A DNA stretch of 64,000 nucleotides from Desulfuromonadales bacterium (GTDB lineage Bacteria > Desulfobacterota > Desulfuromonadia > Desulfuromonadales > Geopsychrobacteraceae). The stretch lies in the NCBI GenBank assembly GCA_019429255.1, contig JAHYIY010000002.1:87141-151140 (forward strand), given 5' to 3'. Shown here in pieces: positions 1-64,000 of the stretch. The position numbers were made by a program, and so were the translations under genes. The notes under the pieces are model-generated. The model saw only the letters and a list, made by a program, of their open reading frames with translations. It was not told where the DNA came from and made no database searches. Each line of letters begins with the position of its first letter. Position 1 is the stretch's first letter.

Positions 1-195
1 AAATCGCGTGAAGCCACCCGCCGTCAGCATGATGAGCAGCTCGCGGCTGCTCAGGCTGCGGGGGTACAGATTCACCAACTTTCGGAAGCCGATCTGAACG
101 AGTTGAAAAAAATGTCTGAACCGGTTCTGCAACGCTGGAGTGAGCGTATCGGGGCGGAATATCTCGAGTTGGTACGGGCAAAGCTTGGCAGTTAA
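1..195 (+). CDS. C-terminal fragment of TRAP transporter solute-binding protein (DctP family), truncated at window start
   Basis: Frame 1 is open from base 1 (KSREATRRQHDEQLAAAQAAG...YLELVRAKLGS*), stop at 193-195; followed by DctQ and DctM genes. Confidence 0.75.
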   Translation, partial: KSREATRRQHDEQLAAAQAAGVQIHQLSEADLNELKKMSEPVLQRWSERIGAEYLELVRAKLGS

Positions 196-225
196 AGATA
201 ATCTCTGTATAATCGCCCTCGCCAT

Positions 226-267
226 GACGGGGCCGGAGAGGATCCCTCTTTGGCCCCGTCTTTCGTT
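226..267 (+). terminator. Terminator/attenuator-like hairpin between the dctP-like gene and dctQM-like genes
   Basis: GACGGGGCC (226-234) pairs with GGCCCCGTC (252-260), followed by TTTCGTTT. Confidence 0.6.
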
Positions 268-358
268 TGACCTCACCAAAAAGCGTAGAGACGATCTACA
301 CCCCGATACCACCTTTCCCAGCCGATATGGCAAAAGTTAGCGGAGCCGGACACGGACA

Positions 359-868
359 ATGCTGAAAAGAATCTTTAAAAAAATTGATCGTTCCTTGTTA
401 TTTGTTGAAGAATGGTCGCTGTTTATTGCGGTCAGTGCCGCCCTGCTGGCGGCCATGGCCAATGTCATCATGCGCAAGAGCGGGGGCGATATCAATATCT
501 ACTGGTCGGATGAGGTGGTGCGTAAGGTCATCTTTTTTTCTACCTATATCGGTGCGGTAACGGCGATTCGCAGTCGTTCGCTGATCCGTATTGATGCCCT
601 GCCGCAGATTTTTCCGGTGCTCAAGCGACCGCTGACCCTGATCTCGCACATTGCGGTGCTGTTTTTTGCCGGGGTGATGGTCAAGCTCGGGTGGACCATG
701 ACGGTCATGATGTATCATGACCCGTTCGCTCGCACCAGTACGCTGCAGATTCCCGAATGGTATTTTTACGCGGTACTGCCGATCATGGGAGTGATGATGT
801 TTTTTCGCACCCTGGTGGTGATGGTTGAGGACTGGCGTGGTATCCAGGATATGACCGGGGAGAGATGA
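359..868 (+). CDS. TRAP transporter small permease (DctQ family)
   Basis: 169 aa, about four TM segments, NVIMRKSGGDINIYWSDEVVR motif typical of DctQ; adjacent to DctM. Confidence 0.9.
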   Translation: MLKRIFKKIDRSLLFVEEWSLFIAVSAALLAAMANVIMRKSGGDINIYWSDEVVRKVIFFSTYIGAVTAIRSRSLIRIDALPQIFPVLKRPLTLISHIAVLFFAGVMVKLGWTMTVMMYHDPFARTSTLQIPEWYFYAVLPIMGVMMFFRTLVVMVEDWRGIQDMTGER

Positions 869-869
869 C

Positions 870-2156
870 ATGGAAATGAGCTACCTGTTGATTCTCGCCC
901 TGTTGCTTGGCTGCCTGGCCGCTACCGTGCCGGTGTTTATGGCGCTGTTTTTTACCGGCACCTTTGGACTGGTGTTTCTCCTCGATATCGATCCACGTAT
1001 TGTTATCGAGGTGTTGTATCGCAGCATGGATAAATTTGCCCTGGTTGTTGTCATGTTTTTCGTCCTCTGCGGCAATATCATGACGACCGGCACCATTGTC
1101 AAAAAGCTCATTAATACCGCTAATGTGATGGTTGGATTTCTGCCCGGCGGCCTGGCGATGGCGGGGATTCTCGCCTGCGGCTTTTTCGGTGCCATCTCCG
1201 GTTCCACCGTCGCTACAGTGGTGGCTATCGGCGGCTTTATGATTCCGGCACTAATCAAAAATAATTACGATGAAAAGTTTTCCGTCGGGGTGATGACCAC
1301 GGCACCGATCCTTGGCGTGATCATCCCTCCGTCCATCGCCATGATTCTTTACGCCATGGTCAGTAATGATCCCTTAGAAGCTTTGTTTCTGACCGGCTTT
1401 ATCCCCGGGCTGATCATTATGGCAGCGATGAGTCTCTACGCCTACATTGTCTGTAAGAAGCAGGGGCTGCAGACCACCGACCGACCGACCCTCAAGGAAG
1501 CTGGCAAGGTGATCCGTGAGAGCATCTGGGCCTTGCTGTTGCCGGTGCTGATTTTCGGTGGCATATATTCCGGTCTTTTTACCGCCAACGAAGCGGCGGT
1601 GGTCGCTTGTTTTTATGCCTTTTTTGTAGAAATTGTGATCCATCGTGATCTGAAACTGAGTGATGTCAAGCGCGTCGTTGTGTCTTCAGCGGTAACCTCA
1701 GCGACGTTATTAATCATCGTTGCCGGGGCATCGGTGTTTGGAGAATATCTCACCTTTGAGCAGATTCCTAACAAGATAGCCAATGCCGTGGTCAACAGTA
1801 TCGATTCCCCCTGGGTGTTTTTGCTCGCCGTCAATATCCTGTTGCTGGTCATCGGCATGTTCATGGATATTATTTCAGCCACCCTGATCCTGACGCCGAT
1901 CTTTCTGCCGTTATTGAGTCAGTTTGGTATCGACACCATGCACTTCGGTTTGCTGATGACTATCAATCTGGGGATTGGTTACTGTACCCCGCCGTTGGGG
2001 GTAAGCCTCTATATTGCCGGGGCGACGGTCAACCGTGACCTGGTCTATGTGTCGAAAGCGGTCATGCCCTTTTTGCTGATTCAATTGGCGATTCTGCTGC
2101 TCTTGACCTTCTGGCCCGATCTGGTGCTGTTTCTGCCGCGCCTGGTGTACGGTTGA
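870..2156 (+). CDS. TRAP transporter large permease (DctM family)
   Basis: 428 aa polytopic protein; GAISGSTVATVVAIGGFMIPALIK and PPLGVSLYIAG motifs. Confidence 0.93.
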   Translation: MEMSYLLILALLLGCLAATVPVFMALFFTGTFGLVFLLDIDPRIVIEVLYRSMDKFALVVVMFFVLCGNIMTTGTIVKKLINTANVMVGFLPGGLAMAGILACGFFGAISGSTVATVVAIGGFMIPALIKNNYDEKFSVGVMTTAPILGVIIPPSIAMILYAMVSNDPLEALFLTGFIPGLIIMAAMSLYAYIVCKKQGLQTTDRPTLKEAGKVIRESIWALLLPVLIFGGIYSGLFTANEAAVVACFYAFFVEIVIHRDLKLSDVKRVVVSSAVTSATLLIIVAGASVFGEYLTFEQIPNKIANAVVNSIDSPWVFLLAVNILLLVIGMFMDIISATLILTPIFLPLLSQFGIDTMHFGLLMTINLGIGYCTPPLGVSLYIAGATVNRDLVYVSKAVMPFLLIQLAILLLLTFWPDLVLFLPRLVYG

Positions 2157-2357
2157 TTGTGATAAGGTGCAAAAAGGGCGATTGATCAAGGTTTGAGCTA
2201 GGGAGTGGTGCTGATGACAGGAAAATACACGAAAGTCATGCCGATGCAGTTTTTGCCGCCCCCAAAGCCTCAACCATAAGAATGGCCGTGACACAGAGTG
2301 ATATTTTATATTGGCGGCATAAGCAGATAAACCGTAGCAACGGCATAGGAGCGACTG

Positions 2358-2783
2358 ATGAAGCCTCGGATACTAGTTCCGATCAACGATTCTGCGACCA
2401 CTCATAAAACTATCGATGACATCATCAGTAAGCGCGAGAGGTTTGGCGCGCGCCTGGTGCTGTTGCATGTGATCAACGATCAATTGGCCTATCGGATGAT
2501 CCCCGACTTTCAGATTGAGATGGTGCGCGAAAATGCCATGCAGGCAGCAACCGAGCGGATGGGGAAACTGATCGACAGGCTTCGCGCTGCCGGGCTGGAT
2601 GTGGAACTGCGAATGGAATTCGGGATGCCGCGGCGGCTGATTCCGCAGATTGCTAATAACGAAGATTTTCAACTGCTGGTGCTGGGGCGTCGTAGTGGCC
2701 GTGGCGAGATTCGTGATGTGTTGTTCGGCTCCGTTGCCAATTACGTGTTGCACAATGTGCGCTGTCCGGTGCTGCTGTTCTGA
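2358..2783 (+). CDS. Universal stress protein (UspA family)
   Basis: 141 aa; RILVPINDS start and GRRSGRGEIRDVLFGSVANYVLHNVRCPVLLF nucleotide-binding motif. Confidence 0.92.
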   Translation: MKPRILVPINDSATTHKTIDDIISKRERFGARLVLLHVINDQLAYRMIPDFQIEMVRENAMQAATERMGKLIDRLRAAGLDVELRMEFGMPRRLIPQIANNEDFQLLVLGRRSGRGEIRDVLFGSVANYVLHNVRCPVLLF

Positions 2784-2791
2784 TCCCGCCA

Positions 2792-3469
2792 TTATTCAAA
2801 CTGTGACTTGAACTCGTCAAACTGGTTGAGAATGCTGCTGGTTTCCTCCTGCAGGCGGGAAATCTCCTGCTCCAGCAGGGAAACTTTTCCCTCCAGGTGG
2901 GTGAGACGATCACTGCTCGAGACGTTTGCCTCTGTTTGTTCCGACATTGTCCCTTCAGTTATCCCTACAGCTGTGGCCTCGGCGCGCAACAGATCAATAT
3001 AGCGGCACTCCTTGCGCCCAGGCTGTCGGGGCAGTTGCACAACCAGGGGTGGTTCGGCAGTGCTCAGATCGCTCAGTACGGCTTCCACTTCGGCAAGGTC
3101 AGCAAAGGCCTGCATCCGTTCACAACGGCTGCGAATTTCGCCGATCGTCTGGGGTCCGCGCAACAGCAGGATCGCCAGCAGCGCCAGCGCGCTGCGATTT
3201 AAATGCAGCATTCCTTGAAGATGATGACAATAGCGCGGGGTGCGCACCCCTTCTGCAGAACGATAAATCAGCTGTCGGCGCCGCAGATCGTCGAGTCCCT
3301 GGACGACCTCTTCTTCGGTCAGCGCCATGACCGGATCGCGATTCGATTTCTGGTTACAGGCATTGGTCAGGGCATTCAGACTTAAGGGGTAGTATTCCGG
3401 CGTTGCCAGCTCTTTTTCGATCAGAGCGCCGAGGATGCGGATTTCAACGGGGGAGAGTTGTTGATGCAT
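2792..3469 (-). CDS. YceH/DUF480 family protein
   Basis: LSPVEIRILGALIEKELATPEYYPLSLNALTNACNQKSNRDPVM is characteristic of DUF480. Confidence 0.9.
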   Translation of the reverse strand: MHQQLSPVEIRILGALIEKELATPEYYPLSLNALTNACNQKSNRDPVMALTEEEVVQGLDDLRRRQLIYRSAEGVRTPRYCHHLQGMLHLNRSALALLAILLLRGPQTIGEIRSRCERMQAFADLAEVEAVLSDLSTAEPPLVVQLPRQPGRKECRYIDLLRAEATAVGITEGTMSEQTEANVSSSDRLTHLEGKVSLLEQEISRLQEETSSILNQFDEFKSQFE

Positions 3470-3573
3470 GGTTTTTCTTTCTTATCGGCAGACGAATTGA
3501 TTAATTCAGGCAGGATTGATAACAGCATAAACTACCGGGCGTTGGCAACCGTTGAATGACGTCTGAACAGTTA

Positions 3574-3618
3574 CAAAAAAACGACAGGCGATCACCATAA
3601 TGGTACATCGCCTGTCGT
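3574..3618 (-). terminator. Rho-independent terminator of the spy-like gene
   Basis: Perfect 12-bp stem ACGACAGGCGAT (3581-3592)/ATCGCCTGTCGT (3607-3618), followed on the minus strand by a 7-T run (3574-3580). Confidence 0.85.
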
Positions 3619-3649
3619 TGCATCCTCAGCTGAAGTTGCAGATCATTGC

Positions 3650-4210
3650 CTAGATGCGTTGATCTTGATCACCACGGCAACGTGATTTTTCAGCGCCGCC
3701 GCAATTGCTGGACTGCCCACGCTTGCCGCAGAAATTGTCGTCCTTGAGTTCGCGCAGTTGTTCAAACTTTAGCTGTTGCTCCGGGGTCAGTAGCGCAGCA
3801 ATCTGCTGGCGGTGCTTGGCACCCTCCACCATCATCCGGGTTTTCAACTCGGCGTGTTCTTGCACTGCTGCACGGATACCGGCCTCATCAGTCTCATTAG
3901 CGCTGGCGACTTCACGCAGCTGCTCACGACTGGCCTGCATTTTGGTGCGCAGGACTTGCTGTTGTTGCCGGTGCTGTTCGCGCAGGTTCTGCAGTTGTTG
4001 TTGCTGTTCTTCGCTCAAATCGAGGATGATCGCCATTTTTTGTTGTTGTCCTTGCTGGCGTTCCTGGCGGTGTTCGTTCGACATACTCTGCGACGTCCGT
4101 TGGCCGTCTTGACAACCGCGCATTCCTGGACCACCGGACCAGCTAAAGGCATGAGTGCCGACCAGTAGCAGACCAACAATAAGCAGACCGAATAAGATTG
4201 TTCGTTTCAT
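3650..4210 (-). CDS. Spy/CpxP-like periplasmic protein (LTxxQ family)
   Basis: Signal peptide, Gln-rich helical region, LLTPEQQLKFEQLREL (LTxxQ motif). Confidence 0.8.
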   Translation of the reverse strand: MKRTILFGLLIVGLLLVGTHAFSWSGGPGMRGCQDGQRTSQSMSNEHRQERQQGQQQKMAIILDLSEEQQQQLQNLREQHRQQQQVLRTKMQASREQLREVASANETDEAGIRAAVQEHAELKTRMMVEGAKHRQQIAALLTPEQQLKFEQLRELKDDNFCGKRGQSSNCGGAEKSRCRGDQDQRI

Positions 4211-4283
4211 GATTTTCTCCTTTTTATCTGTGGGTTGGTTGAATCTGTTGTGCTTCTATGGCTAGACCATAATCAAAACCAGG

Positions 4284-4363
4284 GTAAATGTGGGTTAAGA
4301 GCTGTGAGGTTTATGTAAAGTTAGGTAAAGCGGTTGTGCCCGAAGGTCTTTACATTTCTTTAC
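4284..4363. promoter_or_regulatory. Three CpxR-box-like direct repeats in divergent promoter region
   Basis: GTAAA-N5-GTTAA (4284-4298), GTAAA-N5-GTAAA (4315-4329) and TTTAC-N5-TTTAC (4349-4363; GTAAA-N5-GTAAA on the minus strand). Confidence 0.65.
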
Positions 4364-4438
4364 AGCACAGGCAATCGTCAGCAGGTATGATAAGAAGGCT
4401 ATCGATAGGATTGTTGTCCAAGGCTTACAGGAGTCGCA

Positions 4439-5146
4439 ATGGAACGGATTCTGGTGATCGATGATGACATGGAGTTGTGTGAACTGCTCCAGGATTATTT
4501 AGCAGGGGAAGGGTTTCAGGTAGCCGCAGTTCATCGTGGCGATGAGGGTGCCGAGGTGGCAACCGGACAGGCATATGATCTGGTGGTGCTGGATGTCATG
4601 CTGCCGGGGCTTAATGGTTTTGATGTCCTGCGCAGGATTCGTGAAATAAGCCGTATTCCGGTGATCATGCTGACGGCACGTGGCGAGGAGATCGACCGCA
4701 TTGTCGGATTGGAACTGGGTGCTGACGATTACCTGCCCAAACCCTTTAACCCGCGCGAGCTGGTGGCGCGTATTCGTGCAATTCAGCGCCGGCTCGAGGG
4801 CTCTTTGCGGAGGGGTGGCACAAAACTTAAAGCGCAAGGGGAGTATCGGGTCGGTGATCTGGTTCTTAATACAACAAACCGCACCGTCAAGCAGAATGGT
4901 CAGGTGGTGGAATTGACCTCAGTGGAGTTCAGTCTGCTCGAAGCTCTGCTTGCCCATGCGGGTGAAGTTATCAGTCGTGAAGATCTGGTGTCACAGGTTT
5001 TGGGACGGCAGCTTTCAGCCTATGATCGCAGTATCGATGTCCATGTCAGTGCCCTGCGTAAAAAGCTCGGCCACAGCTACCAGCAGACCGAACGGATCCG
5101 CACTGTGCGGGGAATCGGCTACCTTTATTCCTTGACGGAGAACTGA
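4439..5146 (+). CDS. OmpR/CpxR-family response regulator
   Basis: REC domain (VIDDDMELCELL, LDVMLPGLNG, KPFNPREL) plus winged-helix C-terminus; followed by HK and divergent from a spy-like gene. Confidence 0.92.
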   Translation: MERILVIDDDMELCELLQDYLAGEGFQVAAVHRGDEGAEVATGQAYDLVVLDVMLPGLNGFDVLRRIREISRIPVIMLTARGEEIDRIVGLELGADDYLPKPFNPRELVARIRAIQRRLEGSLRRGGTKLKAQGEYRVGDLVLNTTNRTVKQNGQVVELTSVEFSLLEALLAHAGEVISREDLVSQVLGRQLSAYDRSIDVHVSALRKKLGHSYQQTERIRTVRGIGYLYSLTEN

Positions 5147-5152
5147 ATCTCG

Positions 5153-6526
5153 ATGCGCAGTTTGTTTTTGAAGATATTTCTCTATTTTCTCCTGATTATC
5201 GTGCTGGTTACCGCATCGGTGGTGATGCTGACCTATTTTCGCGATCAGGAGTTTCCACCCCTGGCCCATCAGAGTTTTTCCCGACGGGCGATCACCGAAT
5301 ACGGACGTGAAGCGATTCGCGCCTACGAGAGCGCCGGGATTCCGGCCGTGGATCAATATACCGAACGATTATTGCGAGAATCACAAATCGAGCTGATTCT
5401 CTTTGATAACCAGCTGCAGCTGCTAAGTCAGCGCACTATTCACCGCCGGGTTCAACACATGGCATCGCGCGCTCTGCGCAGTGGTGAGGTTGTGCTGCCG
5501 ATGCAGGGGGCGCATAACGGCATTGCCGCGACGGTAAAAGGCGCCGGTGGCAACGACTATATCGTTGTTATCACCCTGCCGGAGCGACCGGCGCCGCGCG
5601 ATTTGTTTAAGGTGATGACCCATGGTTTTCTGGGTGCCCAGCTGTTACTGCTGCTGGTTATCACCGCAGTGGTCTGTTTTGTCCTGGCGCGTTCCCTGGC
5701 GGCACCGATCAGTCGTTTGCGCCACGCCACCCATCGTTTTGCTGCCGGTGATCTGGCCACCCGTATTGGTGACCAGATAAAAGTCAAGAATGAGCTCGGG
5801 GGGCTGGCGCGGGATTTTGATGATATGGCAGCTAAAATTCAAACCCTGATCTCCAATCAACAGCAACTGCTGCGTGATCTTTCTCACGAGTTGCGCTCCC
5901 CTCTGGCGCGTTTGACCGTGGCGCTGGAGCTGGCGCGCCAGCAGTCAAGTAACGCCGCCGGCGAAAAAGCCCTGGATCGTATCAGCCTTGAAGCACAGCG
6001 GATGAATGAAATGATCGGCCAGCTGTTGGGGTTAACGCGCATGACCAGCGGTATTAATGAACAGCGTTTTGCCCCCCTTGATCTACAGGAGCTGCTGGCT
6101 AAGGTGGTGCAGGATGCGGATTTTGAGGCGGCGGCCCGTCAGTGCCGGGTTGAGCTTGAATCATCAGGATCGGCAGCGATAAACGGTTCGGCTGAATTGC
6201 TGGCGCAAGCTTTGGAGAATGTCATCCGTAATGCGGTGAAATACACCACCGAAGCTGGAGAGGTTAGGGTTTCCCTGGCGCCGCAGGGGCGCTTCTGGGA
6301 GGTCAAGGTTTCCGACCAGGGGCATGGTGTCCCAACGGCTGCGCTGGAAAAGATCTTCGATCCCTTTTACCGGGTTGCCGATGCCCGCGATCGCCAGAGT
6401 GGCGGCACCGGCATCGGTCTGGCTATTGCCAAAAGTGCCATTGCCCTGCACGGTGGCAGTATCCGGGCGGAGAATCAGCAGCAAGGCGGTCTATTGGTCA
6501 CAATCCTTATCCCAATGAACATATAA
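5153..6526 (+). CDS. CpxA-like sensor histidine kinase
   Basis: TM-periplasmic-TM, HAMP, DLSHELRSPLARL H-box, ENVIRNAVKYT N-box, GTGIGLAIAK G-box. Confidence 0.92.
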   Translation: MRSLFLKIFLYFLLIIVLVTASVVMLTYFRDQEFPPLAHQSFSRRAITEYGREAIRAYESAGIPAVDQYTERLLRESQIELILFDNQLQLLSQRTIHRRVQHMASRALRSGEVVLPMQGAHNGIAATVKGAGGNDYIVVITLPERPAPRDLFKVMTHGFLGAQLLLLLVITAVVCFVLARSLAAPISRLRHATHRFAAGDLATRIGDQIKVKNELGGLARDFDDMAAKIQTLISNQQQLLRDLSHELRSPLARLTVALELARQQSSNAAGEKALDRISLEAQRMNEMIGQLLGLTRMTSGINEQRFAPLDLQELLAKVVQDADFEAAARQCRVELESSGSAAINGSAELLAQALENVIRNAVKYTTEAGEVRVSLAPQGRFWEVKVSDQGHGVPTAALEKIFDPFYRVADARDRQSGGTGIGLAIAKSAIALHGGSIRAENQQQGGLLVTILIPMNI

Positions 6527-6538
6527 ATATATGAATAT

Positions 6539-6567
6539 TTGACTTTGTATGAGGTTTCATCTACAAT
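6539..6567 (+). promoter_or_regulatory. Sigma70-type promoter for small ORF
   Basis: TTGACT (6539-6544), 17-nt spacer, TACAAT (6562-6567); RBS AAAGGAG upstream of the ATG at 6598. Confidence 0.6.
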
Positions 6568-6597
6568 CATCCTAAATCCAAACAAAGGAGTAAAGAG

Positions 6598-6765
6598 ATG
6601 GAATGGGCACTTATTCTCGGTATCGTTGCCGTCTGGTTTATTTTGAACCGCTGGATTCTGCCGCGCTTAGGGATACAGACCTGAATGTCTGACAGTTGTC
6701 AGCTTCCGCGTGACGGAAGCAAGAAGACCGATTCAGCAGAAGGTAAAACCACCGACAGCAAATAG
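6598..6765 (+). CDS. Candidate small membrane selenoprotein (UGA at 6682-6684 read as Sec): MEWALILGIVAVWFILNRWILPRLGIQT-U-MSDSCQLPRDGSKKTDSAEGKTTDSK; otherwise a 28-aa small membrane protein ending at the UGA
   Basis: Own promoter and RBS; N-terminal TM helix; in-frame UGA with perfect 7-bp stem / 5-nt loop hairpin 17 nt downstream; U-M-S-D-S-C redox-like motif; TAG stop at 6763-6765. Confidence 0.55.
6702..6720 (+). promoter_or_regulatory. bSECIS-like hairpin
   Basis: GCTTCCG (6702-6708) / CGGAAGC (6714-6720), loop CGTGA with G at position 2; loop begins 25 nt after the UGA. Confidence 0.55.
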
Positions 6766-6821
6766 CAGGCTGTCCCCGCAATCGTGCAACAAAGACAGCA
6801 AGCACATTGAATAAATCACCT

Positions 6822-6858
6822 ACAGCCCAGAGGATGCTTATCCTGTGGGCTGTTTTTT
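6822..6858 (+). terminator. Rho-independent terminator
   Basis: ACAGCCCA-g-AGGAT / ATCCT-g-TGGGCTGT followed by a T tract (6853-6858). Confidence 0.85.
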
Positions 6859-7530
6859 CTGTAACAGCAGAATGCGATCATCGTCGCAAGCGAGCAAGGT
6901 AAACCCGTAAACGCGGCAGATATGCTCGAAGGTGCGCCGATGATAGAAACTGACATGGGTTGGATCACACAGATAGCGCCAGGTAGGCAGATCGATGTTT
7001 TCATGCCAGAGTGAGGTCATGACAAACAGATAGCCATCTGGTTTCAGCAGTTGACGCAGCTGTTGCAGTTCCCTGGTAGGGGTATGAAAATGCTCGAAGC
7101 ATTCGGTTGCAAAGATGAAGTCAAATGGTCCTGAAGGCAGCGCGGGGAAAAACAAGGGATCATAATTGTCGCAACTAATGTCTTCACGTTTCAGCAAAAC
7201 ACTCAAGGTCGGTCCGGGACCACAGCCGAAATCGAGGCCGCGCATGGTTGGATTCAATAACGGCAGAGTGGGGTCGATAATGCGCCGCAAAAAAGTCACA
7301 TAGCCGTGGTGCTCGGGGCTGTTCTGGTGATGCTGGTAAATATCTTTTTCCCGTTGCAGCGTAGGTCGTCCTTGCGCATCAACAAAAATCAGATCGCAAC
7401 CGTGACAGTGCCAAAACAACCGTCCTTTTCGCGTGCGATGGACAAGAGCTTTGTTTCCGTCACATGTACACAGGGGGCAGGGATAATGACCAGCTGTCTG
7501 CGCTTGTTGCATCACAGCTGTTGAGTACAA
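6838..7530 (-). CDS. Class I SAM-dependent methyltransferase with N-terminal zinc-binding segment
   Basis: CPLCTCDGNK...CHGCDLIF Cys pairs; MRGLDFGCGPGPTLSVLL SAM motif; ATECFEHF. Confidence 0.88.
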   Translation of the reverse strand: MYSTAVMQQAQTAGHYPCPLCTCDGNKALVHRTRKGRLFWHCHGCDLIFVDAQGRPTLQREKDIYQHHQNSPEHHGYVTFLRRIIDPTLPLLNPTMRGLDFGCGPGPTLSVLLKREDISCDNYDPLFFPALPSGPFDFIFATECFEHFHTPTRELQQLRQLLKPDGYLFVMTSLWHENIDLPTWRYLCDPTHVSFYHRRTFEHICRVYGFTLLACDDDRILLLQKKQPTG

Positions 7531-7546
7531 TTGGTAACTTTTCCAG

Positions 7547-8038
7547 TCAATGTAGTACCTCCTTTTTACGCAGTGTGGTTCGCAACTCTTCTACTCGTCG
7601 GCGATTGGCACCAAAGTCGTAATAGCCCAAGCGTGCGGCGGAACGCATGGCGATGATCCCCTCTTCCGGGCGTAGATGCAGTTCGAGGTCATCAACAAAA
7701 CCAAAAATAGCACTGCGGCATTCGACATGCAGATAAACATCACTGACAGCAATAATCCGGGTCCGGGGCAGAGCGGCTATCTGTTCACCAACTGCCTGCC
7801 AGGCTTGCCGGGCTGAGACGGCAAGGACAAAGGGCGGGACCTGGTGCTTGAGCGAATCACAATCACTGCAGACACAGTTGGGTGACGCGGGACAGGGGGA
7901 GAGTCTGTCTGCAGTGACGCCGAGGTTTGTTGGCCGACTGCCGGCGCAGGAAAACAGGAACAGGCTCAGGGACAGCAGCAGGGGCAGTGATTTGAACGGA
8001 ATCGTCCGTCTGGCCATGGGGTTATCAGCGATCCGCAA
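7547..8038 (-). CDS. DUF1499 family lipoprotein-like protein
   Basis: LSPCPASPNCVCSD...IFGFVDDLELHLRPEEGIIAMRSAARLGYYDFGANRRRVEELR is typical of DUF1499. Confidence 0.88.
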   Translation of the reverse strand: MRIADNPMARRTIPFKSLPLLLSLSLFLFSCAGSRPTNLGVTADRLSPCPASPNCVCSDCDSLKHQVPPFVLAVSARQAWQAVGEQIAALPRTRIIAVSDVYLHVECRSAIFGFVDDLELHLRPEEGIIAMRSAARLGYYDFGANRRRVEELRTTLRKKEVLH

Positions 8039-8207
8039 TCAGGGTGCCGCCGACAGCGACCTGATCGGGAGCATTTTCGCGCAGCATGACAATGATGGTC
8101 GATTCCGGGAGTTGATAGGCCGCTGCAGCGAGGCTGCTCAGTTCAGCAACAAGGGTGCGTTTTGTTTCCAGGCTCAGCGGCGGGCCATCGAGGGTGATAA
8201 TCGGCAT
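8025..8207 (-). CDS. 4-oxalocrotonate tautomerase family protein
   Basis: 60 aa; MPIITLDGPPLSLETKRTLVAELS with N-terminal Pro catalytic motif. Confidence 0.88.
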   Translation of the reverse strand: MPIITLDGPPLSLETKRTLVAELSSLAAAAYQLPESTIIVMLRENAPDQVAVGGTLIADR

Positions 8208-8216
8208 CCTTATCTC

Positions 8217-9635
8217 CTACAGATAGGGGGAAAAAAGTTTGAAAAAAGAATCACGCAAGCGCGCAGCCAGGGGACGGCTGTCCACTTCCTGCAGGGTCAC
8301 CTGGCGGGATCTCTCACGGGCCTGATCAAAGTGCTGACAGAGCTCGGCGACGGTGTGCTGGTCAAACACCTCAACGTTGAATTCAAAGTTCAGCCGTAAA
8401 CTGCGCGGATCGATGTTAGCGGAGCCGATCAGGGCATATTTGTCGTCAATCAGCAACAATTTACTGTGGACAAAAGGAGGAGGGTGAAAATAAACGCGGG
8501 CATCATGTTCCAGTACCTCAAACAGATAGGCGTTGGCGGCCCAGCCGACAAAGGGAAGATTGTTCTGGGCGGGCAGGATGATGTCGACGCGTACGCCACG
8601 CAGGGCGGCGACGTTGACGGCAGCTAACTGTGCGCGCGATGGAATAAAATAGGGGGTTATGATACGGATGTGGGACTTGGCGCACGACAGGGCTCCGATA
8701 ATGATCCAGTTGAGCTTTTCGTGGGGTTCGTTGGGTCCGGCGCTGATGCCGCGACAACAGGCTGTCCCCATGACCGGTGGCCTGATCCATTCCCGCGGTG
8801 CGCGTTTTTCTTTGGTGGCATAGTGCCAGTCTTCCATGAAAGCATCGCGCAGTTGCTCACAGATCGGACCCTGCAGGCGGAAATGGATGTCAATGACGCG
8901 GATGGAGTCCTGGGCTGCTTCGGTCAGATGGCGTTCGCGGATGTTGATGCCGCCGGTAAAGCCGATCAGGCTGTCAACGATCAGCAATTTGCGGTGATTG
9001 CGCAGGTTGAAATAAAAGCTGTGGAGCAGGCGCGGAGGCAAAAAGGTAATGACCTTGACTTTCGTACCGCGAAAATGGCGGCGCACTTTGTCATAGGAAT
9101 AGAGTTCACCAAAGGCATCAATCAGAATGCGCACGTCGACACCACGATCGGCGGCAGCGGTTAACTCCCGGACAAATTGCATACCGAGGCTGTCAGGAGT
9201 AAAGATATAGCTGGAGAAAAATACCGATTCGTGGGCGTTGCGGATTGCGTCAAGCATGGCCGGGTAGGTCTGTTCACCGTTATGAAGAATGTCGACCTGA
9301 TTGCCACTGACCAGTGGTCGGCGGGTGACGGCGTCGGACAGGGTAATCAATGTTCGGCTGGTGTCATCATTGGGATAGCCGGCAATGTCTTGCGCAGTGG
9401 GGGGGACATTGACATGGAGCCAGTGCATCCCCTCACCCTGCTCCTGCAGTTCGCGCGCTCGCGTGCGGATGCGGTTAACGCCGAGGAGCCAGTAGAACAG
9501 TGCACCCAGGCCGGGCACCGCAAGACAGGTGACAATCCAGCCGAGAGCGGCGCGTGGGTCGCGTTTGGTGAGCAGGGCATGTCCGGCAGACAAGATCGAA
9601 AGCGCCCAGAGGATAGCTACCAGCAATGTCAGCAT
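8217..9635 (-). CDS. cls: Cardiolipin synthase (phospholipase D superfamily)
   Basis: Two HKD motifs (NHRKLLIVDSLIGFTGG; VHSKLLLIDDKYALIGSANID) and N-terminal TM segments. Confidence 0.93.
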   Translation of the reverse strand: MLTLLVAILWALSILSAGHALLTKRDPRAALGWIVTCLAVPGLGALFYWLLGVNRIRTRARELQEQGEGMHWLHVNVPPTAQDIAGYPNDDTSRTLITLSDAVTRRPLVSGNQVDILHNGEQTYPAMLDAIRNAHESVFFSSYIFTPDSLGMQFVRELTAAADRGVDVRILIDAFGELYSYDKVRRHFRGTKVKVITFLPPRLLHSFYFNLRNHRKLLIVDSLIGFTGGINIRERHLTEAAQDSIRVIDIHFRLQGPICEQLRDAFMEDWHYATKEKRAPREWIRPPVMGTACCRGISAGPNEPHEKLNWIIIGALSCAKSHIRIITPYFIPSRAQLAAVNVAALRGVRVDIILPAQNNLPFVGWAANAYLFEVLEHDARVYFHPPPFVHSKLLLIDDKYALIGSANIDPRSLRLNFEFNVEVFDQHTVAELCQHFDQARERSRQVTLQEVDSRPLAARLRDSFFKLFSPYL

Positions 9636-9748
9636 TGACGCTCCGGCAGTGAAAGAGATAAATAGTTACGGAACGTTAGCAGTTTTCATTAAGGAAGTCC
9701 AGAACGCTGCTTGAATGGATTCGGACGAAAGCCCTGGCGATCACCAGA

Positions 9749-10093
9749 TTAACGCAGGGAGGTGCCGCAACGTGGACAGGTCAGTACGGTGTTGGTGGAG
9801 ACCTTGTCGCCACAGGTGGGGCAATTGAACCAGTGGCGGCAGAAGCGGCATTGATGTTCAGAGAGTCCCTGTTTCTTTTTGCACTTGGGGCAGCGCCGGT
9901 ACATTTTGCGTTGGGACAAATAATCTTCAAAGAACAGACCGCAGCGCCCACACTCCTGCGCCCCCGGTTTGACGGTTGCTTCACAGCCGGGGATCGGGCA
10001 TTTAAATACGGCTTTACACTCTTTGCACCAGTAGCCGCCGGTCAACAGGGCACCACATTGACTGCACTTTTTGTTGCCTGACTTGCTGATCAT
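9749..10093 (-). CDS. Multi-zinc-ribbon protein
   Basis: Repeated CxxC pairs (CSQCGALL, CKECKAVF, CGRCGLFF, CPKCKKKQG, CPTCGDKV, CPRCG). Confidence 0.7.
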   Translation of the reverse strand: MISKSGNKKCSQCGALLTGGYWCKECKAVFKCPIPGCEATVKPGAQECGRCGLFFEDYLSQRKMYRRCPKCKKKQGLSEHQCRFCRHWFNCPTCGDKVSTNTVLTCPRCGTSLR

Positions 10094-10202
10094 TCTTTAC
10101 TCCACAGGGGTCATCCAGGGCCGCCAAGGTTGTGATCCAGATGTCATCATAGTTGAGATTGACAGGAATGCCAAGGGAAAGAACCTCCCGCCGCTTTTGC
10201 CC

Positions 10203-13022
10203 TTAGTCGGCAGTCTTAAGGCTGTCACGCAGATAGCGCCCGGTATATGAAGCATCACAAGCGGCAACCTCTTCCGGGGTTCCCGCAACAATGATGCGTC
10301 CGCCACGGCTCCCCCCTTCCGGGCCGAGATCAATGACGTAATCGGCGGTTTTGATGACATCGAGATTGTGTTCAATCACCACCACGGTGTTGCCGGTTTC
10401 GATCAGGCGATTGAGCACCTCCAGGAGTTTGTGGATGTCGGCAAAGTGCAGACCGGTGGTCGGTTCGTCGAGGATGTAGATGGTTTTTCCCGTGGCCCGC
10501 TTGCCCAGTTCGCGTGCCAGTTTGACCCGTTGTGCCTCGCCACCGGAGAGGGTGGTGGCGCTCTGCCCGAGCTTGATGTAACCAAGGCCGACATCCCTGA
10601 CGGTCTGCAGCTTGCTGTGAATCCGCGGGATGTTTTCGAGAAACCGGCTGGCCTGGTTGACGGTCATGGCCAGCACATCGGCAATACTCTTCCCCTTGTA
10701 TTTGACTTCGAGGGTTTCGCGATTGTAGCGCGCTCCTTTGCAGACATCGCACTGGACGTAGACATCGGGAAGAAAATGCATCTCAATCTTGATGATGCCA
10801 TCACCGCTGCAGGCTTCACAGCGCCCGCCCTTGACGTTGAAGGAAAAACGCCCCGGCTTGTAACCGCGAATTTTCGCTTCCGGGAGCTGGGCGAACAGGT
10901 CGCGGATGTCGGTAAAGACCCCGGTGTAGGTGGCGGGGTTGGAACGTGGCGTACGGCCGATGGGGGATTGGTCGATATCGATGACCTTGTCGAGCTGTTC
11001 CAGACCATTAATCTCCTTGACCGGTCCGGCTTTATCGCGCGCCCGGTGCAGGCGCTGGGCCAGGGTTTTATAGAGGGTTTCGATAACCAAAGAGGATTTG
11101 CCGGAACCGGAGACACCGGTAAAACAGGTCAATACCCCCAGGGGGATGCGGGTATCGACAAACTGCAGATTGTTGGCACGGGCGCCTTTGATTTCGAGCC
11201 AGCGCTCACTGGTGCGCCGCTGCGTCGGTATCATGATCCGGCGCCGGCCGGACAGGTAGTCTGCAGTCAGGGATTCCGGGCAGGCCATCACCTGTTGCGG
11301 CGTTCCCTGGGCGACGACGCGGCCACCATTGACTCCGGCCGCCGGGCCCATATCAATGACGTGGTCGGCGGCACAGATGGTCTCTTCATCATGTTCAACC
11401 ACCAGCACTGTATTGCCAAGATCGCGCAGGCGCTTGAGGGTGGTTAGAAGACGCTTGTTATCGCGCTGGTGCAGACCGATGGAGGGTTCATCAAGGATGT
11501 ACAGAACCCCGGTCAGGGAGGAACCGATCTGGGTCGCCAGGCGGATCCGTTGTCCCTCCCCCCCGGACAGGGTGCCGGCACTGCGATCCAGGGTCAGATA
11601 ATCCAGGCCGACATGGGAGAGGAAGGAGAGGCGTTCGCGAATCTCTTTAAGGATGCGGCGAGCAATCTCCATCTCTTTGGGGGGCAGGGTGAGATCCTGG
11701 AAAAAGACTTCGGCATCGGTAATCGACATGGCGGTGGCCTGCTGGATATTCTTGCCGCCGATGGTAATGTGCAAAGCCTCGGGACGCAGGCGGGCGCCGT
11801 TGCAGGTCTGGCAGGGGATGACATTCATGAAACGTTCGAGGTTTTCCCTGACACCGTCGGAATCGGTTTCATGGTAGCGGCGTTCCAGGTTGGGGATGAC
11901 ACCTTCGAAGGGTTTTTCATAAAAATGGCGGTTTTCTCCCTGGTCGTAGAAAAAACGGATGCTCTCGCCGCTGGAGCCGTAGAGGATTACCTGCTGCACG
12001 GTCTCGGTCAGTTGATTGAAGGGGGTGCGCATGTCGAACTGGTAATGCAGAGCAAGCGCCTCGAGCAGCGCCTGATAATAAAAGCCGGTGCGGCTGTCCC
12101 AGGGGACCACGGCGCCGTCACGCAGGGACAATTGCGGATTGGGAACCACCTGCTCGCGGTCAAAGAGCATGCGCGTGCCGAGCCCGCTGCAGTCGGGGCA
12201 GGCGCCATGAGGGTTGTTGAAGGAAAACATACGTGGGGTGATTTCCGGGTAGGACAGACCACACTCGATACAGGCATGGCGTGCGGAGAAGAGCATACTG
12301 TTGCCTTCGGGAACCTCGACGCGTACCAGTCCGTCGGCTAGTTGCACCGCCGTTTCGATTGATTCAGCCAGACGGGATGAGATATCAGGTTTTACTACCA
12401 GCCGGTCGATAACGACCTCCAGTGTATGTTTTTTGTTCTTGTCGAGGGTAATGGGATCACCCAGTTCGTACATCTCTCCATCAATACGTACGCGCACATA
12501 GCCGGCCGCCTGCAGCTGGGCCAGCTCTTTGCGGTATTCCCCTTTGCGCTCGCGGATGATGGGGGCCATTACCATCAGGCGGGTCTGTTCCGGCAGCAGC
12601 ATGATCTGGTCGACCATCTGCTCCACGGTTTGTGCCGCAATTTTATGACCGCAGCGATGGCACAGAATGTCGCCGACCCGGGCATAGAGAAGGCGCAGGT
12701 AGTCATAGATTTCGGTCACTGTACCGACGGTGGAGCGGGGGTTCTTCGAAGTGGTTTTCTGTTCGATGGAAATGGCCGGTGACAGGCCGTCGATCTGGTC
12801 GACATCGGGTTTTTCCATCTGCTCGAGAAATTGACGGGCATAGGCCGACAGGCTTTCTACGTAGCGGCGCTGTCCTTCGGCATAGATGGTGTCGAATGCC
12901 AGGGTGCTTTTCCCTGAGCCGGAAACCCCGGTAATCACCACCAGTTGGTCACGCGGGATGTCGATATCGATATTTTTCAGGTTGTGCTCGCGGGCACCGC
13001 GGATACGGATATGGTCGATCAT
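10203..13022 (-). CDS. uvrA: Excinuclease ABC subunit A
   Basis: 939 aa; [45 protein letters not shown], Zn fingers, two ABC signatures. Confidence 0.98.
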
Positions 13023-14041
13023 GGTTTTCTGTCGGTTTCGTTAAAGGGTTGAGGGCTCATCGTTGCCGCCATGCGCAGGGCGGCACAGAGGCTGGCGGTA
13101 CTGGCGCTGCCGCTGCCGGCGCGGTCGTAGGCGGTGCCGTGATCGACGCTGGTGCGGATGATCGGCAACCCCAGGGTAACGTTTACCGCATCGTCAAAGT
13201 GCAGCAGTTTCAGCGGAATCAACCCCTGATCATGGTACATGCAGATAACCGCATCGGCGCTATTTTCGTGTACGGCAAAATGGAACAGGGTATCGGCACT
13301 GTGCGGGCCGCTGGCGGCAATTCCTTCAGCGCATGCAGCTTCAATGGCAGGCACGATCAGGCGTTGTTCCTCATCACCAAAAAGCCCTTCTTCGCCGGCG
13401 TGGGGATTCAGGGCAAGAACCGCCAGGCGTGGCTGGAGCAAGGCAAACTGACGCTGTAACGCCTTATGAGTGATGCGCAGGGTGGTGAGGATTGCCTCAG
13501 TTGTGAGCTGTTGTGCTACTGCTGCCAAGGGCAGATGGGTGGTCACCAGACAGACCTTGAGACGGGTGCCGGCGAGCATCATCACTACCTGTTGTACCCC
13601 GCAGCGCGCGGCGAGAAATTCCGTATGTCCAGGGAAGCGGAACCCGGCGGCGTTAATCGCTTTTTTGTTGATCGGACAAGTGACCATGGCGTGGGCACGC
13701 CGATCGAGACACTGTTGTGCTGCCATATCGATGTAGTTGGCCATGGCGAGGCCACAGGCGTGATCCGGTTGCCCGTAAGTCAGGCTGGCCGCGGTCAAGC
13801 GCGAACCGGCTTCAACCTCGAGCAGGTGGCCGTTGAAATCGAGGTGACACACGGGACCGCCCTTATCCAGATCCCTGGCTTCTATCCCGAAAATTCGCCC
13901 GGCCTGTTTAAGGGCAGCAACATCGCCGATCACCCGCACCGGTAGCGGCAGGGAGACCAGGTCGCCGGTGAGCAGGGTTTTGACAATCAACTCGGGACCG
14001 ATCCCGGTCGGGTCGCCCATGGTGATCAAAAGTGGTGTCAT
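13019..14041 (-). CDS. pdxA: 4-hydroxythreonine-4-phosphate dehydrogenase
   Basis: [65 protein letters not shown]. Confidence 0.96.
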
Positions 14042-14150
14042 TTTGTGTTCCTTGAGTCAGATCATTGCGCAATGAATCAATATAACGGAAGCACAAGGGA
14101 GGAAACAAGGAAGAAGGCAGAAAAGCCGGTTGATCTTTTTTGAGGGGTTT

Positions 14151-14990
14151 TTAGTGTCTTGGCTGCGACCGTTCAAGCTGGGTAATTGCGTGCTGCATCA
14201 TGCTGTGGGAATTTTCCGGATCGGACGGGGTCGGATTGACTATCGCTGTCGTCCAGGGAATCCTTTGCTCCGGGAAGCTGGCGCGCAGACTGGCGAGTAT
14301 CCGTTCAAGCAGCTCGCCAGACCTTTCCCTCGGGGTTTCCGGCAACAGAATGGCAAAGCGCTGACGCTGGTAGCGGCAGAGCAGATCGGATGACCTGATC
14401 TGGCTTTTGATCACCCGGGTAACGCGCACCAGGAAGGGTTCCAGGAGCTGCTCATCGTTGCGCTGGCGTTGGGCCAGCTGCGGTTCAAGTAGCAGCAGAC
14501 TGACCGGACGTCCGGTCAGTCTGCTGCGTGACAGTTCCTTGCCTAAAAAGGTGTCAAAGTAGAAGCGGCTGTAAACCTTGTGTTCTGCCGCAATCTGTTC
14601 GTTAATACCGCTAATGACTGGTGGTGGACTGAGCAGAGGCGATGCAAGCAGGGACTGCACGACTTCAGTGAGGGTGTTTTTGTTGGCCTTGTCATCGACA
14701 TAGCTGCTTCCCACTGGCAAGCGCAGACGAATAATGGATTTGTCCGTGGTAAAACAGAGCACCCGGCAGAATCCTTTGCGCACCAGATCAGCCCAGTGTG
14801 GCAACTCTGCGCCGGTGGTTTCCAGTTCACAGCAGATCAGATCGGCCGAGGTGTTTTTGACCAGTCGGTTTAACTCCTTCGGGGTGGTACAGAAATAGAG
14901 TTGATCGAACAGCTGCAGATCACTGATCCGTTGCGCCAGGCGCTGGCGGCAGTTTTCTTGTGAAGCAAAAATAATCGTGGATGTTGGCAT
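14151..14990 (-). CDS. Degenerate receiver plus degenerate GGDEF domain protein
   Basis: C-terminal LLCRYQRQRFAILLPET aligns with xxRYGGDEFAVLLPET (GGDEF replaced by QRQRF); N-terminal receiver-like segment. Confidence 0.65.
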   Translation of the reverse strand: MPTSTIIFASQENCRQRLAQRISDLQLFDQLYFCTTPKELNRLVKNTSADLICCELETTGAELPHWADLVRKGFCRVLCFTTDKSIIRLRLPVGSSYVDDKANKNTLTEVVQSLLASPLLSPPPVISGINEQIAAEHKVYSRFYFDTFLGKELSRSRLTGRPVSLLLLEPQLAQRQRNDEQLLEPFLVRVTRVIKSQIRSSDLLCRYQRQRFAILLPETPRERSGELLERILASLRASFPEQRIPWTTAIVNPTPSDPENSHSMMQHAITQLERSQPRH

Positions 14991-15011
14991 CGTGAACCCG
15001 CTCCGGCAGTC

Positions 15012-16016
15012 TTATAGCCGGCGATCGATGTAGGCGTTACTGCGCAATTCTTTTTCCCACTCAATAAGGCGTGCTTCGGACTTTTCCCGTCTGAGGCGTT
15101 CTTCGATGCTGCGTCTGGCGCGTTCGAACGCCAGCTCGGTCCCCGAGCGGCGATCGTTTATGACAAACAGGTGAAGTTGCTGATTAAGCTCTGTCGGGAC
15201 ACTGACATCGCCTACTTGCAGATTCTGCAGGGCCTGCTGCAGCGCTGGCGCAAGGTCAGTCAACACCAGCTCCCCCATGATGCCGCCATCAACACTGTCT
15301 CCAGCTTCCGCAAGAACCGTATCGAATGACGTGCCGCCAAGCAGTTGCCGCCGGCTTTTGTTGGCCTGCTCTTCGATGCGAGCATTATCGGCACTACTGC
15401 GGTCCGCAGGTAGAGCAAAACTGATGCGGCTGACAAAGACCCGGGTCTGGGTGTCGAATTGATCAATATGTTCTTCAAAATAGCGACGAACTTCGCTACT
15501 GGTGACTTGAGCGCGGTAATTGACTTCCTGCGACATCAGCTTGTAGCGCAAGATCTCGTCATGGATTTGTTGGCGATAGGATTCCAGGGTCATCCCTTCA
15601 GCGGCGAGGGCTATCTCCAGGGAGGCTGGGTCGAGATTATTACTGGTCATGACATCGTCAATGGCGGCGTTAACTTCCTGGTCGCTGACGCGCAGGCCAA
15701 GCTCCTTGCTGCGCTGCTGGAGCAGACGATCGTTAATCAACTGCTCAAGAACCTCCTGACGCAGTTCCTGCAGCTCCTGGTCGCTCGGGGTGCGAGAAAG
15801 ATTTTGACGTGACAGCAGTATCTCAATGGCTCGTTCAAGCTGGTAGCTGGTAATGATGTCGGCGTTTACCACGGCGACAACGTTGGAAATGGTTTGCGCC
15901 GCCAGTGGGCCGGCGCTCGCTAACAGCAATATCAGCAGACACCCGAAAATATATTTTTTCATCTTTCTTCCTTTAAAGCCTTCGGGGCTAATTCGGGAGG
16001 ATTTGCTCCCAGTCAA
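15012..16016 (-). CDS. SurA N-terminal-domain periplasmic chaperone; likely start at MKKYIFGCLL
   Basis: ISNVVAVVNADIITSYQLERAIEILL...LEQLINDRLLQQRSKELGLRVSDQEVNAAI (SurA_N). Confidence 0.85.
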   Translation of the reverse strand: MTGSKSSRISPEGFKGRKMKKYIFGCLLILLLASAGPLAAQTISNVVAVVNADIITSYQLERAIEILLSRQNLSRTPSDQELQELRQEVLEQLINDRLLQQRSKELGLRVSDQEVNAAIDDVMTSNNLDPASLEIALAAEGMTLESYRQQIHDEILRYKLMSQEVNYRAQVTSSEVRRYFEEHIDQFDTQTRVFVSRISFALPADRSSADNARIEEQANKSRRQLLGGTSFDTVLAEAGDSVDGGIMGELVLTDLAPALQQALQNLQVGDVSVPTELNQQLHLFVINDRRSGTELAFERARRSIEERLRREKSEARLIEWEKELRSNAYIDRRL

Positions 16017-17031
16017 TGACGACTTCAGTATTCCGGCGTAAGCCTGTCAGCCATTGCTGCAGCAGTGCTTCCTCCTCACGATGGTAAAGCAGGTCTCTTA
16101 TTTCTGCGGCGACAGCTGCGAAAGGGCGCTGTCCGGCGTTACGTTTCCGATCAACCAGCAGCAGGTGAAAGCCGTACGGACTTTCCACCGGGTCACTAAC
16201 CTGGCGCAGCGGCAGAGAAAAAATGACCGCATCAAATTCCGGTGGCAGTGCCCCCGCAGAGAAATAACCCAGCAGACCACCCTCTTCGCTGTCGGGTGAA
16301 AGGGAGTGCTGTTTGGCAAGGGTGGCGAAATCTGCGCCATCCTGCAAGTGTTTTTTTATTTCCAGAGCTTCTTCGCGGCTTGCCAGCAGCATTTGATAAA
16401 CGTGTACCTCGGCGGGGCGCTGAAAATCTTCGCGGTGGTCGCGATAGTAGGCCTCCATGGCGGTTTCAGAAATTTCGATGCGCGGACTTACCACCCGCTC
16501 TGTTATTTTGCTGACAAGCAGGCGAAAACGTAATGACTCGCGCCACAAATCGGGATTGATGTCTGCGTCACGCAGATTCTGTTCGAAGTCCTCACGGCTG
16601 TGAGTGCCGCGGATGCCGGCCAGGGCCGCATCGAATTCGTCAGGAGACAGCCGCACATCGAGGCGAGCGGCCTCAGCAAGAATCAGTTCGCGGTCGATCA
16701 GTTGGGTTGCTGTTTGCTGCTGCAGAAGTAACTTTTCCTGCGCAGAAAGGCCATCAATATCAGGATAGATCATCAGTAGCTGTCGGTTAAACTGTTCAAG
16801 GCTCACATTGCGTGAGCCAACCGTGATAAACGCTGCGGTGGTTGTTGACTGTTGCCGCGTAGAAGTTGCCGCAGGTTTTTCCTGGCAGGCCAGTAAATTA
16901 GCGGCGAGAATTAACAGGATCAGATAGCGGACAATGACGGACAGAGTGGTCCTCCATGGGGGTGATGTGCTCCCCGAAAGTAGCATGAAAGTGTTCTGAA
17001 AATCAGCATTTTTTGTCAATAGCTGCAGCAC
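15988..17031 (-). CDS. Parvulin-type peptidyl-prolyl isomerase (PpiC/SurA family), probable lipoprotein
   Basis: LLACQEK lipobox; parvulin domain AEVHVYQMLLASREEA...LLGYFSAGALPPEFDAVIFSLPLRQVSDPVESPYGFHLLLV. Confidence 0.88.
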   Translation of the reverse strand: MLQLLTKNADFQNTFMLLSGSTSPPWRTTLSVIVRYLILLILAANLLACQEKPAATSTRQQSTTTAAFITVGSRNVSLEQFNRQLLMIYPDIDGLSAQEKLLLQQQTATQLIDRELILAEAARLDVRLSPDEFDAALAGIRGTHSREDFEQNLRDADINPDLWRESLRFRLLVSKITERVVSPRIEISETAMEAYYRDHREDFQRPAEVHVYQMLLASREEALEIKKHLQDGADFATLAKQHSLSPDSEEGGLLGYFSAGALPPEFDAVIFSLPLRQVSDPVESPYGFHLLLVDRKRNAGQRPFAAVAAEIRDLLYHREEEALLQQWLTGLRRNTEVVIDWEQILPN

Positions 17032-17050
17032 CTGTCCGAAAGCTGTTCCG

Positions 17051-20000
17051 TTAACCGAGTAATTGTCGCAGTTCCTTGCGCGTCTGGATCAGTAATTCGC
17101 CAGGATTATGGCGACCGATCTCAATAGTGAGGCGATAATCGTTGCCGAGTCGAAAGCGGTCCGCCTGTTCGGTGACCAGCCGGCGAATCTGCCCGGGGGA
17201 AACCGGCGTGGTGGCGTGAAACATCAGGCTGAGGCGTCTGCCGTCGTATTCCAGCAGTTCAATCCACAAGCTTTTAAGCAGGATGCGGATACGCATGGAA
17301 CCAATCAAGGTTTCGGCAGCAACAGGGAGCTCACCAAAGCGGTCACGCAGTTCGTCGACCAGATCGAATAGCTGCTCCTCCTCGTCGGCTGCTGCCATGC
17401 GCTGGTAGAGCTGCAAACGCTGATTGGGATCGGGCACGTAGGATTCCGGCAGGAAGGCAGAGAGGCCGAGGCGGATTTCCGGGTCGATGCGCTCCTGGTG
17501 TTCGTTGCCGCGTAACCGGTCAATGGTCTCTTCAAGCAGCTCGCTGTACATTTCAAAACCGATGGCAGCGATTGGTCCTGACTGCTTGCCGCCGAGCAGG
17601 TCACCGGCGCCACGCAGTTCAAGATCGTGGCTGGCAATCCGGAAGCCGGCACCAAGTTCGGTCAATTCCTGCAGAATTCGCAACCGTTCGCGCGCTTCCC
17701 GGGTCAAAGCGGCTTCGCCGGGAATCAGCAGATAGGCGTAGGCGCGGCGATCACTGCGGCCGACCCGGCCGCGCAACTGGTAGAGTTGGGAGAGCCCGAA
17801 ATGGTCGGCGTGATTGATGATCATGGTGTTGGCACGGGGGATATCAAGGCCGTTTTCGATGATGGTTGAGGCCAGCAGCAGATTGGTTTTGCCACTGACA
17901 AAATCGAGCATCACCTGTTCCAGTTCTTTCTCCGCCATCTGGCCGTGACCGACAGCAATAGCCGCTTCGGGAACAATCTGGCGCAACTGCTCAGCCATGG
18001 CGTCAATGCTCTGGACGCGATTATGAACAAAATAGACCTGTCCGCCGCGGCGCAACTCGCGCAGAATCGCCTGGCGGATCAACTCTTCGTCAAAGCGGGT
18101 CACATAGGTACGGATGGCGAGGCGATCGACCGGAGCTGTTTCGATGACCGACAGGTCACGCAGGCCACTCATACTCATGTGCAGGGTACGCGGAATCGGG
18201 GTGGCAGTGAGGGTGAGGATGTCGACTTCGGCGCGGAGCTGTTTGAGTTTCTCCTTGTGAGCGACACCAAAGCGTTGTTCTTCATCGACAATCAGCAAAC
18301 CGAGGTCTTTGAAACGAACATCGCGCTGGAGCAGGCGATGGGTTCCGATAAGGATATCGATCTTGCCGGCCGCCGCGGCTTCGAGGGTGACGCGATTCTC
18401 GGCGGTACTGCGGAAGCGTGAGATCATGCCGACGCGGATCGGAAAATCCTCCAGCCGCTGGCTGAAACTCTGCCAGTGCTGACGGGCCAGCACCGTGGTC
18501 GGCACCAGTACCGCCACCTGTTTATTATCCAGAACGGCCTTCACCGCAGCACGCATGGCGACCTCGGTTTTGCCGTAGCCGACATCACCACAGATCAGGC
18601 GATCCATCGGTTTGGCAGACTGCATGTCCTCCAAGGTCTCATTGATCGCCTGGAGCTGGTCGCTGGTTTCCTCATGGGGGAAGGTTGCCTCAAATTCGCG
18701 AAACAGGTTGTCCGGTGGTGAAAAGGCAAATCCCTGACGCAGTTCGCGTCTGGCGTAGATCTCCAGCAGCTGGCGCGCCAGCTCTTCGACCGCAGCGCGT
18801 GCCCTGATTTTGGCTTTTTCCCACCCCTGCCCGCCCATCTTGTCAAGCTTCGGGGTGTGCCCTTCGGCACTGACATACTTCTGGATTTTTTCGATGCGTT
18901 CAACCGGCAGATAGAGGGTGTCGCTGCCGGCGTACTGGAGATGGAGATAATCGCCTTCGATAGCGCCGGTTTTTAAATGAGTGAGGCCACAGTAGCGAGC
19001 AACTCCGTGATCGGTGTGGACGATGTAATCATTTTCCTTGAGTTCAGCGAGGCTGCCCAGCAGTTGCCGGGCGCGGCGCGCCCCGCTCTGGCGGCGATGG
19101 CTGCGGCGACCGAAGATATCCTCTTCACTGATGACGGTGAGCTTGTCATCGGGCAGGCTGAAGCCGACACTGATAGTGCCGATGCCGAGGCACGTTTGAC
19201 CGGGCAGCAGACCATTAAGTTGCTGATCGGCTTCAATGTCGAGGTGGATATCATGGCCGGCAAGGAGTTCCTGCAGGCGTTCGGCCTGGCTGTACTGACG
19301 ACAGACCAACAGGCTGCGCCAGTTGTCGCGGCGCGTCTGTTGCAGGCGCGCCACCAGCGGTTCAAGGCCGTCCTGGCCACTGGCAGGTTTGGCCCGCAAG
19401 CTGTCGTTACCAAAGCAGTTGAAGAAAAAACGTTGGCGCTGATCTTCCAGTTGCAGCAGATGCAGTCGCGATAATTCAACGCGGTCCGTCGTATTGAGTA
19501 ACTGGCTGACTTCTGCCGGTTCGAGATAGAGAGACTGGCGACTGGCATGGGGCTGTCGTTCGCTCACCATGCGCTTTTCGCCGTGCCTGATGTCCTGGTT
19601 GAACTGATCCGCCTCACGTTCCAGTGCCGGGGGATCGATCAGCACCAGTCGGTGCTGGTCAAAGTAGGCAGCAAGAGAGTCCAGCTCAGGATAGTTCAAA
19701 GGCAGCAGGAAGGCGCGACCAGGTGACAGAATCCCTTCGCGCAACTCGGTCATAATGGCTTCGCGTTCAGCACGGGGAATGGAAAGCTGATCGCAACGCT
19801 CTTTGAGTTTGTGGGCCAGGGTTTCCAGAAAGGGACCGTGAAGGATCATTTCCCGGGCCGGGATAAGGGTGACCCCCTCCAGGGTAGACTTTTCCGAACG
19901 CTGGGTGGTGGGGTCGAAGGGACGGATTTTTTCGACATAATCACCGTAAAAATCGATGCGCAGAGGAGTTTTGCCGTCGGCCGGAAAAATATCGACCAGG

Positions 20001-20539
20001 TCGCCACGCACGGCAAAGGTGCCCCGATCCTCGACCAGGGAAACTGGCTGGTAGCCAAGCTGCAGCAAGGCGTCGAGCAGGTTCTGGCGCCGATATTCTT
20101 CGTTCACCAGCAGGGGTAATACCACCTGGTTGAGAACCTGACGCGGAATAACCCGCTGCAACAGTGAGCGGATTGGCAGCACCAGGGCTTTTAAGCGGCT
20201 TGCCGCCAGCGCCGCCAGGGTCGCCAGGCGCATGGCCTCAAGTTCCGGATGGGGGGTCAGGGGATCGTAAGGATTCATCTCCCAATGAGGAAGAACTCCA
20301 ATCTGCTCGGTGCCGGGATGAAAAAGACACAGATCGTTGGCCAGTTGACGCGCCTGTTCCTGGGTGGGACAGAGGATGACCGTTAGCCCCTGCTGTTCAT
20401 TCAGCAGGCGCGCCAGCAACAGGGCTTCAGCGCCCTCCCGTAGACCAACAATATCGATGGTCTGCGTAGCTCCGCGAATGGCGTCAAGACAGGAGCGCAG
20501 GGTAGCGTTACGGATGTGGGTGGTTTCGGTCTGGCTCAT
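17051..20539 (-). CDS. mfd: Transcription-repair coupling factor
   Basis: 1162 aa; RecG-like helicase motifs ([37 protein letters not shown]) and UvrB-like N-terminus. Confidence 0.97.
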   Translation of the reverse strand: [1162 protein letters not shown]

Positions 20540-20564
20540 GGGCTTGTCGTTTTCACAAAAGGAA

Positions 20565-20587
20565 CGGGCGTGTCAATGACACGCCCG
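20565..20587 (-). terminator. Hairpin between nadA and mfd
   Basis: CGGGCGTGTC (20565-20574)/GACACGCCCG (20578-20587), then TTCCTTTT on the minus strand. Confidence 0.5.
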
Positions 20588-20619
20588 ACAGGCTGAACGT
20601 TCCGGTCACATTGATCAAA

Positions 20620-21537
20620 TCAGTCGCGTGGGACTGCCAGCATTCTTTCCAGGGCTGTCAACGCCCGTAAGCGCACCGGCTCAGGTACGGTAATGCGCGG
20701 CTCCAGGGTCTCCAGACTTTTAAGGATATCGTCCAGGCTGGTCAGTTTCATGTTAGGACAGATCAGCCCGCGGCTGGGAATGATAAATGTTTTGTCCGGG
20801 TTCTCCTTGCGTAAGCGCCAGAGTATCCCTTCTTCAGTGCCGACAATGAAGGTGGTTGCCGGATTGCTGCGGGCGAATTCGTACATGCCGCTGGTTGAAC
20901 AGATATGATCGGCCAAATCGAGAATTTCCGGTCGGCATTCCGGGTGAGCCATAAATAGAGCACCAGGGTTGTCGGCTTTGGCTTTAACGATTTCTTCAGT
21001 TTTCAGCCGATCATGGGTCGGACAATAACCTTCCCAGAAGATGTAGTCTTTTTCCGGCACCCGGCGGGCAATATAGCGGCCGAGGTTGCGATCGGGCACC
21101 ATCAGCAGTTTTTTCGCCGGCAGCGAGCGGGCAACGCTGATGGCGTTGGAGCTGGTACAGCAGATGTCGCTCTCGGCTTTAACCGCAGCGCTGGAGTTGA
21201 CGTAGGTAACCACCGTAGCATCGGGGTGCTGCGCTTTAAGTTCTTTGAGCCCTTCGGCGGTGACCATGTCGGCCATCGGACAGCCGGAATCGAGGCGCGG
21301 CAACAGTACGGTTTTATCCGGCGCTAGAATTGCAGCACTCTCGGCCATAAAATGGACGCCGCAGAAGACAATTACTTCACAGTCGGTTTTGGCGGCTTCC
21401 ATCGACAAGGCGAGGGAATCGCCGGTGATTTCTGCCACCGCCTGGACTTCGTCACGTTGATAGTTGTGGGCGATCAGCAGGGCGTTGCGCTCACGCGCCA
21501 ACTGGCGGATCTGTTGTTGTATAGCCTCTTGATTCAT
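20620..21537 (-). CDS. nadA: Quinolinate synthase A
   Basis: [45 protein letters not shown], conserved Cys for 4Fe-4S. Confidence 0.97.
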
Positions 21538-21773
21538 TGCCTTTTTACCTTTTGTGAAGGGTCGTAAAATGAGCCAAATAATAGATCAAACCCCCTGATA
21601 TGTCAATTGTTTCACCTTTTTGTTGGGCGCTTGACAGGTGGAGCGCAAGGGGATATTCTCGCCCCAGTGCAGCGAAGACAAGTGCTGACATGGGTGTCTT
21701 TCCCTGTGATAACAGTACCCTGCTCCGTTCTCATGGCGATCCATGACGGCGTAACGACGAAAGGTCGATAGAT

Positions 21774-22145
21774 ATGTTCGGAATCGGGATGACGGAAATG
21801 ATTCTTATCGCCGCTCTGGCGCTGGTGATCCTGGGTCCGAAAAAGCTCCCTGACCTAGCGCGCTCCCTCGGCAAGGGGTTCGCCGAATTTAAACGCGCGA
21901 CCAATGAGCTCAAGAGTGCCATGGACTTGGAAACCGAGAAGGAAGAAGAGCGTTACAAGGCCGAGTTAAGGGAAAAATATAAGGGAAAAGCGGCCAGACT
22001 GCAGGCCGAAAAAGCAGCAGAAGTAGTCGCTGCAGAGGAAGAGGTAAAAGCGGACGGAATGTCTCCCGAAACACTTCCGGGGATGGATATGGCCGACAAG
22101 CAGCAGACGGATAGGGAAGATAAGGAGAACGCGCCTCATGCCTGA
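21774..22145 (+). CDS. tatB: Sec-independent translocase subunit TatA/TatB
   Basis: [43 protein letters not shown]. Confidence 0.92.
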
Positions 22146-22905
22146 GGGAATGGCCATTACTGATCATCTGTCAGAGCTGAGAAAGCGCCTGGTGTATGCT
22201 GCGATTTCCTGGCTGGTGGCATTTCTCGGTTGTTACGCATTTGGGGAGCGGATTTTCGAAGAGATTGCCCAGCCGGTACGCGCCGCCCTGCCGGAAGGGA
22301 GTTCGCTGGTGTTCATCAGCGCGACGGAACCCTTTTTCACTATTCTCAAGGTGTCCGCTTTGGCCGGACTGGTGGTGGCCTTCCCGGTCATTATCTGGCA
22401 GGTATGGATGTTTGTTGCGCCGGGACTCTACGGCCACGAAAAGCGTTTTGCTATCCCTTTTGTGATGATCAGCTCGTTGTGCTTCGGTACCGGCACCTAT
22501 TTCGGTTTTTTCCTGGTGTTCCCGATGATCTTTTCCTTCCTGGTCAATTACGGTACTGCCGTCAGTGGCGTCGAGGCAATGCTCTCGATGGGAGCCTATC
22601 TGACCCTGGCAACACGTCTGCTGATCGCTTTTGGACTGGTGTTTGAGTTGCCCATTGTTATTTTCTTTCTGGCGCGTATGGGGATCGTCGACCATATCTG
22701 GCTGGCAAAAAACCGTAAATATGCACTCCTGGTGGCGTTTATTGTTGGTGCCACCCTGACCCCTCCCGATCTGATTTCCCAGGTTTCCATCGCTGTTCCC
22801 TTTGTTATTCTGTACGAGGTCGGGATTCTCGTTGCCCGGCTGTTCGGTAAGAAAAAAGAGGTCGATGAAGCGCTCGATGATGAAGTGGCAGCGGAATCTG
22901 ATTAG
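22138..22905 (+). CDS. tatC: Twin-arginine translocase subunit TatC
   Basis: [20 protein letters not shown], six TM segments, [12 protein letters not shown]. Confidence 0.96.
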
Positions 22906-23137
22906 TTCCGTCATCATAAAAGTCAATTTTCCACCAAGACTCCAAGTACTCCAAGAAAAGCTGAAACTTGAGTTGTTAAAGGCAAAAGACTTCATTTTAT
23001 TAAATCAGAATTGCCTCTTTTGACGCTCTTGGTGTCTGGTGATTTTCGCATAATCTGTTCAAGTCAGTCATCATCTTTCCAAGGACACTCAGGCTGGTAG
23101 CGATGTTCATTAATCTGTTACAGGTGGATAATCCGCA

Positions 23138-24616
23138 ATGCGTCTGACCATCAAAATCACCCTGGCGATTCTGCTTGGTGTTGTGCTGATCTTTTCCGTT
23201 TACAGCTACCTGTCGATCCAGCGCGAACGTGAACAGCTCAAGCGTAACCTCAGTCGCGAAGCCCGTCATATTGGTGAAAGTTTGCGTGTTATCGTGACCG
23301 AGCTGTGGCAACAGCGCGGCGAGGACGAGGCTCTGGGTTTTCTGCTGCGCGCCAATCAGGGGTATTCCGAAACTCTGGTACGCTGGGTCTGGATCAGGGA
23401 GAATAGCCCCCTGTCTCATCAGCCCCGTGTTCCCCTTGCCCACCTTGATCGTCTGCGTTTTGAGGAAACTGTGACCCTGATGGCGGCCTCGGATGAAGGG
23501 TACGATTTTCTCTTAACCTATCTGCCGGTACTTATTCCTGGGGAGGATATGGGAGCCATCGAATTGACGGAATCGATGGAAGAAATGCACGACTACATCC
23601 AGGAGAGTTTACGCCGCTCGGCAATTGTGGTGGCGGCCCTGGTAGTATCGGGTCTGTTGTTGATGACCGTGCTTGGCAGTATCTGGGTTGGCAGACCGAT
23701 GCGCAAGTTGCGCGCCCAGGCTGAGCGCATTGGCACGGGGGATTTTACTACCAGCGTCAATCTTTCCGGCAGTGATGAACTGGCCGAGTTGTCTAGTACC
23801 ATTGAGCGGATGCGCGGGCAACTGGCCCAGGCGCGTGATGCCGAACAGGCAGCCCAAGCGGCAAAATTTGAGGCGCTGGAAAAATTACGCCACACCGAAC
23901 GGCTGGCGACCCTTGGTCAATTGTCAGCGGGGATGGCCCATGAACTGGGAACCCCCCTTAACGTCATTGCCGGCCGCGCCAAGCTGATTGCCCGTGAAGG
24001 GTTGCCGGCCGAGGATATTACCCGCTCGGCAAATATTATCCATGAGCAGGCACAGCGGATGACGGGCATTATGCGTCAGTTGCTGAGTTTTGCCCGGCGC
24101 GGCGAAGCACGTAAACAGCCCGTTGATATCAACCTGGTGATACATGCCGTGCTGCCATTACTCGAACCGACTCTCAATAAACAGCAGGTCGAATTCTGTG
24201 TCGAAGATACCCCGTCGGAACTGTTGGTATACGCCGATGCAGCACAATTGCAGCAAGTGTTGCTGAACTTGATTCTCAACGGTATCCACGCCATGCCTGC
24301 AGGGGGCAAGATCACCTTGTCGTGTTTTGCTGCTACGACTGTCACTGTCCCCGACAGTGTCGCAAACCCTGATCAATCATGGGCCTGCCTGCAGGTCACC
24401 GATGAAGGGAGCGGCATCGATCCCGAGGTTCAACAGCGCATGTTCGACCCCTTCTTTACTACCAAGGATGTGGGTGAGGGTACCGGGCTGGGATTGTCGA
24501 TTGCTTACGGTATCATCCAGGAACATGGTGGCTGGATCGCAGTTGACAGTGTTCCAGGTAACGGAAGCAGTTTCCGTGTTTATCTGCCACTGGCCTGCCG
24601 GGGCGGAGCGGCATGA
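23138..24616 (+). CDS. Two-component sensor histidine kinase
   Basis: Two TMs, HAMP, GQLSAGMAHELGTPLNVIAGRA H-box, GTGLGLSIAYGIIQEHGG. Confidence 0.93.
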   Translation: MRLTIKITLAILLGVVLIFSVYSYLSIQREREQLKRNLSREARHIGESLRVIVTELWQQRGEDEALGFLLRANQGYSETLVRWVWIRENSPLSHQPRVPLAHLDRLRFEETVTLMAASDEGYDFLLTYLPVLIPGEDMGAIELTESMEEMHDYIQESLRRSAIVVAALVVSGLLLMTVLGSIWVGRPMRKLRAQAERIGTGDFTTSVNLSGSDELAELSSTIERMRGQLAQARDAEQAAQAAKFEALEKLRHTERLATLGQLSAGMAHELGTPLNVIAGRAKLIAREGLPAEDITRSANIIHEQAQRMTGIMRQLLSFARRGEARKQPVDINLVIHAVLPLLEPTLNKQQVEFCVEDTPSELLVYADAAQLQQVLLNLILNGIHAMPAGGKITLSCFAATTVTVPDSVANPDQSWACLQVTDEGSGIDPEVQQRMFDPFFTTKDVGEGTGLGLSIAYGIIQEHGGWIAVDSVPGNGSSFRVYLPLACRGGAA

Positions 24617-25980
24617 GCGAGACAAGTTTGCCGGGGCGCATCCTGGTTATTGATGATGATCGAGCGCTGTGTGATCTGCTGAATGAGGATCTGCAGCAGC
24701 GCGGTCATCAGGTGTGGACAGCGCTGAAGGTGGCCCAGGCGCGTGAGGTGTTGAGCCTGCACCCGATCGATATTGTTCTGACCGACCTGAACATGCCGGA
24801 AATCAATGGCATCGACTTCTGTGCCGAACTGCACCAGCGCCGTCCCGATTTGCCGGTCATTATCATGACGGCCTTCGGCAGCCTTGAAACGGCGATTGCC
24901 GCGTTGCGGGCAGGAGCATACGATTTTGTCACCAAACCGGTCGATCTGGATCTGCTCAGCATTTCCCTCGATCGTGGTTTACAACATCGCCATTTGCAGG
25001 AAACGGTGCGCCGCTTGCAAGATCAGGTACGCCGCCAGCAACCGAAGGACGACCTGTTCGGCGAGAGCCCGCCGATGATCAAGCTCAAACAGCAGATTGC
25101 CCAGATCGCCGGTCTGGATACCTCGGTGCTGCTGGCGGGGGAAAGCGGCACCGGCAAGGAGCTGGTTGCGCGTTCTTTGCACCACCAGAGTCAGCGCGGC
25201 AGTGGCCCTTTTGTTGCTGTCAACTGTGCGGCGCTGCCGGAAAATTTGCTGGAAAGTGAGCTCTTCGGGCATGTTCGCGGTGCTTTTACCGATGCTCGCG
25301 AAGCACGCAAGGGTCTGTTCGTTGAGGCTGCAGGCGGCACTCTGCTGCTTGACGAGATTGCTGAACTGCCGTTGGCGCTGCAGCCGAAACTGTTGCGGGT
25401 GCTTGAAGACCACCGCGTCCGGCCGTTGGGCGGCAGTGGCGAAATCGCCTGTGATGTCCGGATTATCGCCGCCAGTCACCGTGATCTGGGTCAGGCCGTG
25501 GCGGCCGGACATTTTCGCAGCGACCTTTTCTATCGTCTGAATGTGATCCAGCTCGAACTGCCCCCTTTGCGCCGGCGCGGAGATGATATTCTGCTACTGG
25601 CGATGAAGTTTATCCAACAGATCAGTAAGCGTTTTGGCAAATCGGTGCTCGGTCTGGCGCAACCAGCGGCGGCTTGCCTGCTGGCCTATTCCTGGCCCGG
25701 CAACGTGCGTGAGCTGCGCAACACGATTGAGCGGGCTGTTGCCCTGACCCTCCACGACACCATTACCGTTGATGATCTTCCCGATGTCGTCCGTCATTCT
25801 GCCGGCAGCGCGCCGCTACCGGCCAGCCTGCATAACGGGCAGACGATTATTCCTCTGGAAGAGATGGAGCAGCGTTACATTCAGCAGGTACTTGATCGGC
25901 TGGATGGCAACCGTACTCTGGCTGCTCGCCTGCTTGGTGTTGACCGCAAAACCCTCTATCGCAAGCTTAAGGACAACTGA
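24613..25980 (+). CDS. Sigma54-dependent response regulator (NtrC family)
   Basis: REC domain, AAA+ GESGTGKELVARSLH, ELFGHVRGAFTDA (GAFTGA-type loop), Fis-type HTH C-terminus. Confidence 0.95.
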   Translation: MSETSLPGRILVIDDDRALCDLLNEDLQQRGHQVWTALKVAQAREVLSLHPIDIVLTDLNMPEINGIDFCAELHQRRPDLPVIIMTAFGSLETAIAALRAGAYDFVTKPVDLDLLSISLDRGLQHRHLQETVRRLQDQVRRQQPKDDLFGESPPMIKLKQQIAQIAGLDTSVLLAGESGTGKELVARSLHHQSQRGSGPFVAVNCAALPENLLESELFGHVRGAFTDAREARKGLFVEAAGGTLLLDEIAELPLALQPKLLRVLEDHRVRPLGGSGEIACDVRIIAASHRDLGQAVAAGHFRSDLFYRLNVIQLELPPLRRRGDDILLLAMKFIQQISKRFGKSVLGLAQPAAACLLAYSWPGNVRELRNTIERAVALTLHDTITVDDLPDVVRHSAGSAPLPASLHNGQTIIPLEEMEQRYIQQVLDRLDGNRTLAARLLGVDRKTLYRKLKDN

Positions 25981-26007
25981 TCCCTCCCCAAATTTTCTTA
26001 GTAGTTC

Positions 26008-26040
26008 GGGGCAATATGCCCCATCGAGTCATTCTGCCCC
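26008..26040 (+). promoter_or_regulatory. Candidate enhancer (UAS) upstream of sigma54 promoter
   Basis: GGGGCA-ATA-TGCCCC (26008-26022) plus a second TGCCCC half-site (26035-26040), 43-75 bp upstream of the -24/-12 element. Confidence 0.5.
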
Positions 26041-26082
26041 ACCCTGTCACAGGTTAACCGCCTGAAACATCAGTGATTCCCT

Positions 26083-26099
26083 TTGGCACAGCCTTTGCT
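26083..26099 (+). promoter_or_regulatory. Sigma54 -24/-12 promoter
   Basis: TTGGCACAGCCTTTGCT: GG and GC separated by exactly 10 nt, matching TGGCAC-N5-TTGC. Confidence 0.75.
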
Positions 26100-26192
26100 C
26101 ATAGAAGTATACGCCTATAAAAGGGATAGAGCTATGTTAGCTGGCTCTATCAGATATGTCACTTTGTTACCGGAGATAAATGTAAAGCGCCC

Positions 26193-26591
26193 ATGGAAGC
26201 TGTTTGCCTTGATCTGACCCCGCGTGTACTTCTCGCCGAAGATGATAAAGAGTTGCGTGAGCTGCTCGCTCTGGTGCTGGAAAATGCCAGCTACGAGGTG
26301 TGTCAGTGCAGTAACGGAGAACAGCTCTTGGCCAGGCTTACAGAGCAGCGATCTTTCAATCTGGTGATCAGTGATATCCGCATGCCTGGATTAGACGGCC
26401 TCGAAGTTCTGGCCCGACGCAGTGGTAAGATGCAGGAGATCCCCTTTATCTGCATGACCGCCTTCGGTGATGAGCGTATCCACCGCAGGGCGCGGGATCT
26501 GGGTGCAGCGGCTATCATTGATAAACCTTTTGATCTGGACGAGATGATGGAACTGGTCGCGCATGTTTGTCTCCGCAGCGAGCGCAATTAA
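26193..26591 (+). CDS. Single-domain response regulator
   Basis: VLLAEDDKELRELLALVLENASYEV...VISDIRMPGLDGLEVL...IIDKPFDLDEM. Confidence 0.92.
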   Translation: MEAVCLDLTPRVLLAEDDKELRELLALVLENASYEVCQCSNGEQLLARLTEQRSFNLVISDIRMPGLDGLEVLARRSGKMQEIPFICMTAFGDERIHRRARDLGAAAIIDKPFDLDEMMELVAHVCLRSERN

Positions 26592-26602
26592 AGGAGTCGA
26601 TC

Positions 26603-28066
26603 ATGGCAAAAAATAAATATATTGGAATTTTAGCGTTGTTGCTGACCCTGCTGGTTAGTGGATTCTCTCCTCTGTCGGCACAAGACAGCGGTCTTGACAG
26701 CTTGCGTGAAACGGGTAAAGCCTTTCGCAGTGTTGCCCGGGATGTTTCGCCGGCGGTTGTCTACATCCAGGTGGAAAAGGAAGTCCAGGTGCGCAGCCGT
26801 GATCCTTGGACTAACCCCTTTGAGGGCAGCCCCTTTGGTGAAGAGTTTTTTCGCCGCTTTTTTGGCGAGCCACCGCGGGGAGAAGCTCCGGATCGCCCTC
26901 AGCGCCGAACGACAGGTCAGGGCTCGGGCTTTTTAATCTCTGCTGATGGCTACATCATGACCAACAATCATGTTGTCGGGGATGCTGACAAAATCACCGT
27001 GCAATTTCAGGATGGCCGGGAATTTGAGGCCGAGCTGGTAGGTGCCGACCCTCCCACAGATGTCGCCCTGATCAGAATCGATGCGAAAGAAGAACTTCCT
27101 TACATCAAGTTGGGTGATTCAGATCATCTTGAAGTTGGTGATTGGGTGCTGGCCTTTGGCAATCCCTTTGGTCTGTCTCATACCATGACCGCCGGGATTG
27201 TCAGCGCCAAAGGGCGCAGTGGCATCGGTCTGACCGATTACGAAAATTTCATCCAGACCGATGCCGCCATCAATCCGGGTAATTCCGGCGGACCACTGGT
27301 CAATCTGGACGGTGAGGCGATTGGCATGAACACAGCGATCTTCAGTCGCAGTGGCGGTTACATGGGCATTGGCTTCGCTATTCCCATCAATATGGCCAAA
27401 AATATTTATCTGCAGCTGGCTGAACACGGCAAGGTTACCCGCGGCCGTATTGGCGTCTACATTCAGGACCTGACCCGCGAACTGGCGGAATCCTTTGATA
27501 TCGATCAGCGCCAGGGGATACTGGTATCGCAGGTGATGGAAGGTTCTGCAGCAGAAAAGGGTGGACTTAAACAGGGGGATGTCATCATCAAATTAAACGG
27601 CGCTGAGGTTGAAAATGTTGCTGCGTTTCGCAACCAGGTGGCTTTGACCCGTCCCGGTACCACCATTGAACTGGAAATTTTGCGTAAGGGTAAAGTGCGC
27701 AAACACAAGATCGTTGTTGATACCATGGAAGTCGAAATCGCCGCAGGGGAAGGAGCGCCGGCTGCTGAAGCCGGCACGGATGCCTTGCCCCAGATCGGTT
27801 TGCGGTTGCAGAAGTTGACCGCGGAGTTGGCCGAGCAGTTCGGCTATCAGCAAAATCGTGGGGTGTTAGTGGCGGCGGTTGAACCTGGATCGGTAGCCGC
27901 GCGCGCTGGTATCGAGGCCGGTGCCCTGATTGAAGAGGTTAACCGGGCCGATGTTAATGATCCTAAGGAGGTTGTTTCTCTGATCGAAAAGAGTAAAAGG
28001 GATACGGTTCTGTTGCTGGTCCGGCAAGGCAGTGGCAGCCGCTATATTGCTTTGCGCTACAGATAG
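26603..28066 (+). CDS. HtrA/DegP-family periplasmic serine protease (ORF track start 26567; likely start MAKNKYIG)
   Basis: Signal peptide, QGSGFLISADGYIMTNNHVV, DAAINPGNSGGPLVN, two PDZ domains. Confidence 0.95.
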   Translation: MAKNKYIGILALLLTLLVSGFSPLSAQDSGLDSLRETGKAFRSVARDVSPAVVYIQVEKEVQVRSRDPWTNPFEGSPFGEEFFRRFFGEPPRGEAPDRPQRRTTGQGSGFLISADGYIMTNNHVVGDADKITVQFQDGREFEAELVGADPPTDVALIRIDAKEELPYIKLGDSDHLEVGDWVLAFGNPFGLSHTMTAGIVSAKGRSGIGLTDYENFIQTDAAINPGNSGGPLVNLDGEAIGMNTAIFSRSGGYMGIGFAIPINMAKNIYLQLAEHGKVTRGRIGVYIQDLTRELAESFDIDQRQGILVSQVMEGSAAEKGGLKQGDVIIKLNGAEVENVAAFRNQVALTRPGTTIELEILRKGKVRKHKIVVDTMEVEIAAGEGAPAAEAGTDALPQIGLRLQKLTAELAEQFGYQQNRGVLVAAVEPGSVAARAGIEAGALIEEVNRADVNDPKEVVSLIEKSKRDTVLLLVRQGSGSRYIALRYR

Positions 28067-28122
28067 GAACATAGGTCAACCGGGGCTCTGCTCAGCGTCG
28101 GAAGGCCATCACATACTTTTAT

Positions 28123-28177
28123 TGAACGTTACCTCCTACGTTCATTTTGGGGAATCAGCAGGGTTCCCCTTTTTTTT
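28123..28177 (+). ncRNA. Candidate htrA 3'-UTR sRNA: anti-SD-loop hairpin followed by intrinsic terminator
   Basis: TGAACGT (28123-28129)-TACCTCCT-ACGTTCA (28138-28144), then GGGGAA...TTCCCC (28149-28169) and an 8-T run. Confidence 0.4.
28149..28177 (+). terminator. Rho-independent terminator after htrA-like gene
   Basis: GGGGAA (28149-28154)/TTCCCC (28164-28169) followed by TTTTTTTT. Confidence 0.85.
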
Positions 28178-28262
28178 ATCCAAAATCTGCGTTAAAAGCA
28201 GTTAGACTTAATTCTTGTCGGAATCATGTGGCGTGCGGTTCGGAAATGACAGGAGCCTATTA

Positions 28263-28640
28263 ATGAAATTCAAGCTTATTGTGTTCACAGTGTTGCTGGC
28301 TGTGGTTCTGGCTTTTGTATACCAGAACAGTGTCCCGGTGGCGGTGCGTTTTTTCAATGGGGAGTATGTGCTGCCTTTTGCCTTGTTGCTGATGGTGGTT
28401 CTTGCTGTCGGGGTGCTGCTGGGAATGCTGCTGGTATTAAGGCGCCAGTCCTATAACAGAAAGAAAAAGACTGCCAAAGAAGCCCAGCAAAAGGTGGCGG
28501 CTGCTACAGCTGCCAGTGATGCCGGCCATGCCGGTCAAGATTCAGTGACCGAACCGCTGGCGCAGGAAACAACCGTTGTAACAGGAGAAGATCATGAGTC
28601 AAACAATACTGATCACCGGGGCAACAGCAGGGTTTGGTAG
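28263..28640 (+). CDS. LapA/DUF1049-domain membrane protein
   Basis: MKFKLIVFTVLLAVVLAFVYQNSVPVAVRFFNGEYVLPFALLLMVVLAVGVLLGMLL. Confidence 0.8.
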   Translation: MKFKLIVFTVLLAVVLAFVYQNSVPVAVRFFNGEYVLPFALLLMVVLAVGVLLGMLLVLRRQSYNRKKKTAKEAQQKVAAATAASDAGHAGQDSVTEPLAQETTVVTGEDHESNNTDHRGNSRVW

Positions 28641-29376
28641 CGCTTGTGCCCGTCTGTTTGCCCATCATGGCTGGCAACTGATCCTTGCTGGCCGCCGCGC
28701 CGAACGCCTGCAGGCGTTACAGCAGGAACTCGGAGACGCGGTCAGCGCTATCTTGACCCTTGATGTGCGTGATCGAGGGGCGGTGTTCACCCAGCTTGGC
28801 GATCTGTCTGCTGTCGATGTGTTGCTCAATAATGCCGGTTTGGCCCTGGGGCTGGAACCCGCCTGGGATGTTGATATTGATGACTGGGATACCATGATCG
28901 ACACCAATATCAAGGGACTGACTTACTGTACCCGGGCGCTGTTGCCACAGATGGTCAAGCGCAACAGCGGTCATGTCGTCAATATCGGGTCCACCGCCGG
29001 TAGCTGGCCCTATCCGGGTGGTAATGTCTACGGTGCCACCAAGGCCTTTGTGGAGCAATTCAGCCGTAATCTGCGTGCTGATTTGCTTGGGAAGCGGGTG
29101 CGGGTTACCTATATTGCGCCGGGAATGGCCGAGAGTGAATTTTCCCAGGTGCGCTTCAAGGGGGATACGGACAAGGCCGCCCAGGTGTATCGGGGAGTTA
29201 CCCCCTTGCGCCCTGAAGATATTGCCGCAACCGTCTACTGGGTGGTCACCCAGCCCTCCCATGTCAATATTAATGCCATTGAATTGATGCCGGTTCAGCA
29301 GAGCTGGAATGCTCTGGCGGTTCAACGCGATGAAAACAAATCCCTAAAGGACAGGGCGGCTGCTGTCGACAGGTAG
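28594..29376 (+). CDS. Short-chain dehydrogenase/reductase (YdfG-like)
   Basis: ILITGATAGFGSACARLF, NNAGLALG, GSTAGSWPYPGGNVYGATKAFV. Confidence 0.93.
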   Translation: MSQTILITGATAGFGSACARLFAHHGWQLILAGRRAERLQALQQELGDAVSAILTLDVRDRGAVFTQLGDLSAVDVLLNNAGLALGLEPAWDVDIDDWDTMIDTNIKGLTYCTRALLPQMVKRNSGHVVNIGSTAGSWPYPGGNVYGATKAFVEQFSRNLRADLLGKRVRVTYIAPGMAESEFSQVRFKGDTDKAAQVYRGVTPLRPEDIAATVYWVVTQPSHVNINAIELMPVQQSWNALAVQRDENKSLKDRAAAVDR

Positions 29377-30165
29377 GTGGAAAGGTTGTTTTTTTGGTTT
29401 TTCAGCCGGTTGCTCAATGCCAGCGAGAGATGGAAGGCCATGGCCGACTTACGTGTCACCGATACCCAGGGTTATCTGCTCTACCGTGAAGTGGAGCCGG
29501 TCCAGCCCTATCCGCGCATCGACCCGCAGCAGCCCTATGATGAAAAACCCCGTACCCAGGATCAGGCGCGGGAAAAAAAAGACACGCACCTGCGCCGGCG
29601 TTTTGTTGCCATGCGTCACTTGATTGACCGCTTAAAAGAGTTCGGACAGCTGGAACGGATCAATTATTCGACGCTGGTGAATAACCTGGGAAACATCGGT
29701 GTTGCCCACGCCGACAAAGAGCTTTTTGAATTGCTGCAAGCCCACCAGGTGCCTGACTCTGGACTTAATCATCTGGCCGCCCAGATTCGCCCCTTGATCG
29801 TCGCCCCTGATATTGGCTTTGGCCCACCCCTCGAGGTCGAGCAAAATGTTCTCCCCTATTTCAGCAGGGGGTTATCGGCGGTGCAGCTCCGCTATCTTCA
29901 TCTGGAATTGTTGCCGGGTCAGGAAGGGCCGGTGCTGGTCGATGCCATTGCCCGTGACGGATCATTTCGTTGTGCCACCAGACGTTTACGGGTGGAATTT
30001 CACCCGCAAGTCAAAACGCAGTACGATTGCGCCCTTGTGATCGACATCCGCATTATTGTCGCTGTCGGCGAAATGGACGAGGACAAACGTCGTGCCATCC
30101 TTTTTGAACGCTTCCCCGGTGTTTTTGCACTCTATACTGACAAGCAGATCAGCCTGTCGATATGA
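29377..30165 (+). CDS. Hypothetical protein (no family recognised)
   Basis: Long ORF with GTG start immediately after the SDR stop; alternative ATG at 29440; no recognisable domain. Confidence 0.6.
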   Translation: MERLFFWFFSRLLNASERWKAMADLRVTDTQGYLLYREVEPVQPYPRIDPQQPYDEKPRTQDQAREKKDTHLRRRFVAMRHLIDRLKEFGQLERINYSTLVNNLGNIGVAHADKELFELLQAHQVPDSGLNHLAAQIRPLIVAPDIGFGPPLEVEQNVLPYFSRGLSAVQLRYLHLELLPGQEGPVLVDAIARDGSFRCATRRLRVEFHPQVKTQYDCALVIDIRIIVAVGEMDEDKRRAILFERFPGVFALYTDKQISLSI

Positions 30166-30184
30166 CAGGGCGCTGTTAAGGGTT

Positions 30185-30221
30185 TTACAACATCCTGTCA
30201 GTTTCTGTCAGGATATTGTAA
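30185..30221. promoter_or_regulatory. 37-bp imperfect palindrome upstream of isochorismatase-like gene
   Basis: TTACAA-c-ATCCTG-TCAGTTTCTGT-CAGGAT-a-TTGTAA. Confidence 0.45.
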
Positions 30222-30298
30222 GGTATGCTGGTTAAACACCAGCAGGCTTTGGACTCAAATCACATAGGAATGTCATAAAAGCAAAAAAGGAGCGAATC

Positions 30299-30877
30299 AT
30301 GGCAGAAATTAGAAATAAATTTTGGTTGGAGGCTTCACACACAGCGCTGCTGGTTGTCGATGTCCAGGACAAATTGGTAGGGGCAATGGATCAGCAACTT
30401 TATCAGCAGTTGCTGCAGAATGTGCCATTGCTGATAGCAGGTTTTAAGACCCTTGGCTTGCCGATGATCGCTACCGAGCAGTATTCAAAAGGGCTCGGAC
30501 ACACGATTACCGAGTTGCAGAGTGCTACCGAGCAAAGCTGTATTGAAAAACTGACATTCAGTTGCTGCGGTGATGAAGGTTTTGTTTCGGCCTTGCGTGA
30601 AACCAATGCCCGACAGATCGTTGTGGTTGGTATGGAAACCCATGTCTGCGTATTGCAGACAGTGATCGACCTACTTGATCAGGGGTATGGTGTCCACCTG
30701 GTACGCGATGCCGTCAGTTCGCGCTTCGCCAGTGATTATGCCACTGCCCTGGAACTGGCAGCTGCCGCCGGTGCAGTGATTACAACAACGGAAACGGTAC
30801 TATTTCAGTTGATCAAGGTGGCCGGTAGTGATGATTTCAAGGCCATTTCCAGGCTGGTTCGACAGCGGATAAAGTAA
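30299..30877 (+). CDS. Isochorismatase-like cysteine hydrolase
   Basis: TALLVVDVQDKLV, ATEQYSKGLG, VVVGMETHVCVLQTVIDL. Confidence 0.9.
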   Translation: MAEIRNKFWLEASHTALLVVDVQDKLVGAMDQQLYQQLLQNVPLLIAGFKTLGLPMIATEQYSKGLGHTITELQSATEQSCIEKLTFSCCGDEGFVSALRETNARQIVVVGMETHVCVLQTVIDLLDQGYGVHLVRDAVSSRFASDYATALELAAAAGAVITTTETVLFQLIKVAGSDDFKAISRLVRQRIK

Positions 30878-31227
30878 TGGAACTTAATGACGCAGAGCTG
30901 CAGCAGTTTGGCAAAAAGCTGCTGCAGTTGAAAACGGATATCGAGCAGTTGCTGACCGACTCTATCGACAGTAGCCGCCCTGTTGATCTCGAATTATCCA
31001 TTGGTCGTCTGTCCCGGGTTGATGCGATGCAGCAGCAGGCCATGGCTAAAGCCAATCGTGAAGGACATCAGCGTCGTCTGGTACTGATTGATGCTGCCTT
31101 GCGGGCATTGAAAGGTGGACGTTACGGATTGTGTCGCAGCTGTGAAGAGCCGATCAGCTTAAGGCGTCTTGAGGCACGACCCGAGACCCCTTTCTGTATT
31201 GAGTGTCAGACCGAACGCGAGGGGTAG
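30877..31227 (+). CDS. TraR/DksA-type zinc-finger protein
   Basis: ALKGGRYGLCRSCEEPISLRRLEARPETPFCIECQ. Confidence 0.9.
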   Translation: MELNDAELQQFGKKLLQLKTDIEQLLTDSIDSSRPVDLELSIGRLSRVDAMQQQAMAKANREGHQRRLVLIDAALRALKGGRYGLCRSCEEPISLRRLEARPETPFCIECQTEREG

Positions 31228-31230
31228 CAG

Positions 31231-31668
31231 ATGTCGAACCTGGTACTCATGCTGTTGATTGCCTGTGGTGGTGTAGCTGTTGCGATTCAGCCCTCGATTA
31301 ATGCCCGGCTGGCGCAAAAGACCGGCTTTCTCGAAGCTGCCACTATCTCGTTTGCCGTCGGCACCCTGGTGTTGCTGCTGATTTCTCTGCTGTCCGGTCA
31401 AGGAAGCTTCCGGCGGGTTGTTGAGGTGCCCTGGTGGCAGCTCACCGGCGGGCTGTTTGGGGCTTTTTTTGTGACCATGACGATTATCGGGGTGCCGCGC
31501 ATCGGCACCACAGCGGTGCTGGCTTTAACGATTGCCTCCCAACTGGCCGCCGGTCTGGTGATGGATCATTATGGGGTTTTCGGCATGCGCGGAATCCCCG
31601 TTGACGGCAAGCGTATCCTTGGCATTGCGTTGCTGTTGATTGGTGTTTTCCTGGTGTGTAAGAGGTAG
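31231..31668 (+). CDS. DMT-family inner membrane protein (DUF606/YdcZ type)
   Basis: 145 aa, ~4-5 TMs; GVAVAIQPSINARLAQKTGFLEAATISFAVGTLVL and LGIALLLIGVFLV. Confidence 0.88.
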   Translation: MSNLVLMLLIACGGVAVAIQPSINARLAQKTGFLEAATISFAVGTLVLLLISLLSGQGSFRRVVEVPWWQLTGGLFGAFFVTMTIIGVPRIGTTAVLALTIASQLAAGLVMDHYGVFGMRGIPVDGKRILGIALLLIGVFLVCKR

Positions 31669-31670
31669 AT

Positions 31671-31754
31671 GGGAAGTGGGAAGTGGGAAGTGGGAAGTGG
31701 GAAGTGGGAAGTGGGAAGTGGGAAGTGGGAAGTGGGAAGTGGGAAGTGGGAAGT
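31671..31754. repeat. Heptanucleotide tandem repeat, 12 exact copies of GGGAAGT
   Basis: 84 bp of perfect GGGAAGT repeats starting 3 bp after the preceding stop codon. Confidence 0.97.
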
Positions 31755-31769
31755 GGGGAAATAGGCAAT

Positions 31770-32114
31770 TTAGTCGTGCCGGAAAAAGCGTAATGGATCC
31801 TGGTTGATGGCGGTGAGTAGTTTGTCCAGCTCCAGGGTCGGACCGACGCCCAGATAGAGCTGCCAGTGGGAACCGTTCTGGTGGTGCAGGCTCCACTGGT
31901 TGAGCTCCAGGTTGAAGCGCAGTTGGGCCATAGGTAGTTCGTGGGTTGTTGTCGTCTTGCCCGTTCCCTTTCTGACTTCAAATAGATGAACCTGTAAACC
32001 GGCAATGCGATAATTCAGCTGGCGCGGGTTTATCGGGCGTTGGCCTGCGCTTCGGCAAAAATCATCAAGTTTGCGCAGCGCACTTTTATGTAAAAATTCC
32101 GGCAGTTCGCTCAT
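31770..32114 (-). CDS. DUF3024 family protein (ORF track start 32201; likely start MSELPEF at 32114)
   Basis: LHKSALRKLDDFCRSAGQRPINPRQLNYRIAGLQVHLFEVRKG...QWSLHHQNGSHWQLY. Confidence 0.7.
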   Translation of the reverse strand: MSELPEFLHKSALRKLDDFCRSAGQRPINPRQLNYRIAGLQVHLFEVRKGTGKTTTTHELPMAQLRFNLELNQWSLHHQNGSHWQLYLGVGPTLELDKLLTAINQDPLRFFRHD

Positions 32115-32127
32115 AGTGGACCCTTTG

Positions 32128-33969
32128 TCAAATAATGCCATGCAGTGGCCCCCCCGCAGCTCCAAGTTCGTCGACCTGCTTTTCGATATCAGGATCGTCA
32201 ATCAAGGGCGGCGCATGGTGCGGCTTGATGCGCGCATCGATCACCACAGAGCCATCACAGCCCCAGTGCTTGTTGCGATTCCAGGCCGCAATACCGTACA
32301 GATCGGTAGCCGGATTGGAGCGGGTAAAGGTGACCCACAGCCAGTTGTTCAGGGTAGCAGAGCAGAAATCACTGTCGTTGACAACGATAATCAAAGGAAA
32401 CCTGTTGATGGGATGATCGCTGGCGTAATAGCTGCACAGGCGCAGCAAATCTGGATCTCCTTCGCTGCTGTGGGCGCTGCAGGTTGGCCCGTTAATCAGT
32501 AGAATGCCGGCAGTAGCCAGGCGTGGAGCCGAAAAACCGACCGGTAGATCAAGCTCAGCTGGAATCTGTACAGGCAGCTCGCGGCGTTTTCCCCCCGTCG
32601 CGGCCATCACCACTTTTGATCCCTGGTTCAGCCCGTGGCCGCTGTAGTCGAGGGTGTCGATGGTGGTCGCGGTATGAAAATGCAGGTCGCGGCGCCAGTC
32701 GATACGTTCAAGAAGGTGCTGGAAAAAGGCTGGAATATCGTGAATATCGAGGTCGGGATTGTCGTTAGCCGCGACCATCAGCAGATACTTGGCCAACGAC
32801 AGTTGCCCCTGTCCGAGGATAGCGCAAGCCTGGGTCAGCAGTTCCTGGGGTCGATCGGTCTGGTCGAAGGGGGTGTAACGCTCGCTGCCGATTGCCAGCA
32901 GCAACGGATGAACACCGGCAGCGTCAACCGCATGGACCGCTTTAATGCCGGGGAGCACATCAGGGATCAGCGCGCCGGTAAGTTCGTGGATAAAGGCGCC
33001 GAAGCTGGTGTCTTCCTGGGGAGGTCGGCCAACGGTGGTAAAGGGCCAGATGGCATCAGGCCGATGATAGACCCGTTCCACCTTGAGGACGGGAAAATTA
33101 TGGGCCAGGCTGTAATAACCGAGGTGATCGCCGAAGGGCCCTTCCGGTTTTAGTTGCGCAGGATCAACGGTCCCGCAGATGACAAAGTCAGCCTCCGCCG
33201 GCATCGGCAGAAATCCTTCCGGTTGCACCATGGTAAGGCGCTGGCCGCCCAGCAGTCCGGCGAAGGACAGCTCCGGCATCCCCTCCGGCAAGGGCATGAC
33301 CGCAGCGACCGTGAGGCTCGGCGGGCCGCCGACAAAAACATTGACCTTGAAGGGCAATCCCTTGTCAAGGGCCTCGCGCTGATGCACACCAATACCACGA
33401 TGCAACTGATAATGGAGACCGGCTTCGCGATCCGCTTCATAGGCGTTACCGGAAATCTGCACCCGATACATGCCCAGATTGGCATGACGCAGACCCGGCT
33501 TTTCGGCACTTTCGCTGTACACCTGGGGCAGGGTAATAAAGGCTCCGCCGTCGTCGGGCCAGCTCTTGATCTGCGGCAAGGCCCTCAACGTGGTTTGTCC
33601 GGCAAGGATCGGGCCGTTACTGATCTTGCGGGGCAAAAGATGCAAGGCTCCCAGCGGGGCATTGAGGAGAGCCGCAGGAGAGCGCAGTAGATGTTTAGGG
33701 TCGAGCTTGAGTTTAACCAGGGTGTCGATGCGGCGCAGCGTGTCGCGAAACAGAAAGCGGGTACGTTCCAGGGTGCCGAAAAGATTCGCGACAGCGGCAA
33801 AGCGGCACCCCTTCAGATGGGTAAACAGCAACGTCGGACCCTGGTGTTGGTAAACCCGGCGTTGAATCGCTCCGGCCAGCAGATCGGCATCAATGGGACG
33901 GTTGATGCGGATCAGTTGTCCGGTTTGTTCAAGATCGTTGAGTGCTTGTCGCAGAGTTTTGTATCCCAT
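32128..33969 (-). CDS. UbiD-family decarboxylase (ORF track start 34011; likely start MGYKTLRQAL)
   Basis: LRQALNDLEQTGQLIRI, GTVDPAQLKPEGPFGDHLGYYSLAHNFPVLKVERVYHRPDAIWPFTTVGRPPQEDT. Confidence 0.93.
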   Translation of the reverse strand: MGYKTLRQALNDLEQTGQLIRINRPIDADLLAGAIQRRVYQHQGPTLLFTHLKGCRFAAVANLFGTLERTRFLFRDTLRRIDTLVKLKLDPKHLLRSPAALLNAPLGALHLLPRKISNGPILAGQTTLRALPQIKSWPDDGGAFITLPQVYSESAEKPGLRHANLGMYRVQISGNAYEADREAGLHYQLHRGIGVHQREALDKGLPFKVNVFVGGPPSLTVAAVMPLPEGMPELSFAGLLGGQRLTMVQPEGFLPMPAEADFVICGTVDPAQLKPEGPFGDHLGYYSLAHNFPVLKVERVYHRPDAIWPFTTVGRPPQEDTSFGAFIHELTGALIPDVLPGIKAVHAVDAAGVHPLLLAIGSERYTPFDQTDRPQELLTQACAILGQGQLSLAKYLLMVAANDNPDLDIHDIPAFFQHLLERIDWRRDLHFHTATTIDTLDYSGHGLNQGSKVVMAATGGKRRELPVQIPAELDLPVGFSAPRLATAGILLINGPTCSAHSSEGDPDLLRLCSYYASDHPINRFPLIIVVNDSDFCSATLNNWLWVTFTRSNPATDLYGIAAWNRNKHWGCDGSVVIDARIKPHHAPPLIDDPDIEKQVDELGAAGGPLHGII

Positions 33970-34210
33970 GAATAGTCTTTCTGCTAAGGGTAAAATTAAC
34001 CGCTGCTCCAACTTCGGCGCCTGAAGTGACGGTGCTTAGCGAGCTCTTTTTCCTTCGTCCCTTGTTTATATGTCAGAAGCGCCTGAAAGGCAATCAGAGC
34101 ACACTTTCCAGATATATGAATAATTAAATAAAAAAGAGAAAATGATGCTTGCCTGATTTTATTGTTGCTTTTTAAAAAAAGAGAAAGAATAATCGTTCAA
34201 AATTTATGGA

Positions 34211-34843
34211 GTGTTTACAATGCAACATGTCAAGGCGCCGATAAGTCCCCCTGGCCGACTTAAAGTACGTACTATCGATCCGGAAAATAAGGCCCGCTGT
34301 GTTCTCGAGTCTGCCCGCCAGCTCTTTGTCCGGAAGGGCTACCATCGGGTTTCAGTACCGGATATTGTTCAGGATTCAGGTGTCAGTACCGGCGCCATCT
34401 ATAATTTGTTTGGCAGCAAGGAAAATCTGGCGGCGACGGTGCAGGCGGAAACCATGAAGGATTTTCACGCGATGTTTCTGGAACGACTGAGAGACCGTGA
34501 AAGTACTTACGATAAGCTGCACGCCTTTGCGGAAATAGTCTTTGAGGTGACAGAAAAAGATCCCACCAGGATGGAGTATCTGTTGTTCATGCGCCACGCC
34601 GATTTTTTGGAGGACATGCCGCCGGTTTGTCTGACCGAACCCTTTCGCCTTGTTAGGCAAATCGTAACCGAGGGGATGTCGCGCGGAGAGGTGAAACAAG
34701 GGGATTTTTTTGTCAGTGCAGTGAGTTTTACCGGAATTATTCTGCGCGCGGCGCAGCTTAATTTGCAGTGTGTTCTGCCCAGGCCCTTGTCGGAGTTGAG
34801 CGCCGAGTTTATTCAGAACGCCTGGGATGCCATTAAAGCGTGA
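34211..34843 (+). CDS. TetR-family transcriptional regulator
   Basis: VLESARQLFVRKGYHRVSVPDIVQDSGVSTGAIYNLFGSKENL HTH. Confidence 0.93.
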   Translation: MFTMQHVKAPISPPGRLKVRTIDPENKARCVLESARQLFVRKGYHRVSVPDIVQDSGVSTGAIYNLFGSKENLAATVQAETMKDFHAMFLERLRDRESTYDKLHAFAEIVFEVTEKDPTRMEYLLFMRHADFLEDMPPVCLTEPFRLVRQIVTEGMSRGEVKQGDFFVSAVSFTGIILRAAQLNLQCVLPRPLSELSAEFIQNAWDAIKA

Positions 34844-35068
34844 GAAACAAGAACTGTGTAATTGCGCAGTTTGTCAGTGCGCGTGACCACGGTTTTTGTT
34901 GACAGTTGAGGGTGAAGCAGTTACAGTTGCGTTAATGTTTTTTACAAACAGGTTTAATCAGCCCCAAGCGGGTATTTTTTATAATCAGCAATAAAAAAGA
35001 ACATTCTTTCTATAACAGTGTTTGATTTTACCGCGATGGTACCATTTGACATTGTTATTTTGTATCTG

Positions 35069-35210
35069 TTCAGCACCGGGCCTTTGGATCCTGCGGCAAG
35101 GGTTTTTGTCGCCATGGACGGCGACAAAAAGCGGTCATGGATGACCCGGCGGGAAACAATCGCGTCCCTTGACATGGGATTCAAAGGCCCGGTGCAAGGA
35201 TAGAGCTGAA
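35069..35210. repeat. Nested inverted-repeat (cloverleaf-like) element, possible MITE/REP-type dispersed repeat
   Basis: TTCAGC/GCTGAA and CACCGGGCCTTTG (35074-35086)/CAAAGGCCCGGTG (35182-35194); CAAGGG/CCCTTG; internal hairpins TTTTTGTCGCC-ATGGAC-GGCGACAAAAA (35103-35130) and GGTCAT-GG-ATGACC (35133-35146). Confidence 0.75.
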
Positions 35211-35272
35211 TAGCAACGTTATTTTTGGCGCAAACTTTAGAACGAACAATCTGTCTAAAAAGGAGTCTCATC

Positions 35273-35608
35273 ATGAAGAAAGTATTGGTACTTATTGTTG
35301 CAGCAGCCTTGACCCTTCCAGCCGGTACAATGGCTTTTGATCTCAGCGGTTGGGAGAGTGCCAACAAGGATCGTGGTCAGTGGGCCTGGTTTACCGGTCA
35401 AGGGCAGAAATGTGATGAACAGATCCCTGTTCCCGGAGCGCACACCCGTGCCGAATGGCAACAGCTGCTCACTACTGACAAAGACAAGCTTCCCTGTGGT
35501 GGCGCTGGCTTGACCCAGCGCGCTATCAATCACGTATTTTTGTTTCTTCACAGCCACGCTTCTGATTCCGATGATCCGATGAATCAGAAGCCTGAATCCT
35601 GCGGTTAA
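35273..35608 (+). CDS. Small secreted protein, c-type-cytochrome-like but without CxxCH
   Basis: Signal peptide; C-terminal LTQRAINHVFLFLHSHASDSDDP resembles cytochrome c C-terminal helices; no haem motif. Confidence 0.6.
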   Translation: MKKVLVLIVAAALTLPAGTMAFDLSGWESANKDRGQWAWFTGQGQKCDEQIPVPGAHTRAEWQQLLTTDKDKLPCGGAGLTQRAINHVFLFLHSHASDSDDPMNQKPESCG

Positions 35609-35617
35609 GTTGACTTT

Positions 35618-36121
35618 GTGACAACTCAAGATAAACAGCAGATTGGTCAACGCCTGCTTGAACTGGTCGCGTTGCTTGATTATCCAACGGCCGAGATCGC
35701 TGAGCTTTGTGGCTTCAGCTTTGAGAAGTTGGAAAACTGTTATGTACGTTTATTCATCAACGATCTCGGCGGAGTTAGCGCTCCTCCTTTTGCCGGTTGC
35801 TATGTAGAAAAAGAAGATCGCCTCAATTTCATGTCGCGATTCAGTGGCTTTTGTAGAGAAGCGGGCATAGAGATTGATGCTTCTTTTCCGCCCGATTACA
35901 TACCAATGATGGTGGAAGTGTTGGTGTTACTGTTGTCGGTAGAGGGCAGTGAGGCTGATGTCCGCTCCCTGGTATCCAGTTTTTACCAGCGTTGGCCCCG
36001 TCTTTTTGCCGAGACCCTGAAAGAACACGATAAGACGGGCCTCTATGCTGATGCAGGTAAAGAGCTTTGCCGGATAATAGAAGAGCTGCCTGACATTCTT
36101 ATCTTTAATGCCGCGACTTGA
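35618..36121 (+). CDS. TorD/DmsD-like molybdoenzyme chaperone (GTG start)
   Basis: ~167 aa helical protein; PPDYIPMMVEVLVLLL motif similar to the TorD family; directly upstream of molybdoenzyme. Confidence 0.75.
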   Translation: MTTQDKQQIGQRLLELVALLDYPTAEIAELCGFSFEKLENCYVRLFINDLGGVSAPPFAGCYVEKEDRLNFMSRFSGFCREAGIEIDASFPPDYIPMMVEVLVLLLSVEGSEADVRSLVSSFYQRWPRLFAETLKEHDKTGLYADAGKELCRIIEELPDILIFNAAT

Positions 36122-36216
36122 AAATATTATTGCTTCGCGCCCTTGCGGGAACAGGAGGGGGAGGCAAGAACCGGGAAGTCCTGGGAATATTAAAAAATCA
36201 AGGAGATTGACTGAAA

Positions 36217-38412
36217 ATGAGCATATCTCGCAGGAATTTTCTTAAAGGCTCGGTTGCGGGGATCGGCTGCTTAGGCTTGGTCCCGGTGGCAGGGATGCGT
36301 TTTGCCGGCTGGGCGGAGGCTGGGAAACAGCCAAGTGGGGTTCTCAATTATGTTGCCTCGAGCTGTGCCATTTGTACCAATAAATGCGTTTTCCGCGGGC
36401 AGGTTGTCGATGGTGTCATCAGGCGTCTGGAGCCGGAGCCGGAGTTTACCAAAGCACGGGGGATGATGTGCGCGCGCGGTAATGCAGGCGCAGCGACCCC
36501 CTATGACCCGGACCGGGTAAAATATCCGCTGATCCGCACCGGTAAGCGCGGAGAGGGCAAGTGGAAAAAAGCCACCTGGGATGAAGCTTATGCTTATATT
36601 GCCGAAAAAACCAACAAGGTCGTTGCGGAAGAAGGGGGCCACCGTTCCTGCATTGGTTTTGTTTCTTCCGAAGGCACTTACCACGAACATTACTGGAACC
36701 AGTTTCGCGAAATTTTTGGTTCGCCCAACTCCTTGCGTCATCCAACCCTCTGTCTGAGCTCCAATATTCGCGGTAACATGTCGGTTTTTGGTACCTATCC
36801 CTGGGCAGATGTAAAAAATTCCCCCTATATCATTCTTGCCGGGGCAGATCGTGCCGAGTCCTTCTTTACTCCTGACACCATGGACATGTTCGGCGATCCC
36901 AGAAAAACGATCATCTGTCTTGACCCGCGTTTTACCAGGACGGCGGCTAAAGCCACCAGGTGGTATCCGATCAAGCCGGGTACCGACATGGCCTTTGCTC
37001 TGGCAATGATGCATGTGATCATTGGTGAAAATCGCTATGACAAAGAGTTTGTGAGTAACCATTGTGTCGGCTTTGACGAGTTGGCGCAGCATGTCAGGCA
37101 ATACACGCCACGTTGGGCCGAGCAGGAAACAGAGATTCCGGCGGCAGAAATTGAAAAAATAGCCCGTGATTTTGCTTCGACTCCGGGCGCTGTCTACTAT
37201 CCCGGCCGTCGTTCCGGTTGGCAGGGTGAAGATGTGCAGATGCGTCGGGCTGTCGCCATGGTCAATGCCATCTGTGGCAGCTTTGATCGCCCCGGTGGCC
37301 TGATTCCTAATGCGTCGATTCCGCTGCGGAACTATTTTTACGAGCCGGCCTGGTACGACTTGACCAGACCGCGACTTGAAGCGGATGACGTAACCTTCCT
37401 TAATCCCCGTGATGGCTCCTGGATTGCCTGGCGCGAGCGTGCCTTGAGGGCTGATCCGTACGCTATCCGTGGATTGTTTATTTACAAACAGAATGTGGTT
37501 GACTCGGTTCCGGATCGTAGTAAGACACTAGAACTATTCGATAAACTCGATATTATCGTTTCTATAGATACCTACATGAGTGATACCGCCTGGCATGCCG
37601 ATGTGGTATTGCCCGAGTCAAATTATCTGGAACGCTTTGATCCGCCCTACAGCCTGGCCGGCATCGTGCCTTATGTCGTGATTCGTCAGCCCCTCATCAA
37701 ACCGCTTTACGACACCAAGCCCGGTTTTGACATCATCAAGGGACTGGCCGGGTATTTTGCCGATGAGGATGGTGACTTCCTGAATGAGTATTTTGAAGGG
37801 GACGTTGAAAGTCATGCCAGCAACTTCATGGCCGACTATCCCGGTGGTCTGGAAATGCTTAAGGAAAAGGGCTTTTTCACCGATGGCCGCAAAGCGGAAA
37901 TCGGCGCCTATCGCAGCGGCAAAAGTGCCATCAACACACCGAGCGGAAAGGTGGAGTTTTACAGTGAAGATTTTGCCGGCCGCGGTCTCGACCCGCTGCC
38001 GACCTATAAGCCAGTCGAAGAAATCCCCGAAAACCGCTTCCGCTTTTTAGTCGGGCGCCATGCGATTCATACTCACTCAATGACAGCGGCCTTTCCGGAA
38101 CTGAACTGGCACATGCCGGAAAACAGCGTCTGGATCAATACCCGGTCGGCTAAAAAACTTGGCATTAAATCCGGGGATACCGTGCAGATGAAAAACCGCA
38201 CCGGTGGTGAAGTGAAGATTAAGGCGAGGGTGACCGAGGCCATTCGCCCTGACTGTGTGTTCTATGCTCATGGCTACGGCAGCCTTTCCAAGGCCAAGCG
38301 TCTGGTTCATGGCAAAGGAGCGGCCCAGGCAGCAATTCTTGAATCACATTTCGAGTCGATTTCAGGTAATGCGCTGATGCATGAAACGATTGTAGAAATA
38401 AGGAGGGTTTAA
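36217..38412 (+). CDS. Molybdopterin oxidoreductase catalytic subunit, polysulfide/thiosulfate reductase (PsrA/PhsA)-like
   Basis: Tat signal SRRNFLKGS; CAICTNKCVF...GMMCARG 4Fe-4S motif; PTLCLSSN probable Cys Mo ligand; MoPt dinucleotide-binding C-terminus. Confidence 0.92.
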   Translation: MSISRRNFLKGSVAGIGCLGLVPVAGMRFAGWAEAGKQPSGVLNYVASSCAICTNKCVFRGQVVDGVIRRLEPEPEFTKARGMMCARGNAGAATPYDPDRVKYPLIRTGKRGEGKWKKATWDEAYAYIAEKTNKVVAEEGGHRSCIGFVSSEGTYHEHYWNQFREIFGSPNSLRHPTLCLSSNIRGNMSVFGTYPWADVKNSPYIILAGADRAESFFTPDTMDMFGDPRKTIICLDPRFTRTAAKATRWYPIKPGTDMAFALAMMHVIIGENRYDKEFVSNHCVGFDELAQHVRQYTPRWAEQETEIPAAEIEKIARDFASTPGAVYYPGRRSGWQGEDVQMRRAVAMVNAICGSFDRPGGLIPNASIPLRNYFYEPAWYDLTRPRLEADDVTFLNPRDGSWIAWRERALRADPYAIRGLFIYKQNVVDSVPDRSKTLELFDKLDIIVSIDTYMSDTAWHADVVLPESNYLERFDPPYSLAGIVPYVVIRQPLIKPLYDTKPGFDIIKGLAGYFADEDGDFLNEYFEGDVESHASNFMADYPGGLEMLKEKGFFTDGRKAEIGAYRSGKSAINTPSGKVEFYSEDFAGRGLDPLPTYKPVEEIPENRFRFLVGRHAIHTHSMTAAFPELNWHMPENSVWINTRSAKKLGIKSGDTVQMKNRTGGEVKIKARVTEAIRPDCVFYAHGYGSLSKAKRLVHGKGAAQAAILESHFESISGNALMHETIVEIRRV

Positions 38413-38415
38413 GCC

Positions 38416-38985
38416 ATGGCCGGAGCAAAAAACAAACACTGGGCGATGGTCATCGACTCAGCAAAATGTATCGACTGCAAGGCCTGTGACGTTGCCTGTA
38501 AGCGTGAAAATGGAATCGAAGCCAATGGGCGCCGCGAAGTGTACCGTAACTGGATTACCTCCAAGGGTGTTGAGGGGACTTACCCGAACCTGAAGCAGCG
38601 TTTCGAGCCAAGTCAGTGCCATCATTGCGCCAACACCCCGTGCTATAAGGTATGCCCGACCAGCGCGACCTATAAAAATGACGATGGGCTGATCATGATG
38701 GATTATAAGCGCTGTATCGTCTGCTCAACCTGTATCGCAGCCTGTCCCTATGACGCCCGCTACGTATCCAAGCAGAAAAAAGCCATCGATAAATGTACCT
38801 TCTGTGCCCATCGTATCTACACCGGGAAATTACCGGCCTGTGTCGACACCTGTCCGACGAAAGTCAGGGTTTTCGGCGATTTAAACGATCCTGAGAGTGA
38901 GGTTTCCAAGATTCTGGCAAGTCGGCATTATTTTGTCATCAAGCCGGAAGCCGGAACCAAACCAAATCTCTACTACCTGACGTGA
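38416..38985 (+). CDS. 4Fe-4S ferredoxin electron-transfer subunit (PsrB/PhsB/NrfC-like)
   Basis: CIDCKACDVACK, CHHCANTPCYKVCP, CIVCSTCIAACPYDARY, CTFCAHRI...CVDTCPT motifs. Confidence 0.94.
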   Translation: MAGAKNKHWAMVIDSAKCIDCKACDVACKRENGIEANGRREVYRNWITSKGVEGTYPNLKQRFEPSQCHHCANTPCYKVCPTSATYKNDDGLIMMDYKRCIVCSTCIAACPYDARYVSKQKKAIDKCTFCAHRIYTGKLPACVDTCPTKVRVFGDLNDPESEVSKILASRHYFVIKPEAGTKPNLYYLT

Positions 38986-40172
38986 GGTGCAAAGATATGA
39001 GTACACTGATTGGCAGTGCAATCCAGAATGTGAAGAGTTCTTTTTCTCCCCGCGGAGTCGTATGGACCCTTTGGGCCGGAATTCTGGTTGTCATTGGTCT
39101 GGCAGCATTGGTCAATTACTTCATCCATGGTCATGATGCCTACGGCACTTCGCGACAGGTACCATGGGGCATCCTGATATCAACCTATGTTTTTTTTGTG
39201 GTTTCGAGTACCGGCCTGTGTCTGGTCTCATCCCTGGGGCACGTTTTTGGCTTCAAGCAGTTTGAGGTGATCGGTAAGCGCGCCATTGTCATGGCAATTG
39301 CTACTATTCTTGCCGGTTTTGCCGTCATTGCAACAGAGATCGGCTATCCCTTCCGCATGTTGATTTACAATTTTGTCTCCCCCAATTTTGCTGCGGCCAT
39401 CTGGTGGATGGGTACTCTGTACGGCTTATATCTGCTGTTTATCCTGTTGGAATTTGGATTTATGATGAAAGTTCATCATAAATATGCCGGCTATGCGGGG
39501 TTGGCGGCCTTTGTCGCAGGGATTGCCGCACACTCCAATCTCGGTGCCGTTTTCGGACTGCTTGACGCGCGGAAGTGGTGGAGTGGTCCCTTTTTGCCGA
39601 TCTATTTTATCCTTTCGGCAGCAGTTACCGGCTGTGCCATTGTCCTGCTGCTATTTGCCGTACGTTATATGAAGGAGAAGATGCCTGATAATGTGCGTGA
39701 CACCATGTTAACGATCAGCAAGCTTTTTTGCTTCCTGCTCGGCGTGCTCATTTTTTTTGGTATCTGGAAGTTGTTCTCTTCACTGTATGCCGGAGCTCCA
39801 GGAAAATACGAGGCAATGATGGCACTGGTCAATGGACCACTTTGGGTCAGCTACTGGGGTTTCGAAGTGTTTCTGGGGATGGTGTTACCCTTTGTGCTGA
39901 TTCTGGTTACTAAGGGCAAAAATCTGGGAGTGGCAGTCTTTGCCGCAGCCAGCAGCATGGTCGGAATTTTCTTCATGCGTTACAACCTGGTTGTTGCCGG
40001 TCAGCTTAAGCCGATGCGCTATGATCCCGAAGTTGTGGGTGCCGGTGGATTGGTCAGTTATGCACCAACGATAACGGAGATTGGCATTGTTTTGGGAGGC
40101 ATCGGCCTGTGTCTGCTGATGTATATCGCGGCCAATATGATTTTTAATCTGGACGCTGAAGAGCATCATTAA
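38982..40172 (+). CDS. NrfD/PsrC-family membrane anchor subunit
   Basis: 396 aa, ~10 TM segments; follows PsrB-like subunit. Confidence 0.9.
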   Translation: MRCKDMSTLIGSAIQNVKSSFSPRGVVWTLWAGILVVIGLAALVNYFIHGHDAYGTSRQVPWGILISTYVFFVVSSTGLCLVSSLGHVFGFKQFEVIGKRAIVMAIATILAGFAVIATEIGYPFRMLIYNFVSPNFAAAIWWMGTLYGLYLLFILLEFGFMMKVHHKYAGYAGLAAFVAGIAAHSNLGAVFGLLDARKWWSGPFLPIYFILSAAVTGCAIVLLLFAVRYMKEKMPDNVRDTMLTISKLFCFLLGVLIFFGIWKLFSSLYAGAPGKYEAMMALVNGPLWVSYWGFEVFLGMVLPFVLILVTKGKNLGVAVFAAASSMVGIFFMRYNLVVAGQLKPMRYDPEVVGAGGLVSYAPTITEIGIVLGGIGLCLLMYIAANMIFNLDAEEHH

Positions 40173-40312
40173 AGGCAGGTTACAGCACTAGTCGTTGCCC
40201 GCTTTGATGATCACAGGATCTGGCGAACGGATTATCCTAATGCGCTGATTTTATAAAGAAATTAGCTGCATTGTATTTCATAACCCCGTAACGCGAAGGA
40301 AAGGAGTCAAGG

Positions 40313-41497
40313 ATGCGATTTTTGCGAGTCACATTGCTGCCACTTGTCGCCCTGCTGCTGTTTGCAGCCGGCTGCGCGACAACCGCACCGACAGCGGCAG
40401 TAACGCCGTCGGCGCAGGGGCACACCAAACTGGTGGAACAGGATCCCAAGATTGCCATCACCACCCAGGAGGTCATGGCCCTGTTCAAGGAAGTATACGG
40501 CGATGCCCCGCTGATCCAGGCAACTCTGGATAAGAACGACACGTTTGTCTTGGTGGATACCCGTCCTATTACCCGTTTTACGGCGGACACGGTGCCGGGG
40601 TCTATCCATATTGCGACCCCGAAATTTGAGACAGATATCCCCAATTTGCCTAAGGATAAACCTGTTATTTTCTATTGTGGTGGTTTGGCCTGTCCCTTTA
40701 CCAAGGCTGCAAGCGAAAAGGCACAGGCTCTCGGGTTTACCAACATCAGCGCCTGGTACGAAGGAGAGCCTGGCTGGACCGCGGCAGGAAACTACACCAT
40801 TATTCAAACTGGCCCGATAAAAGCGCTGGTTGATGACAGTGCCAAGGGTGGATTTGCCTTGATCGATGCGCGCCCCCATCTGGTCAACCAGAAAGAACAT
40901 ATCCCCGGATCCATTTCAATTCCCTGGGTTTTGTGGGAACAGAAAAAAGGCCTGTTGCCGACGGACAAAGATACCCTGTTGATCTTCTACTGCGGCGGTC
41001 ATCACTGTGACTTGAGTCATAAGAGTGCCAATGCCGCACTGGCTATGGGCTACAAAAAAGTACGCGTTTACGCTGAAGGTATCCCGGCCTGGAAAAAAGC
41101 CGGTCACGGCACCTGGGGTAATGATGCCAGTGGAATCGTTGAGGTGCCTAAAGGGCCTTCCCCAACGATCAGTAAAGAGGACCTGCATAAAGGAATCGCC
41201 GCCGGCAGTTTGTTTATCGTTGACGTGCGGAGCGAGCGTGAGTTCGACGAAGGTCATATACCCGGTGCTACTCTGATTCCAGATGGTGAGTTCTACAATA
41301 ATATCGAAGCTGTTATTGCCAAGTTGCCAATCGACAAAAAGGTTGTCTTTGTCTGTGCAACTGGCGCACGTTCCGGTGGTGCCTTTTTCGCTCTGCAGGA
41401 TGAGATTGAAGACGGCAACTACAAGAACGAAAAAGGCGTTGTCTATCTTCCGTACGCGGTAGAATACAAGGCCGATGGTACTTTTGAAATCAAGTAA
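40313..41497 (+). CDS. Triple-rhodanese-domain lipoprotein
   Basis: Lipobox LFAAGC; three rhodanese loops with Cys: FYCGGLACPFTK, FYCGGHHCDLSH, FVCATGARSGG. Confidence 0.92.
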   Translation: MRFLRVTLLPLVALLLFAAGCATTAPTAAVTPSAQGHTKLVEQDPKIAITTQEVMALFKEVYGDAPLIQATLDKNDTFVLVDTRPITRFTADTVPGSIHIATPKFETDIPNLPKDKPVIFYCGGLACPFTKAASEKAQALGFTNISAWYEGEPGWTAAGNYTIIQTGPIKALVDDSAKGGFALIDARPHLVNQKEHIPGSISIPWVLWEQKKGLLPTDKDTLLIFYCGGHHCDLSHKSANAALAMGYKKVRVYAEGIPAWKKAGHGTWGNDASGIVEVPKGPSPTISKEDLHKGIAAGSLFIVDVRSEREFDEGHIPGATLIPDGEFYNNIEAVIAKLPIDKKVVFVCATGARSGGAFFALQDEIEDGNYKNEKGVVYLPYAVEYKADGTFEIK

Positions 41498-41523
41498 CCC
41501 TTAAAATCAGATGGTTATTAAAA

Positions 41524-41554
41524 AAACAGCTCACCTTAGGTGGGCTGTTTTTTT
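41524..41554 (+). terminator. Rho-independent terminator after rhodanese gene
   Basis: AACAGCTCACC-TTA-GGTGGGCTGTT followed by T tract. Confidence 0.85.
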
Positions 41555-41631
41555 GGGGTCAAAGGGTGTTGATAAATTCAATAGTTTGAATGCTGTTGCA
41601 TAAGGCGGAGACGATAGATATAGTTCGCACC

Positions 41632-42564
41632 ATGAATGCACTCGAAATCACCGATCTATACAAAGAGTTCGCCGGTATACCTGCCGTCAAGGGCCTCTCT
41701 TTTGCCATTCCTGAGGGGGAAATCTTCGGCTTGCTTGGCCCCAATGGTGCCGGCAAGAGCACGACCATCAACATGGTTGCCGGTGTCGTCAGGATTGGCC
41801 GGGGACAGGTTCAGGCTTTTGGCTATGATAACCAGAAAGACTATCGCTATACCCGCCGCTTGCTCGGGGTTGTTCACCAGGAAATAGTCATCGACAATTT
41901 CTTCACCATTCAACAAGCGTTGGAAATTCACTCGGGCTACTACGGAGTCAAGGATGACCCTGCCTGGCGTAATCTGTTGATCGATCGCCTCGGGTTGCGC
42001 CCTCACCTGGGCAAGGTGATGATCAAACTCTCAGGTGGCATGAAGCGGCGCTTTATGATCGCCAAGGCGCTGATTCACCGTCCGCGCCTGCTGATTCTCG
42101 ATGAACCTACCGCCGGGGTTGATGTCGAGTTGCGCCACGGACTGTGGGAGTTTGTCAGGGAAATCAATAAGAAGGGCACAACGATTTTACTGACGACGCA
42201 CTATCTTGAAGAAGCCGAGCAGATGTGTGACCGCATCGGCATCATGCATCATGGTGAAATGATCGCCCTTGAGCCGACCCATGATCTGGTGCGTAAACTT
42301 TCCAATCGACGTCTCAAATTGTGGCTTGAAGAGCCATTGGCTGTGCTGCCCGCAGGGTTGGAGGCGTATGCCCCCAACGTTGAACATGGTGGGGCGGTTC
42401 TGGTGCTGAATCTCCCCGCCGGAGCCAATGCCGGCACCATGCTTAAGCAATTGTGCCAGTCGGGGTTGAATATCCGCGATTTCGAAACCGATCAAAGCGG
42501 GTTGGAAGAGGTTTTTATTCAATTAACCGGCATGGGCGGAGGCAATAATGGTTCAGCAGCCTGA
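41632..42564 (+). CDS. ABC transporter ATP-binding protein (NodI/DrrA-like)
   Basis: LLGPNGAGKSTTINMVAG Walker A, KLSGGMKRRFMIAKALIHRPRLLILDEPTAGVD; likely start MNALEITDLY. Confidence 0.94.
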   Translation: MNALEITDLYKEFAGIPAVKGLSFAIPEGEIFGLLGPNGAGKSTTINMVAGVVRIGRGQVQAFGYDNQKDYRYTRRLLGVVHQEIVIDNFFTIQQALEIHSGYYGVKDDPAWRNLLIDRLGLRPHLGKVMIKLSGGMKRRFMIAKALIHRPRLLILDEPTAGVDVELRHGLWEFVREINKKGTTILLTTHYLEEAEQMCDRIGIMHHGEMIALEPTHDLVRKLSNRRLKLWLEEPLAVLPAGLEAYAPNVEHGGAVLVLNLPAGANAGTMLKQLCQSGLNIRDFETDQSGLEEVFIQLTGMGGGNNGSAA

Positions 42565-43336
42565 TAATCGTTTTTATGCCTGGCTGCCCTTCGTCACCCT
42601 GTTGCGTAAAGAGATTCTACGCTTTCGGCGCGTTTCGACCCAGACCCTGCTGGCGCCGATTGTTACCGCTTCTTTGTACCTGTTTGTCTTTGGCGCCACT
42701 CTGGGTAACCGCTTAACGGTGCTGGAAGGGTTCAGCTATGCGCAATTTGTTATCCCCGGCCTGATTATCATGGGAGTGATTAATAATTCCTTTGCCAACA
42801 CCTCATCATCCCTGTTTATGTCACGTTATCTCGGCGGGATTGTCGACCTGCTGGTGACACCGGTGACGCCACCGCAGTTCATCATGGCTTATACCCTGGC
42901 GGCGATGTTGCGTGGTCTGCTGGTTGGCTCGGTGGTGCTGGTGATTTCCCTGCTGTTCGCTACCCTGCCCTGGGAATATCCGTTGCTGGCAGCCTTAATG
43001 GCGATGATCGCCAGTTTTTTGTTTGCTCAATTCGGCCTGATTGCGGCGATCTACGCCCATAATTTTGATACCCTGTCGGTCTATACCAATTTCATGATTC
43101 TGCCGCTGATCTATCTGGGTGGCGTGTTTTATCCCATATCCATTCTGCCGGCTCCCTGGTCGAGCCTCTCCTATCTGAATCCCCTGTTTTATCTGATTGA
43201 TGGGTTTCGCCATGCGATTATCGGTGTTGGCGACACCAGTTTTGCCGTTGCTTTTGGAATCAGTGCGTCTATGGCGGCTACCCTCTTTGCCTGGGCGGCC
43301 TGGTTGATAGGTAAGGGTTATCGATTGCGCTCATAA
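42548..43336 (+). CDS. ABC-2 type permease (NodJ-like)
   Basis: 262 aa, six TMs; overlaps ATPase gene; FVIPGLIIMGVINNSFANTSSSLFMSRYLGGIVDLLVTP. Confidence 0.93.
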   Translation: MVQQPDNRFYAWLPFVTLLRKEILRFRRVSTQTLLAPIVTASLYLFVFGATLGNRLTVLEGFSYAQFVIPGLIIMGVINNSFANTSSSLFMSRYLGGIVDLLVTPVTPPQFIMAYTLAAMLRGLLVGSVVLVISLLFATLPWEYPLLAALMAMIASFLFAQFGLIAAIYAHNFDTLSVYTNFMILPLIYLGGVFYPISILPAPWSSLSYLNPLFYLIDGFRHAIIGVGDTSFAVAFGISASMAATLFAWAAWLIGKGYRLRS

Positions 43337-43444
43337 CGGCAAGGAGGTGGCTTGCGGCGCGAAGCACCGCACGGCCCCAGGTTGGTACCTACGCTACGGC
43401 AGATTTAAACCAAAAACCAAAGAAAAAACCAAAGGAAAAGACTG

Positions 43445-44341
43445 ATGGGGAATAGCGAGGAGGATGTCCTGGCGCAAGATATGTTGTGGCGGGTTGTCAG
43501 TGCCGATAAATGCTTTCGCGGGCTGGTTGCGGTCACTACACACACGGTTAGTGAAATCTGCGCCAAACAGCAGACCGATCTGACTGCAACGGTTGCGTTG
43601 GGGCGCCTGTTAACTGGTGGCGCACTGATGGCAGGACTGTTGAAGGGTAATCAGCGGTTGTCCCTGGCCGTTGAAGGTAATGGCCCGATCGGACGAATGG
43701 CGGTCGAAGCTGATGCCCGGGGGCGTTTGCGTGGTACCATCCGCAATCCACTACCGGGTTTGCCCCCTCGTGCCGACAAATTTGATGTGGCTGGAGCCAT
43801 TGGCAGGGCCGGTTTTTTGACGGTAACAAAAGATCTGGGGCTGAAAAAGCCGTATCAGAGCATGGTGCAATTACAGACCAGTGAGGTTGGCGAGGATCTG
43901 GCCTGGTACCTGAGTAGTTCGGAGCAGGTTCCGTCCTGTCTGGGGCTTGGGGTTGAGTTTGATAGCACGGGTGCTATAGCCGCTGCCGGGGGCTTTTTGA
44001 TTCAAACCCTGCCGCCGGAATTGCCGGAAAAAATTGATTCCCTGGTTGACCGCATCGAAGGTTTGCCGCCAGTCACCAGTATGCTGCGGGATAAAATTGC
44101 CCCGACAGAGATTCTTGCCCGGATTTTCGGGAATAAAAGCTTCGCTATCTGTGAAAGTATTCCTTTGTGCTTTTTCTGCCCCTGCAGTCGCGAGCAGATA
44201 GAGCAGATGCTTATTGGCCTTGGCTCAGAAGAATTGTTGAGCCTGGCCCAGCAGCATCAACCAACCAGCGTGCGATGTGAGTACTGTTGCACGGAATATT
44301 TGTTTGACGCGGAAAAGTTACAAGGGATGGCGCAGCAATAA
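43445..44341 (+). CDS. hslO: 33 kDa redox-regulated chaperone Hsp33
   Basis: GGALMAGLLKGNQRLSLAVEGNGPIGRM; C-terminal CFFCPCS...CEYCCTEYLF redox Zn motif. Confidence 0.95.
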   Translation: MGNSEEDVLAQDMLWRVVSADKCFRGLVAVTTHTVSEICAKQQTDLTATVALGRLLTGGALMAGLLKGNQRLSLAVEGNGPIGRMAVEADARGRLRGTIRNPLPGLPPRADKFDVAGAIGRAGFLTVTKDLGLKKPYQSMVQLQTSEVGEDLAWYLSSSEQVPSCLGLGVEFDSTGAIAAAGGFLIQTLPPELPEKIDSLVDRIEGLPPVTSMLRDKIAPTEILARIFGNKSFAICESIPLCFFCPCSREQIEQMLIGLGSEELLSLAQQHQPTSVRCEYCCTEYLFDAEKLQGMAQQ

Positions 44342-44532
44342 TTTGTAAATCGCGGATTAAACTGTTCGATAGAGGCAACTGTAAACACGATGGTTTTGGT
44401 CGGGATTAAAAAATCCTTGAGGTATCAAAGGCGTATGCTTCAGGTGTCATTTCTGATGCTGCAGATTGCTCCAGGGACCGCCACCAGGTTAGTTGATAAA
44501 AACACTCTGAATTTTGTTAGAAAGCAAAAACT

Positions 44533-44546
44533 ATTGTAATTACAAT
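44533..44546. promoter_or_regulatory. Perfect 14-bp palindrome upstream of nuoA
   Basis: ATTGTAATTACAAT. Confidence 0.5.
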
Positions 44547-44578
44547 GTAAAGAAAGCGACACAGGTCAGACCAATTGC

Positions 44579-44594
44579 ATACAGTATACTGTAT
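44579..44594. promoter_or_regulatory. Perfect 16-bp palindrome upstream of nuoA promoter
   Basis: ATACAGTATACTGTAT, ending 8 bp upstream of a TTGACA hexamer. Confidence 0.65.
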
Positions 44595-44601
44595 TTTTTG
44601 C

Positions 44602-44630
44602 TTGACAGGGTTACGCCAACTGTCTTAATT
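44602..44630 (+). promoter_or_regulatory. Putative sigma70 promoter of nuo operon
   Basis: TTGACA (44602-44607), 17-nt spacer, TTAATT (44625-44630). Confidence 0.5.
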
Positions 44631-44712
44631 TCCGTCACACTGTGGCGCTAAAACCTGTTTTGACGGCGGCCGCGACACGTCTACAATGTCTTGAAAGGAA
44701 GGAGCGTTTCCT

Positions 44713-45069
44713 ATGTTGGATCTCTATTTGCCGATAATTGTAGTCATCGGCATCGCTTTCGCGTTTGCAATCGGTTCGGTGGTGTTGTCGAAGCTCATCG
44801 GAGTCAAGCGTTACAGCGAATTGAAAATGTCTCCATATGAGTGTGGTGTTCCGCCGATCGGCAACGCCAACGAGCGCTTTTCCGTCAAATTCTATCTGGT
44901 CGCCGTTGCGTTCATCGTTTTCGACGTCGAGGTAGCCTTTCTCTATCCCTGGGCCATTATGTTCAAGCAGTTAGGCTGGTATGGTGCTATCTCAATGGGG
45001 ATTTTTATTTTCGTGCTGGTTATCGGCTTTATCTATGACTGGAAAAAAGGAGCTCTGGAATGGGAGTAG
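44713..45069 (+). CDS. nuoA: NADH-quinone oxidoreductase subunit A
   Basis: [40 protein letters not shown]. Confidence 0.97.
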
Positions 45070-45572
45070 TGCAGCCCACAACATTAGGTAGCGGCTTCAT
45101 CACAACGAGCCTTGATAAGCTGGTTAACTGGTCGCGAGCAAGTTCCATGTGGCCCATGACCTTCGGTCTCGCCTGCTGTGCCATCGAGATGATGGCAACC
45201 GGTGCTGCGCGTTTTGACCTTGACCGCATGGGGATTCTGTTCCGCGCATCACCACGTCAGGCTGATGTGCTGATTGTCGCAGGGACCGTTACTAAAAAAA
45301 TGCTCCCGGTCATCAAGACCGTTTATGAGCAGATGCCCGAGCCGCGCTACGTCATTGCCATGGGTGCCTGTGCCTCCTCCGGTGGTATTTTTGATACCTA
45401 CAGCACAGTTCAGGGGATCGACGAGCACATTCCGGTTGATGTTTACATCCCCGGTTGTCCGCCCCGCCCCGAGGGGTTGCTCTACGGGTTGATGAAACTG
45501 CAGGAAAAAATTCGCACAGAGCGCAATACCTTCGGTGCGGCTATCGGCATTGGTGACGTAATTCGCAGTTAG
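45060..45572 (+). CDS. nuoB: NADH-quinone oxidoreductase subunit B
   Basis: [36 protein letters not shown]. Confidence 0.98.
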
Positions 45573-45608
45573 GCTTGACGGCCGACTGTTCATGACAGGA
45601 ATAAATCG

Positions 45609-46091
45609 ATGAGCGATCTAGCAATTGTAGACAAACTCAAGGCGAAATTTTCTTCCGAAATCATCGATGTAGTCGAGTTTCGCGGAGAAACGACGGTTAC
45701 CGTCAACAAGGAAAAAATTGTCGATATCTGTACCTTTATGCGAGATAGCGGCGGCTACAACCTTCTTTGTGATCTGTGCAGCGTTGACTATCTTGGTCAG
45801 ACTCCTCGTTATATGGTCGTTTACAACCTCTATAACATCACCACCAAAGAGCGGCTTCGCCTCAAGGCACCGGTGGAAGAGCAGGACGCCCAGATTGCCA
45901 CGGTGAGTACTGTCTGGGGTACCGCCAACTGGATGGAGCGGGAATGCTGGGATCTGATGGGGATCACTTTTGTTGGTCACCCTGATCCGCGCAGAATTCT
46001 GATGCCTGCAGACTGGGTCGGTCATCCGCTGCGTAAGGATTATCCTGTTCAGGGTCCGGATCGTGAACCCTATCAGGGACGGCTTTCTTAA
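45609..46091 (+). CDS. nuoC: NADH-quinone oxidoreductase subunit C
   Basis: NWMERECWDLMGITFVGHPDPRRILMPADWVGHPLRKDYPV. Confidence 0.97.
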   Translation: MSDLAIVDKLKAKFSSEIIDVVEFRGETTVTVNKEKIVDICTFMRDSGGYNLLCDLCSVDYLGQTPRYMVVYNLYNITTKERLRLKAPVEEQDAQIATVSTVWGTANWMERECWDLMGITFVGHPDPRRILMPADWVGHPLRKDYPVQGPDREPYQGRLS

Positions 46092-46133
46092 TCTACAGGT
46101 GACAGGCATAACCACAACTGGGTGAGGCATACA

Positions 46134-47318
46134 ATGGCAGTGAAAAGCAACGAACTAATGACCATCAATATGGGACCTCAGCACCCGTCAACTCACGGGG
46201 TGTTGCAGTTGATTCTGGAACTTGATGGTGAAATTGTCCGCAAGGCAACTCCGCACATCGGTTATCTGCACCGCGGTGTTGAGAAGCTCTCCGAGCATCG
46301 CACCTACCACCAGGTTATTCCGTTGACCGACCGGCTCGATTATCTGGCCCCCATGAGCAACAATCTGGGCTATGTCCTGGCGGTTGAGAAGTTGCTTGGT
46401 ATCACGGATCAGATTCCTGAGCGGGCCAAGGTTGTCCGGGTATTGCTGACCGAGTTGACCCGGCTTAAAAGTCACCTCGTATGGCTGGCGACCCACGCCC
46501 TGGATATTGGTGCGATGACCGTTTTTCTCTACTGCTTTCGTGAGCGTGAGGTGATTACCGACCTGTACGAAAAGATTTCCGGCGCCCGGATGACCTCTAA
46601 CTATTTCCGGGTAGGTGGTCTCTCTGCTGACCTTCCCGCCGGTGTTGAGCAGGCAATGCGTGAGTATGCGGAAGGGATGCCTGCCCATATTGACGAATAT
46701 GAAGGGCTGCTCACCGGCAACCGGATCTGGCAGAAGCGAACCATCGGCGTCGGTACCATCACCGCCGAGGCAGCCATCGATATCGGGATTACCGGACCGG
46801 GCCTGCGCGCTTCCGGCGTTGACTGGGATCTGCGTCGCGACAATCCCTACAGCGGCTATGAAGACTATCAATTTGAAGTTCCTGTTCGTCAGGAAGGGGA
46901 TACCTTCGCCCGTTACAAGGTGCGCCTCGACGAGATGCGCCAGGCGAGCCTGATTATTCTTCAGGCCCTAGATAAGCTGAAGCCGGGCCCAATCCTGGCA
47001 GATTGTCCGAAAGTTGTGCTGCCGCCAAAGCAGGATGTGGTGAATACCATCGAAGGTTTGATTCATCACTTCAAAATCATCACTGAAGGGTTTAAGCCGG
47101 AAGCTGGGGAGGTTTACCAGGGGATCGAAGCGCCTAAGGGCGAGCTTGGCTACTATCTGGTATCTGATGGCAGTGCCCATCCTTATCGCATGAAGGTGCG
47201 CCCACCGTCCTTTATCAATCTTCAGGGATTGCCACAAATGGTGGAGGGCCGCCTGCTGGCTGATGTTATCGCCGTTATCGGAACCCTTGACATCGTTCTT
47301 GGTGAAATCGACCGTTAA
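46134..47318 (+). CDS. nuoD: NADH-quinone oxidoreductase subunit D (start MAVKSN)
   Basis: MGPQHPSTHGVLQLILELDGE, HIGYLHRGVEKL, C-terminal VLGEIDR. Confidence 0.98.
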   Translation: MAVKSNELMTINMGPQHPSTHGVLQLILELDGEIVRKATPHIGYLHRGVEKLSEHRTYHQVIPLTDRLDYLAPMSNNLGYVLAVEKLLGITDQIPERAKVVRVLLTELTRLKSHLVWLATHALDIGAMTVFLYCFREREVITDLYEKISGARMTSNYFRVGGLSADLPAGVEQAMREYAEGMPAHIDEYEGLLTGNRIWQKRTIGVGTITAEAAIDIGITGPGLRASGVDWDLRRDNPYSGYEDYQFEVPVRQEGDTFARYKVRLDEMRQASLIILQALDKLKPGPILADCPKVVLPPKQDVVNTIEGLIHHFKIITEGFKPEAGEVYQGIEAPKGELGYYLVSDGSAHPYRMKVRPPSFINLQGLPQMVEGRLLADVIAVIGTLDIVLGEIDR

Positions 47319-47345
47319 TCTACCCGCTTGTACTATGAGGATGCT

Positions 47346-47858
47346 ATGACAGAAAACGTGCAGCAAGCTGAGGAACAGGTCGAAGAACTGGAAGAAATAG
47401 ATCTGACCGCAGCAAATGAGGTGATCGACAAGTACATCGATATTCATGGCAATCTGATGCCGGTCTTGCAGGGGATCCAGGAAGCTTATGGTTATATCCC
47501 GGAAGCAACGGTTCATCTGGCTGCCGAGCGGCTCAATGTCTATGCCAGTCAGATTTACGGAGTATTGACCTTTTATGCCCAGTTTCATCTCAAGCCGCGG
47601 GGTAAGTACATTATCCGTGTCTGCATGGGGACTGCCTGCCACGTTAAGGGGGCCGGTCGTATCGGCGACGCGATTGTTGAGAGACTGGGAATTAGTCATG
47701 CGGAAACCACTGAGGATCTGAAATTTACAGCGGAGTATGTCGCCTGTATCGGTGCTTGTGGAATGGCCCCCGTCATTATGGTCAATGATGCGACCTACGG
47801 CAGCATTACTGTCCAGAAAACTGCCGAAGTTATTGAAAAATACAAGGCAATGGACTGA
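47346..47858 (+). CDS. nuoE: NADH-quinone oxidoreductase subunit E (start MTENVQQ)
   Basis: ETLVRVCMGTACHVKGA-type 2Fe-2S motif (CMGTACHVKGA...CIGACGMAPVIMVN). Confidence 0.97.
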   Translation: MTENVQQAEEQVEELEEIDLTAANEVIDKYIDIHGNLMPVLQGIQEAYGYIPEATVHLAAERLNVYASQIYGVLTFYAQFHLKPRGKYIIRVCMGTACHVKGAGRIGDAIVERLGISHAETTEDLKFTAEYVACIGACGMAPVIMVNDATYGSITVQKTAEVIEKYKAMD

Positions 47859-47898
47859 CTCAAAAAAGACACCGCTTTTGGTATCGAGGAAAGATTCT

Positions 47899-49680
47899 AT
47901 GTCCGAAACTGCAGAAAATCTGAAGGTCCTTATTTGTACAGGAACAGGTGGACTAGCCTCCGGCGCTGCATCTGTTGTCGCAGCCTTTGAGGCGGAGTTT
48001 GAAAAAAAGGGTGTTGCCGCCAAGATCGGCAGTGCCTGTGATGTCAACACCACCGGCTGTCGCGGCCTCTGTGCTAATGATGTTCTGGTTGACATCTGCA
48101 AGCCGGGGGAAGAGCCGGTCACCTACGATTTTGTGACCCCTGACCTGGTTCCCCAGATCGTTGACGAACATGTTCTGGGAGGCAACCCGGTCGAAAAAAA
48201 GGTGGCAGGCCCTTATTACCACCAATTCCTCGAAAAGCAGCAACGCATTATCTTCTCCCGCTGCGGCACCATCGACGCTGAAAGTCTTGATGATTTTCTT
48301 GCTCATCGCGGATTTACCGGTATCCAAAAAGCCGTCACCATGAGCCAGGACGAGGTCATTAACGAGGTTAAGAAATCCGGTCTGCGTGGCCGTGGCGGTG
48401 GTGGCTTCCCGACCGGTCTGAAATGGTCCTTTGCCAAAGGATCTCCGGGCGATACCAAGTATCTGATCTGTAATGCGGACGAGGGTGACCCCGGGGCCTT
48501 TATGGACCGTTCAGTGCTTGAAGGCGACCCCTATGGTCTGATCGAGGGTTTGATGATCGGCGCCTATGCTATCGGCTGTAAATTTGCCTATGTCTATGTG
48601 CGCGCTGAGTATCCCCTGGCGATCAAGCGCTTGCAGCTTGCCATTGATACCTGTTACGAAAAAGGATTTCTTGGTAAGAACTGCATGGGATTAGGCTTTG
48701 ACCTTGATATGCGCATCAAGGCCGGTGCCGGAGCTTTTGTCTGTGGCGAAGAAACGGCGTTGATGGCCTCCATCGAGGGACAGCGCGGCATGTCCCGTCC
48801 CCGTCCACCATTTCCAGCGGTGCGCGGCTTGTGGGGCTATCCGACCAACATCAATAATGTTGAGACCTTCGCTAACGTCGCTTACATCTTCTATAACGGC
48901 GCTGATTGGTTTTCTTCTATCGGTACCGAAGGCACCAAGGGAACCAAGATTTTTGCTCTGACCGGCAAGGTCAAGCACACCGGTCTGGTTGAGGTTCCGG
49001 CTGGAACCACCATGAAGGAAGTCATCTACGATGTCTGTGGTGGCATTCTCAATAATCGCAAATTCAAAGCGGTACAGGCTGGCGGTCCTTCCGGTGGTTG
49101 TCTGCCGACCGAGGCCCTGGATGCCGAGGTTGATTACGATTCGCTGATCAAAGCCGGTGCAATGATGGGTTCCGGTGGTCTGGTGGTGATGGACGAGACC
49201 ACCTGTATGGTTGATATTGCACGCTTCTTCCTCAATTTCACCCGGGTTGAGTCATGCGGTAAATGTATTCCCTGTCGCATTGGCCTGAAGATTATGCTCG
49301 AAATTCTCGAGCGGATTACCCAGGGCAAAGGACAGGAGGGCGATATCGAAATGCTTGAGGATATGGCCCACGATATCAAGAAGAGTTCGCTCTGTGGTCT
49401 GGGCCAGACCGCTCCGAATCCGGTTTTATCAACCATTCGTTATTTCCGGAACGAGTATGAGACCCATATCAAGGATAAGGAGTGTCCATCTCACAGCTGT
49501 AAGGAACTGTTGCACTTCCGCGTGATCGAAGACAAATGTAAGAAGTGTGGTGTTTGCCCGCGCGTTTGTCCGGTGGATGCAATTGAGTGGGAAAAGGGCA
49601 AAGTCGCCTATATCAACCTGGATAAATGTACCCGGTGTACTTCCTGTTACGATGCTTGCCGTTTCATGGCGATTGATTGA
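47899..49680 (+). CDS. nuoF: NADH-quinone oxidoreductase subunit F with N-terminal 2Fe-2S thioredoxin-like and C-terminal 2[4Fe-4S] domains (HndC-like)
   Basis: GRGGGGFPTGLKWSF NADH site; ESCGKCIPCRIGLK; C-terminal CKKCGVCPRVCP...CTRCTSCYDACR; real start MSETAENLK. Confidence 0.96.
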   Translation: MSETAENLKVLICTGTGGLASGAASVVAAFEAEFEKKGVAAKIGSACDVNTTGCRGLCANDVLVDICKPGEEPVTYDFVTPDLVPQIVDEHVLGGNPVEKKVAGPYYHQFLEKQQRIIFSRCGTIDAESLDDFLAHRGFTGIQKAVTMSQDEVINEVKKSGLRGRGGGGFPTGLKWSFAKGSPGDTKYLICNADEGDPGAFMDRSVLEGDPYGLIEGLMIGAYAIGCKFAYVYVRAEYPLAIKRLQLAIDTCYEKGFLGKNCMGLGFDLDMRIKAGAGAFVCGEETALMASIEGQRGMSRPRPPFPAVRGLWGYPTNINNVETFANVAYIFYNGADWFSSIGTEGTKGTKIFALTGKVKHTGLVEVPAGTTMKEVIYDVCGGILNNRKFKAVQAGGPSGGCLPTEALDAEVDYDSLIKAGAMMGSGGLVVMDETTCMVDIARFFLNFTRVESCGKCIPCRIGLKIMLEILERITQGKGQEGDIEMLEDMAHDIKKSSLCGLGQTAPNPVLSTIRYFRNEYETHIKDKECPSHSCKELLHFRVIEDKCKKCGVCPRVCPVDAIEWEKGKVAYINLDKCTRCTSCYDACRFMAID

Positions 49681-49713
49681 TCGCGTTCACAGCTTGAAAT
49701 ATAAGAGGTCAAG

Positions 49714-52185
49714 ATGGTTAATCTAACGATTGACGGAAAACAGATCACAACCGCCAAAACGTCGACAATCTACGAGGCGGCCAAAGAGAACGGTATCTAT
49801 ATACCGGTGCTCTGTTATGCCAAAAAACTTCTTCCTTATGGCGCCTGTCGTATCTGTCTGGTCGAAGTAGAGCAGATGAAGGGGCGGTTGATCCCCTCTT
49901 GTACGACGCCGGTTACCGAAGGGATGGTGGTTACGACTACGTCCGATGAGATTAACAAGGTCCGCAAAACCGTTCTTGAATTTCTCCTCGTCAATCACGT
50001 GGTTGAATGTCCGGTGTGTGATAAGGGTGGTGAATGTGATCTGCAGGATCTGACTTACGAATATGAGGTAGTCACCAATCGCTTTCAGGGGGAAAAGTTC
50101 GATTTGCCGACCGACGAAGTCAATCCCCTGATTGAGCGCAACATGAACCGTTGTGTATTGTGCGGTAAATGTGTTCGGGTCTGTGACGAAGTGGTTGGCT
50201 ACGGCTCTTACTCTTTCATCAACCGTGGCTTTGAAACCAAGATTGCCACCGCTTTTGATCGAGGATTGAATTGCGAGTTCTGTGGACAGTGTGTGTCCAT
50301 GTGTCCCGTCGGTGCCATTCTGCCGCGTCCATTTAAATTCAAAGCACGACCCTGGCAGCTTAAAGAGATCGATACGGTTTGTGGCTATTGTGGCAACGGT
50401 TGTACCGTAACCCTCGGAGTCAAGGACAATCAGGTTCAAACCATCCGCTTCAATGAGGACACCGGTGTCAACCATGGCAACCTGTGTATCCGTGGACGCT
50501 TCGGCTATTCCTATGTCAACGATACCAAGCGTCTGATTAAGCCTTTGATTCGTAAAGGCGGTGAGCTGAAAGAGGCAAGTTGGGATGAAGCCCTTGCAAC
50601 TATCGTTGAAAAGTTCAAGTCGGCCGGTAAGGACCTCGGTATTATCAGTGGTGCACGCCTGACCAACGAAGAGTTGCTGTTGCTGAAACGGATCAGTTCA
50701 GCGCTTGGTACCCATCACCTTGATCACTCCGGGGGTGAGTGTTACCAGGGGCTCACCGCAGGTTTGAATGAAACCATGGGGATCAGTGCTTCAACCGGCA
50801 CCTTTCCACAGGTTGAGAAGTGTAACGCCATTCTGGCTATCCGTTCCGATTTTTACGAGACCCATCCGGTATTCGGTATGGTCATAAATCAGGCCATTCG
50901 CCGCAATGATGCACAATTGGCAGTGATTGCAGACAAGCGCGGCAAGTTAAGCAAGCTCCCTAATGCCCGCACCCTGATGCATAAGCCGGGCTGCGAAATC
51001 AATATGATCAATGCCCTGTGCCAGGTCATCATTGCGGAAGGGTTGGCAAAAACAGATGATTTGCAAGGATTGGCTGAACTAACCAAGGCGTTGGCAGACT
51101 ATACTCCTGAAGCTGTTGCCAAGATGGTCGGCGCGGACGCCGAAGCAATCAAAAAAACCGCACGCGAATTGGTCGGCGCAAAAAATGCGGCCATCGTTGT
51201 TGCTTATGGCTTGCCCTATACCGCACACAGCAAGGAAATCGCCGTTGCAGCTTCAAACCTGGCACTGCTGACTGGAATAGCTGGACGCGAGGGCTCAGGA
51301 TTATACCTGTGTGGTGAAAAAGCTAACAGCCAGGGAGCTATAGATCTGCAGATTACCCCAGGTCCTGCGGGACTGGGAGCACAGCAAATGCTCAACAGTG
51401 CAGCTGAAGGTAGCCTGCCGGTGCTTTATCTGGTTGGTGAAGATCCCGTTGTTACCTACCCTGATCAGGGACTGGTCAAAAAGGCCCTGGAGAAATCGTT
51501 CCTGGTGGTACAGGATCTGTTCCTGAGCGATTCAGCCAAATATGCTGATGTCGTCCTGCCGGCTGCTTCCTTTACCGAAAAAGATGGCACCTTTACCAAT
51601 GCTGAACGGCGCATTCAAAGAATTAGAGCCGGTATAAAATCACCAGGCGAAGCTAAATCCGACTTTGCTGTGTTTCAATCCCTGCTCAATAAGTTGCAGA
51701 AATCTGCTCCGGCAACACCGGCGGCGGCTTTTGACGAACTGGCTGGAGAGGTTGCCGGCTATGCCGGTATCGTCTATGAACAGATCGGTCCTCAAGGTGA
51801 GGTCTGGGGTGGAGAGACCCTGGCTCCGCTCAAAAAAGTTCTTATTCCGGTTGCCGGCAATGAACCTCTGCAGGCTGATTATCAATTGGTCGTTGGCAGC
51901 GCGCTGTATCACAGCGGCTCGATTTCGACGCGCTCAAAGGGTCCCATGTCCGTTTGTCCGGAACCCTACATTGAGCTTGGCCGTGACGACGCAGCAACCT
52001 TTAAGATAAAAACCGGCGACGTGATTCAGCTCAAAGCTGCAGGAGTGACTATTCAGTCCAAGGCCAAGGTTGATAACCGCTTACCAAAGGGCGTGATTTT
52101 CGCTCCCTATCATTTTGCGGCTCTAGGTTTGAACAAGATCTACACTGGTCAGTCTGTTATCGCAGTTGAGCCATCAAAGCTCTGA
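49714..52185 (+). CDS. nuoG: NADH-quinone oxidoreductase subunit G (formate-dehydrogenase-like C-terminal region)
   Basis: N-terminal 2Fe-2S, Cys-rich clusters, CGYCGNGCTVTLGVKDNQV MopB 4Fe-4S motif. Confidence 0.95.
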   Translation: MVNLTIDGKQITTAKTSTIYEAAKENGIYIPVLCYAKKLLPYGACRICLVEVEQMKGRLIPSCTTPVTEGMVVTTTSDEINKVRKTVLEFLLVNHVVECPVCDKGGECDLQDLTYEYEVVTNRFQGEKFDLPTDEVNPLIERNMNRCVLCGKCVRVCDEVVGYGSYSFINRGFETKIATAFDRGLNCEFCGQCVSMCPVGAILPRPFKFKARPWQLKEIDTVCGYCGNGCTVTLGVKDNQVQTIRFNEDTGVNHGNLCIRGRFGYSYVNDTKRLIKPLIRKGGELKEASWDEALATIVEKFKSAGKDLGIISGARLTNEELLLLKRISSALGTHHLDHSGGECYQGLTAGLNETMGISASTGTFPQVEKCNAILAIRSDFYETHPVFGMVINQAIRRNDAQLAVIADKRGKLSKLPNARTLMHKPGCEINMINALCQVIIAEGLAKTDDLQGLAELTKALADYTPEAVAKMVGADAEAIKKTARELVGAKNAAIVVAYGLPYTAHSKEIAVAASNLALLTGIAGREGSGLYLCGEKANSQGAIDLQITPGPAGLGAQQMLNSAAEGSLPVLYLVGEDPVVTYPDQGLVKKALEKSFLVVQDLFLSDSAKYADVVLPAASFTEKDGTFTNAERRIQRIRAGIKSPGEAKSDFAVFQSLLNKLQKSAPATPAAAFDELAGEVAGYAGIVYEQIGPQGEVWGGETLAPLKKVLIPVAGNEPLQADYQLVVGSALYHSGSISTRSKGPMSVCPEPYIELGRDDAATFKIKTGDVIQLKAAGVTIQSKAKVDNRLPKGVIFAPYHFAALGLNKIYTGQSVIAVEPSKL

Positions 52186-52266
52186 ACAGAAAATACAACA
52201 TTGTACCGTTGATAGTTTCTATCGACTTAAAATCGGCAGAAATGCCATAGCTGAAGAAGGAAGAGG

Positions 52267-53334
52267 ATGGTCATGACGCCAGAAGTTCTGACACTCTCGA
52301 ACACACCGGTTCTATTTACCGTTGCGATGCTGCTTAAAATCGCGGTGGCCTTTGTGGTCATGATTTTAATTGTTGCTTATGCGACCTATGCCGAGCGTAA
52401 AATCATCGGACGTATGCAGACTCGGCTTGGGCCGACAATGACCGGTCCAAAAGGTTTATTGCAGCCGATTGCCGACGGGTTGAAACTCTTTTTTAAAGAG
52501 GATATGACCCCTTCCCAGGCTCATCCGTTTGCTTTTGCCCTGGCGCCGATGATGCTGTTGGCCCCGTCTTTCGTCGCAATTGCCGTTATTCCTTTCGGCG
52601 GCGATCTCCACTTTACCTACGATGGTATCCAGTATGTTGTGCCGATGCAGATCACCGATCTGAACTTTGGTGTGCTGTTTATCCTTGCGATGGCCGGCTT
52701 GGGGGTCTACGGAATCGTTCTGGCAGGTCTGGCATCCAATAGTAAGTATGCCTTGCTGGGCGGCATTCGTTCGACCGCGCAGATGATTTCCTACGAACTG
52801 GCGGCCGGACTTTCCATTGTCGCCGTCTTCATGCTGTCGGAAACCTTGAGCCTGCGCGGCATCGTGCTGGCGCAGCAGGGACCTCTCTGGGGTATAGAAG
52901 CCCTGAAGTATATTCCCAACTGGTATATTTTTAGCCAGCCACTGGCTTTCGGTCTGTTTCTTGTTGCCTCGATGGCAGAGATCAACCGCACCCCATTTGA
53001 CCTTCCCGAAGCAGAGACTGAGCTGGTTTCCGGGTTCTGTACTGAATATTCGTCGATGAAGTATGCCCTGTTTTTCATGGCCGAGTATGCCAACATGATT
53101 ACTATTTCAGCCATCACCGCAACCCTGTTCCTCGGTGGCTGGAGCGGACCCTTCTATGGCTGGATGAACTTCCTGATCAAGGTCTTTGCTTTCATGTTCT
53201 TCTTTATCTGGATCCGGGCGACCTTCCCGCGTCTGCGTTATGATCAACTGATGCATATGGGCTGGAAAGTTATGCTCCCCCTGGCGCTTGCAAATATCGT
53301 GATTACCGGTATTGCAGTACTGCTCTGGCAATAA
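52267..53334 (+). CDS. nuoH: NADH-quinone oxidoreductase subunit H
   Basis: YAERKIIGRMQTRLGPTMTGPKGLLQPIADGLKLFFKED; EINRTPFDLPEAETELVSGFCTEYSSMKYALFFMAEY. Confidence 0.98.
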   Translation: MVMTPEVLTLSNTPVLFTVAMLLKIAVAFVVMILIVAYATYAERKIIGRMQTRLGPTMTGPKGLLQPIADGLKLFFKEDMTPSQAHPFAFALAPMMLLAPSFVAIAVIPFGGDLHFTYDGIQYVVPMQITDLNFGVLFILAMAGLGVYGIVLAGLASNSKYALLGGIRSTAQMISYELAAGLSIVAVFMLSETLSLRGIVLAQQGPLWGIEALKYIPNWYIFSQPLAFGLFLVASMAEINRTPFDLPEAETELVSGFCTEYSSMKYALFFMAEYANMITISAITATLFLGGWSGPFYGWMNFLIKVFAFMFFFIWIRATFPRLRYDQLMHMGWKVMLPLALANIVITGIAVLLWQ

Positions 53335-53358
53335 CCACAAGTTGCGTAGAGGATAGAT

Positions 53359-53757
53359 ATGTTTAAAGAGTTTGCCAAAGGCCTGAGTATCACGCTGAAG
53401 CATCTGCTGCCCGGGCATTCCACGACGGTGGAATATCCCAAGCAGAGACTGGAGATCTCCCCGCGCTTTCGTGGCCTGCATCGCCTGGTGCCTGCTCAGG
53501 ACCGTGAAAAATGTGTCGCCTGTTATCTGTGTCCGACCGTCTGCCCGGCTAAATGCATTACGGTGGAATCGGAAGAGAACGAAAAGGGCGAAAAATATCC
53601 AAGAGTCTACGAAATCGATCTGCTGCGGTGCATTTTCTGTGGCTACTGCGTAGAGGCTTGTCCGGTTGAAGCTATCGAAATGACGAGCGCTTATGAACTG
53701 GCCAACTTCAAGCGTGGTGATTTTATGTATGACAAAGCACGTCTTCTCAAGTCGTAA
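53359..53757 (+). CDS. nuoI: NADH-quinone oxidoreductase subunit I
   Basis: CVACYLCPTVCPAKCI and CIFCGYCVEACPVEAI. Confidence 0.98.
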   Translation: MFKEFAKGLSITLKHLLPGHSTTVEYPKQRLEISPRFRGLHRLVPAQDREKCVACYLCPTVCPAKCITVESEENEKGEKYPRVYEIDLLRCIFCGYCVEACPVEAIEMTSAYELANFKRGDFMYDKARLLKS

Positions 53758-53775
53758 CAAGGAGCTGCGTACCCA

Positions 53776-54279
53776 ATGGAAATTCTATTCTTTTATCTTG
53801 TTGCAGGGGTCGCGATTGTATCGGCATTTTTTGTTGTCAAATGCCGTAATCCGATTAACAGCGCTCTGAATCTGGTGACGACCTTTATTTGTCTGGCAGT
53901 TTTCTACGTTATGCTCGAGTCACCCTTTATGGCAGCTATTCAGATTATCGTTTACGCCGGTGCCATTATGGTGTTGATCATCTTCGTGATCATGCTGCTC
54001 AACTTCGGGCAAACGATCAAAGGGCGCTATACCCATGGTATCGCAGCGGGCGGGCTGGTCTCTGTGCTGCTGATGTTGGTAGCCACCCAGTTAGTGCGTA
54101 GCGGTGATGCGACGGGAACCGGCGGTGCGGTGACCAGTGCCATGCTGGCTGAGGTTGGTCACACCGAACTGATCGGACGGGCGCTGTTCCTGGATTTTGT
54201 CCTGCCCTTTGAAATTGCCGGGGTATTGTTGCTGATCGCCATTGTCGGCGCGTTGATAATTGCCAAACAAAAAGTCTAA
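53776..54279 (+). CDS. nuoJ: NADH-quinone oxidoreductase subunit J
   Basis: NPINSALNLVTTFICLAVFYVMLESPFMAAIQIIVYAGAIMVLIIFVIML. Confidence 0.97.
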   Translation: MEILFFYLVAGVAIVSAFFVVKCRNPINSALNLVTTFICLAVFYVMLESPFMAAIQIIVYAGAIMVLIIFVIMLLNFGQTIKGRYTHGIAAGGLVSVLLMLVATQLVRSGDATGTGGAVTSAMLAEVGHTELIGRALFLDFVLPFEIAGVLLLIAIVGALIIAKQKV

Positions 54280-54304
54280 CAGAGAACGACCTGGGAGATA
54301 AATC

Positions 54305-54607
54305 ATGATTACTGTCACTCACTACCTAATGTTGAGCGCTATTTTGTTCGCAATAGGTACCCTTGGAGTCCTCACGCGTAAAAACGCCATCGTCGTTTTT
54401 ATGTGTATTGAGGTCATGCTCAACGCGGTAAACCTGACCTTTATCGCCCTGTCACGACATGTCGGCAACTTGGATGGTCAGATCTTTGTGTTTTTTGTCA
54501 TGACGGTTGCTGCTGCTGAAGCGGCTGTAGGTCTGGCGTTGCTTATTGCTTTCCACCGCAATAAAGAGACTCTCGACGTCGACGATTTTAATATGCTCAA
54601 GTGGTGA
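54305..54607 (+). CDS. nuoK: NADH-quinone oxidoreductase subunit K
   Basis: [48 protein letters not shown]. Confidence 0.97.
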
Positions 54608-54650
54608 TCCCTACCACATTTACGGGTGTTTCAGCTAATAGGAGAGTTTG

Positions 54651-56615
54651 ATGTACGGTAATCTGTGGCTCATCCCATTCTTCCCGCTTCTTGGGGCGAT
54701 AATTAATGGCCTGTTCGGCAAGAAGATCAAGAATGAAGCGGTCATTGGCGGTATCGGTACCCTGATGATCTTCCTTTCATTCCTGGTAGCGGTGCAGAAC
54801 TTTTTCAGACTGATCGGTGATACCGTAAAAGTCCATGAAATCGTTCTCGCTTCCTGGATGACGGTTGGTAATCTTCAGGTCAACTGGGAATTATTGCTTG
54901 ATCCTCTTTCCGCCGTGATGATTCTGGTGGTTACCGGGGTTGGTACCCTGATCCATCTGTACTCCATCGGTTATATGCATGGAGAGACCGGCTACTACAG
55001 ATTTTTCAGTTACCTGAATCTTTTTGCCTTCTCCATGTTGATGCTGGTCCTGGGTGGTAATGCCCTGGTCATGTTTATCGGCTGGGAGGGTGTCGGTCTG
55101 TGCTCCTATCTGCTGATCGGCTACTACTACGAGAAGAAAAGTGCCAGCGATGCCGCCAAAAAGGCTTTCGTTGTTAACCGTATTGGTGACTTCGGATTTC
55201 TCTGTGGACTGTTCATACTGTTCTGGGCCCTCGCCGGTCATGGTGTCTGGACCATCAACTTTGTAGAAATTGCTGCCAATGCTCATCTGCTTGAAGCCGG
55301 CGGGGCGCTGATCACTATTATCACCCTGGCATTCTTTCTCGGTGCTACCGGTAAATCCGCCCAGATCCCCCTCTTTACCTGGCTGCCGGATGCGATGGAA
55401 GGTCCGACTCCGGTTTCTGCTCTGATCCATGCAGCCACCATGGTTACCGCCGGTATCTATATGATCGGCCGGATGAATATCCTGTTCGCCATGGCGCCAT
55501 CAACCATGATGACGATTGCTATTATCGGTGCGGCTACCGCATTCCTGGCCGCGTCTATCGGCTTTGCCCAGAACGATATCAAACGCGTCCTCGCTTATTC
55601 AACCGTTTCCCAGTTAGGTTATATGTTCCTGGCTATGGGTGTCGGCGCATTCTCCGCCGGTATCTTCCATCTGATGACCCACGCTTTCTTCAAAGCCTGT
55701 CTGTTCCTTGGTTCAGGTTCGGTTATTCATGCCATGCATCATGCTTACCACCACGCCCATCTTCATGATGATCCACAGGATATGCGTAATATGGGTGGTC
55801 TGCGCTCGAAAATGCCGATTACTTTCTGGACCTTCCTGCTTTCCACCATTGCTATAGCCGGTGTGCCCTTTTTCTCCGGTTTCTTCTCCAAGGATGAGAT
55901 TCTCTGGTGGTCCTTCGGTTCGACTGCCGGTCACCCGATCTTCTGGATTATCGCCGTCTGTGTCGCCGGTATGACTGCCTTCTACATGTTCCGTCTGGTG
56001 TTCATGACCTTCTTCGGTGCTCAGCGCACTGACCCCCGCGCTAAGGATCATATCCCGGAGTCTCCCTGGACTATTACCGTACCGTTGATCGTTCTTGCCT
56101 TCCTGGCAGTGGTTGGTGGTTATGTCGGGGTTCCGAAAATCCTCGGTGGTGGTAATCATTTTGGTAACTTCCTGGCACCGGTTTTTGGTCCTGCCCAGGA
56201 ACTGTACAACCTGAATGCCCACGGTTCCCATGCCCTCGAATATACCCTGATCGCGCTGTCGGTCTGTATTGCCCTGTTCGGTATTTACATGGCCTGGTTG
56301 ATGTACATGAAGAATCCAGCGCTTCCTGCCCAGTTTACTGCGAAGTTTGCCGGCGTCTATCGCTTTGTTTTCAATAAGTGGTACATCGACGAACTGTACG
56401 ATTTTGTCTTTGTTAACCCCTGCAAGCGCTTTGGTACCTTCCTGTGGAAAATCTTTGATGTTCGTCTGGTCGACGGTATCGTCAATGGTTGTGCCTGGGT
56501 GGTTAAAGGAGTCGGGGCCGGTTTGCGTTACACCCAGACGGGTTACATGTATAACTACGCAGTGGCCATGGTGGTCGGCGTAGTCGTGATCGTCGGCTTT
56601 TATGTCTTTGGTTAA
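54651..56615 (+). CDS. nuoL: NADH-quinone oxidoreductase subunit L
   Basis: GWEGVGLCSYLLIGYYYEKKSASDAAKKAFVVNRIGDFGF; C-terminal lateral-helix region. Confidence 0.98.
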   Translation: MYGNLWLIPFFPLLGAIINGLFGKKIKNEAVIGGIGTLMIFLSFLVAVQNFFRLIGDTVKVHEIVLASWMTVGNLQVNWELLLDPLSAVMILVVTGVGTLIHLYSIGYMHGETGYYRFFSYLNLFAFSMLMLVLGGNALVMFIGWEGVGLCSYLLIGYYYEKKSASDAAKKAFVVNRIGDFGFLCGLFILFWALAGHGVWTINFVEIAANAHLLEAGGALITIITLAFFLGATGKSAQIPLFTWLPDAMEGPTPVSALIHAATMVTAGIYMIGRMNILFAMAPSTMMTIAIIGAATAFLAASIGFAQNDIKRVLAYSTVSQLGYMFLAMGVGAFSAGIFHLMTHAFFKACLFLGSGSVIHAMHHAYHHAHLHDDPQDMRNMGGLRSKMPITFWTFLLSTIAIAGVPFFSGFFSKDEILWWSFGSTAGHPIFWIIAVCVAGMTAFYMFRLVFMTFFGAQRTDPRAKDHIPESPWTITVPLIVLAFLAVVGGYVGVPKILGGGNHFGNFLAPVFGPAQELYNLNAHGSHALEYTLIALSVCIALFGIYMAWLMYMKNPALPAQFTAKFAGVYRFVFNKWYIDELYDFVFVNPCKRFGTFLWKIFDVRLVDGIVNGCAWVVKGVGAGLRYTQTGYMYNYAVAMVVGVVVIVGFYVFG

Positions 56616-56664
56616 TTGTTAATTCTGCCCGCGAATACGATAAAGCTACAAGGAGCGTTTCCAC

Positions 56665-58224
56665 ATGGCTGACAACCTTCTCAGTATTATGACTTTCTTC
56701 CCGTTGGTGGGTATGATTGCCCTCCTGTTTTTACCCCGGGACAATGATGCAATGCTCAAGAGCTTTGCTTTGGCGGTATCTTTGATTACATTCTTAATCA
56801 GCCTTCCTCTGGCTTTTGACAATGTGTTCAAGACATCGGGCGGGATGCACTATCGTGAATTCTATGAGTGGATCCATGTTGGTGAATTTTTCCAGATGAA
56901 CTACAACGTTGGGGTTGACGGTATCAGCCTGTGGCTGGTGATGTTGACGACCTTCATTATGCCGATTGCGATTCTTTCCACCTGGAATGCCGTCAAGAAA
57001 AACACCAAGGGTTTTATGGCGATGCTGCTGTTGCTGCAGACCGGCATGCTGGGCGCTTTTATTTCCCTTGATCTTTTTCTTTTCTACATCTTCTGGGAAC
57101 TGATGTTGATTCCGATGTATTTCCTCATCGGCATCTGGGGTGGGGCGAACCGTATTTACGCAGCCGTCAAGTTCTTCATCTATACCGCTGTCGGCTCGCT
57201 GTTGATGTTGGTTGGTATCATCTTTGTCTACTACTACGCAATACAGTCTGGTGCCCCGGTCAGCGGCTTTGGCGTGCAGGAATTCTATCAGCTGAGTATC
57301 CCTTATAGCGCCCAATTCTGGTTGTTCCTGGCCTTTGGTTTCAGTTTTGCGATCAAAGTGCCCATGTTCCCCCTGCATACCTGGTTGCCGGATGCCCACA
57401 CTGAGGCGCCAACCGCCGGTTCAGTTATTCTGGCTGCGGTCCTGCTGAAAATGGGTACTTATGGTTATGTACGTTTCGCTATGCCCTTGTTTCCTGAGGC
57501 CCTGCAGACCTTCATTCCCTTTTTGGCCTTTCTCTCAGTTGTCGGCATCATCTATGGTTCTTTAGTCGCCATGATGCAGGACGACGTTAAAAAACTGGTT
57601 GCTTATTCGTCTGTAGCTCACCTTGGTTTTGTTATGCTCGGTCTGTTTGCCCTGAATATGCAGGGGATGGCCGGGGGCATGCTGCAGATGATCAACCATG
57701 GCATTTCAACCGGTGCATTGTTCCTTATCGTCGGCTTTCTCTATGAACGTCGACATACCCGCCAGATTTCAGAGTTTGGTGGCCTGGCCGGCAAGATGCC
57801 GATTTTTGCGACCATCTTTCTGATCATTACCTTCTCGTCCATCGGTCTACCCGGTACCAATGGTTTTGTTGGCGAATTCCTGGCACTGATGGGAGCCTTT
57901 GAAAGTAATCTGCGCTGGTACGCTGTTTTTGCTACAACCGGCGTTATTCTTGCCGCTGTCTACATGCTCTGGGTCTATCAGCGCATCATGTTCGGTAAGG
58001 TGACCAATCCGGCCAACGAGAATATCAAGGATCTTTCGGCGCGTGAAATTGTCATTATGGCACCTTTGTTACTGTTTGTTTTCTGGATCGGTATTTATCC
58101 CAATACTTTCTTTGACAAGATGAATCCCGCGCTTGAACAATTGCTCCAGCAGATAAACAACCAGCAGGTTGCCATCGTCGAAGTTGTGCAGCCTGTGGTT
58201 GCGAATGTACTAGATACTAAATAA
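56665..58224 (+). CDS. nuoM: NADH-quinone oxidoreductase subunit M
   Basis: FYIFWELMLIPMYFLIGIWGG; PMFPLHTWLPDAHTEAPTAGSVILAAVLLKMGTYG. Confidence 0.98.
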   Translation: MADNLLSIMTFFPLVGMIALLFLPRDNDAMLKSFALAVSLITFLISLPLAFDNVFKTSGGMHYREFYEWIHVGEFFQMNYNVGVDGISLWLVMLTTFIMPIAILSTWNAVKKNTKGFMAMLLLLQTGMLGAFISLDLFLFYIFWELMLIPMYFLIGIWGGANRIYAAVKFFIYTAVGSLLMLVGIIFVYYYAIQSGAPVSGFGVQEFYQLSIPYSAQFWLFLAFGFSFAIKVPMFPLHTWLPDAHTEAPTAGSVILAAVLLKMGTYGYVRFAMPLFPEALQTFIPFLAFLSVVGIIYGSLVAMMQDDVKKLVAYSSVAHLGFVMLGLFALNMQGMAGGMLQMINHGISTGALFLIVGFLYERRHTRQISEFGGLAGKMPIFATIFLIITFSSIGLPGTNGFVGEFLALMGAFESNLRWYAVFATTGVILAAVYMLWVYQRIMFGKVTNPANENIKDLSAREIVIMAPLLLFVFWIGIYPNTFFDKMNPALEQLLQQINNQQVAIVEVVQPVVANVLDTK

Positions 58225-58263
58225 TTGTTGATTGAATAAACACTGGTTCCGAGGAGCTGTTCG

Positions 58264-59724
58264 ATGGAAAATCTGGTTCAAGAAGCCATCCAGAATGTGA
58301 ACTTGCATGCCGTCATGCCGTCCCTGATACTCTCAGTGGCAGGGATGGTGCTACTTCTGGTTGCGGTCTTTTCTCCACGGGGTAAAACTGCGCATATTGC
58401 CTGGCTGAGCATCGCCGCGTTAATTGTCGCCGGCATCGTTACCATCATGGGGTGGAATGATACCCAGTATGGATTTGCCGGATCGGTGCAGCTAGACAAC
58501 TTTGCCGCCTTTTTCAGCATGATCTGTATTATCGCTGCCGGGCTAGCCATTCTGATGTCGGATGAATATCTCAAACGTGAGAATTTCCCTGTCGGCGAAT
58601 ATTATCCGTTGATTCTCATCACAACTGCAGGTGCCATGTGGATGGTTTCAGGCACCGACCTGATCACCATCTTCCTTGGGCTTGAGGTGCTCTCGGTTTC
58701 ACTTTACATTCTGGCCGGCTTCTTCCGTGATCAGGTCCGGTGTAACGAGGCTGGTTTGAAGTACTTTTTCCTCGGAGCCTTCTCTACCGGTTTTCTGCTT
58801 TATGGTATGGCTCTTCTCTATGGCGTCAGCGGCACTACCAAAATCTACGATATCGGCGCTTATATCCAAGCCAATCCGGACGCAACAACCAATATCATGT
58901 TTATCGCGGGTGGTCTGTTGATGCTGACCGGCTTTTTCTTCAAGATTGCCGCTGCGCCATTCCACATGTGGACCCCAGATGTCTACCAGGGCGCGCCCAC
59001 CCCGATCACTGCTTTTATGAGTGCGGGTCCAAAGGCTGCTGCTTTTGCCGCGCTGATTCGTGTGACGTTCATTTGTCTCGAAGGGATGCAGGACCATTTG
59101 ACCACCGTGTTCTGGGTCCTGGCTGTATTGACCATGACCGTCGGTAACCTGATTGCCCTTAATCAGAAGGACCTCAAGCGCATGCTCGCTTACTCCTCCA
59201 TCGCCCACGCCGGATACGCAATGGTCGGCCTGGTCGCCTGGAACGAGATCGGATCCGCCGGTATCCTCTTCTATATGCTGGTTTACACCTTTATGAATAT
59301 GGGCGCCTTTGCGATCCTGGTACTGATCGGTCGCAGTGGTGAAGAAAACCTGACGCTGGATGGTGTTACCGGGCTGGGTTATAAAAAGCCGATGTTGGGT
59401 ATTGCCTTCAGCATCTTCCTCTTTGCGCTGATGGGCCTCCCGCCAACTGCGGGCTTTACCGGCAAGTTTTATATCTTTGCCGGTGCGATCAACTCCGGTT
59501 ATATCTGGCTGGCGGTGCTGGGTGTGCTCAATTCAGCTGTATCCCTTTATTACTACCTGCGTATCATGATCTTTATGTACTTTAAAGAGCCGCAGGAAGA
59601 CTACGCCTGGGTCAAGATTTACCCGGCCACGGCGGTATCAATCGTGATTTCTGTCATCGGTGTCCTGTACCTCGGGATCATACCTGGGTCGATTATGCAG
59701 CTCGCGCGCATGGCAGGCTTCTGA
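58264..59724 (+). CDS. nuoN: NADH-quinone oxidoreductase subunit N
   Basis: APFHMWTPDVYQGAPTPITAFMSAGPKAAAFAALIR; MLAYSSIAHAGYAMVG. Confidence 0.98.
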   Translation: MENLVQEAIQNVNLHAVMPSLILSVAGMVLLLVAVFSPRGKTAHIAWLSIAALIVAGIVTIMGWNDTQYGFAGSVQLDNFAAFFSMICIIAAGLAILMSDEYLKRENFPVGEYYPLILITTAGAMWMVSGTDLITIFLGLEVLSVSLYILAGFFRDQVRCNEAGLKYFFLGAFSTGFLLYGMALLYGVSGTTKIYDIGAYIQANPDATTNIMFIAGGLLMLTGFFFKIAAAPFHMWTPDVYQGAPTPITAFMSAGPKAAAFAALIRVTFICLEGMQDHLTTVFWVLAVLTMTVGNLIALNQKDLKRMLAYSSIAHAGYAMVGLVAWNEIGSAGILFYMLVYTFMNMGAFAILVLIGRSGEENLTLDGVTGLGYKKPMLGIAFSIFLFALMGLPPTAGFTGKFYIFAGAINSGYIWLAVLGVLNSAVSLYYYLRIMIFMYFKEPQEDYAWVKIYPATAVSIVISVIGVLYLGIIPGSIMQLARMAGF

Positions 59725-59749
59725 TTCCTTTCAATAAATAGTACAATTG

Positions 59750-59781
59750 AGCCCTTCAGTTCGCTGAGGGGCTTTTTTTTT
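59750..59781 (+). terminator. Rho-independent terminator of nuo operon
   Basis: AGCCC-t-TCAG-TTCG-CTGA-g-GGGCT (UUCG tetraloop) followed by a run of T. Confidence 0.92.
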
Positions 59782-59819
59782 GGTAGACTAAGGGCCCCTT
59801 TCTACAATGGATGTTTTAA

Positions 59820-61172
59820 ATGACGTTAAGAGCATTTCTGCGCCGGCTGCTGATTGACAATCAAGTTAAAAGAGTTACGACGGAGGTAAACCCGGATCTT
59901 GAGCTTGCGGCGGTCTGCCGCCGTGAATTCCTGTCTGCCTCAGGCGGGGATGCGCTGATATTTGAGCAAGTCAAGGGGACTTCGGTTCAGGTTGCAGCTA
60001 ATCTGTTCGGTTCTAAAGCCCGATTGTTCAGCATGCTGGAGCTCAATGAAGGGGACTTGACACGTAAGATCAGAACCTTGATTGCAGCGGGGGAGCATGA
60101 TGCGTTAACCAACCTGACCAATGCTTGTAATATCCCTTCAATGGATTATTGTGAACCGCATTATCAACACGAAGAATTGACCTTGAACGATATTCCGGCT
60201 TTGCGTGCCTGGCCGGGAGAGAAAAACCGCTATTTGACTCTGGCCCTGACCCACAGCGTCTCGCCGGTCACCGGGGTCGACAACCTGGGGCTCTATCGCG
60301 CAGCGCTGGTGGCTGAAGGAAAAATCGCCCTGAATTTTGCTCCTAGCTCAGGTATCGCTGAACATCTAAAGGCTGCGGAACTTCGGAGGGAGTCGCTGCC
60401 CGTGGCCCTGATTCTTGGGGCGGATCCGGCCCTGTTCTGGGCTGCAGCCGCCCCCTTGCCAACCGGCTGTAGTGAATATGGCTTCGCTGCGGCGTTAACC
60501 GGCCGATCATTGACCTTTTCGCCCTGTTCAACCCAACCGTTGAAGGCTCCGGCAGATGCAGAAATCGTCATAGAGGGCGCAATAAAACCAGGTGCAAGGA
60601 TCAAAGAAGGTCCTTTCGGCAACCATACCGGTCAGTACGTTGAGCGCGAAGATTGTCCGCTGATGGAGGTTACGGCGATTCGCCACCGATATCAGCCCAT
60701 CATCCCGGTTACCGTCGTTGGTCCTCCACCGAGCGAGAATGTTCAGTTGGCGAAACTCAATGAACTGCTGCTGCGCGAAATGTTATTGTTTGACTTTCCG
60801 CTGGTTGCTGATCTGGTTATGCCGGAAATGACGGCATTTCATGGCGTGGCGGTTATTGCCGTCAAACCCTGTTCAGCTGCGGAGGTTACGGATCTGATTC
60901 GCCGGTTGCGTACGGTGTCCAGCCTCAGTCGATCCCGGCTGCTGGTACTGGTGGATGATGATATTAATATTCATGATTTTAATCTGAGCTGGTGGCGGAC
61001 CCTTAACATGCTGGGCCCGGAGCGTGTCATCACTACCGGTAAGGGGTTGATCATCAACGCAACAGGGATTGACCGCGATCAACTGGTGAAAGAAGATCGC
61101 ACGACGACTGCTTTGGTCGAAAATCGCCACTATCAGATCTCGAGGGAAGCGCCGGAGAATTTACAACCATGA
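59820..61172 (+). CDS. UbiD-family decarboxylase (second paralogue)
   Basis: IEGAIKPGARIKEGPFGNHTGQYVEREDCPLMEVTAIRHRYQPIIPVTVVGPPPSE. Confidence 0.93.
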   Translation: MTLRAFLRRLLIDNQVKRVTTEVNPDLELAAVCRREFLSASGGDALIFEQVKGTSVQVAANLFGSKARLFSMLELNEGDLTRKIRTLIAAGEHDALTNLTNACNIPSMDYCEPHYQHEELTLNDIPALRAWPGEKNRYLTLALTHSVSPVTGVDNLGLYRAALVAEGKIALNFAPSSGIAEHLKAAELRRESLPVALILGADPALFWAAAAPLPTGCSEYGFAAALTGRSLTFSPCSTQPLKAPADAEIVIEGAIKPGARIKEGPFGNHTGQYVEREDCPLMEVTAIRHRYQPIIPVTVVGPPPSENVQLAKLNELLLREMLLFDFPLVADLVMPEMTAFHGVAVIAVKPCSAAEVTDLIRRLRTVSSLSRSRLLVLVDDDINIHDFNLSWWRTLNMLGPERVITTGKGLIINATGIDRDQLVKEDRTTTALVENRHYQISREAPENLQP

Positions 61173-62986
61173 TAGATTCCCATGGCGATGATCGTGCACG
61201 GGCGTTGTCGACGCTGCAACAGGTGTTCGGTTATCAGCGTTTCCGCCCCCATCAGGAAGAAGTTATTGTCAGTTTGATTGGCGGTCGTGATGCCTTTATT
61301 CTGATGCCGACCGGCGGCGGAAAGTCGATCTGCTTCCAGATTCCGGCTCTGATCAGAGCAGGGGTAACGATTGTTGTGTCACCTCTAATCGCCTTGATGA
61401 AAGATCAGGTTGACAGTCTGATTGCTTTAGGGGTTCGTGCGGCCTGCTATAATTCGAGCCTGACGCCGGGCGAGGTTCGCGAGGTGCTGGAGCGGTTACA
61501 TCAGAACCGGCTTGATCTGCTCTATGTCGCCCCGGAGCGTTTGATGAGCGGCGATTTTCTAAGTCTTTTGCAGGGGTTGAACCCAGCCCTGTTCGCAATC
61601 GATGAGGCTCATTGCATCTCTCAGTGGGGTCATGATTTTCGCCCGGAATATATACGTCTGGGCCAGTTGCGCACCCTCTTCCCCACTGTGCCGATTGCAG
61701 CCCTGACGGCAACGGCGGAAAAACAGACGCGGGCAGATATTATCAGCTGCCTGCAACTGAAGGATCCATATCGGGTCGTTTGTGGATTTGATCGGCCCAA
61801 TATCCGTTATAGTCTGGTCGATAAAGTAAAGCCTTATCAGCAGCTCTGTGAGTTTCTCCTGCGCTATAGCGAGCAGTCCGGGATTATTTATTGTTTAAGT
61901 CGTAAGCGGGTCGAAGAAGTCGCCGATAAGTTAAGCCGGGACGGCTATCAGGCGGCTGCCTATCATGCCGGTCTGGCCCCGGAGGTGCGGCGTTCGGTGC
62001 AGGAGGATTTTCTGCGCGATGATGTACAGATTATTGTCGCGACCGTGGCGTTCGGCATGGGCATCGACAAGCCTAATGTGCGTTTTGTCGTTCATTACGA
62101 CCTGCCGAAAAATATCGAAGGCTACTACCAGGAAACCGGCCGTGCCGGCCGTGACGGCTTGCCGGCAGAGGCTCTGTTGCTGTTCGGTTACGCTGATATC
62201 GCTTTGTTGCGTGGCTTCGTGGAAAAAAACGACGATCCGGAACAATTGCGTACCGAGTTGTATAAACTTAACGCCATGGTGGCTTTTGCCGAAGCGGGGA
62301 TCTGTCGCCGGCGGGTCCTTCTCGGTTATTTTGGCGAGGTGATCGACGCGGACTGCGGTAACTGTGATAATTGTCTGAATCCGCCCGAACAATATGATGC
62401 TACTGAATATGCGCGCAAAGCGCTATCCTGTGTCTACCGGGTTGGTCAGAGTTTTGGCATGGGACATGTGGTCGATGTCTTGCGGGGGGCTGAAAATCAA
62501 CGGATCAAAACCATAAAACATGATCGGCTCTCAACCTATGGGATAGGGCAGGATGTCAGTCGCGATGACTGGAATTACTTGCTGCGTCAATTGATTCAGC
62601 TGGGCTACCTGGAGCAGGATGTCGCCCGCTACTCGATACTGAAGCTGACCGAGCAAGCACGCCCCTTGCTGCGCGGTGAAGAACGGCTTAAACTGTGCAA
62701 GCCGCGAACCAGGGTCCAGCGCGGCAAAAAGAAAGAACATAAGATAAGGGGGCAAAACTACGACCCGGCGCTGTTTGAAGAGCTGCGCAGGGTACGTAAA
62801 CAGATAGCTGATCGTGACGGAGTTCCACCCTATGTCGTATTTGGTGATGCGAGTCTGGCGGAAATGGCTGTTGCATTGCCGACCAGTCAGAGTGAACTGA
62901 TGGCGATCAATGGTGTTGGACAGGTCAAATTACAACGTTACGGTAATGATTTTATCCAGGCGATCAACGGCTTTCTCTGTCGTTAA
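61169..62986 (+). CDS. recQ: ATP-dependent DNA helicase RecQ
   Basis: FGYQRFRPHQEEVI, LMPTGGGKSICFQIPAL, DEAHCISQWGHDFRPEY, RQC Zn motif CGNCDNCLNPPE, HRDC C-terminus. Confidence 0.95.
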   Translation: MIDSHGDDRARALSTLQQVFGYQRFRPHQEEVIVSLIGGRDAFILMPTGGGKSICFQIPALIRAGVTIVVSPLIALMKDQVDSLIALGVRAACYNSSLTPGEVREVLERLHQNRLDLLYVAPERLMSGDFLSLLQGLNPALFAIDEAHCISQWGHDFRPEYIRLGQLRTLFPTVPIAALTATAEKQTRADIISCLQLKDPYRVVCGFDRPNIRYSLVDKVKPYQQLCEFLLRYSEQSGIIYCLSRKRVEEVADKLSRDGYQAAAYHAGLAPEVRRSVQEDFLRDDVQIIVATVAFGMGIDKPNVRFVVHYDLPKNIEGYYQETGRAGRDGLPAEALLLFGYADIALLRGFVEKNDDPEQLRTELYKLNAMVAFAEAGICRRRVLLGYFGEVIDADCGNCDNCLNPPEQYDATEYARKALSCVYRVGQSFGMGHVVDVLRGAENQRIKTIKHDRLSTYGIGQDVSRDDWNYLLRQLIQLGYLEQDVARYSILKLTEQARPLLRGEERLKLCKPRTRVQRGKKKEHKIRGQNYDPALFEELRRVRKQIADRDGVPPYVVFGDASLAEMAVALPTSQSELMAINGVGQVKLQRYGNDFIQAINGFLCR

Positions 62987-63007
62987 CCTTAGAGTCCGGG
63001 AGATATC

Positions 63008-63850
63008 TTGAAAATCATCTCATTTAACATCAACGGCTTACGGGCACGTTACCATCAGTTGCAGGCGCTGGTTGAAAAGCATGATCCTGATATTATCGGC
63101 CTGCAGGAAACCAAGGTGCATGATAGTGAATTCCCTCACGAGACCTTGGCAACGCTGGGCTATCATATTGTCCATCATGGCCAGAAGGCGCATTACGGTG
63201 TTGCCACCCTGTCCCGACTGGAACCACTAACGGTGGTAAAGGGATATCCCAATGAAGATTCGGAACATCAACGGCGAACCCTGATCACCGCTTACCGGCT
63301 GGCCGATGGCACCACCGTAAAAGTGGTTAATGGCTACTTCCCGCAAGGGGAAAGTCGCCATCATCCGTTGAAATTCCCCCATAAACGCGATTATTACCAA
63401 AATCTGCATAATTGGTTGACCAATGAAGCTGACCCGGAAGATCAGTTGGTGGTTCTCGGGGATTTGAATGTGGCGCCGACAGATGCAGATATCGGTATTG
63501 GCGAAGAAAATGCCAAGCGCTGGCTGCGAACTGGCAAGTGCTGTTTTCTGCCGGAAGAGCGTGGCTGGTATGAAAAACTTTACCGCTGGGGTTTGCAGGA
63601 TACCTGGCGGACATTGAACCCGAATGTGAGCGATCAATTCAGTTGGTTTGATTATCGTTCCCGCGGCTTTGAAGCCGATCCCAGACGGGGCTTAAGGATC
63701 GATATGATTCTGGCTACCAGCAAGTTGCAGCAACGTTGTATTGGTGCCGGCATCGACTACGAGCTGCGGGCCATGGAAAAACCCTCGGATCATTGCCCGG
63801 TCTGGGCCGAATTTGCGTTGTCGACAGAAGTTGAACAGCACAAAGAATAA
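63008..63850 (+). CDS. xthA: Exodeoxyribonuclease III / AP endonuclease (ExoIII family)
   Basis: [73 protein letters not shown]. Confidence 0.95.
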
Positions 63851-64000
63851 GTTTCTGTCCGGAAACGGCTCTTTTCCGTCATACCGACCTCCTTCCGTGT
63901 ACCCATTATGTTCCGGTGAAATGTTCTGATTTATCGTCAAATTCGGCGATAAAAAAACGAATACTCTAACTATCCGCCAGAAATGACGACTTTCTGAATA

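Follow-up and report, generated by a model that had tools for sequence, protein, structure and literature searches.

The window, by which we mean the whole 64,000 nucleotide stretch of Desulfuromonadales DNA that was analysed, contains six closely spaced, co-directional open reading frames between positions 35273 and 41497, all present as first described, in a host genome of 2.74 Mb that is 99.9% complete. With an upstream TetR-family regulator gene and the three loops of the terminal rhodanese protein, the features are as follows:

34211..34843, + strand: TetR-family regulator (PF00440, 2.9e-14; synteny)
35273..35608, + strand: cytL, a small secreted haem-less protein of 111 aa (no CxxCH; HHalign match to monohaem cytochromes c)
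35618..36121, + strand: torD, a TorD/NarJ-type maturation chaperone (PF02613, 2.6e-10; PRK04976 TorD, 7.9e-6, below cut-off)
36217..38412, + strand: psrA, a PsrA/PhsA-type Mo-bisPGD catalytic subunit (PF00384, 5e-39; PF04879; PF01568; Tat motif SRRNFLK)
38416..38985, + strand: psrB, a PsrB-like Fe-S subunit (16 Cys; Fe-S dicluster in Pfam)
38982..40172, + strand: psrC, a PsrC/NrfD-like quinol-binding membrane subunit (PF03916 NrfD, 1.1e-27), starting at GTG 38982 or ATG 38997
40313..41497, + strand: rhd3, a triple-rhodanese lipoprotein (PF00581 in three stretches, 1.7e-41; lipobox Cys21 codon 40373-40375)
40676..40693, + strand: rhd3 domain 1 loop, C122-GGLA-C127 (CGGLACP; Cys127 codon TGT 40691-40693)
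40991..41008, + strand: rhd3 domain 2 loop, C227-GGHH-C232 (CGGHHCD)
41354..41374, + strand: rhd3 domain 3 loop, C348-ATGARS (single-Cys rhodanese type)

The Pfam domains, the Tat motif and the three rhodanese stretches bear out the six-gene composition proposed by the sequence-only reading, and the three loops are as it quoted them (CGGLACP, CGGHHCD and CATGARS). It was also right that each rhodanese domain keeps a loop cysteine, but domains 1 and 2 each hold two rather than one: the protein has six cysteines in total (the lipobox C21, C122/C127, C227/C232 and C348), and these two domains share the loop pattern C-x4-C. The AlphaFold model of the lipoprotein (pLDDT 61.0, pTM 0.37) was too weak for use. 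An intergenic inverted repeat is also present in the window; it is not a known RNA, since Rfam gave no match anywhere in the window.

The description of the first protein as haem-less and cytochrome-like likewise stands. It lacks a CxxCH motif and has conserved cysteines at positions 47, 75 and 110. At more distant loci, psrA is preceded by a gene for a protein of around 110 aa with one CxxCH, assigned by Pfam to cytochrome c, and HHalign joined the eight haem-less proteins to these upstream monohaem cytochromes (97.9%, E 5.7e-13). The two sets have a C-terminal H-A-x-D-S motif in common, with the first haem cysteine and the axial histidine lost from the haem-less proteins. Judged from these alignments, the 35273 protein truly descends from the monohaem cytochrome c whose gene immediately precedes psrA in other genomes; the haem would have been lost and a structural or assembly role probably kept. 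A search of PDB sequences returned no match to this protein, and its AlphaFold model (pLDDT 46.6) was too weak for use.

Family placement and distribution of the cluster

The highest scoring NCBIfam model for PsrA was PhsA (476 bits), followed by DMSO reductase (262), ArrA (190), Nap (94-96), TtrA (80) and NarG (64); the PhsA score lies below the curated cut-off of 694 bits for that model, NF012032. The top match in the PDB was Thermus PsrA (2vpw; full length, residues 4-727, 403.7 bits), with ArrA at 180. The Fe-S ligands Cys50, 53, 57 and 85 are intact, and the putative molybdenum ligand, Cys179 (codon 36751-36753), aligns with a cysteine of 2vpw. The protein thus has the cysteine molybdenum ligand, single [4Fe-4S] site and Tat signal of the PsrA/PhsA/SrrA lineage of the DMSO reductase family, into which it fits better than among ArrA, TtrA, Nap or Nar, and it is accompanied by the 16-Cys B subunit, expected to carry four [4Fe-4S] sites, and the NrfD anchor (PF03916) of a PsrABC complex. 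Within the lineage, sequence does not tell polysulfide, thiosulfate and selenite enzymes apart. For arsenate the host genome offers a different candidate, an ArrA-like enzyme encoded elsewhere (1051 bits), and as dsrA had no match in this genome, a Dsr route looks absent. An antimonate reductase identity for PsrA was also considered, but the literature offered no useful paper on it.

Among 395 genomes of the phylum searched, the nearest PsrA proteins outside the order come from a single genus, Desulfurivibrio (68-71% identical), with 70-71% identity for the psrA of D. alkaliphilus and of a second Desulfurivibrio genome, both of which have the cluster. The order TetR-cytL-torD-psrA-psrB-psrC-rhd3 is common to the window, to L044, from another family of the order, and to Desulfurivibrio L093 and L094. 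Pelovirga terrestris (L001) has the identical order without the TetR gene, which is also absent beside the clusters of L002 and L005, from the same genus; in these two, rhd3 directly follows psrB with no psrC between. Conservation of synteny had been suggested as a check on the cluster; as the gene arrangement recurs in Desulfurivibrio and, within the order, in a further genus and family, a chance association is ruled out. More distant psrA genes also have rhodanese genes nearby (L098, L100-L103, L105-L107 and L111), with a cytochrome b561 anchor replacing NrfD at some loci of the L098-L111 set. Since the majority of triple-rhodanese lipoproteins in the order do not adjoin psrA, and the lipoprotein also occurs in the order beside a porin-like gene and one encoding an FG-GAP protein, this type of carrier is not exclusive to Psr. 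A plasmid search retrieved only distant rhodaneses.

Amino acid identity between the window and P. terrestris is uneven along the cluster: 72%, 53% and 74% for cytL, torD and psrA, against 96%, 94% and 88% for psrB, psrC and rhd3, and 84-93% for the flanking genes. One reading of this is a partial replacement of the operon; another is faster evolution.

Described relatives and the probable substrate

The handover of insoluble or polymeric sulfur to periplasmic reductases is poorly understood. In Wolinella succinogenes, PsrABC is fed by the periplasmic sulfur carrier Sud, a small single-domain protein. The window lipoprotein would work like Sud, but is a three-domain carrier encoded within the operon and has two-Cys loops.

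The sequence-only reading was aware of no characterised system with exactly this composition. However, the Desulfurivibrio literature describes one, triple-rhodanese lipoprotein included: the D. dismutans Psr operon RS06465-06490, in which RS06465 is predicted to be the triple-rhodanese lipoprotein, is strongly upregulated in sulfur disproportionation (PMC12142623). In D. alkaliphilus, the operon DaAHT2_0417-0420, with DaAHT2_0417 as the rhodanese, is highly expressed in sulfide oxidation, whilst culture data point to a sulfur, not thiosulfate, reductase, and in the published tree its gene falls within neither the psr nor the phs branch (PMC5516251, PMC5016858). The window matches these operons in gene set and order, in its orthologous psrA and in having a triple-rhodanese signal-peptide lipoprotein within six genes, the order in D. 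alkaliphilus being that of the window down to the TetR gene; they differ at the position of window Cys127, where the rhodanese gene of D. alkaliphilus reads TGA. The main text of the Desulfurivibrio papers, as far as it was searched, makes no mention of selenocysteine. The claim of novelty is further weakened by the selenite reductase of Bacillus selenitireducens, srrEABCDF, described in a review as including two rhodanese proteins, and in haloarchaea psrABCD lies beside rhodanese or sulfurtransferase genes, an archaeal likeness of gene content. With all three on record, the composition of the cluster is already known, as are the Desulfurivibrio Psr operons; what appears to be new here is the loop pattern C-x4-[C/U], with its apparent selenocysteine, and the cytochrome c origin of the haem-less protein. 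Of the earlier interpretation, therefore, the sulfur-respiratory enzyme with its carrier holds and the uncharacterised composition does not, and the chemistry of the C-x4-[C/U] loop had been missed.

We think it probable that the cluster encodes a PsrABC-type, menaquinol-dependent periplasmic reductase for polysulfide or elemental sulfur, along with a lipoprotein sulfur carrier of its own. This model builds on what was observed: which genes are present and how they are conserved, Fe-S and cysteine ligand motifs that are intact, and the C-x4-[C/U] loops. The PhsA and Thermus PsrA matches agree with the original proposal, in which a respiratory enzyme of the PsrA/PhsA type has its own sulfane-sulfur carrier built in, and the case for sulfur respiration is strengthened by the expression of the orthologous Desulfurivibrio operon with sulfur metabolism and by P. 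terrestris, a carrier of the cluster, being described as sulfur-reducing. Polysulfide or S0 is the most likely substrate, since orthologous operons are expressed along with sulfur metabolism. From what is known of these families, menaquinol would give up its electrons to PsrC, from where PsrB would relay them to the molybdenum site of PsrA, and a loop cysteine of the lipoprotein would take the sulfane sulfur of polysulfide as a persulfide, which it may then hand to PsrA.

The complex might instead be a respiratory selenite reductase like SrrEABCDF, its rhodanese handling selenium and not sulfur. Srr has the same core of molybdenum, Fe-S and anchor subunits with a chaperone, plus rhodanese proteins, and SrrA is placed in the same lineage as PsrA and PhsA, but the orthologous Desulfurivibrio operons track sulfur metabolism and, comparing the systems by description, Srr has two rhodanese genes and a selenite substrate where the window cluster has one three-domain rhodanese gene; we judge this unlikely. 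Just as unlikely is a thiosulfate reductase (Phs) with a rhodanese that would split thiosulfate or carry its sulfur: among NCBIfam models PhsA scores highest, yet PsrA stays far under its cut-off and the D. alkaliphilus culture evidence favours sulfur over thiosulfate reduction. It is more doubtful still that the complex runs oxidatively, from sulfide to sulfur or polysulfide, as was proposed for the D. alkaliphilus operon on account of its high expression in sulfide oxidation; the operon is also upregulated in sulfur disproportionation, where Psr was assigned to the reductive branch, the host genome lacks a dsrA match and descriptions of P. terrestris have it reducing sulfur.

Cysteine and TGA codons in the rhodanese loops

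Orthologues of rhd3 with one in-frame TGA codon came up in the genome searches. At the position of window Cys127, TGA is found in P. terrestris, the MAG L002, D. alkaliphilus and L094, and the reading frame is uninterrupted to either side of it; the second cysteine position of the domain 2 loop is TGA in L123, L131, L160 and L161, and L131 has TGA in the loops of both domains. The family-wide loop consensus is Y-C-x-G-x-x-[C/U], and the codons at loop position 6 in 87 unique loops are TGC (56), TGT (13), TGA (16) and others (2), with neither TAA nor TAG at this position in any of the 87. Ten further TGA genes from the phylum search, read after the pattern had been set, all have TGA at loop position 6. 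The window protein is a member of this group, which we name the C-x4-[C/U] multi-rhodanese family, with Cys127 and Cys232 at position 6; having TGT and not TGA at 40691-40693, it is not itself a selenoprotein.

An apical loop with G in its first two bases starts 20-22 nt downstream of all 16 TGA loops, compared to any such G loop in range for 36 of the 69 Cys loops. Mean hairpin energies are -11.05 and -7.46 kcal/mol for TGA and Cys loops respectively (one-sided Mann-Whitney p 2e-5, the related sequences not being independent), and the matching region of the window has a weaker hairpin (-6.2). Most hairpins in the ten later genes also begin at 20-22 nt, the best-scoring one in L156 lying at 32 nt. 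Along with selB, detected in 49 of 50 genomes, the hairpins support the view that TGA at loop position 6 appears to encode selenocysteine. It is highly improbable that these codons represent pseudogenes or sequencing errors, given at least 16 TGA against 69 TGC or TGT loops at one position without TAA or TAG, the ten later genes that conform, the hairpin and selB distributions and the finished state of the D. alkaliphilus genome.

A review table of prokaryotic selenoproteins lists the rhodanese forms UxxS, UxxG (twice), CxU and UxxxxU, all with selenocysteine in or near the rhodanese loop, and TsoB has the same spacing of positions 1 and 6 as is found here; however, none of these five is C-x4-U in a multi-rhodanese protein. 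None of the C-x4-[C/U] members tested scored above any NCBIfam selenoprotein cut-off: the window protein reached 86.9 bits against TsoB (NF045694; cut-off 805, with a DsbD part and UxxxxU), matching the rhodanese part only, and 65 bits against CxU (NF041203; cut-off 115). A full-text literature search found no paper joining selenocysteine, rhodanese and polysulfide reductase, though further literature may exist, and no description was found of what appears to be a Cys/Sec alternation at a fixed rhodanese loop position.

In the rhd3 tree, the window Cys form pairs with the P. terrestris Sec form (99/80), this pair lying inside the L002 Sec form (100/100) and sister to the Desulfurivibrio Sec forms (97/97). 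Since the window copy is nested among Sec forms, the change was most simply from Sec to Cys, which would make it a secondary Cys form. The host genome has selB, tRNA-Sec and a separate CxU rhodanese gene reading YCTUP.

We put the chances at about even that these proteins form an undescribed C-x4-U selenoprotein family in sulfur respiration, in which a Cys/Sec pair opens or resolves polysulfide ahead of the molybdenum reductase, lineages such as that of the window having reverted to cysteine whilst keeping the Sec machinery. Residue 6 in domains 1 and 2 would act as a second chalcogenol beside the persulfide cysteine, a role proposed only here, and could assist in opening the S-S chain or in resolving the persulfide as a Cys-Cys or Cys-Sec pair. 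The third domain would be an ordinary single-Cys rhodanese. The alternation of Cys and apparent Sec at one fixed position points to a chemically active residue, and as natural Sec and Cys orthologues are 80-90% identical, the chemistry of the carrier loop is directly testable. If TGA does encode selenocysteine, gene models that end at this codon, as in a plain open reading frame call here, lose domain 1, hence a new search of the proteomes of organisms that reduce or disproportionate sulfur would be worthwhile.

Repetitive sequence upstream of cytL

The intergenic region between the TetR gene and cytL, the first gene, contains an element of approximately 118 bp (window 35078-35195), which is MITE/REP-like. 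It has imperfect terminal inverted repeats (35073-35102 and 35166-35195) and is found at about 40 places in the genome, with identities of 88-97%; several of these copies are located at contig ends. The element had no match in Rfam.

Variation between related loci

Comparison of window 34211-41497 with positions 4922-11185 of the Pelovirga terrestris locus (L001), representing two species of one genus, revealed a mosaic, with the divergence of cytL, torD and psrA being far above that of psrB, psrC, rhd3 and the flanking genes. Two other members of this genus (L002, 9407-10909; L005, 9408-10273) have the same operon with a differing psrB (60%), and lack psrC ahead of the rhodanese gene. At the more distant locus L105 (3075-3806), the arrangement is psrB, a cytochrome b561-type protein (PF01292) and the rhodanese gene, and a gene of similar appearance occupies the same position in L106; the NrfD anchor seems to have been exchanged for another protein.

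Triple-rhodanese lipoproteins are also found with neighbours other than psr genes: in L003 (75-4883) and L060 (7588-11963), the adjoining genes are one of porin-like type and one for a protein with FG-GAP repeats.

Other genes of the source genome

Contig C36 (20239-20517; L113) encodes a small secreted rhodanese with an in-frame TGA, around which the sequence reads YCTUP, agreeing with the listed CxU form of rhodanese selenoproteins. On contig C20, a putative ArrA-like respiratory arsenate reductase (L041, 1441-4041) scores 1051 bits, below the cut-off of 1600.
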